Positions 1 to 64,000 of a stretch of 64,000 bases of DNA are shown piece by piece; position 1 is the first letter of the stretch, and every line of letters starts with the position of its first letter. The translations under genes and the position numbers were made by a program. The stretch covers positions 131,001 through 195,000 of the forward strand of contig JAXDDX010000148.1 in assembly GCA_034670405.1 (NCBI GenBank), written 5' to 3'. Under the pieces are notes generated by a model that was not told the DNA's origin, ran no database searches, and saw only the letters and a list, made by a program, of their open reading frames with translations. Source of the DNA: Hoplostethus atlanticus (lineage: Eukaryota; Chordata; Actinopteri; Trachichthyiformes; Trachichthyidae).

Positions 1-215
1 GACACATTCGCTCACGAATCGAGAAAATCTTAGACCTGACGCCGAAACGGTCGCTGCAGGCCGCGGCCATTCGGCGCCATTCGGCGCCCTTCCGCGTCCG
101 GTGTGCACGGCCACATTGGTTAACATGGGCGCGGAAAGAATTTTCGTCGGCATTCGTCGCCATTCGGCGCCTTTCGTCGCCGTTCCGCGTCCAGTGTGTC
201 CCCGGCGTAACACTC
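1..215. repeat. GC-rich segment with short direct repeats, probably a DNA-transposon end
   Basis: CATTCGGCGCC-type words recur three times and TTCCGCGTCC(G/A)GTGTG occurs twice, in a block far richer in CpG than its surroundings. No coding frame is convincing. Repeated CpG-rich subterminal words like these are common in transposon termini, but the partner end lies outside the window, so the class is not assigned. Confidence 0.35.
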
Positions 216-237
216 CCTAACTCTGTCTGTCTGTCTG

Positions 238-290
238 TCAGTAGTAGTAGTAGTAGTACTAGTAATAGTAGTAGTAGTAGTAGTACTAAC
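238..290. repeat. (GTA)n microsatellite
   Basis: Imperfect GTA/GTAGTA tract, with a shorter related tract at 595-615. Confidence 0.85.
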
Positions 291-300
291 TAGAACTTAA

Positions 301-731
301 GAAACACTGCCCTGACCCTTCCTCTTAGCACTTGCCTATTTGTCTTCACTTATTTGTCTGAGTTCTTGTTTATTAGTTCTTGTTTATTTGATTTACTTAT
401 TTGTCTCATGTGTTTAATAAAAGTAGGTATCTAACTTATTGATCTTCTACCTCAACACTGGTTCTGCTCTTAGATGATGTTTAGGAAGGAAATGCACTTA
501 CGATTTCTGGTGACTAGTAGTTCTCTACCTATGTTGAATGCACTTATTGTAAGTCGCTTTGGATAAAAGGGTCTGCTAAATGACTGGAATGTACTAGCAG
601 TAGTAGTAGTAGTAATGGTCAAATTCTCTGTATTCTTATTTCTTTTCTATTTTTATTCTATATCATTTATTTCCACACCTAATTATCAATAAAGTTGAAT
701 CTAATGTAATCTTAAATGTAATGACAGATCG
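301..731. other. Non-coding; carries a fish SINE/LINE 3' tail
   Basis: No gene seen. At about 535-590 the text GTCGCTTTGGATAAAAG followed by GTCTGCTAAATG is the tail shared by many teleost SINEs and their partner LINEs. No head is recognisable upstream. Confidence 0.5.
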
Positions 732-2340
732 ATGGTCTGCATGGTTTCACCACTAGGGGGCGTCATCTCCCCTGCTTTGGATTGGCTGAAGCCGACTCTG
801 TTCAACCAATCACTTCCTTCCTGCCTGTGGTTAATAAAGGTATTTGGTTCAAGGAGACAGAATGAACAACAGTCAGCTGGTCCTGTGTCTGCTCGGTGCT
901 CTGTAAGGTTTAATAGACCAATGAGGGCAAAGATAAAAAAATAAATACATCAAATCTGACTTTACATATTGTACTATGTATTCCAAATATCCCTGTGTAG
1001 TTGTTTGGAAGTAGCCGAGTGTAGGACTGATAGATTCATTACATATAAAACCAACAGCATGAAGGATTTTCATCACAAGTCATTTTAGGGTCACAACTCT
1101 TAAAATACCACGGCAGAACACAACTACAGCTGGATGTCTGGTTTGTGGTCGACATTACAACATTTGGTTTGCTGTAAAACAGGAAGTCAGAAGTTTCATC
1201 ACTAAGTTCATGTTAAGAGAGAAGAAGCTGATCAGGATCAATCAAAGTCTACAGAAAAATACAATCATGGCATGTTGACAGAACGTGTGAACATTTCCAA
1301 GTCGTCACGTCATGTGGTTCTGACATGTGGTTATTCCCACGTAACCTGAATGCATCATAACTGTACTGTGGATTACCCAGCAGGGATTGACGGCTTGGTC
1401 CACGTTTGAATCTTCAACTTTGAACTTTAACCTTTTGGTGGTTCAGACTGAATAAGTGAATAGGTAGTAGGAGGAGGTCAAGCAGCGGGTGGAGGATGGA
1501 TTCTGGTCTTTTAATTCTGATGAAGAATTCTGTTTCATCCTGAACAGCATCATAAATAAAACTGTTCAAGTGTGTGGACCTTTCCCTTCTAATGTTACTA
1601 CGCTAAGCTGTGCTTGCTCAAGTTCTGCCACAAAAACAAATGCTAAAATGGATGCTAAATCCAGACACACACACTTTGATATGACGTTTCATAATTAGCT
1701 TCCAAATATGTTTGACTGCATGTCAGTTGCTTTTCAGCAGGAAACTAAAAGACCAAAACCGTCAAACAGGATGTGTCTGTTAGGTTTTAACCCAACGAAG
1801 CCGTAGCCTATTGATCTCTACCAAGCTTTAAAGAAGGCACAGTGGCAAAGGAAGCCGGAAACGCTTTAAAAAATAACAAAACACCCGCCCCTGTTCCACG
1901 TTGAAGCAGGTTTTCACTCCAATCATTCATACTACAAGGTGAAGTGTAAATGTACACAGATAAAAGTGTCTGTAGATCAGACGTTTGTACAGCAGTCGTA
2001 TTGTCCAGGTAGGTCCAGGTTCTGGTGTCATCCTGGACAGCAGTGTTCACCCACCAACCGACCAGCACCTCGCCAGCTTCCTGCATAGACAACCAGTCAC
2101 TTCAGTCCACATACATGTATGTATGTCACATGTTAGAGTAGGAGCTGATGACCATTATGTACGTCACATTAACATCTTCACATTGATCCCATAAAGTCTC
2201 CTTGTTGCTCCTCAGGGGTTTTAGGAGAAACATCTCAGATGGAGGTGATCACAGAATGATCCAGAACTGAGATCTTCTCTGGTAAAGAGAAGAAGAAGAG
2301 ACTCTGAGCTAATCCTGAGCTAAAGGCTTCCTGGGCTAAC
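732..2340. other. No gene seen
   Basis: Only short open frames with no recognisable domain. This may be the 3' flank, or contain a last exon, of the minus-strand tetherin-like gene, but no specific exon can be supported. Confidence 0.4.
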
Positions 2341-2595
2341 CACAGAGACAGTACAGTCGGTTATGGCCGAAGCCATAATGTCTGTGAGACCACCCAAACA
2401 GAAATAGATGAGATTAGATTCAATTAATTTATTAATTCAATTAATTAATTAATTAGATTCCCTGTGGGAAATCGGGTTGTTGCAACAGCAGAGAATAAGA
2501 CAAGAGTTGAGTAATGAAGATAATGCAACACGTTCTTCTACACTAGAGGTTCTCCATCCTGGACCAGGGAGTCCAACAGTCTGCAGGATTTCATT

Positions 2596-2666
2596 CCAAC
2601 CAACCACTACAGCAGCTCAGTTCACTAACTGGTTCCTCCTCCTGATCTGCTGTAGTGGTCGGTTGG
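2596..2666. repeat. Perfect-type hairpin (20-bp inverted repeat)
   Basis: CCAACCAACCACTACAGCAG at 2596-2615 pairs with CTGCTGTAGTGGTCGGTTGG at 2647-2666 with one mismatch and a loop of about 31 bases. It lies just past the last coding exon found of the minus-strand tetherin-like gene, in its intron or 3' flank. Confidence 0.7.
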
Positions 2667-2738
2667 ACTCTCGGACCTCCGCGAGCCATGATGGAAACCA
2701 CTTACCACTAATGATTGTCAGTGATGCGTCGTACTCAC

Positions 2739-2860
2739 AGGTTAGGAGGTGCAGGCCGGTGCAGAGCAGCAGCAGCAGCGCAGGAATGCTAGCATGGGGC
2801 GAGGCCGCATTCTCTGCAGTCTGTTCAGAGGCTTGCTGGTCAACAACCTTACACTTCAGC
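2739..2860 (-). CDS. Tetherin-like exon 4: GPI-signal-like C-terminus
   Basis: Acceptor GGGCTTACAG. It encodes LKCKVVDQQASEQT, a small-residue stretch and then a leucine-rich tail. Reading through the donor would add about 40 polar residues and spoil the signal, so splicing at 2739 is the better model. Confidence 0.62.
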
Positions 2861-5800
2861 CTGTAAGCCCAGACACAGAAATAGTATCAGTCCTGAAATG
2901 TGAAGCGGTGCCTTCATCCATTGGGCTGTGTAATGTGGACCAGTACTCACAGCTGCTTCTCTAGATACTGCTTGCTGGACTGGCAGGCTTTGGTCAGGCT
3001 CTGGGCGGCCAGCTTCTGGCTCTCGGCCGCAGTGTTCAGGCTGAAACAAGACTGAGCCTGGTGGAAGGTCTGGGTCAGGTTCTGCTGCATGGTCTCAATG
3101 TGATCTGGATCAGAGGAGAACCAGAACACAGAGGCAGCTTCAGGGTTTAGACTTCATCACAGCAGCAACAACAGCACAGACATTAAACACAACAAGTTCA
3201 GTAGCTTTCTATGTGGATCTTCTACTGTTGATCAGAAATAGAATCTGATTTTGGGTCCATGGCATTAACTTAAAAGGTAAGGAGCAGCCGGGCGTGGCTT
3301 ATCGCAGCATCTCAACAGAACTACATGTCGTCATTGGAACTATTTCAGGAATTGGCTGCCAGCTTAGGAATTTCACATATATTGGCTTGTTTTTTCCAGC
3401 AGCAGCCTACTGTTGGCTTCTGTGTTGCTGCTTGCCAGGAGAGTTACTTCTTCCACAAGGATGTGCTTGCATTAAGCTGATGAAGGAGTGAATGATGCTT
3501 ATCAAACCAGGCAGCTCCCTGTTCACACAATGCCTTTTTCATATCGCCTTCATACAGGAATTCATCATTTCCCCTCACTGTTGCAGGTCAGGAAAAACCA
3601 TTAGCAAAGTGTTTCTCCTTGAGGACTCTGCTTCCTCTCTGACGGTTTACTGATTCGATCTCAGGTCATCTACTATAATTGTATTAAAACTTATAGAGCT
3701 TTTGACCATATGAAGCCTTGATGGTCAGCCTTTGATTTGAAGGTTGGTCACTACACTGGAAATCCCTCGTTCCCCCTCTAGGCTCTTAGCGTTGTAATCC
3801 CTGGCACCTTGCCTCTACCAGCCTGCTCTCGTTAAGGGATCCCAGATGCCAACTCTTCTCCTGCTATGCTTGCTGTGTGTTGCTCTGGATGACAGCGTCA
3901 GCTAAATGCCTGAATTGTAAGTGTAATTGTTAAAGCAAATGTTTCCAAGAGGAGTCGGAGACGCTCCATTATGCTTTTTGAGAGATGATAAACAAGTAGC
4001 TTTTAAAGCCATCAGCAGCCATCAGTCATCTCTCTGAACAGACCCCAGAACAGTGTCAGCTCATTTTTCTAAAGGAGCAGTAACCCACCAATCTCACGTG
4101 TTTATTTACTGTGACTCAGAGGTCGCTATGGTAACAGGGGAAAATGCAGCTAAGAATATCGTGGCTGAGAAAGTCTCCTTTCATGGCAGGGAGTTTACCA
4201 GCAGCAGGATCCGGAGCTGCAGCACTGACGGGTATTTTCCTACCTTGGTGGAGAACGATCTGAGCCGTCAGGTTGGCCTCCACGTCTCGGAGAGTCTCAA
4301 TCCGTTGGTCCAGCAGGGAGACGTTCCCCCTCAGAACAACCTGCAGAACCACAAAGCACAGCATGACCCAGCTAGAACCACACCAGGTACAAGTCTGTTG
4401 TCCTGTACTGAGTCAGTAGCTGTGTACTACTGTTAGTGTTATGTTATGTCAGTTGTCATCCAGACTAATTCCTGGACATTTATTGGACTTGGAGATGGGA
4501 TCCCTTCTGATTCTGGTGATACTGTGATTCATTTGATTAAGTTTAATTGGTGACATGTTTGACATGAATGACACAAATCCAGGCCTTAGAAAAGATTCAT
4601 AGAGACTCTTAGAGACTCTAAGAAACTCTTAGAGACTCTACTCGCTTTCACAGCCAGCATGTTCTGGTGGGTTTATTAAGCTCTGCAGCGTTTCCTCCTT
4701 TAGCTGGTTGGTCTCCAGGTGAGAACAACAACATTCACCAAATAACCGACGAGACGCCTGAAAACGTCTCAGTCCTCTAACAAGAGAACACAAGGCATTA
4801 TGGGTAGACGAGAACTGTGGTGGTTCGTTAGGAGAGAGAACGGGATCCAACCAGCTACAGGAAACCACCCCAGAACACAAGGCATTATGGGTAGAAGAGA
4901 ACTGTGGTGGTTCGTTAGGAGAGAGAACGGGATCCAACCAGCTACAGGAAACCACCCCAGAACACAAGGCATTATGGGTAGAAGAGAACTGTGGTGGTTC
5001 GTTAGGAGAGAGAACGGGATCCAACCAGCTACAGGAAACCACCCCAGAACACAAGGCATTATGGGTAGAAGAGAACTGTGGTGGTTCGTTAGGACAGAGA
5101 ACGGGATCCAACCAGCTACAGGAAACCACCCCAGAACACAAGGCATTATGGGTAGAAGGAGACTTGGTCAGTCTGGACTGATGCTTATGTTCAGATGTTT
5201 CTTCATGTGTTCTTAACTGGTATGAACACTAGAGAAGAGCAGACAAGTCCATCATGGTAGATCAAGTTACAGACTGGAACCAGGTTGGTTTGGACTCTCT
5301 GACCTGGTGGGATGACAGGTGGTTTCTTGGTTCAGACCAAAGAAAACCAAATGGAGGGGAGATCACACCCTTAGTGAAAGCTGTAATTCTTGCAGGAAGC
5401 TCTAGTTCTTGAATGCAACTCTAGTTTTTGTAAGGTGACATCAACAGTGAAGATGAATGATTCGAGATAAAGCTACATTTCCTGTTTTAAAGTTTCCAAG
5501 TACAAAGAACATCTGGTTGCAACAGCTACTGTTACAGTAGCAGTACAGGAAGTAGAAAGTACAGACTGTCTGTCACAGACAAATCCACTAAACCCTAAAC
5601 TGCATCTAACATCATTCATCACCAAAACGTCCAAACCTGCTGATATAAACAGACTCATGTTGAGCATGGATGATAACGGACTAGACATGATTTGGTCAGT
5701 GTGATGAAGTATTAGTCGTAGGTCACCAAACTACCAGCGTAGAGGTCAGAGGAACTTTGGACCTGATGCTGCCTGATGGCGTTTGTTTAGATTTGACTTG

Positions 5801-7307
5801 TCAATCCATTTGAATTGATCTTTTCTCTCCATTATAATGATAAAAACCACAAGATCACATTTGGACTCACTTAGACTGAAGTATGGAGAGACCACACCCA
5901 ACTGATGCTCATGAGCAACATATGAATCTCTAACCTGCTCTTCCTCTTTAAGAAATCCTTGGCCAAGCCATGCCAAGCCATGCCAAGCCATGCCTCCCCG
6001 CTATCACATATTTGAGGCGGTGATTGAAAGCAGGCCAGTGTCAGCCGTTGACTCTACGATGAGAACGGCTTTTAAAAACATTCCTTTCATTGAACGCAGT
6101 ATTTAAACTTAGATCCACAGATGAACCTTGACACTTAAAGGGACAGTCCAAACAAACACCTTCACTTATTTTACTTATTTTGAAGCCATTTAGGATTTCC
6201 CAGTTACACATGAGCAGAAGAGTCGCTAACATTATACAGAACTCAGACTAAACTTCCACTCAACACTTGAAACTCGACCTGTGGCTTTCTGATCAGTTTG
6301 TGGATGTAGTGAGCAGGTTGTGATGTGGAGGCAGATCCTGGGTCAGGGTTATGCTCCATTTGCTCAGCGTTTGGATATCTGTCTGTCAGAGCGGCGGCTG
6401 GTCTTATGTAAAAAACACAGTTGTGATTTTTCCTGCTGTAGGTGTCCACTAACAAACTAGACGATTTCACCAGCTATTGCGAGCAATAAAAGTCCTTCAT
6501 GAGTGACAACTACAGCACTGACAGATTTTCCAGGCAGGACTATTAGACGTCTGGCGCCAAGAGAACAGAGATTTGGACCCAATGACCCCAAAGAGTTTCA
6601 AACTCCTTACAAGGAAAACAGAGAAAAACGATGAGCAGAAAGAGAGAGAAGCTAAACGAGAAGGGAGTGACAGAAGTCAGGCTGAGGAAAGAAAAGGAGA
6701 AGTGAAAGAGGTGAAGGAAGGAAGGAAGGAAGGAAAGGGGGGGGGGGTATGAGTCAGGGCTAACCTCGTGGAGGAGGGAGGGGGGAGAAAGGAGGAGAAG
6801 GAAAACAGTCACATTTTCCTGCCAAAGATATTAAGAATATGCGATTGGAAAAGTTCTTTCTAGAATAAGAAACTTTCCTTCTTTCATACTAAAAAACAAC
6901 AGGAAACAGGAAACAAGGTGAAGGGTGATGGAGAGAGAGAAACACAACATAACACACAACCCAATGAAAACCTGAACACTCACATTTTCCTGCCGACACT
7001 CATCCAGGGTGGCGTTGGTAGAGGCCAGACGCTGCAGGAGCTTCTGGATCTCCTCCTGCTGCCTGGTCTGGTTCTCCCGCAACTCCTCTACCATCTCCTC
7101 CAGGGCCGCCTTGTTCTTGGTCCAGACCACCTTGGCACCCTCCAGCTTCTCCGTGACCAGCTGCAGCTCCTCTCGGCATTGGCTGGAGCTCTTCATGTCC
7201 GGCGAGGTCGCCCAAACCACGATGATGATGAGGGAGATGACAGACCAGAGCGTCAGCAGGACGATGATGATGTTCTTCATGGTCTGGGAGGACTTGGAGC
7301 CTGTCAT
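2739..7307 (-). CDS. Tetherin/BST2-like type II coiled-coil membrane protein (gene, 4 exons found)
   Basis: Exons 7307-6984, 4340-4244, 3104-2951 and 2860-2739 join in phase to about 232 residues. In order: an 11-residue cytoplasmic tail; one membrane segment (about residues 12-34, NIIIVLLTLWSVISLIIIVV); a long Glu/Gln/Leu-rich coiled coil; five N-glycosylation sequons (NQT, NAT, NVS, NLT, NLT); five ectodomain cysteines; and a C-terminal small-residue stretch (AASPHAS) followed by a hydrophobic run (IPALLLLLCTGLHLL), as in a GPI-attachment signal. A membrane segment at one end and a GPI signal at the other, with glycosylated, cysteine-linked coiled coil between, is the unusual topology of BST2/tetherin, which holds budding enveloped virions to the cell surface. 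The last exon ends at a good donor (CCT|GTGAGT), so a final short exon with the stop is missing. A GTGAAACT at 7416-7423 resembles half an ISRE. Alternative: another short PLVAP-like type II protein. Confidence 0.7.
2951..3104 (-). CDS. Tetherin-like exon 3: membrane-distal coiled coil
   Basis: Acceptor CTGATCCAG and donor CAGCT|GTGAGT. It encodes one NLT sequon and two cysteines (QSCFSL, KACQSS) in an Ala/Gln/Lys-rich helix. Phase matches both neighbours. Confidence 0.7.
3130..4243. other. Intron 2 of the tetherin-like gene, with a SINE tail
   Basis: No exon seen. At about 3865-3915, GTTGCTCTGGATGACAGCGTC followed by AGCTAAATGCCTG is a diverged teleost SINE tail. Confidence 0.5.
4244..4340 (-). 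CDS. Tetherin-like exon 2: coiled coil with two sequons
   Basis: Acceptor TTCTGCAG and donor CACCAAG|GTAGGA. It encodes VVLRGNVSLLDQRIETLRDV and a following EANLT segment in phase with exon 1. Confidence 0.7.
4791..5146. repeat. 87-bp minisatellite, four full units
   Basis: Units start at 4791, 4878, 4965 and 5052 and are nearly identical. Because 87 is a multiple of three, several frames stay open on both strands, which explains the repetitive open frames here. It lies in intron 1 of the tetherin-like gene. Confidence 0.93.
5690..5910. repeat. Dispersed repeat, copy 1 of a local family
   Basis: The run TTGGTCAGTGTGATGAAG ... TCACCAAACTA ... CCTGATGCTGCCTGATGG ... TCTCCATTATAATGATAAAAA ... 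TTTGGACTCACTTAGA recurs at 23370-23590 in the same order and orientation, and in inverted form at about 33570-33720. No open frame or terminal repeat identified. Confidence 0.65.
6984..7307 (-). CDS. Tetherin-like exon 1: tail, membrane segment, first coiled coil
   Basis: 108 codons from the ATG at 7307. The frame stays open past the exon, but AAAT|GTGAGTGTT at 6984/6983 is a strong donor in phase 0. The exon holds the N-terminal anchor, two cysteines (SSQCREE, DECRQEN) and two sequons. A single exon carrying tail, membrane segment and much of the coiled coil matches mammalian BST2 gene structure. Confidence 0.72.
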
Positions 7308-7637
7308 GGCTGACGAGGAGGAGGAGGTGGTGGTGGTGACTGTCAGTGTGGTGAGGATGAGGATGGCGGAGGGGATGTGAATCTGTCAGGCCAGGTGGAT
7401 GTGTAGCTCCTCTCAGTGAAACTCTAAAAGTGGAATGCAGTTAGGACTGGGCTTTCCCCAGCAACTTCAGATGGGCAGGGAAGGGGGCGTGGCCTCCTCA
7501 ATGGGTGACATTAGGACAGCAAACCTTAGCTCCACCCTCTCCTCCTCCTCCTCCCCTCCCCCTCCATGTCGGTGTTATGGTGCCTGGAGAAATCACAACA
7601 TCAGATGAAGGCCAACACTGTTCCCATAAACACGAAT

Positions 7638-7640
<3 letters not shown>

Positions 7641-7680
<40 letters not shown>

Positions 7681-7820
7681 ACAGCACACACACAGGAATG
7701 ATGATTCAACGTGTGTGTGTGTGGGGGGGGGGGGGTGGGGGGGGTGGGGGGGGTGTTTGTAAGGAACTGTGGGTTTCTGTTTCTGTTTCTCAACTTCGAG
7801 ACTAACCTGGCAGAACTCCC

Positions 7821-7886
<66 letters not shown>

Positions 7887-7978
7887 ATCTCACTTAAAAA
7901 GCCAAAATGAAAACCAAAAGACACAAACCATGCTCATAGAGAAACACACTTATAAATATTAAATTCCCTTATAGAAAC

Positions 7979-8013
<35 letters not shown>
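7641..8013. repeat. Cluster of microsatellites: (CA)n, poly-G, (GA)n, (CA)n
   Basis: (CA)n at 7641-7690 and 7982-8013, interrupted G tract at 7723-7755, and (GA)n at 7820-7883. Confidence 0.92.
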
Positions 8014-8016
<3 letters not shown>

Positions 8017-8415
8017 AAACAAAATCAATAAATCAATAGAAAAATGAATAAAAAAATAAATAAAAAATAAAGCACCAGCAACCTACAGAAGCTCAGCTAC
8101 AACTTAGATGCATACATCCAGACCCTCTGTTCCCACAGTACATATTGCATTGCCCAAACCCCAGACATTTACAAAGGATGCTACATCATTCTTTAGGGTT
8201 TAAAACATATACTCCATCCAAACCTTTAAACATGGCTACAGCATCTGTAGGACCTGTACCCCTCACCTTGTTCCAGCTTGGCCTGACAAACAGACACACT
8301 GCTTTATTTCGCAAAGAGTACACAGGCCCAAGAACAAAACTCTCCCCCATCTTACCACACAACACGTTGAGCAAGTTCAGGACCTTCGAACTTCGAGACT
8401 AACCTGGCACAACTC

Positions 8416-8458
<43 letters not shown>
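7791..8458. repeat. Duplicated 36-bp sequence ending in (GA)n, flanking a repeat-derived fragment
   Basis: ACTTCGAGACTAACCTGGCA followed by (G/C)AACTCCCAGAGAGAG occurs at about 7793 and again at 8391, each running into a (GA)n tract. The 8100-8380 stretch between has open frames on both strands that look like mobile-element remnants. I cannot name the family. Confidence 0.6.
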
Positions 8459-8463
<5 letters not shown>

Positions 8464-8622
8464 TGGTATGACTAGGACTGCAGAAGAATCAGAAAAAAAT
8501 GAAGACACCTGTCCAACCAAAACACCATCAACCACAAAACACAAACTGAGAATTTGGCCCTACAAAACTGTAGTATTTGGGAAAGTCATTGAAAGACTAT
8601 ATGAGCAAATTTCACCAAACTG

Positions 8623-9235
8623 TTTACAGTTTTTCTCAGTCGCTTTGGTACATTTCTCAGATCAGAATTTAAATTCTCAAAACTCCTTGTTCAACCTCCA
8701 CATCATCTAGTCACTTGTTCAACCTCCACATCATCTAGTCACTTGTTCACATCATCAAAGCAGCTTCTCTTCTCTTTTCTTTTCTTTTGAACAAATTACA
8801 AATGCTTTGGCTCATTCATGCAAATGATTATGTAAAACTGTCTGCTGTTTCCTACATTATCAATAGTTTCTGTCATGTTGATCAAAATGTATTATATTGG
8901 TTCTCTGTTGAGTAGTCTCACCCCCCAGAACATCTAGGCACTAGTTCATTGCATAAGTCATTACATGCAAAATGGTTGAACCAGGTGTCATAATCTGTCA
9001 AGAATATTTTATCTACATTTCTATTAGACGTTTTTTGTAAATGTGTCCTGAATTGATGAATCTTGACTTTCACTCCAGCTTTTCTCAGTTGATTTGGCTC
9101 AATTCTCCAATGACAGTTGAAGTCGTCAAAACAAAATGTGTCATTTTGTTTCTTGTGCACAACAGAAAGAGCATTTGAACACAATGTCTTGAGTAAAGGA
9201 CAAATTGGCTTCCTACCAAAGCAACTACTGATCAT
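8623..9235. mobile_element. Fragment of a DNA transposon with TACAGTTTTTCTC-type end
   Basis: TTACAGTTTTTCTCAGTCGC at about 8623 resembles the terminus of the complete TA-flanked element at 53211-54563. A related TTTTCTCAGTTGATTTGGCTC lies near 9080. A 28-bp direct duplication (GTTCAACCTCCACATCATC...) is at about 8690-8745. No matching far end, so the copy is broken or rearranged. Confidence 0.4.
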
Positions 9236-9563
9236 GTTTACACCCTACACACCCTAATTAACCATCACGTACACCAAAAAAACAAGGGGAAGATTTTTGC
9301 ATGTTTTATTGATTTAAAAAAAGCTTTTGATTCTATTTGGCAAGAGGGATTATATTATAAAATTCTCCAAAGCGGTATAGGGGATAAAGTTTATGACATA
9401 ATAAAGTCAATGTATATCAGTAATACCTGTGGAGTAAAAATTGGCAATAAAAGTACAGAATTCTTCACTCAAAGGAAAGGAGTGTTTCAGGGAAACAGCT
9501 TGTCACCAACTCTCTTTAATATCTACATAAATTAATTAGCAGTACAGTTGGAACAAGCTGCAA

Positions 9564-9896
9564 CCCCTGGACTTACCGTACACAATAAGGAGGTCAAACT
9601 CCTGCTGTACGCAGACGACCCTGGACTTACCCTACACAATAAGGAGGTCAAACTCCTGCTGTACGCAGACGACCCTGGGCTAACCGTACACAATAAGGAG
9701 GTCAAACTCCTGCTGTACGCAGACGACCCTGGACTTACTCTACACAATAAGGAGGTCAAACTCCTGCTGTACGCAGACGACCCTGGGCTAACCGTACACA
9801 ATAAGGAGGTCAAACTCCTGCTGTACGCAGACGACCCTGGGCTAACCGTACACAATAAGGAGGTCAAACTCCTGCTGTACCCAGATGACCCTAGAC
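9564..9896 (+). repeat. 54-bp tandem array of the RT YADD segment, left half (6 units)
   Basis: Each 54-bp unit is exactly 18 codons and encodes PGLT(V/L)HNKEVKLLLYADD, the reverse transcriptase catalytic motif C and the residues before it. The unit repeats six times without breaking frame; the last unit has a variant P for A (YPDD). Confidence 0.92.
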
Positions 9897-11291
9897 CCGC
9901 GCTACTCAACACGCGGCCCGCGGGCCGCATGCGGCCCGAGGTTAATATTATTGCGGCCCTTGGTTGAATTTTTATTGTCATAGCAACTACCAATAAAAAT
10001 ATAATATTCTCATTTCAATGAACACAAACCATTTCTAAACTAAATTCTTAATGACCACAAGATGGCGATCGTGCATACTGTGCTTATTTAGCAATCGTGG
10101 GATCAACAAAGAAGATAAACCAACACATGATCAGCGACAAAAACGCTCGGCGCTGGCACTGCCATTCATTTCCTATTTGGCAAGCGTTGCCATCGATTCT
10201 AGCGTCGCTGCCGCCGTCGGTATTGTGCACCTGGGCACAGACGCTGGGAGAGTCCCTGGGGCTGCGCTCAAAGTTCAACTATATTCAACTTTGACATTCG
10301 CGACGCTGATCTCTGCGACTCGCAACCAATCACAGCACAGTTTGATATCATAACCGCGAAATTAAAAAAAAACAATGGAGGAGAAACTTGTTTTATGTGT
10401 GTCGGAGCATCCCGAGTTATACAACATGACGCTTAAATCATACCACGATCTGACTAAAAAGTCTGGCATGGAATGATGTCGGTTTACAGACGGGACTACC
10501 AGGTTGGTTGACAGCTTAGTACAGGTTTGTATATGCAGCCAGTCTATATTCACTTCTATGGCTGTGCTAGTATGATCATTGGCGGTGTGGTTAGCTACGG
10601 CTGATGCGGGCTGTTGTCCGAAATTTAACTCCACTCTATTCTTTCCTGAATGCTGTCATTTTAAAAACTCGACAGTGTGAAAGTAATGAATGTAATGTAA
10701 TTCTCCTGACGCTGATCATGTGAAGGGGTTGCGCTCAACCTGGTGTTGACGCCGACGCTTTGCATGGATCATGTGAACGCCCCAACTGTGCAGGAAGTCT
10801 AGCCTAGCCTACTCTCAAGTCATGGCAAAACCGGCAAAACGTAACATTTCTGATGAACACAGGGTATTTCAAAAAACATGGGAGGAAGAATTCACTTTTG
10901 TTGAGGTAAATAACAAACCAATGTGCCTTCTTTGCCAGAGAACAATAGCAGGACCAAAACGGGCAAACGTTCACATCACCATGATATCTATCACGGTGAC
11001 TTGGAATTACATATCCATCCGGGGGTAATTTGATATACTCAGACCTGATTTCAATTTAATATGCCTATATTTATTTTATTAAACATTCTTGTGATTTATT
11101 GCAACAGCAATCTACACTTTTACATTTAGTGAATAAAGCCTACTTATTGTCATTTAATCATTTGATATCCATGTGGCTTGAAATAACACTACAAAATAGT
11201 TTTATATGACCAAAAAATTTGTGTTGAGGCCCTTTGACACAGCTGTATCTTGCTGTGTGGCCCTTGAGCTATGTAAAGTTGAGTAGCCCTG
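9897..11291 (+). mobile_element. hAT DNA transposon remnant (ZBED/GTF2IRD2-type), 1395 bp
   Basis: Ends CCGCGCTACTCAAC and GTTGAGTAGCCCTG are imperfect terminal inverted repeats. An exact 8-bp duplication CCCTAGAC flanks it (9889-9896 and 11292-11299). The 5' end has the GCGGCCCGCGGGCCGCATGCGGCCC palindromic context, and an internal plus-strand frame encodes a BED-finger start. TSD length and termini are diagnostic of the hAT superfamily. The transposase is almost wholly missing, so the copy is non-autonomous. Confidence 0.88.
10822..11028 (+). pseudogene. Truncated BED zinc-finger N-terminus of a hAT transposase
   Basis: The frame begins MAKPAKRNISDEHRVFQKTW and continues EFTFVEVNNKPMCLLCQRT. 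The pattern Phe-x-x-x-W, then a Cys-x-x-Cys knuckle, matches the N-terminus of ZBED5/GTF2IRD2-like transposases. It stops after about 68 residues with no His pair or DDE catalytic core, so it cannot transpose. Confidence 0.7.
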
Positions 11292-11299
11292 CCCTAGAC

Positions 11300-11640
11300 T
11301 AACCCTACACAATAAGGAGGTCAAACTGCTGCTGTACGCAGACGACCCTAGACTAACCCTACACAATAAGGAGGTCAAACTCCTGCTGTACCCAGATGAC
11401 CCTAGACTAACCCTACACAATAAGGAGGTCAAACTCCTGCTGTACGCAGACGACCCTGGACTAACCCTACACAATAAGGAGGTAAAACTCCTGCTGTACG
11501 CAGACGACCCTGGATTAACCCTACACAATAAGGAGGTCAAACTCCTGCTGTATGGAGACAACCCTGGGCTAACCCTACACAATAAGGAGGTCAAACTCCT
11601 GCTGTATGCAGATGACCCTGGACTAACCCTACACAATACA
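11300..11640 (+). repeat. 54-bp tandem array of the RT YADD segment, right half (6 units)
   Basis: Six further units of the same 18-codon repeat continue directly after the hAT target duplication. Variants include YPDD, YGDN and YADD. Before the hAT insertion the array had about twelve units. Confidence 0.9.
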
Positions 11641-12091
11641 CAACATCTAGACCTCCTGGAGGAGTACTGTCAGAACTGGGCCCTGACAGTCAACTTTCAA
11701 AAATGTAAAATAATGATCTTCCAAAAGAAGCCCAGATCTCAGGAAACCAAGTATGCATTCACTCTAGGAATCACCGCCCTAGAGCACACCCTGTTCTATG
11801 ACTACCTGGGGCTCAAAATCAGTGCCTCAGGTAACTTTGGTCTGGCAGTGAACACACTAGAAGAAAAATCCTGTTTATGCAATCAGGAGAAAATTCCACA
11901 AAATTCACATACCAATCAGAATCAGCCCTTTATGGAAGTGAAGTATGGGGTCCACTCAGTCAGCATGACTACACTAGATGGGACAAGCATCCCATAGAGG
12001 CCCTGCATGCAGAATTCTATAGAACCATTTTAAACATTGATTGCTGTTACTATTGTTATTATTGATGATCCTCTGCTGATCAATACTAACG

Positions 12092-12094
12092 CAT

Positions 12095-12160
<66 letters not shown>

Positions 12161-12328
12161 CTACAACACACACACACAGTGGAGCAAATATTAATATGTA
12201 GATATATTTATTTATTTTAAATTATTTTCTTGTTGATTAATTGTATCTTCTTATTCTTCTTAATTTATTATTATTATTATATCTATTATTAGGCAGAGAG
12301 AGAAAGACAAACAGAGACAGAGAGAGAC

Positions 12329-12370
<42 letters not shown>
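12092..12370. repeat. (CA)n and (GA)n microsatellites after the LINE
   Basis: (CA)n at 12097-12157 and (GA)n at 12327-12369, separated by an AT-rich stretch. Confidence 0.92.
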
Positions 12371-12373
<3 letters not shown>

Positions 12374-12454
12374 CAGTGTGTTTAGTTCCCCAGTATATCT
12401 CCAGCTCACTGTTTCCTGAACTCCTGCCAGAACCTGGAGAGCTGGCATAGGCCC

Positions 12455-12840
12455 GCCCCCTCCACCAGACCACACCCACTGACAGACCACACAATGTTCT
12501 ACCAGACCACCCCCCCACCCTAATAGACCACTCCCCTACCAGACCACACCCCCTGCCACCACCCTAACAGACCCAGCCCCCCCAAAAAAACACACCCTCT
12601 AATAGACCATGCTCTCTGACAGAACACACCCCCACTCTCAGACCACACCCCCTGACAGACCATACACTCTCAGACCACACCCCCTGACAGACCATACACT
12701 CTCAGACCACACCCCCTGACAGACCATACACTCTCATACCACACCCCCTCAATCAGACCCTTGCATGCCACCAGACATGGATTGACCAAACACCTACCAG
12801 ACCTACACTCCCCCAGCAGCAGACCACGCCCCCTGACAGA
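12455..12840. repeat. Degenerate CAGACCACACCCCCTGA minisatellite
   Basis: Repeats of AGACCACACCCCCTGACAG with irregular spacing. The best-ordered part is at 12640-12740, with a unit of about 35 bp. Confidence 0.8.
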
Positions 12841-13307
12841 GAAGCATCTTCTTGTCACTGTTGTCATATGAAACCTCTTAACTCCAGTTGAGTCAGCTTT
12901 CATGTTTTAAGGATTCCAGGCTCCTCTGTGGGTGAGGAGTAGCCTGAAGGAGGAGAGACAATTTTGTTGCTGAAATTAGATCTGCAATGAATTTCTGTCC
13001 AGTGTCTGTCCAGATTGCAACATGTAGAAGTCATACAAATATATACAGCTCAAAAACCTGGTTTAGTGTTGACTATCTCTTTAATGAGTAACAGGACAGT
13101 TCACCTCAGATCACCATCTCTTCACACAACCGAGATCCAGCAACTAAATGAGTCATTGGCTGGTAGTTGACCTCTCTGACCCCGTATCCTGCCCAGGTCA
13201 ACTTATCTGTGAATGGGAGGCTGTTTGGCCTCCTATGTACACTGGGACACAACTAACTGACTAGCTAACTAACTAGCTAACTAACAACTAACTGACTAGC
13301 TAACTAG

Positions 13308-13340
<33 letters not shown>

Positions 13341-13980
13341 AACTACTAACTAATTAACTAACTAACTAGCTAACTAACAACTAACTAACTAAGGTCTTTG
13401 CAGAGTCTGGTCTGTTTGCTGGTTGGACGTCTGCAGGCTGTATCTTCTTTAACTGTTTTCATGTTTTCATGTTTTCCATGTTTCAACCCAAATGTACCTT
13501 CATCTTTGTTTTTCTCCATTTTGAAATAAAAATGATGAAACATTCAGACTGCAGACTGAGGCATGAAGGTCATCCTGTCTCTGTGTGTAGCTAGTCTGCC
13601 CTCTAGTGGTGAGACCAGTGGAACCATGAGACCTACTACTAGTTTAAATGAAGTTATAAATTAATTATAAGATTAATAAAACATAACTCTTTTATTTTAA
13701 ACACTAAAATGTAGAGTTCCTACAGCTGTTTGTGTTTCATCTCCTCACTCTATAACAGACCGGTGACTTGCTGTTGGTTTAGAACTGATATCTTATTTAC
13801 CTTTATTACACTTAAAACTCCTAGCTGTTATCTATTATCTGTTATCTATTAGCTGTTAGCTGTTAGCTGTTAGCTGTTAGCTCTGTTTGTGGTGGATGAT
13901 GAAACGCTCTGTTGGCGTTGTGAACAACAGCAGGTTTCCTCAGTCTGTCCTGAACCAGCAGCAGAGCTCAGCTAGCTAAC
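12841..13980. other. 5' flank of the V-domain gene; (AACT)n repeat
   Basis: No exon seen. (CTAACTAA)n occupies about 13255-13392. Near the V-domain gene, TTTGTGGTGG (about 13886-13895) contains a RUNX-type TGTGGT core, only a weak hint of lymphoid control. Confidence 0.5.
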
Positions 13981-14014
13981 ATGGAGTCACTGCTCATCCT
14001 GTTGATCCTGACTG
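13981..14014 (+). CDS. V-domain gene exon 1 (leader)
   Basis: ATG through ACT G|GTGAGT, phase 1, as in Ig and TCR leader exons. Confidence 0.75.
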
Positions 14015-14741
14015 GTGAGTCTGTTTTTCATTCCTAATGTTCATATTTAGTGTTGCAGGATGAACCTTTCAACACATGTAAATATACAACTTATATATTT
14101 AGTATCTGGACAGAAACAGGATGTTTTAACACTTTAACTTAAAGGTTAAAGTGCAGCTTGTCATCTTTAATTTAAAGGCAGTTTCAAAATCCCTTTGAGT
14201 GAAACCCGACTGACAGAACGGATCAAACCATCAGGGGATGTGGATCTGAACCAGAAACTGTTTGGGTTCCACTCTGATGGTTTGCTGCTGTAAGAGACGA
14301 GGCCTTTATCTTCTGACAGCCGTTCATCCAACCAGCAACACGAGAGGTGTTGGTCTGGACGGCTCGCGGACCAGAGGTCATGTTGTTGTCGTTGTGTTGT
14401 GTTGTGCAGGTCTGGGGTCGGACCGGCGCGTCGCTACGCTGCCAACCAACACTTTAAAGGTGAAAGTTGGAGATGCTGCCACCCTGCAATGCCCCCTGCT
14501 GGCCAGATCCAGCATGGCCACGGTGAGCTGGTACCGGCAGACGGCGGGGAAGGGTCCTCTTCTGGTCCTCAGCTACCGTCTGACCAACACCTCCGCCGTG
14601 ACCTACGGCCCCGGCGTCCATCCCGACAAATTCACCACCGGGGTCGACGGGTCGCTGCTGATTCATGGCTCCGAGGAAAGCGACTCTGCGGTGTATTACT
14701 GTGGACTCTCCAAATACCAGAACCAAATGCCACGCCACTGA
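13981..14741 (+). CDS. VPREB-like secreted single immunoglobulin V-domain protein
   Basis: Two exons (13981-14014 and 14410-14741) give 121 residues: leader MESLLILLILTGLGS, then one V-set domain with LKVKVGDAATLQC, VSWYRQTAGKGP and EESDSAVYYC, i.e. both disulphide cysteines, the core Trp and the Asp-x-Ala-x-Tyr-x-Cys motif. After YYC only twelve residues follow (GLSKYQNQMPRH) before TGA. There is no FGxG J motif, no splice donor and no CACAGTG/ACAAAAACC recombination signal, so this is a stand-alone germline V domain, not a rearranging V segment. Poly(A) signal AATAAA near 14930. VPREB chains have this form and pair with a J-C chain; such a gene lies next door in the same direction. V type (light chain or TCR-like) is uncertain. 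Confidence 0.75.
14410..14741 (+). CDS. V-domain gene exon 2 (V-set domain and stop)
   Basis: Acceptor GTTGTGCAG|GT in phase with the leader. It holds the whole V domain and an in-exon stop. Confidence 0.8.
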
Positions 14742-14814
14742 GACCACCGCCATCACGTCACGTGGAAGGAGACTGCCGCCATCGTCATTATTATCATGAT
14801 CAATATTATTATTG

Positions 14815-14866
14815 TTGTTATTATTATTATTATTGTCATCATCATCATCATCATCATCATTATATC
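14815..14866. repeat. (TTA)n/(ATC)n microsatellite in the V-gene 3' UTR
   Basis: ATTATT then ATCATC tract between the stop codon and the poly(A) signal. Confidence 0.85.
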
Positions 14867-15044
14867 AGCTGACTGGGACAGAGGATTTTACAGCTTCAAT
14901 ACTTTGAAATGATATAAATATATAGGGAAATAAAACGTTTGTACTTGTAAAGCTTAGGAAGTTTGTGATATGAAAATGGTCAAATTAAAGATTTTCAATA
15001 TCAACACAGAATATGGTCTATGAGTTTCAATCCAAAAGGACCAG

Positions 15045-15190
15045 GATCAGCTGGGGTCAGAGCTAACATGCTAGCAGACAGAAGGTCACAGGTTCGATTC
15101 CCTCTGGACAGACCGTCAGCTATATGTCTGAAGGACATTCTGTGAATGAGCAGAGCCAGGGCATCTCTGAGGGATTCTGGGAAATAAACT
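15045..15190 (+). mobile_element. SINE-like fragment with a tRNA B box
   Basis: AGGTTCGATTCCCTCTGG matches the pol III B box GGTTCGANTCC and follows AGCTAACATGCTAGCAGACAGAAGG. It is not a tRNA gene: there is no cloverleaf around it. Confidence 0.4.
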
Positions 15191-15751
15191 GTCTATCTGT
15201 TGTTTTTTGTGATGATTACATTCTCGTTCATATTGTGTGAGCAAAGTTTTTACCCTCACATAAAACTTTAACTGACATCCCAGCGATGGATTTTAGGTGC
15301 CACAACTTCTAAATATCTAATTTTGGAACAAAACTTTTATTCTCTGAGCTTCCAGAATTCTCTTTACCAGTCAGAGAATAACAAGACCAGGCGCCGCAGA
15401 AGAGAGTACACCTGGTACAGGGGAAACACAAACCAACCGTCCTTTCCTGTTGCTTTTCCTGTTTTTCTTGCCTCCACCAACCGACCGGCAGATCCACCAA
15501 CCGTCGTCTGAGTTTGGATCCCTGCAGAGAAACCGTCGCCTCTCCTCTGGGAGCCGGTGACGTTCTACTAGATGGTTTTCATATTTCTGTTGTGCAGAAA
15601 CGTCCTGCTGTCACTTTGTCATTTCAACTGCAGAACTACAGAAAATCACTGGGTTGAGAGTGGATGCATACTTTTGTTTACCACTGCTATTAGATACACT
15701 GCTCAGCGTTGGGAAAGAGGAAGTAGGGAGGAGCAGCTTCCTGTCAGCGGC

Positions 15752-15789
15752 ATGGAAGCAGGACTGGCCTTCATCGTCCTGCTGCTGGG
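15752..15789 (+). CDS. IGLL-like exon 1 (leader)
   Basis: Twelve codons plus GG before GTGAGA. The frame is open upstream to 15572, but this ATG gives a clean leader. Confidence 0.6.
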
Positions 15790-17765
15790 GTGAGATTCAC
15801 TATCTACTGTCTAATGTATTGATAATGTATTGATATGTATAGTTACTGTCTATATAGATGACATGTATAGTTACTGACTATATAGATGACATGTATAGTT
15901 ACTGACTATATAGATGATGTATAGTTACTGACTATATAGATGATGTATAGTTACTGACTATATAGATGATGTATAGTTACTGTCTATATAGATGATGTAT
16001 AGTTACTGACTATATAGATGACATGTATAGTTACTGACTATATAGATGATGTATAGTTACTGACTATATAGATGACATGTATAGTTACTGTCTATATAGA
16101 TGATGTATAGTTACTGACTATATAGATGACATGTATAGTTACTGACTATATAGATGATGTATAGTTACTGACTATATAGATGACATGTATAGTTACTGTC
16201 TATATAGATGATGTATAGTTACTGACTATATAGATGATGTATAGTTACTGACTATATAGATGACATGTATAGTTACTGACTATAGATGACATGTATAGTT
16301 ACTGACTATATAGATGATGTATAGTTACTGACTATATAGATGATGTATAGTTACTGACTATATAGATGACATGTATAGTTACTGACTATATAGATGATGT
16401 ATAGTTACTGACTATATAGATGACATGTATAGTTACTGACTATAGATGACATGTATAGTTACTGACTATATAGATGATATATAGTTACTGACTATATAGA
16501 TGACATGTATAGTTACTGACTATATGTTGGTCAGTTGTCCTGCCCTGTGTCAGTAGTACTGTCCTGTCCTCAGGTCCGTCCTCGTCCGTCAGTCTGTGAT
16601 GGACATGGTCTTCAGCGGTGGAACATTGCTGCTTGTCGACGGTGTGGAATCAGTTTCTATTTTCAATATCATGTTCTTTACTGTGTTTTATTCCAATAAA
16701 TCTATAAAGACCAGAACTGAGAAATTAGAAGCTCTAAATACAACAGACTGAACTTCAATGAGAACACAGAAAATAAAGATTTATAACTTTCTGCATAACT
16801 GCAGTAAAATTGCTCAATTGCACTGCAAAGTGTATGACTGATTAATTATTGCTTCTTAGTGGACAACCTAATTATTGTGTTCATCAAACTATTGATCAAC
16901 TATTGTCTTTATTGGTTTCATTGTTTTTTTGTAATGTGTGTTTTATTCCCTGGACTGCAAAGAATGTTGAGTTAATGGAGTCGACAGAAATGACAAAAAC
17001 CATGAGAACAATTCCTGCTTTCATGTAAAGCGACAGATCTTCTCACATCAGATGCAGAGAGACTCCACTGAGGTCACAAGTAGAATAAAATTCACTTCCT
17101 AGATCACCAACATTACAAGCAGCCAATACTAAGGAGGTCAGAGGTCACAGTGTCCTTTTCCCCATGACTAGAGAATGATCATGTAAAAGTGCTGGTAGAA
17201 GAAATAGAATAAGAGCTGAGGAGAAACACAGAAAGTTTTATTTTCGTTCCATCTTTTCTTATGTTGGTGACTTGTGTGGTTTGGTTGAAATACTTCAACT
17301 GAAATGTTACTTTTTTTCAAGATTGTGTTTGTATTCTGGTCATGGACCAAATTCACTTCTGTTTGATCCAGATCTTCTCACATGAGATACTTTCTTCATC
17401 CCATTTTATTTTTGTGACTTTCGTCTGCAGGTTCGATTCCCTCCGGTCCGTCAGTGCAGATCTTCTCCTCCTTCCCGGCCAGTCAGGATCCAGGAGCCGC
17501 CCGCATCCTGGTGTGCATCCTCAGCGGTCTAAACACAACCCTCCTGGACGTCGTCTGGTGGGTCAATGATGCGGTGGTGACGCCAGTGGAGGCAGATGTG
17601 TGGACGGTGCCGGACCTCGGCGGGGCCTACAGCACCATCTCTGTCTGGGAGGTCTCTGCAGAGGACTGGAGCTCCTCCACTACCTACTGGTGTGGAACCG
17701 TCCAGGAGGGGAAAGTTTACAGGCAGAAGTCAGACGCCTCTCTCTGCGGGGGGGCTGGCTTGTGA
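15752..17765 (+). CDS. IGLL/lambda5-like chain: leader, germline J, light-chain-type C1 domain
   Basis: Exons 15752-15789, 16574-16641 and 17431-17765 join in phase to 146 residues. Exon 1 is a leader (MEAGLAFIVLLLG). Exon 2 ends VFSGGTLLLVD, like the light-chain J strand VFGGGTKLTVL, and splices after one extra base as J segments do. Exon 3 opens GPSVQIFSSFPAS (compare PSVTLFPPSS of lambda C domains), then has ILVCILSG, VVWWVND, STISVWEVSAEDW and TYWCGTV, and a final SLC where light chains keep the cysteine that bonds to the heavy chain. No membrane segment. With no V segment and J joined in the germline, this is the design of lambda5/IGLL1. Ets-type AGGAAGT sites sit within 40 bp upstream. 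The last residues and stop come from a SINE. Alternatives: a decayed germline-joined light chain or another C1 immune protein. Confidence 0.68.
15815..16525. repeat. 26-28-bp minisatellite in intron 1 of the IGLL-like gene
   Basis: About 26 units of ATGTATAGTTACTGACTATA with linker TAGATG or TAGATGAC; the two linker variants alternate irregularly. Confidence 0.95.
16574..16641 (+). CDS. IGLL-like exon 2 (J-like segment)
   Basis: Acceptor CTGTCCTCAG and donor GACG|GTGTGG. 68 bases = 1 + 22 codons + 1, exactly the phases needed by exons 1 and 3. It encodes SVLVRQSVMDMVFSGGTLLL then VD. The J Phe-Gly-x-Gly is changed to Phe-Ser-Gly-Gly. Confidence 0.6.
17431..17765 (+). CDS. IGLL-like exon 3 (immunoglobulin C1 domain)
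   Basis: Acceptor TCGTCTGCAG. Ig C1 domain of about 100 residues with both core cysteines and the core tryptophan, an NTT sequon, a C-terminal Cys, then GGAGL and TGA. Confidence 0.82.
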
Positions 17766-18030
17766 CTTAAAGATTTCTGGTTTAATTCCCCAGACCAGCT
17801 AGGAAAATGTGGGTGGGGAATGTGAATGAGAACCTTTCATTGAGATGCCCTTGAGCAAGGCACTGAACCACCAACTGCTCCCAGAGGCCACCAGTAGAAG
17901 ACTGTGGTTGTACTGGTCCCAGTTTGAATGTGTGTAACTGTGTGAATATGAAGGAGTGATGCTGGAAAAAAAGCACAGACGTTCAGGTGACTTTCCCTGG
18001 AGAAATAAAGGTTAAAAATGTGAATAGTAA
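17748..18030 (+). mobile_element. tRNA-derived teleost SINE abutting the C1 exon
   Basis: GGGGGCTGGCTTGTGACTTA resembles a SINE A-box head. TGGTTTAATTCCCCAGACCAGC is the B-box region and GCCCTTGAGCAAGGCACTGA the conserved body of a widespread fish SINE. AATAAA near 18004 lies in its tail and could serve as the gene's poly(A) signal. Confidence 0.75.
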
Positions 18031-18147
18031 TAACACAAAGTCTAAAATGATGAATGTTTCTTGCTCAGGTAAAACATGTGCTGGGAAATCAAACACACAA
18101 TAATGTCATGTTGAGGACATTTAGGGACAGCCAGACAGTGTACTGCC

Positions 18148-18615
18148 CCGTGTTGGCCTCATTACTCATTCTAAAGGTAATATTATTACTTTACTCATTA
18201 CTCACTGGCAGCACTACTTCGTTACCATACTTGTTCTACTACTTTCCGTTAGTTTCCTCTGCTGTGAGCGATCACAAAACCAAACAGCATCGATGTCAGA
18301 TGTTTCTGTGGTTCTTTTACTGGAGAAAATCAAAATAGTGAGATTACTTCCATCCAGAGAAAGTAACTTTTCTACCATTTCCCCTCTCAGCAGCTCAGTG
18401 TGAGAGGAAGACCACTAGTTATGATGAAAATGAATCAGAAGATGGAGGAGGATATAATGTTAGTTTTTAGATTCAACTTCAATCTGATATTAAGTTGGAT
18501 GGGTAACTGTAATAATATTACTAAGATTGAAATAGTAAATCATCACACTACTTGTTAGTGGGAAAAGTAATAATATTATGGTAACACATTACTAAGTAAC
18601 TCATTACCACCAAAC
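18148..18615. mobile_element. Degenerate hAT element (CAGTGTTGGG...TAATATTATTAC family)
   Basis: CCGTGTTGGCCTCATTACTC, TAATATTATTACTTTACTCA and the far-end GTAACACATTACTAAGTAAC match the subterminal pattern of the intact copy at 26346-27132. Target duplication not recognisable. Confidence 0.6.
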
Positions 18616-20662
18616 CAACTTGGGGAGATAGAGTTTAACTGTGAGATACAGCAGAGTATCATCGGCATAGTGTCAAACTGAACACCAAACAGCCTACATG
18701 GTCTACTGCACAGGAACAGATTGACTGAAGACACCCAGAATGCATTTGATAGATGGTGACATGCAGGAGGAGGCGGAGTTCAACATCAAACCTGATCAAA
18801 ATTCATATTCAACAGCTTTGGAAACAGTTTTGAACTGATATAGAAAACCAAAAGCCATTAATGATTTATATCCTTTACTGCACATGCCATGTAAAATCCT
18901 GCTTCAGAGAGAATGAGTAAAATTAAGCTGTGTTCATTTTAAGAGTCATTTTAGACTTCACAGCAACAGCCTGGTTGTGTTTTAAATCCTTTTGAATCAG
19001 ATCAGTGTTAAATAGTTCTGCAGGATACATACAGTCTCTTCCAGTTGAATGTCATTATTCTGATATGATGAAACATAAATAAAATAATAGAACTACACAT
19101 GCAACAATAAATCCCCCTTCTTAAATGTGACTGATACACTGTCAGCATGTACTCTATAATATGTTGTCCTCAAAATTAAAGAAGGTACAAGTTTACTCAA
19201 CCAAACACAAAACTAACACCACTTACAGTTGGGTAGCCCCACCTACCCAAACGCCCCTAATATATTCCTCATAGACATGATCAATATAAGCAAAATATTC
19301 ATATTTTTACACAATTGTATAGATGTAAATCAAATATATACATGCTTTAACATGACAGCAAGTTATCCAATGCATACTATTTGGCAAGAAGTTACTGTGA
19401 AAATGCCTGTGAGCAGGTTAATGATGCGTACACCTGTAACAGATAAAGTTGATAGAAGACATGCAAAACTGACATTTCACCAATTATTCAAGTTCCTAAG
19501 AGGAAAGCCCTTTGGCGACGGATGTGTTCCTCTACTCTACTTTACACCAAACCCATGACTCCTGTTTAACTGAGAAATATCATTTCATCAAGTGGCCTCG
19601 GGTTTTTCTGCTCAGCTCTTCAATATTTTCTTTAGAGAATGTTCTACAACATTTTTGGAAGCCCCTGTACAAAAAGAGGTAGAAAGTGTGGTTTCAGATC
19701 AGATGAAAGGGTTTGATTTGTTTTTCTAAGAAAGGTCAATGGTCAATTTGGGAATTGGGTGTGACCACAGAATGTGTTTCTGGTCATTTCTACATAAAGA
19801 GGACTGGTCAACGGGAACGGTGAACAACTGATTCTGTAATCTATCTCAAATAAAACAATATGTACAGTGCAAACATCAGATCATCATTGCTGTAATTGTA
19901 AAGTAAACGTTGTACAACACACCGTACCAGAAGCTCACAAATACAACATATACTCACCTGAAGGCTAATCTATGCAAGGACAGGGTCTTATCTAGTCATA
20001 TAGTTGCATAATGAAGTTAAATAGTAGAAAGGTGCAAAGGATAAAAAACTCTGAAAGCAGACCGTCTGTTCAAGTTCCCTGTAAACCAAACAGCATCCAT
20101 CATGCAGGGCTGGCCTCACCTCGAGATTTAACGTCTCATCCTATCTTATCTTAAAAGCAACGTTAGAATACAATCAGGAGGAAGGTCGTCCATGGCTGCG
20201 TTGGTTCTGAGTCTCTGAGGAAAGAAGAGGCCGAAGTCTGTTTTATCCCGGGATGAAACCTCTCCAGACCTTCTATCACCTCCAGTCTCACCAGCAGTAT
20301 CTAGTATCCACCATGTTAACCTGTAGGAGCTTCATGGTTGTGCGTGTCACCAAAGACCTTTAGAAGATATCCTACTCAACAGTAAAAGACCTTCACCACG
20401 TGCAGCCACGCCATAATGGCTGAGCTGGTACACAACTGAAACGACTCATCACAAAATGGTAAATCTTAGCTCTGGATGTTCGCAGTACTTTCAACTTGGT
20501 GTAATTCTGTCCAAATAAATCTTTTCAGTGGAGGATATCTGCAACAGAAGGCCACACCAACACGGTGAGGTCAGACTATGGTTCACCATGACTTTGTCCT
20601 GGAAATAGAAATAGAAATAGAAATAGAGTGGAACCTCTCTGCTTCCTCCTCTCAGAAGACAA
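18616..20662. other. Intergenic / camk4 3' UTR side; no gene seen
   Basis: No exon or repeat of note apart from (AAATAG)n near 20603. Part is presumably camk4 3' UTR on the minus strand; its end cannot be fixed. Confidence 0.4.
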
Positions 20663-37300
<16,638 letters not shown>

Positions 37301-37314
37301 GACGACAGAACCCC

Positions 37315-37530
37315 CACACCAGACCAGACTGGACCAGGACCAGACTGGACCAGACCAGACAAGACCAGATCAGAATGGACCAGGACCAGACCTGGGCCTG
37401 AACCAGTACCGAACAGGCCAAGACCAGATCAGACCAAAACCAGTCGAGACCCAGACTGGACCAGTACCATGACCAGACCAGATCAGATCAGATCAGACCA
37501 GGACCAGGACCAGGACCAGGACAGACCAAA
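37315..37530. repeat. GACCAGGACCAGACTG minisatellite in the camk4 5' UTR
   Basis: Irregular GACCAG-based repeats directly upstream of the camk4 start codon. Confidence 0.85.
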
Positions 37531-37539
37531 TCCTCCTAT

Positions 37540-38130
37540 AGGCCAGCTCAGTAATGCCCAGATTAAAGGAGCAGAGGATGATGCATGATCCCGGATCAGC
37601 AGCAGGAGGCGGTTCGGTCCACAGTCCGGATCCTCAAACTGATTTAAACCTCAGAGACCAGGACGACCGGATTCTCTCCTCATAAACCATCCAGTCAGAT
37701 CGGATCAGATCCAAATGTGTCGCAGCTTCCATCAGGCCTGAACCCGGTCAGCTGACGGACCGTCCCGGACCCGCCCGGTAACGGAGACGTTTATATTAAT
37801 ATTTATATTAATATTTATATTTTTCTAGCAGCGCAAAAGCAGCCATCCCTCCCTCGGCGACCACAAGCCTCCCGGTGAATCCAGGATCCGTCACCGCCTG
37901 GAAACCGGCAACACCGGAGGTTCGGTGAAGTTAACGGAGCTCCGTGTGATGGAAGAACAGCCGTCTGTCCGGGTCTGGGGCTCCGGTGTCGGTGGTTTGA
38001 TTCCCGGGCAGCACTGACACAGATGTCGGTGTCTGCTGATGCGGGCGGAGAGCTGCTGTAATCTCATCTGCCCGCCCTCCGCTCCGCTCCACCAATCAGG
38101 TCCTTGCACAGAGACACGCTGCACTCCTAT
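37540..38130 (-). promoter_or_regulatory. camk4: CpG-rich presumed camk4 promoter region
   Basis: High C+G and CpG density compared with flanks, immediately upstream of exon 1. No TATA box or defined start identified. Confidence 0.45.
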
Positions 38131-41100
38131 TGGGAGACGGACTGCCAGTCAGTGTGATTTCCACAGACAGAGCAGCCATCACCCAGAAACCATATGTTCA
38201 CACGGTGGGAATCAAACCTCCAACGGGTGGTAGTGCCCGGCCCAAGTACTGTCCTCCTGTCCTCCGTCTGTCCAACCCGAACCCTTTGGAGAATCAAATA
38301 TCAGAAACATTTTGATGTTTTCAGTAGGAAATTCTACAAACTGGTTTGATGTGGAAGAGTGCACCACCTGGCAGGACAGAAAAGTTTATGAAATAGTTTC
38401 CATCATAGTAGTGAATACAGGGTCCTCACCGGGGTGAGCTCTGACTGGAGGTCAGCTTTACCATAGACTCACTATCATATGGATATTATAGAAATATCAT
38501 AGGAATATAATAGGAATATCATAGGAATATTTTACTCCCGCCCATCTCTCTCCTTAACTCTTAGTCCATTACTGTAAATATTGTGTTGTTCTTTTATTGT
38601 AAATACTGTGTACTGTTGCCCTTTGCACATTCCCGTTGAGCATTGCCACTTTTTCATTTCACTGCACACCCCGTGTGTGTATGTGACAAATAAAGTTCTT
38701 GAATCTTGAATCTTGAATTTCCTGCCCCAATACATGGTCATACATGGTTGTCTGTCACAGGACTAAGGGCTCTAAGGTCCTGACCTTTGACCTCCTTACT
38801 ACTCGTTTGCAATGTTGGTGATCTAGTAGTTGAAGCTTATTGTGGAGTCTCTCTGGATAAGAGAACCAGATAAATGCTTCAGATCTAAAGCTCAGCAAGA
38901 GAAGGTGAGGAGAATTCCCCTTGCTGAGTAGCAATGATGCACAGATGAGCACCAGCTGAGTGTCCTGTCAGTGTCCATGCTGGTGTGTCCAGGTGTGTCT
39001 TGACTCCTCATCATTATAACCCAAAGCTTCAGGTACACAGCTGCTGCTGCTCAACCTGAAGACTAAAGCACAGAGGCCAAGAATTAAACAAGGAAGACAT
39101 CACGGTCATCAAAGACGTGAAGGTCATCCAGGAGTTTCTGGAGTCTTGATCAGAAAACATTGGGGCAAAACTTATAGAGAAACCTGTCAACTTGTCCAAC
39201 TGTCTCCACTGAAGGATGCTTGTATACAAGCAGCACTATGACAGCTTTGTCCTCAGATTTCCTGCCTGTTAGATCAAAGATCTGAAGGATCTGAGGATCT
39301 GAAATGGAACTGGGGCGAGTCGTCCCTCCACTATCCCACCTGTTGTATGGATTCAGGGCACCAAGGAAAAGGCACTAAAATAGCATGACTGAATGGAGCG
39401 GTGGGACGGCGCCCCCTGGGCAGGACGCTACAGCAGAACTGGGACAGAGACCGTTTGGAAAAAAATCAAGACATGTATTTTTAACGGAGGGTGGATTGTA
39501 TTTTAATTCTTCAGTGGGGCGGGGCTTCACCACCCTCTCTGGGTCAGGTCATGAAACTTTTTAATCACTGTTTGAAGAAGTATTGCATTTTACACACTGT
39601 CCAGCTTCATAATAATAAATAAAAGCACAGGAGGAGGAGGAGGAGGAGGAGGTGAAACAGCCCTGGACTCTGAAGCCTCTTCAGTCTGCTCACTTCCTTT
39701 TTACCTTTTACACCACTTTTCATGTTTACGCTGCACTGGAGCGTCTGCAGGAAACAGTAAGTTTCCTATGATGATAAAACTGTTTCATTATGTTGTTAGA
39801 GGACAGCTGTGGCGGAGAGGAAAACTCTGACTGCTGTTTGAGTGTAGGCGCCTAACATCTATCTTGTAGACTCCACAGTCCTGCTGGGAAACATCAACGC
39901 TCATGTTGGTAACAGCTGGGAAACCTGGAGGGGCGTGACATTTAAAACAGCAAAGCAGAATGTAAAAACTAAGAAAAACAAACATAAATTACATAAAATG
40001 TAATTGTTTAAAACTTTAAATTGGCATATATTGTGTACGTTTCTTCAAATCCTATATAGTCATTATGTTACTACCTACAAGTCAAAGTTAGGGGCATCAT
40101 CACCAGGAAGTGGGCAAATTCCTGAATCGATTCACTTTACCACAGAAAGTAAATACTGGTATAGGGTATTTAATAATATAAGGGTCAGGCTCCACCAATC
40201 ACAACACATTATTGTCTCAGTACTTGTAATCTGTGCAATGACAATAAAGTTGAATCTCAAATCAAATCTAATCCAAAAACAACAACAACAACAACAATAA
40301 TAATAAAAGCAGTGAAATCTCCCTTTTTTGCATCGTAAATAGTAAATAAAGGTTTCGAGGTCAATAAGAAAACAATGCTACAGTAAAAATAAATAAAACT
40401 CAGGATTGTGATACCCTGTGATGTCCCCTGTCATATTGGAGTATTGGTTTCTTGAGACTTTTAATACTGAGCAGGTAGGACCACAGCAAACAGGCAAAAA
40501 TAGCAATAAGACTGAAAATCAGTTGAGTAAGGGCAATAAGAAAAAAATGCTACAGTTAAAATGATAAAAATTTAGGATTGTAAATCAATTAAAGGAGACC
40601 ATTTCATTCTATGATTCATTCTCATTTCATCTTCCTCCTATTTGTTACGTTTTTCAGTTCATGAATTAGCTGACCAATGGCTATACCTCCTTCATTGACC
40701 AAACATCATTCCATTCATTAAACCTTATTGCATGGGAAAATGTTATAGACACAATAATCATTTGAAAATAAAAAATTTGATCAACAGAAGAGAAAGAACA
40801 ATAAATATTAAAAGTGATTCACAGTCTATTCCTTAAAGGAACAGTTCAATACATCTGATTTGTCAAAAACATTTAATTTAATTTTGAATTCAGTGTGATA
40901 TGCAGGTGGTGACAACGACAGTAAGGTTGTAACTAAGTACTTTATGATGGGTCACTGTAATAATATTACTGAAATTGAAATAGTAATTCATTATACTATT
41001 CGCTACTGGAAAAAGTAATATTATTACTGTCACGCATTACCAATCAACACTGGTCTCCATATCAGGAAAATCACAATATAGAAATTTATCAAACATTAGG

Positions 41101-41399
41101 TTGTGACACTAACAGCAAACTTTACACTGCCACAACATCCATCCAATGACACTGTTTCCATTATGACTTATTATGACTGTATATCCATTCATTACTCTAC
41201 CAATGTTACGCTGAGAACACACTGAAGAAGTAATGATGTATGTTACTGCAAACTGCATACAGAGTGACAGAAGAAGATAAACTCCACAAACAAATATATG
41301 CACTTAACTTTATGTTTAAGTAAGCAAGGCCGCTAGGACAGGGGCTTCCATTCTCAAACAACAAAGCCCAATTTCAAAATAAAAGCCCCAGAAAAATAC

Positions 41400-41870
41400 T
41401 ATACTGTAAGCCCATATGGAAAAGATTTGTGGCGCCCCCTATTGGCCAATTTTAAGATAATTGTACAAACTTAGTTCAACATAAATATCTACCAAGTTTT
41501 GTGATGTTTGGACAAACTCATTGATTTATGGCAGAATTTGCGCCAGGCCCATGCACATGTTTGGAACTGGTGGCGCCCCCTATTGAGCGATTTTGTTAGC
41601 ACGTTGAGCTGGACTTGTGTGTCAAATTTCAAGTCAATCGGAGTCACGGTGTGAGGGGCGTGGCCTTTCCAAAATGGCCCTAATTACAGCGCCACCACCT
41701 GGCCGATTGGGCTCATGTTTCTTGGGAAGCATTTGCACATCATTTCCAGTTATTGGGCCAAGTTTCATGATTTTAGCTCATTCCTAGCTCATGGCTATTT
41801 GAGACGCAGCATAAGAATAATAAACCGGCACAAAAACAATAGGGTTCTACCCCTTAGGGGTTTGAATCCT
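41400..41870 (+). mobile_element. Helitron-like or other dispersed element with GGCGCCCCCTATTG motifs
   Basis: The 3' end ACAATAGGGTTCTACCCCTT, a CCCCTTAGGGG hairpin and then CCTAA recurs at about 42690-42740 (hairpin CCCCTTTGGGG). A short hairpin about ten bases before CTAA is Helitron-like, but no 5' TC end was fixed. Confidence 0.4.
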
Positions 41871-41974
41871 AACTAGTAAAGGTTAGATTTTTTGAAGAAA
41901 ATTTGTGTGCTTTCTTCAGCTTCAAAATGTTTTTAAAAAAATGTAATCAGGAAGATTCTGTGTTAAGAAATCGT

Positions 41975-42450
41975 AGTAGTATAAGTAGTAAAAGCAGAAG
42001 TAATAGCAACACCAACAGTAGTAGTGGCAGAAGTAGTAGTATTAGCTGAAGTAGTAGTAGCAGAAATAGTAATAGTTGAAGTATTAGCAGAAGTAGTGGT
42101 TTGTGTTTTCTATTCAGTCATCAGTAAACCACAAACTGAGTCTCTGGTCTGTGGATATTGTCAAAGACAGCGAGGGTCACATGAGTCAGCCACCAGAGGG
42201 AGACAGAGACTGTCAAATGTGACTGTGGCTGTTAGTAATAGCTGCAGTAGAAATAGTAGTAGTTGGAAGTATTAGCAGAAGTAACAATGGTTACTAGTAG
42301 TAGATGTAGTAGCAGGAGTAGTAACAGCAGTAGTAGTAGTAGTAAAAGTAGTAGCAGGAGTAGTAGTTGTAGCAGTAGTAGTAGTAGTAGTAGTAGTTGA
42401 AGTATTAACAGAAAAAGTAAAAGCATTTACAGCTGTAGTAGTAGTAATAG
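41975..42450. repeat. (AGT)n microsatellite region
   Basis: Two imperfect AGTAGTAGTA blocks (41975-42095 and 42235-42450) separated by unique sequence. Confidence 0.88.
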
Positions 42451-42743
42451 TATTGAAAAATGTAATAGAAATCATAGTATTAAACATATAGAAGTGTATA
42501 TACAAGTGTAATCAAAAATTTGAATGACCGATCGTGATTCCAGGCTATGCTGAATTTTTCAAAGTTTGAACGGTGTTGATAGCTTAAATGGTGTGAAAGT
42601 AGTTGAGTGGTGAAGTTTGGGGCGGAAATAATAATAAAGAACTAAGTACAAGAACATAAGTGTTGCTTGCTGAAGCAAGCACACTAATAAACCGGAGCAA
42701 ACTCAATAGGGTTCTACCCCTTTGGGGTTTGAACCCTAATAAT

Positions 42744-42857
42744 TAGGGATGGGCTGCTCGGGACTCATGCTCGATACTGTCTAGATCTTGTCGACACTCA
42801 CAGCGTCAGAACGACATCCTGAGATATGTTTCAAAACACCACCGGTCACGTGACGCC

Positions 42858-42892
<35 letters not shown>

Positions 42893-43399
42893 GTGTGTGT
42901 GTATGTGTGTGTGTGTATTAAAATAATATATATATATATTTATAGTTGTCCCAGTTAGTAGTAGCTTGGATTAGTCATGTTCCGTTGCACATGCACTTGA
43001 AAACACAATTCAATGTATGATTTCTAACTGCACTGTTATCTGAACAAACTATAGTCCATGTACTTGTTTACATTACAAAGACATTTGTTGTTGTGTCAAT
43101 TTTTACATTCTGTTTATTGTCTCATACAAATCAATCAATGAAAAAGTTTTGGCAAAATACTGATGTGCAAAAAGCCAAGTTCGATTATATACATCTTCAC
43201 AAATTGATAACATGTCCGACGTCTTACCGCTCAGCCATGGAAACTAAAGCGTAGTTGCGGGATAGATGCACAAGACTCTCAACACTCTCAGCTGCTATGA
43301 CTGCGACCACCACCAGATGTCACTGTCGAGTAAATGTTTCGAGCGTTTCATAAAGCGTCGACTCAAATGGTTCGGAAAGCCTCGTTCTGCACAGCCCTA
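42744..43399. mobile_element. hAT/Ac-like MITE upstream of fam174c
   Basis: TAGGGATGGGC at the left and GCACAGCCCTA at the right are imperfect inverted repeats. CTAATAAT (42736-42743) and CTATTAAT (43400-43407) are an 8-bp duplication with one mismatch. It contains a (GT)n tract at 42860-42917 and no transposase. Confidence 0.75.
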
Positions 43400-43743
43400 C
43401 TATTAATCGGACAGGAAGTGAAAACCCGCCTGACAACAGACAGGTAAATGTACCTCTAATGTGACTTGTAGGAGGTCAGTTGATTGGTTGGCAGGTTGAT
43501 GTGGGTGAGTGCGCCTACGAGTCAAACTTAGGGAAAATGATAACCGACCGTCACGGAACTTGGATGACGTCACCAACAGGAAGTGGGAACTTCCTGGTTT
43601 GGATTCACTTCATGACAACAAAACGCAGCCCCAGAGTTTGGCTAACGCTACGTGTATTTGTCAAGCCCTGCGCAGTTGTGTAACGTTTTAGATAACCTGC
43701 TGTCCGCCGAGCTGTCTTTCCGGTTGAGCCTCGATAGCTGAAA

Positions 43744-45362
<1,619 letters not shown>

Positions 45363-45366
<4 letters not shown>

Positions 45367-45990
45367 GTCCTGGTTTCCTGTCTGGACCAAGGCAGAAGAC
45401 TTCCTGTTTAGTTTCGTCTGCTGCAGACGAGGAACCTGCCTGGTTCTGTCTGGAAGATACTGGAGAACTGGAGGGAGGCTCACAATGATTATGGATTGTA
45501 CAAGGAATACTACAGGGTTCAGAAAAGGACCATGCCAGTTATTTAATATCATGCCAAAGCTACATGCTACTTGAAGGATAGAAGCAGGATAATCAATATG
45601 CTTTAATTGTGTTAAGTGGATCATATGTGATAACGTCCCTATCCCTGGGAAATATGTTCTATGTTGTTTTGTACAACAGAACATTTGTGCACATCTTAAT
45701 GTGGCCTTGCCAAACCCTCTCTACATTTAGAGCTCTGTAAACTGACTCCAGACCAGCCCATAAACCTCCTGGTTATCCATCAACCCAAACTAGGAACTTG
45801 CCAACTAGTGATGTGATGGAGACTTTCCAGAGTAGGTTTCTGATCCAGCGGTGCCGAGAAGGTTTTTCTTTTGAATCTTTGATCAACTGGATCCCCCTGT
45901 GGATCCCCCTGTGGATCCGCCTGTTCAGTCCTGCTGGTCTCTCTCCTTTGCTTTATATTTGTCTGTAAATTTGAAATAAATTCAATCAAT
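45363..45990 (+). other. fam174c: fam174c exon 3: last base, stop codon and 3' UTR
   Basis: Acceptor TTGTGTTCAG. G completes the last Arg codon and TGA follows at 45364-45366. GAAATAAATTC at about 45972 supplies a poly(A) signal. Confidence 0.75.
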
Positions 45991-47098
45991 TAAATTCCTA
46001 AACGTGAGCGACAGCCGCCGGGGGGGTCAAGTGACCAGCTGCTGCTCTGACTGTCTGTCGGTCACCGTGGACTGACTCCAGATCTGTAGAAAATCATTCC
46101 GGTTCCTCCCAGGAGCTTTTAAAGCGTTAAGGAGTCGCTACCCTGAACTGACCACAACCACGACTCATCAATACAATATCAATATATATAATATCAGTTC
46201 CAACAAGGACCCACGGGTTCTACTTCCTGTCTCGATCCCACTGCGACTCTGCAGCACCTTCGATTTGCTTGTAATGAAAAGTGCCTCATAAATGTGATTT
46301 ATTATTATTGAAGTAACTGGGCAGGATGTCGGCACGACGCTCTGAAGGCGGTCTCTAGTTTAGAAGCAATCTGATTGGTCAAAGACGCATGATGCACCAC
46401 TAGCTGTGCTTTAATGGTCTCTATACCGTCCTGTGGTAACCAGGGAGCTAGCTAGTGATCTGTCTTGTTTTCTGCTGTTATTCTTATCAGGGTTCCCACA
46501 GGCCTTGAAAATCCTTGGAAGTTTGTGGATTTGAGAAAAATAAGATAAGGCGTTAAACGTTTTTGAAATTGAATGTATGGCACTGAAATTACTTTTCCTT
46601 TTTTAAAAATTAAAATATGGCCTCAGCTCTCCTGGCATCAGCACTTCCCATCCTGAGGAAAATCCTGGAAAGATCAGGAGGCTCCGTGACGTCTTACCTA
46701 GTCCTCGATGTCCATGTGGGAACTCTGTTATGTTCAGTACTTCACAGTCAGCACACATGTTGGCTCACTAACTAGTTCCTCCTCTGTTAACTAGTGGAAC
46801 CAGGGTTCATGGTGGTCCTACCCATAAGCCCTCTGGTTGGCGTTGGACCCTCCAGCATGTTACCTGTATCATGACTTGACTGATTGTGTTGACCAGAGTG
46901 ATGCGTTTCCTGGCGGCCATGTTTGAAATGTTAAACTGTTGAGACCATTTTTGTATTTTCTGGATCTTTGCTTTCCCAGTGTGATAAAACCTATTTTCAT
47001 TATTTTACTGTTTCATTGTTCTTGTCTCAGTGTGTTCGTGATGTGTAGTATCTGATCTCAGGTCAGTGAACAGGATGTTCCAGGTTGGTATGGCAAGG
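45991..47098. other. Intergenic; no gene seen
   Basis: No exon or repeat that I can name. Confidence 0.4.
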
Positions 47099-47529
47099 TG
47101 TGCTACCAGCGGCGGCTGGTGCATTTTTCTCCGGGGGGGGCTATACCAAAAATCAAACAAACATGTACTAAGTTATCATCAGTGTATTTAAATAAATGAA
47201 AAGGCCTTTATTTGTATTTGCTGAGCTGAATGAACATTTGTTGTAATGAAACGTGCTTAAGGTAAGTTAAGGTACTTCAATTAGTGCAAATTCTTTATAA
47301 TAATTATCTTTTATACTACAATATGTAATGGTGAAAGACTAAAGTAACCGAAAAGTGCCTCGATAAGTGCAACAGAAATCTGACAACACAAAACCCTGAG
47401 ACAATGGCAGAAAATTATGAACACAGTAAGACCTAATAGAAAATAACATTTAAGAAAAAAATAAATTAATATGGTATTACATTTGAAATACCCAGTGCCA
47501 TCAAAACGCTGAGTGAACTGGCTCAAACC

Positions 47530-47940
47530 TATATGACTTTGCCACCTTGTGGCTTAAACTTTCTGTACATAAATTTTGCCCTTCTCTCCTTGAGAGATGC
47601 ACATTTCTCAATGACTCTATGGCACCACAGAACTTGACAGTTTATTATTTTAGACAGGATGTGCCTGTTTTTGTCAACCTCTTCATTATGCTTACAGATC
47701 CCTGTCCTGTAGCCTTCATCAAGCTGAGCAGCTATGTTTACTTTCCCAAACATTTGCTTTTGATTTTTCTGATATGTGGTTTAAATCATTCAAACCTGTC
47801 TGAATCCATGCTGGTCTGAGACCTGTCGTTTGAAAAAGGATGCAGGGAAAGCAAAATAAAGCATTGGTGTCACTACATACAGTTAGCCAAGCCTTCCTAC
47901 TAAACCAGCTCCTTGAAAACCACCGAGTATATTGTCTCAT
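47530..47940 (-). pseudogene. Remnant of a TTF-type zinc-finger hAT transposase
   Basis: AWLTVCSDTNALFCFPCILF and GLNDLNHISEKSKANVWESK match the TTF zinc-finger region of ZMYM1-like hAT transposases. A frameshifted continuation reads FGKVNIAAQLDEGYRTGICK and HNEEVDKNRHILSKII. The DDE/dimerisation part is absent, so it is not functional. Confidence 0.72.
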
Positions 47941-48040
47941 TCTGGCGTATTTTATGTCAGATGTACCACGAGCCCCTCGCTCTCTGCTGCCAACCAGTGG
48001 TTGGTGGTGTGTAAATCAGCAGCATTCAGATAAATGCTGT

Positions 48041-48706
48041 TTGTACATGCGCAGTTCGTTGGTGGGGCGCAGCTTTCCTGTATGGGGTCAGATAACTCAT
48101 AAGTCACAAATGAATACAACACGATTCACAAATATATTTTGCGATTTATATATAAATGTCTCTGTTCACAAATATATTTTTCAATGCACACACAAATGTG
48201 TATCGTTTCATATAAATGTAAAAAAAAATATATATATAAATGACAGAAGGTTCACAAATACATTAGTGTTCACAAATGTCTGTTTCCGATGCACACACAA
48301 ATACATCTCGTTTTATATAAATGTAAAACAAATCCACAAATATACTCAGTTAAAAACAGCTGCAGTGTTCATCTAAAACATATTTCAATGTTGTTACATT
48401 TATATACAGATTGTCGAATCTGCGTTTAGAAACCTCCAGACGAGTTGTGAACCTCGTTACATTTGTGTGTGGGTTTTTGAGAGTTTCCTGACGTGGTTAG
48501 ATTCACAAATGCTTTTTTTCTAAAGGGCCTTTCTCTGTAGCCTATCAGACGTCTCTTTCAAGTTCAGCCAATCACACCAGCGTGTGATTTCAATGCTGCG
48601 TTCAACGTCCGAGTTTGGCGTCCGGTAGCAGTACTTAAACATAACACGTTTAGCCAATAATCCCCTTGTTGTTCGTGATTGAATACATTTGAATTATGCT
48701 CGTGAT
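48041..48706. repeat. Left arm of a ~0.67-kb inverted repeat
   Basis: From TTGTACATGCGCAGTTCG to about 48706 the sequence matches the reverse complement of 51921-52611. The right arm has a 26-bp extra block after the first 18 bp. TTCACAAAT(A) words recur many times in the arm. Confidence 0.92.
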
Positions 48707-49444
48707 CGAGGGGTAGGGCGAAGTACATGGCCCTCCAAACGGAGATTTTTCAGGGGCACACTACAAACCGAGGGTTATGACAAATCTCCGACAATCATCG
48801 GCAAGTTTAATGTCGTTTCAATGTATTATAGACCTTTTCTTTATAACAAGCATAACAAAAAATCGCTAGTATGCCGATGTCTCTACTTCGCTAGTTAACG
48901 TTACAACATTGTTTTTAGGCTGATTTGTGCATGACAGTCCTGCATTTTGACATATTTCCATGTCACATTTCCCTCCTGTGATGGCATATGACGAAATATA
49001 ACTGAAGTCCAGCAGCGAAGTTGCTGCACTTGTTCCGGCTCCTCTAATACCAGTGCAGACTGGCAGGGTAACGGTAGCAGCACGGCTTGCTAGCTACAGA
49101 GCACCGCTAACGCTGTTCTGTCATGAAGTGGTCTGGTAATGAAGCAGTGGTCTTTTTTATTTGATCGATTAGTAGCGTGAAACGTATAAGTTGTGAACGA
49201 ATCGCGAGCGTCCATGCTTTTCTATCTCCATCAGATGAATGGCAAATGTCACTGTGATAATACCATTATTGCCATAATAATGTCCGATAACAAACTTGTC
49301 GCGTCTGTCATCGATGACGTATCAGGGTCTTGAAGGGTTGTCCCATTTCATAGGGAGAGATTTCAACCACTACCCCTTGTGACTCTGTTCCGAGGGCCAA
49401 GCCGAAGGGCGAGGGGCCTCGAAAACGAGTCGTAGGGGTGAAAA

Positions 49445-50020
49445 TGAGAAATTGGATTCGACCTTAATGTAGAAGAGACTTTGGCATTGTTTCATGAACT
49501 GGGTGAAGGGGAATCTGTTGGTGAACGTTGCAGTGCGTGTTTCCCAGTGGGACCTTTGAGGGAGTAACACAGGGGGCGGAGTCCAGTCGAAGACTGTCGC
49601 GGAGGTCATAGAGCTGTACTGCCCAAGATATGTTTGATATCAGTCAGGTGTTTGAAGATACATCGTTGTTTGTACGTATTGCTATAATCAAACACTTATT
49701 GAAACAGTGGAGAAGTGTCAGACTTGAGCGATGTGGACTGGAGCGAGGAGGAGTGTTCGTCTGATTCTGGCTATGAGCCAGTGTTTAATTATAGCAATAA
49801 GTACAAACAACGACGTATCTTCAAACACCTGACTGATATCAAACATATCTCAGACAGTACAACTGTATCACCCACGCGACAGTCTTTGACTGGACTCCGC
49901 CCCGTGTTACTCCCTCAAAGGTCCCACTGGGAAACACGTACTGCAACGTCCACCAAACAGATTCCCCTTCACCCAGTTCATGAAACAATGCCAAAGTCTC
50001 TTCTACATTTAATCTTCGGT
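49445..50020. repeat. Large internal palindrome (arms ~245 bp, spacer ~80 bp)
   Basis: 49450-49697 and 49779-50020 are near-identical in inverted orientation (for example GGTCCCACTGGGAAACACG on opposite strands). The minus-strand frame of the right arm is open (LNVEETLALFHELGEGES); the left copy is frame-broken. Confidence 0.9.
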
Positions 50021-50154
50021 TTGATCTCTTCATCCTCTCTCTCCTCATCCTCTTGCTCCTCAAATAGCAGGCAATAGTGGACAATCCTGACGCAACTCAA
50101 ATAGACTACTGCTCTGTGTTTCGGATTGAGATTGTTTTGGGGTGCTAGTGCGAA

Positions 50155-51858
50155 ATGGCCTAACATAGCAAAGAAATGCCGGTCCGATCGCGGCCGTTTT
50201 CACATGCCGAGTCAGCTTTAGTTGGCCCGACTTCATTTTGAATGAAGTACATCGGCCCAGTTCCGTCTGCCGAATCCAAGCCGATTCTGCCGACGCTGAA
50301 CCAGAATAGGCCCGATTTAAGATTATATACCCAGATAGCAAAGAAATGCCGGTTCTCACCTGCCGAGTCAGCTTTAGTTGGTCCGACATCGGAACCCGGA
50401 GATGGCCCGAACTTGTTTTGAATGACGTCCCAGTTCCGTTTGCCGAATCCAAGCCGATTCTGAACCAGAATAGCCCCAGAACAGGCCCGATTTAAGATTA
50501 TACTATTCCCTTTCCATCCTCACTGAATTCTTTAATTCCCTGTAAATAGTCTATAACTAATTGTCTAAATTTTCTAAAATATACAACACAGTTTAACAAA
50601 CATTTACATTCATACAATATATTGTATAAAACCCAAAAAGCACAAATATTTGATCATGAAAAGTTGTGGTATTGATTGACAGCAAACACTGAATTGCACC
50701 ATTCTATATATATATATATTTATTATAAACAATTGCAAGAATATTGAATATATACACACATATATATGTATATAATAATTAAATAATTAATTCTCTTCTT
50801 CTCACTGGTCTTTCCTCTCTTGCCTTCCTTCCTCCATCTCTTAATGTATTTCTCGATCTCCTCATCCACTGCCTTCACACCAAGAGAAAGAGTCAAGGGA
50901 AGGAAACAGAGTGAGAGACTAGACAGACAGATAGACCCATACACCCACTAGAGATGAACAAACTGAACAGTAACGCACAAGTAGAGTCCGCACACCATGA
51001 TAGCCACCTGCTGGTCGGAGTACAGCAACCACAAATATGAGAAAATCTCTTTAAAAAAGGTTCAAAATCAAGTTTTACAGCACCAAATTATAATTCTCAG
51101 TTTTTTTCATATTTATTCTGTGGCTTTGGCGGCTAACAAACATCTGAAAATGATCTTTCTAAAAACTAGCTTAAATGCATTTCTCCATTCAGAGACCCCT
51201 TTGAAGCTACACACATGACTTAAAATACATATTCTCTCAAAAAGTGGATGCAAAGGACTCAAACTAAAGTCACGTTAGACTTAGTTAATCTTTAAGAGTG
51301 TAAATATCAGATTAATTGATCCCCGTTAGCTAGTCGCGCTAGCGTGCTAATGTTAGTTTATCTTAGCTGTAACGTTAGCGGTCGCTTCTACCAGATTTAC
51401 TTTTAAAAGATTTGAGTGCAACAACAGTAAAATCACAGCATAAATGGCAATTTTGTTAGTTAAACTACACAAACCTATGATGGTGACGTTACTCACCTGG
51501 AATTACTAATAGAAAATACACCATTTCGTAGGCTGAAGGATTGCAGCAGCAGAGTCAAAACGCCAAGTGAAAACTGAAGCTCGAGCCCTCTACTCAACCA
51601 GATATGTTTCATAGTGTTGCTAGGCAATGAAATATAGTCATCTGCCGAATATTGACCAGAGTTGGTCCAAATTCAGATATCATGATCTGGGCCATATCCG
51701 GCAATCTACAGTCGGGCCAGACTCTTTCCGTGACAATAAACCAGTATTCACCCAAGCCCTCCACTGTATCTGGCTCAGCTGACAGCAGCCGAATCTGACA
51801 CTCAGCCGATTGTGCCGTCAGTCAAGTGGGCGCTGGCCCGAGTCTCATTGCTATCTAT
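50155..51858. mobile_element. Nested element with (C)AGATAGCAA ends and a duplicated terminus
   Basis: CCCAGATAGCAAAGAAATGCC (50330) pairs with CATTGCTATCTATGG at the right end (about 51845-51858). The left terminal region is present twice in tandem (50162 and 50335). A minus-strand ATGGTGTATTTTCTATT... |GTGAGTAACG near 51520-51495 looks like a 5' exon. Superfamily not assigned. Confidence 0.55.
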
Positions 51859-51920
51859 GGTTCAAATATTACCTAGCTAACTTTTCTAGCTGTGTAAATA
51901 ACACATTGTTAGCAAAATCA

Positions 51921-52611
51921 GACGATCATAATTCAAATGTATTCAATCACGAACGACAAGGGAATTATTGGCTAAACGTGTTATGTTTAAGTACTGCTAC
52001 CGGACGCCAAACTCGGACGTTGAACGCAGCATTGAAATCACACGCTGGTGTGATTGGCTGAACTTGAAAGAGACGTCTGATAGGCTACAGAGAAAGGCCC
52101 TTTAGAAAAAAAGCATTTGTGAATCTAACCACGTCAGGAAACTCTCAAAAACCCACACACAAATGTAACGAGGTTCACAACTCGTCTGGAGGTTTCTAAA
52201 CGCAGATTCGACAATCTGTATATAAATGTAACAACATTGAAATATGTTTTAGATGAACACTGCAGCTGTTTTTAACTGAGTATATTTGTGGATTTGTTTT
52301 ACATTTATATAAAACGAGACGTATTTGTGTGTGCATCGGAAGCAGACATTTGTGAACACAAATTTATTTGTGAACCTTCTGTCATTTATATATATATTTT
52401 TTTTTTACATTTATATGAAACGATACACATTTGTGTGTGCATTGAAAAATATATTTGTGAACAGAGACATTTATATATAAATCGCAAAATATATTTGTGA
52501 ATCGTGTTGTATTCATTTGTGACTTATGAGTTATCTGACCCCATACAGGAAAGCTGCGCCCCACCAAGCTCCTATCTCTTGTATTGAGAGGAGCGAACTG
52601 CGCATGTACAA
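51921..52611. repeat. Right arm of the ~0.67-kb inverted repeat
   Basis: Reverse complement of 48041-48706, with the extra block at about 52568-52593. Confidence 0.92.
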
Positions 52612-53210
52612 TTTATAACGAGAGTCAATGGGCAAAGATTTTTGCGCCCCAGGCCGGAAATACGTGACCTAGCAGTAACTTTAGACAACGTAGAACAATT
52701 TTAATCTACATTTTATTGCAGATTATACATTCTACTCACTAACTATATAATATTTACCTCGCTCATTTAAAAAAAAAAAAGAAAAAAAGAAAGTAATTTT
52801 TAATGTCTTATTCAATGAAGTCTAGGATGTGGAGAGTGGTGGGGCGGCGCCCTAGCGCCCTCTATTGGCCAGCCGCCACTGTGTGCTACTCCTCATCCCA
52901 CTGGTCATGGAGGTTTACACCCGGCCCTTGGTGGCCTCGGCCTCGTTTTTATCAAAATAACAGAAGACAATTCTAAAAACCAAATATGAAAACTAATATT
53001 TATATCCATCAGTCCCTACCAAAAATAATTGACCACACTGACTAATAATAATATCTATCAGTCTGATATTTTGTATATCAGTAGGTCTGGTAGTCGCCTC
53101 TCAACTCTATGGTGTCCTGTCGTCCAGGTTGTTATCAGAGGAAACCACTAGATGGCAGCCTAACTCGTTCCTGTACATTTCAACTGCCACTGCAGGAGAA
53201 CGTTTCATTA

Positions 53211-54563
53211 CAGTTTTTCTAAATTGTTTAAACTCATTTTCTGAAAATATAGCTCAATTTCACAAAACTCTACACACAAACCGAGTAAGAGTTAGCTGTT
53301 CTGGCAAAATTCTACAAATCTCTTGCAGAATCAAACACTGCATTCAAAATCATGTTCTCTCTTATCAAAACCATATGAACACTGAACACAGGCCGTTATA
53401 CGAATAGCTCTAACTGAGCATCAGTTTCACACTGGTGTGATCAATTTAAAACACTACCATCAAAATACTGTTTCTGTATGTTTTGGCTTCATGAGGCCAT
53501 GTTACATATTCACATGTAGGTTGCAGTTTTATGGTACATACAGTATAAAGACTTATATTATAATATATTATATTATAATACAATACTGTGAATATATCAT
53601 ATAAATATTGCATTGACACAATCATTGTATCAGCATAGGATACAATGCACCTTTGTCTATCCAATGAGCTCCAATTAGGCTAAACTCCCAGAGTCATACT
53701 GTAAACTCATAGTGGATACTGAAATATTGAGATCAGAGAATACACACGTTACCTATTTTGGCAAAACTCACAGTAACTGCACTGATAAGTAAAATGAGAA
53801 ACACTGCAGTAAGAACATGTTTAGACTGTCTGGGGATGTCATGAAGTCAGTGCACAAATACAAAAAGGTAACAAAGCAAATATTTATTTGTTACTGTAAT
53901 ACAGTAAAATGTTCAGCTGACTGAACTAACTGCAAAAAAAATATTTTCGTAGGCCCACAAAAAATAAAAATATAAAATGTGGTGAAACAGATCTGCATGT
54001 AAACCAGTCTGCATCCCGCCTCCGATCCTAATCAGGCCAGAGGACCTCCTCTATCGGCTGCCATGTTCTCCGTGGCCAAGCAAAAACAAAAAAAGCTTCG
54101 GTCATTGTTAGGCCATGATTGAGTACATGGTCAACCAAAGTTTCGATTTTATTAGAAATATTGTCTCACCGCCTTTTTCTTCTTCCTCCTCCTCCTCCTC
54201 CTCCTCCTCGCTCTCCCTCTCTCTGATAGTTGCGCTTCCATTGTTTCAGACACAGAAGAAGTCACCTGATGCCTCTTTTATGCTTTGACAGATAATTGAA
54301 AAGTTTAGCCAATTGAGTTTGAGCAGGTGTGGATGAGTTAGACCAGTTGGTAATCATGTTGAAGGCATTTTGAAGGCCAGTGTTTTCCATGTGAACTAAA
54401 AGGATCTGTGTGTAGAGTAGTGCAAAACTGGGATTTAGAATTGCTATTTGAGTGAAAACAAAGGAATTGTGCTTAGAGTTTTGCCAACAACGTCTTCACC
54501 ATCAGGTTTTCACCATTGTGTGCATAGTTCCAGTTTTTGTGTGTAAACAATTGAGAAAAACTG
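53211..54563. mobile_element. Tc1/mariner-like non-autonomous element, 1353 bp
   Basis: CAGTTTTTCTAAATTGTTTA at the left and its inverse TAAACAATTGAGAAAAACTG at the right are terminal inverted repeats flanked by TA (53209-53210, 54564-54565). No transposase frame remains. Confidence 0.8.
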
Positions 54564-54744
54564 TAATATGAATCTTTCAGCTGTAACGACTCAGAGCCCG
54601 GGGCTCTTATTTTGGAGGTTTTTTCTCAGGCTGATCTGAGCTAAATTAAATGTCTTGTAATAGTCTTCATCCAACATTTCAACAGTACCTTTATTTTGAA
54701 ATCATTCAAATACACGCTCGAGGACACTGGTCGCCTGGAATCCA

Positions 54745-55435
54745 CCCGAAGGTGTGTTAGTGTGTGTTATGTGTGTTAGTGTGTGTTAGTGTTATGTGTG
54801 TTAGTGTGTGTTAGTGTGTTAGTGTGTGTTAGTGTGTGTTATTGTGTGTTAGTGTGTGTGTTAGTGTGCGTCATGTGTGTTAGTGTGCGTTATGTGTGTT
54901 AGTGTGCGTCGTGTGTTAGTGTGTGTTAGTGTGTGTTGTGTGTTATTGTGTGTTAGTGTGTGTGTTAGTGTGTGTTATGTGTGTTAGTGTGTGTCTTATG
55001 TGTGTTAGTGTGTCTTATGTGTGTTAGTGTGTTATTGTGTGTTAGTGTGTGTGTTAGTGTGTGTGTTATGTGTGTTAGTGTGCGTAATGTGTGTTAGTGT
55101 GTCTTATGTGTGTTAGTGTGTCTTATGTGTGTTAGTGTGTGTTATGTGTGTTAGTGTGTGTGTTATGTGTGTTAGTGTGTGTTATGTGTGTTAGTGTGTC
55201 TTATGTGTGTTAGTGTGTGTTAGTGTGTATTTGTGTATTAGTGTTAGTGTGTGTGTTATGTGTGTTAGTGTGTGTTTGTGTGTTAGTGTGTGTGTTATGT
55301 GTGTTAGTGTGTGTTAGTGTGTGTTAGTGTGTTAGTGTGTGTTATGTGTGTTAGTGTGTGTTATGTGTGTTAGTGTGTCTTATGTGTGTTAGTGTTTGTC
55401 AGTGTGTGTTAGTGTGTGTTTGTGTTAGTATGTAG
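54745..55435. repeat. GTGTGTTAGT / GTGTGTTATG minisatellite
   Basis: Around 690 bp of 8- to 10-bp units in variable order. A short AAAGGTCAYCT repeat follows at 55440-55495. Confidence 0.95.
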
Positions 55436-55634
55436 GTCAGTGGGTCACCTAAAGGTCATCTAAAGGTCATCTAAAGGTCACCTAAAGGTCACAGTGTGTT
55501 GAATGCGTTAGAGACTCTTCGTTGCTGGATGTTTTTCTTCTTCTGCTGTGTCGGTGGGGCAGACGGAACGTAACGACGCTTTCACCAGGAAGTTTCCATC
55601 GGTGACTGTCATGTTTATGTTGTGATGTTTGATT

Positions 55635-55668
55635 AGCAGTAGTAGTACTAGCAGTAGTAGTATTAGCA

Positions 55669-55699
<31 letters not shown>

Positions 55700-55775
55700 C
55701 AGTAGTAGTACTAGCAGTAGTAGTAGTAGTAGTATTAGCAGTAGAAGTACTAGCAGCAGTAGTATTAGCAGAAGT
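55635..55775. repeat. (AGT)n microsatellite
   Basis: AGTAGTAGTA with AGC interruptions. Confidence 0.9.
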
Positions 55776-55784
55776 ACATTACAG

Positions 55785-55918
55785 TCTTAGACTTAGCTTT
55801 TATCCAAAGCGAAGGTGAGAGTTCCAACAAGCTAACGAGCCAACAAGCTAACGAGCCAACAAGCTAACGAGCTAACTAACAGTCTCATGCTCTACTGACT
55901 GAGCTAACCGGGCCCACA
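55785..55918 (-). mobile_element. tRNA-derived SINE on the minus strand
   Basis: On the minus strand GGCCCGGTTAGCTCAGTCAG and TAGAGCATGAGACTG form a tRNA A-box head. GCTTTGGATAAAAGCTAAGTC lies at the other end. The middle is a GCTAACGA repeat, so the B box is degraded. Confidence 0.7.
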
Positions 55919-55924
55919 CTAGTA

Positions 55925-56201
55925 GTAGAAGGGATCCCTTGATCCCTTCGGCCCTCCATCCCTTCATCCCGTGATCCCTTCGTCCCTCCATCCCTTCGGC
56001 CCTCCGTCCTGCGATAGTCGATCGCCCCTCTCTCTCCTCCCTCTCTCCTCCATGTTGGACCGGTGACACACCAGTGAACAAAGAGGGATTGTGGGAAAAA
56101 TACCGGCATGCCAGCTTGGCCTTGCATGGCCGTCAGGCAGAAAGCGTTCCACTCCAGTCATTTCTGGACAGATATTTTTGCATAATCCCCCCCCCCCGCT
56201 A

Positions 56202-56230
<29 letters not shown>
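55925..56230. repeat. GATCCCTTCGGCCCTCC repeat, poly-C and (CA)n
   Basis: Degenerate array at 55925-56015; poly-C and (CA)n(TA)n at 56188-56235. Confidence 0.8.
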
Positions 56231-56236
<6 letters not shown>

Positions 56237-56585
56237 AAGGGCATGGACAAAATAGAAGAAACACCACTATGAACTGAGTGTAGGATTCTCTTTGGTTCAT
56301 GATGTTTATTATTTTTAATATTTTATTTTGTTTTATATTTTGTCTAGACCGACGATCAACAATCATACAGGAGAAATCCATCGGCGGAGAGGAGAGAGAC
56401 CAATTTCTCCACCGACAGTAGATAGACCAGAATGCAATGCAGTAGCCAGGATAGACCAGAATGCAATGCAGTGACAAGACATTACCTACACTCTCTCCAC
56501 CTACACATAAAACCCACAGCTGATGCTGCATTCATACCGTAAAAACAAACTGAACGGTGTGAAACCACCGAATCCACCGACGTCC

Positions 56586-57395
56586 ACGGTTAGTCAGCTA
56601 GTTAGTTAGTCAGTCAGTCAGTCAGTCAGCTAGTTAGTTAGTCAGCCAGCCAGTCAGTCAATCAGTCAGTTAGTCAGTCAGTCAGTTAGTTAGTTAGTCA
56701 GTCAGTCAGTCAGTCAGCTAGTTAGTTAGTCAGCCAGTCAGCCAGCCAGTCAGTCAGTCAGTTAGTTAGTTAGTCAGTCAGTCAGTTAGTTAGTCAGTCA
56801 GTCAGTCAGTTAGTTAGTCAGCTAGTTAGTTAGTTAGTTAGTCAGTCAGCTAATTAGTCAGTCGGTCAGCTAGTTAGTTAGTCAGTCAGCCAGCTAGTTA
56901 GTCAGTCAGTCAGTCATTTAGTTAGTCAATTAGTCAGCTAGTTAGTTAGTCAGTCAGTCATTTGGTTAGTTAGTTAGTCAGTCAGTCAGTCAGTCAGTCA
57001 GTCAGTGAGTGAGTAAGTGAGTGAGTGAGCGAGTTAGTTAGTTAGTCAGTCAGTCAGCTAATTAGTCAGTCAGCTAGTTAGTTAGTCAGTCAGTCAGCTA
57101 ATTAGTCAGTCAGTCAGTTAGTTAGTTAGTTAGTCAGTCAGTCAGCTAATTAGTCAGTCAGTCAGTCATTTGGTTAGTTAGTCAGTCAGTCAGTCAGTTA
57201 GTCAGTCAGTCAGTCAGTCAGCTAATTAGTCAGTCAGCTAGTTAGTTAGTTAGTTAGTCAGTCAGCTAATTAGTCAGTCAGTCAGTTAGTTAGTTAGTCA
57301 GTCAGTCAGCTAATTAGTCAGTCAGTCAGCTAGTTAGTTAGTTAGTCAGTCAGCCAGCTAGTTAGTCAGTCAGTCAGTCATTTGGTTAGTTAGTT
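56586..57395. repeat. Long (GTCA/GTTA)n tetranucleotide array
   Basis: Over 800 bp of AGTC/AGTT units with AGCTAGTTAGTTAGTC sub-repeats. Confidence 0.95.
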
Positions 57396-57399
57396 TGTT

Positions 57400-58465
57400 C
57401 TGGTCAGATACTGGCCACACTGCTAATTGTGGAGGTGCCTGGAGTTTAGATTCAGTTACTTCAAAGTTGAAGTCTTTTTTCATGTGGTGCACCCCCCCCC
57501 ACCCCACTAACCCCCCCAACCCCCCCACCCCCACATGGCTAAGACTGACGGACAGTTCAGAGGACTTGGCGAGACGCAGCCCGACTCAATAGTTCCTTTC
57601 AAGATGGTGATTAAAGATTTCTGGTTTAAGTTGCTCTTTGACGCTTCGCTTTTCTTCCTCCTGCTCGTTCCAAAGAGAACAAAAGCTCCAGGCCCCCCCC
57701 TCACAGAGTGGAGATGGGTGATGGAGGGTGGGGGGTGGAGGGTGGAGGGTGGGGTGCTCGGTGCCGGTTGTGCTGGGCGTCCCAGGCTGGCTCTTGTCTG
57801 ACTTGAATTCATGGCAGCCCTTCTCATGCCAGCGTTAATCTGTCTGACACTTGGCCATCTGGTTGCTGCTGTTTAACTCTGGCTGGCGAACACAGTGAGA
57901 GAGAATACAGTAGAACTACAAAGCAAGGTCAAAGGTCACGCCACCTTGACCTTCACTAAATGGAAAGCAGCAGTAAGCAACGTCTAAAGGTCACATCAGA
58001 ACAGCGGAGAAACCCAGATGATTTATTGTGTTCTGGTCGTTTCCACTTTACTTGATAAAAACACTTTAGAACAAAAATCCTAAATAAATGGATTTTCAAC
58101 TCATTTTGTAGCTCTGGGATTTATTTTGTTTCCAACTTATCAAACTTATTTCAGGGTGTTTTAGTCAAATCGTCTCACTGCACTGGCAGATCATTCATTC
58201 ACTTTTTTCAGGGTAAACTGAAGAAGATGATGAAGATGAACTATGAAAATTTTAATCAAACACGTTTCTTGTTTCTTTGTGATTCTTAAAAGACGTCATA
58301 CTGAATTTACTGAAATTTACTGAATCTATTGAAACTTTTAGTTTAGTTTAGCTCAGTTCAGTTCAGTTTAGATTAGATTAGATTAGGTTAGATTTGGTCG
58401 GTGTTGCTGCTGGGGGGGGGGGGGTCTCAGCAGAAAGCCATTTGTGTAGCACAGCTTAAACTTTA
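57400..58465. other. No gene recognised
   Basis: Poly-C tract at 57491-57532, GGAGGGTGG repeats near 57720-57755 and poly-G at 58412-58425. Open frames here have no recognisable domain. Confidence 0.4.
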
Positions 58466-58975
58466 TGACCTTCATTAACTTTTATACATTTATTAACTTT
58501 TATAGCCTTTATTAACCTTTATTAATTTTTATTAACCTTCATTTATTTTTATTTACCTTTATTAACCTTTATTAATTTTATTAACCTTCATTTATTTTTA
58601 TTAACCTTCATTTATTTTTATAAACCTTCATTTATTTTTATTAACCTTTATTAATTTTATTAACCTTTATTAACCTTTATTAATTTTATTAACCTTCATT
58701 TATTTTTATTAACCTTCATTTATTTTTATAAACCTTCATTTATTTTTATTAACCTTTATTAATTTTATTAACCTTTATTAACCTTTATTAATTTTATTAA
58801 CCTTCATTTATTTTTATTAACCTTCATTTATTTTTATAAACCTTCATTTATTTGTATTAACCTTTATTAATTTTATTAACCTTTATTAATTTTATTAACC
58901 TTAATAACCTTCATTTATTTTTATTAACCCTTATTAACCTTTATGTATTATTTTTATTAACCTTTATCTATCCGG
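58466..58975. repeat. AACCTTTATTAATTTTATT minisatellite
   Basis: About 25 AT-rich units with a higher-order unit of roughly 115 bp repeated about three times. Confidence 0.92.
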
Positions 58976-59029
58976 GAAAGACCACACAGCAACATCCACC
59001 CTGCTGCACATTTATACTAGGAGCTGACC

Positions 59030-59150
59030 ATCCATCCATCCATCCATCCATCCATCCATCCTTTCATCCATTATCCATCCATCCATCCACCCATCCATCC
59101 ATCCATCCTTTCATCCATTATCCATCCATCCAGCCATCCATCCATCTAAT
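59030..59150. repeat. (ATCC)n microsatellite
   Basis: CATCCATCCATC runs with CTTTC interruptions. Confidence 0.9.
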
Positions 59151-59559
59151 CCCAAATATTGTTTCTGGTGTGTCAATGAAGCAAAGGGGTTGAAAAATGA
59201 TGAAAACTTGATTTCTATTGTTATTATGTTATTTTAATTTGATCCTTCCACATACATTTTGTTTTCACTTTGATAGAATAGATTTGATAGGACTCAAACA
59301 TCCCAAATAAATGTGTTTATATATATATCACAGTTTAATTGAAACACATTAACTGTCGAGTTGATGTGTTTCATCCTTATATTTCTCTACTCGTTTTAAT
59401 TTATGAGTTTGATTTGATTATTAAAGCTCTGTTGTGTATTCGTATTATTATAGTTTACATCATGTCTATCTGATCAACATCATGTTCAGACTCAGGCTCA
59501 AGTAGATTTGTAGTTTTTGTGTAGGTTGATGTAATAAGAGCCTGCAGTGATACAGTGTT

Positions 59560-60720
59560 CTAGAGAGCATTCATCTTCACCTGTCCACTCGTCTGGTTTC
59601 CCTGCGGTGCTGAAGCAGCCGTCTTTATTCAGATCTGCTGCAGGCTGTGATTAAAGGATCCGGCTGAGGATGGCTCTGTCCGCCCTGCCTGGAGCCACGC
59701 TGTCATTTCCTTCTCCATTCCAGGAAATGAACTAAAAGTAGAAACAGGAAGTCATTTCTGTACCTTATGACCCTGGAAAATATTCAAGCCAGAATAGAAG
59801 CGAGCAGGTTTGGCGAACACTCTGAAAAAGTTTTGTGATTTTGGGAGCGTCGGCTGGAGTTTTCAAAGGCCAGCAGGGAACATATTGGCTGAGCGCACAA
59901 GGTGTGGTAATGCCTGGTGGGCAAGTACTTTAAATGCTAATTCTCCACGCTGTACCACTCCCCACCTCCCACCCTACACCCAAATATCGGCCCCATGTTT
60001 TCCCCCAACCGTGCTAACTACTTCTGAGCCAATCTCTTCCCCCAGATTTCCACTCTCGCTAAGAGTGCCTCCATCACTCGGCTCCCCTGTTGAGTGACCA
60101 CAAACACAAGATGGCTGTCAAAACAGCTAATCCAGATTGCCGAATGAAATGCCGTGGATGTGTTTGTCTGGTATGCAACCAGAGCTAGCTGAGCAGTCAC
60201 GCGTGTTTTGACATGTTGGGGGTGGGGGGACAGTGTTCTGCATGGAGCTAATGGCAGGTCCAGCTGACAGGTACATCATGTAGTTAGCCAGGCAGGTCCG
60301 GCGCTTCGCATCCCTCTGACAGCTCAGTGCTTTTGCCCTAAAAGGCAGATTATGCAGAAGTATGGTTCACTGCTCCCCATCACCAGAGACGCTTTCCTGA
60401 TGGTCAACACCCCAAACATCAGCAGCCCCCCCACCTGCCAGCTCGCACCCGCCCCGGTGTTTATTTGATTGCAGCCCCTCCTGCGTCGAGCCAGCAGGTA
60501 ATTGCGTTGGCATGTGAAACATGAATAATTGTCCATGTTCTGCCACTAACGGCGTGCTGCACCATAGTACTGGTACTATGGTACTGGTACTTCCTCCGCT
60601 AGCTGATAATTGGGACGTTAATTCTTTTTTAAATGACGTTAATTGGTCACACAAGTACATTTCCATGATGCATCTCCGGAACATAAAGCTGCTTTTTAAC
60701 AAAAGTAGCTGAGATTGGAT
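59560..60720. other. Low-repeat non-coding block, possible regulatory region
   Basis: Repeat-poor sequence with no splice-consistent frame. TAATTGGGACGTTAATTC and AATGACGTTAATTGGTC near 60605-60650 contain TAAT homeodomain cores and CRE-like TGACGT words. Confidence 0.3.
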
Positions 60721-60730
60721 GGCAGCGAGT

Positions 60731-60768
<38 letters not shown>
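60731..60768. repeat. (CA)n microsatellite
   Basis: CACACACACA run. Confidence 0.92.
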
Positions 60769-60771
<3 letters not shown>

Positions 60772-61336
60772 CGCCAGCCAAACACAAAGCTAGCAGGCCA
60801 ATTAAAGGATGATGGATGCGTCAACACCAGTCCATTAAATCTGTTTGGTCTGCCTGATTCAGACCAGGAGCTCCGAGCAGCAGACCCCCTGTGGAGAAGC
60901 TGGTCTCTCCTTCGCCAAGGACAAAACACCGCAGACCAAACTGAAGAAACTTTGGTGCTGAGGCCACAAACAGGCGGTTCTTCCAGGGTTCTTTGGTTAG
61001 GATACTGGAACCATAATGGGTCAGAGACCCTCTGATTGGTTAAAATAAAACCTTTCATTAACCAATAAGATATTACCACAGCTAAATGTCTATAGTGACT
61101 TTATATGATCGTATTGCATTTTGTGGTATTTTTATCTCCTGTATTTTATATAATATAATATACTACTACTATACTAAACTATTGCTATATGGATAACATA
61201 GGTTCCTCCTATGACATCACTGTGACATCACTGTGGTTTCCTATAGGGACTTGTAGTTTTTCTGTGATATCTGTATGGATCTAAAATGTATTATAGGGTT
61301 ACTACGAGGCTGTAGACCACAACACTAACCTGGTCT

Positions 61337-61720
61337 GGTCCAGGACCAGTACTACCAGTAATATTGCCCAGTACCAGTACTATCAGTACTATGGTGCAGT
61401 ACCAGTACTATGGTGCAGCACAAATACTATGGTGCAGTACCAGTACTATGACCCAGTACTACAAGTACTATGGTGCAGTACCAGTACTATGGTCCAGTAC
61501 TACCAGTACTATGGTGCAGTACCAGTACTATGGTGCAGTACCAGTACCGGACCATGTTTTTAAGCTGTGTTGGTCCCAGGTGGGTCTGATAGAAATGTAC
61601 CAATACATCTGTTCTGGTTGAGTTACTGATACTGGTACTGGTACTGTACAGTAGTACTGATAGTATTGTTAGTACTGATGGTACTGATAGTACTGGTAGT
61701 ACTGGTAGTACTGGTAGACC
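61337..61720. repeat. CAGTACTATGGTGCAGTAC minisatellite
   Basis: About a dozen units containing the palindrome AGTACT, followed by a GATAGTACTGGTAGT array. Confidence 0.9.
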
Positions 61721-61797
61721 ATATTTCTGTCCTGTACTGTGTCAGTAGCTACTGTACTCAGTAGTCAAGTTCAGTGGTCAAGACACAGGTGACATCA

Positions 61798-61833
<36 letters not shown>

Positions 61834-61905
61834 CCGACAGCAGGACAGAACCGACCCAGCAGAACAGAACCGACCCAGCAGGACAGAACCGACCCAGCAG
61901 GACTG
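61798..61905. repeat. (CA)n and CAGAACCGACCCAGCAGGA repeat
   Basis: (CA)n at 61800-61830, then four 19-bp units. Confidence 0.9.
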
Positions 61906-61967
61906 CCAGCTTGTTATTTCCTAGTGTTCTGTTCTGCTGTCCAACCAGCAGGGGGGCAGACCTGAAC

Positions 61968-63090
61968 CAGGTACACCCGAGAGACCTGGACCTGTTAGAC
62001 CTGAGAGACCTGAACCAGGTACACCTGAGAGACCTGAACCAGGTACACCCGAGAGACCTGGACCTGTTAGACCTGAGAGACCTGAACCAGGTACACCTGA
62101 GAGACCTGAACCAGTTAGACCTGAGAGACCTGAACCAGGTACACATGAGAGACCTGGACCTGTTAGACCTGAGAGACCTGAACCAGTTAGACCTGAGAGA
62201 CCTGAACCAAGTACACCTGAGAGACCTGAACCTGTTAGACCTGAGAGACCTGGACCTGTTAGACCTGAGAGACATGAACCAGTTAGACCTGAGAGACCTG
62301 AACCAAGTACACCTGAGAAACCTGAACCTGTTAGACCTGAGAAACCTGAACCAGTTAAGCCTGAGAGACCTGGACCAGGTACACCTGAGAGACCTGGACC
62401 TGTTAGACCTGAGAGACCTGAACCAGGTACACCTGAGAGACCTGAACCAGTTAGACCTGAGAGACCTGAACCAGGTACACCCGAGAGACCTAGACCTTTT
62501 AGACCTGAGAGACATGAACCAGTTAGACCTGAGAGGCCTGAACCAGGTACACATGAGAGACCTGGACCTGTTAGACCTGAGAGACATGAACCAGTTAGAC
62601 CTGAGAGACCTGAACCAAGTACACCTGAGAAACCTGAACCTGTTAGACCTGAGAAACCTGAACCAGTTAAGACTGAGAGACCTGGACCAGGTACACCTGA
62701 GAGACCTGGACCTGTTAGACCTGAGAGACCTGAACCAGTTAGACCTGAGAGATCTGAACCAGTTAGGCCTGAGAGACCTGGACCTGTTAGACCTGAGAGA
62801 TCTGAACCAGTTAGACCTGAGAGACCTGAACCAAGTACACCTGGGAGATCTGAACCAGTTAGACCTGAGAGACCTGGACCTGTTAGACCTGAGAAACCTG
62901 AACCTGTTAGACCTGAGAGACCTGAACCAGTTAAGCCTGAGAGACCTGGACCAGGTACATCTGAGAGACCTGGACCTGTTAGACCTGAGAAACCTGAACC
63001 TGTTAGACCTGAGAGACCTGAACCAGTTAAGCCTGAGAGACCTGGACCAGGTACACCTGAAAGACCTGGACCTGTTAAACCTGAGAGATC
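61968..63090. repeat. ~1.1-kb minisatellite of CCTGAGAGACCTGAACCAG
   Basis: Units of 18-24 bp with AACCAGTTAGA, GACCTGTTAGA and AACCAGGTACA variants arranged in higher-order blocks. The block at about 62260-62410 recurs near 62580-62710. Both strands stay open, giving open frames of 423 and 269 codons. Confidence 0.95.
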
Positions 63091-63179
63091 TTGGAATGTT
63101 CGTCAGTTTGAATCTCAGCTACAATCTCTCTTCTTCTTCCTGTTTACTACTTTTGATGGCATTTTCAGTGAGTGACATT

Positions 63180-64000
63180 TAGTTCAGAACTATATTGAAG
63201 TTTATATCAACTAATTACAACATTCATCACTTTTACTGAAAGATGAGGGTTAGTATATTGTTATTGTTATTTTTTGTTATTGTTGCTAGCTAGTTACAAC
63301 AGTTAACAGTTACAATCAAAAGTTACTATTGTATAGAGAAGAGAACTTACCTGTAAAATACTTACCTGATTATAAATGTAATCTATAAATGCTGCAGATA
63401 TGATCTTTACATCGTAGAGATACTTACCCTGTTTAACTACATGAATACTTACCTTGTCAGCGTAGCCTCCATTCCTGTTTGTATACTAAAAACTAAACTG
63501 CTGTACGTTGTGTGTTCTCGTATTGCAGGTTCACAAATTTATTTCATTAAACCTTCCAAAGATACACACCTGACTGTTCCCTGGAGGACCTCAGTGCAAT
63601 AAGAAGTTTAGCTGTTGAACTCAATATAGCCTCGCTGGGAGGACGCTGAGGGAGAACAGTACAGAAACAAAGTGCAGGATGAACGGAGGATGATGCGTCC
63701 CACATGTCGATACTCCACACAATATGGAAGTCATCAGAGGACCTCAGAGGGGACAGCACAAGTTTTATTACTAAAGGAGAGATTCACTAACTGACTGGAG
63801 GCATGGGAAACACACACACAGGCTAATATTAGGGAAGTTTCAGGTGAAATTGTCCCTTTAATAAAATGCTGTTGAATCCTTCCAATGCTTGTGATAGTCA
63901 GCAGGGGGCGCACCACGTCAAAAAGCTGCTTAGATGGGATGAGACCTGAGTTTGGTCTCCTCATCTCTTAACCTTAGTGGGTCTAAATGTGATCTGCTGG
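63180..64000. other. No gene seen
   Basis: AT-rich flank, then sequence with no recognisable exon. CAGGTGAAATTGTCCCTTTAA near 63841 is a dispersed word that also occurs, inverted and diverged, near 6137 (AAAGGGACAGTCC) and 40836. Confidence 0.4.

Follow-up and report, generated by a model that had tools for sequence, protein, structure and literature searches.

A sid1 V gene beside a J-C gene in Hoplostethus atlanticus as a candidate surrogate light chain

Two adjacent genes, one V and one J-C

The window analyzed here, a 64,000-nucleotide stretch of Hoplostethus atlanticus DNA, carries two immunoglobulin-like genes in the same orientation (+), about 1 kb apart, with the J-C gene downstream of the V gene. 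A first-pass annotation had described the upstream gene as a leader and V domain that end without a J motif, donor or recombination signal sequence (RSS), and the downstream gene as a leader, J-like strand and C1 domain without a V. Both descriptions are borne out, and the junctions and coordinates given there (14014/14410, 15789/16574 and 16641/17431) are correct, with open, phase-matched frames. The domain assignments hold as well: the V protein matches Pfam V-set at 1.3e-12, and the J-C protein matches C1-set at 3.8e-7 for a query whose J-C junction contained a surplus G.

Exon 1 of the V gene (13981-14014, +) encodes the signal peptide MESLLILLILTG- in an open frame that runs to a GTGAGT donor, and exon 2 (14410-14741, +) encodes a V-set domain that reaches a stop 11 residues past YYCG, with no G strand, RSS or membrane part. 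The junction between them is in phase 1 on both sides. The product is a protein of 121 aa, a leader followed by the V-set domain. Checked by eye, the V exon is stop-terminated and offers no usable donor; in the AlphaFold model of the protein the F strand is the last strand, with none after it. A protein search found 16 homologues at E<=0.001 among 29 candidates, and because these share 39-80% identity with it in other fish, the gene stands above chance. The closest is Diretmus argenteus sid1 (80% identical, 9.0e-55); over its first 20 residues the spliced product is identical to Diretmus sid1 (P0007). Six of the 16 carry the name secreted immunoglobulin domain 1 (sid1), and in 14 of the 16 the tail after YYCG is 6-20 residues long. 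Judged by these homologues, the V gene at 13981-14741 is sid1.

The J-C gene begins with a start codon at 15752 in exon 1 (15752-15789, +), which encodes the signal peptide MEAGLAFIVLLL- and ends at a GTGAGA donor; the start of Centroberyx gerrardi P0002, MEAGLAFILLLG, is a near-copy of the start of this exon. Exon 2 (16574-16641, +) encodes the J-like strand VFSGGTLLLVD and has no RSS upstream. Exon 3 (17431-17765, +) encodes a C1 domain and, close to the C terminus, a cysteine; a stop follows, with no membrane part. The two junctions are open and phase-matched (15789/16574 in phase 2, 16641/17431 in phase 1), and the resulting 146-aa product consists of the leader, the J-like strand and a single C1 domain that ends ...SLCGGAGL. 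The donor 3' of the J-like exon is weak (GACG/GTGTGG), and a Centroberyx protein aligns across the same junction. The A1 profile recovers the J-like exon at 13.9 bits (E 0.0036), which is also the single occurrence of the pattern F[GS]xGTx[LIV]x[VI] in six frames of the window, and a whole-genome C1-set search recovers exon 3 at G000:C148:148454-148705 (E 8.5e-5). The first intron is, by eye, largely a short tandem repeat between 15800 and 16520, with a unit of roughly 25 bases.

Searching with the J-C protein gave six homologues among 55 candidates, and because these are 47-61% identical to it in other fish, this gene too stands above chance. Centroberyx supplies a close relative. A profile built from the six homologues and the window C exon found at least 39 homologues among 8000 scored candidates, including Esox 'Si:ch211-1a19.2' (P0055, 2.8e-26) and Acanthopagrus 'immunoglobulin lambda-like polypeptide 1'. 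The Esox protein and the window C domain group at 97/96 in a C-domain tree. Among 40 aligned J-C rows, 28 carry the J motif and 38 the cysteine of the C-terminal tail. On this homology, the J-C gene at 15752-17765 is a member of the si:ch211-1a19.2 family. The two genes lack complementary parts: sid1 has a V domain but no J strand, and its neighbor has a J-like strand but no V domain.

In many J-C relatives (P0001, P0003, P0005, P0006 and others) the J strand and the C domain are separated by an acidic insert, often rich in histidine, that is missing from the Hoplostethus window, Centroberyx and pike. It could correspond in fish to the charged unique regions that mammalian surrogate chains carry. 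A charge complementarity between an acidic J-C linker and a basic sid1 tail was considered and is borne out on the linker side only: the linker was delimited in 25 of 40 rows (three others have the J motif but an undelimited linker, and 12 lack the motif) and has a net negative charge in 24 of them, and the sid1 tail is positive in only 9 of 18 rows, zero in three and negative in six. Counts of EBF, octamer and E-box sites upstream of sid1 and the J-C gene gave nothing convincing.

Downstream of the pair, in the opposite orientation, lies a camk4 exon (22076-22342, -), whose top PDB matches are calcium/calmodulin-dependent kinase IV (E 2.2e-20). In one literature search, no publication combined camk4 with two of sid1, zebrafish and 'immunoglobulin lambda-like'. 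On the other side of sid1, an open frame at 6831-7385 (-) encodes a short protein that has a hydrophobic segment and a stretch resembling a coiled coil; no Pfam family scores above cut-off for it, and it may be a neighbor gene such as si:ch211-1a19.3. A reverse transcriptase fragment (9197-9532, +; Pfam RVT_1, E 5.8e-15) is followed by tandem copies of a LLLYADDPGLT piece near 9536-9967 and 11287-11690, which together suggest a broken retroelement that was tandemly amplified.

Recombination signals, linkage and ancestry

We scored recombination signals as matches to CACAGTG plus ACAAAAACC at a spacing of 11-13 or 22-24, with a maximum of 16. In the 110 nt past the V cysteine of sid1 the best match is 9/16; the 95th percentile for random 110-nt pieces of the window is 11. 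In the same test all nine light-chain V segments from the same genome score 15-16/16 (eight at 16/16, one at 15/16), and two TCR gamma V segments reach 15/16. This V test took 10 of 13 profile matches, the window included, after three were dropped: a match that ran into the end of its locus, a short frame and a match within an MHC locus. Upstream of the J-like exon nothing scores higher than 11/16, and the CAC of that match lies at a distance of 64 nt. The controls were 11 J segments that the pattern picked out in seven light-chain loci; all of them reach 13-16/16 (ten at 16/16, one at 13/16), and their heptamers lie 6-10 nt from the scored end. Both genes of the pair are at background level and lack the RSS at V and J that define a conventional light chain. 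Elsewhere in the genome, contig C147 of G000 (709531-839118) carries light-chain-like C exons in an array of similar copies (at least 18 C1-set places); two stretches sampled from it, L009 and L010, contain V and J segments with strong recombination signals.

The absence of RSS at either gene, together with the weak donor after the J-like exon, is what one might expect of decaying, functionless remnants of a light-chain cluster. Against this, both frames are intact in the window, sid1 relatives occur in 16 records, J-C relatives extend from pike to many spiny-rayed fish, and linked copies are found in at least three other species. We regard decay as extremely improbable.

Conservation of the pair in other fish, which the first-pass annotation had proposed as a check, is found in Caranx, Spinachia and Centroberyx affinis. 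The two genes have consecutive tags in Caranx (INR49_005083 and 005084, both on a contig of size 52,741) and in Spinachia (AB9W97_016321 and 016320, both on a contig of size 19,262,566), a linkage read from tags in which gene orientation is not visible. In Centroberyx affinis a single gene model fuses sid1 and J-C, and an Antennarius J-C protein carries the label 'sid1 isoform'. The Menidia tags are non-consecutive, though both genes lie on a contig of the same size.

The sid1 profile scores 52.8 bits with a V gene of the lambda locus (contig C22) and 30.7 with a second V gene there, 16.6-35.2 with other light-chain V genes and 13.0-14.8 with TCR gamma V genes; the lambda identity of C22 and the TCR gamma identity of C198 both come from PDB matches. 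In a V tree of light-chain and TRGV genes (TRAV, TRBV and IGHV lying outside the comparison), ten sid1 rows cluster together (100/96), apart from TCR gamma V and beside the two C22 V genes, on a branch (88/81) that is not starred and at which the program warned of long branches meeting. The C-domain tree covers 22 genome places and 10 of the 40 J-C rows; the genome has at least 114 C1-set places, of which 41 were translated. Other than for C22 and C198, its MHC, IGH, tapasin and light-chain labels are presumed assignments from motifs. The ten J-C rows likewise cluster (97/96), on the Ig/TCR side, near the lambda C domain at a weak 81/67 with a long heavy-chain row in between, and the best C match of the J-C profile among the scanned loci is another light-chain locus, C4. 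Because of these profile scores and tree placements, we consider a lambda-type ancestor likely for the sid1 V domain and possible for the J-C gene.

In a PDB sequence search with the V protein, the best 60 of 7069 matches are antibody or TCR chains, with VpreB not singled out; the V profile matches 19 PDB chains, all antibody or TCR, and singles out neither VpreB nor lambda5. The J-C search is headed by heavy-chain constant regions, and lambda5 is not singled out there. A fold search with the V model puts VpreB chains at the top, nearly tied with others, and TCR V domains score close to VpreB. Matches of a model of the J-C homologue P0002 to MHC C1 folds were discarded as unreliable (AlphaFold pLDDT 56.9).

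These TCR scores bear on an alternative raised in the first-pass annotation, a pre-TCR-like pairing; here the pair would join TCR beta in thymocytes. The sid1 V domain contains WYRQ and DSAVYYC, which look TCR-like, and one homologue (P0011) bears a TRBV annotation. The alternative gains no support from our analysis, because neither predicted protein has a membrane part, the V domain clusters with lambda IGLV, away from TRGV (TRAV and TRBV being outside the comparison), and published expression falls in B-lineage clusters (PMC9365674, PMC11759298, in the passages on these genes). Even with the report of Ott et al. that BLAST of zebrafish sid1 against Eutheria retrieves mainly TCR chains (PMC9614664, passage on sid1), we judge a pre-TCR-like role very improbable.

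The pair in print and its possible function

A 2013 review, in its passage on the subject, gave a VpreB or lambda5 counterpart as unreported in fish (PMC3570791). The pair has since appeared in print in zebrafish and medaka papers, and these are the source of the adjacency and early B-cell expression drawn on below. Zebrafish sid1 and si:ch211-1a19.2 were proposed as counterparts of VPREB1 and IGLL1 and have been debated (passages in PMC9614664 and PMC9365674), and another paper treats zebrafish igic1s1 as a predicted IGLL1 homologue (PMC6365377, relevant passage). In the sections on these genes, Ott et al. (2022) report that the zebrafish genes are adjacent and oriented like VpreB1/IGLL1 of many eutherians, and they confine VpreB1, VpreB2 and IGLL1 to eutherians (PMC9614664). 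Rubin et al. (2022) describe both zebrafish genes in rag+ dntt+ B cells in which light chain was undetected (PMC9365674, passage on these cells). Medaka sid1 adjoins si:ch211-1a19.3 and, among the clusters shown in the relevant part of a 2025 paper, is expressed only in rag1-high B clusters (PMC11759298).

The first-pass annotation had read the genes as VPREB-like and IGLL/lambda5-like, and as possibly an unrecognized teleost surrogate chain. The reading itself is in keeping with the anatomy, the linkage elsewhere, the lambda-like V and the published early B expression. The word 'unrecognized' fails, because the zebrafish pair had already been proposed as VPREB1/IGLL1, noted as adjacent and argued over (passages in PMC9614664 and PMC9365674), and the medaka neighborhood is alike (PMC11759298).

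The Hoplostethus pair is a spiny-rayed-type version of sid1/si:ch211-1a19.2, a light-chain unit, probably of lambda type, made up of two invariant genes that lack recombination signals. Because the V and J-C genes are complementary and linked in several fish, a surrogate chain is more plausible than it would be from either gene alone, and we lean toward the view that the two genes together form an invariant light chain of lambda origin, divided in two, that acts as a surrogate light chain during early B-cell stages. Under this model, rag+ pre-B-like cells would make both proteins, and the J-like strand of the J-C chain would complete the sid1 V fold. The C1 domain would pair with the heavy chain's first constant domain, and the C-terminal cysteine would probably supply an interchain disulfide. 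With both chains in place, a heavy chain fresh from rearrangement could fold and undergo testing while the cell still lacks a true light chain. Our analysis shows the gene structure, its conservation, the complementary gaps, the lack of RSS and the lambda-like V; we infer the pairing of the two proteins, their pairing with heavy chain and the signaling; the surrogate function, also inferred, is disputed in print.

Ott et al. doubt a pre-B stage, place zebrafish sid1 in the VpreB3 branch with a remark on its length, and favor a VpreB3 identity and a VpreB3-like chaperone role (PMC9614664, passage on sid1). Sid1 would then be an ER chaperone of nascent heavy or light chains, with the J-C protein a partner or an unrelated leftover and no surface pre-B receptor. 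The short sid1 tail, in Hoplostethus as in most homologues, fits this account, which leaves unexplained why a neighboring J-C gene that encodes the missing strand and a C-terminal cysteine has been kept; moreover, chaperone and surrogate roles can coexist. We consider the chaperone account unlikely. Hydrophobic leaders on both genes and the lack of a membrane part would suit an immune protein of two soluble chains with no part in heavy-chain testing, one that might be secreted with or without IgM. Expression at a rag+ early B stage, of the zebrafish genes (PMC9365674) and of medaka sid1 (PMC11759298), speaks against it, and we rate it improbable.

Ray-finned fish and eutherians may each split a lambda-type light chain into separate V and J-C genes and use them to test heavy chains, a pre-B checkpoint either invented twice or ancestral in bony fish and lost from most tetrapods; we offer this only tentatively. 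The question of a fish pre-B receptor is an active one, with two 2022 papers disagreeing on zebrafish (PMC9614664, PMC9365674, passages on these genes), and the sid1/J-C pair names two genes for joint knockout.

Comparison with known systems

Among the closest parallels are zebrafish and medaka sid1 with si:ch211-1a19.2 or.3, whose names the homologues of the Hoplostethus pair share. The zebrafish genes are reported to be adjacent and in the same orientation, as in Hoplostethus (PMC9614664, relevant passage), and medaka sid1 lies beside si:ch211-1a19.3 (PMC11759298, relevant passage). Hoplostethus differs in being another species with a camk4 flank, and the likeness is drawn from names and papers rather than from zebrafish or medaka sequences.

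VPREB3 resembles sid1 in its single V domain and short tail, and we know of no obligatory J-C partner for mammalian VPREB3. The link rests on the placement of zebrafish sid1 by Ott et al. (PMC9614664, passage on sid1) rather than on an alignment of VpreB3 with Hoplostethus sid1. A PTCRA-type membrane segment is absent after the C1 domain in the window frame, which stops at 17765, right past C1. Sterlet IgL sigma, an atypical light chain with a suggested VpreB/lambda5-like role (PMC5985310, relevant passage), is similar by description rather than by sequence, and belongs to another isotype and another lineage.

The likeness to eutherian VPREB1 and IGLL1 (lambda5), the pair with which mammals vet new antibody heavy chains, is one of anatomy rather than demonstrated orthology. 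The long charged unique regions of VPREB1/IGLL1 are absent from the Hoplostethus proteins, in which the V tail is 11 aa and the J-C junction 7 aa, and the IGLL1 tail motif GPRC, as given in the relevant passage of Ott et al. (PMC9614664), is missing from the 146-aa J-C protein. In its parts the pair appears to work like VPREB/IGLL1: a V gene without a J strand stands beside a J-C gene without a V, in the same orientation, with no RSS and a lambda-like V. The strand complementarity is also of the VPREB1/IGLL1 type, with a V chain that lacks the G strand and a partner that carries a J-like strand as its putative donor.
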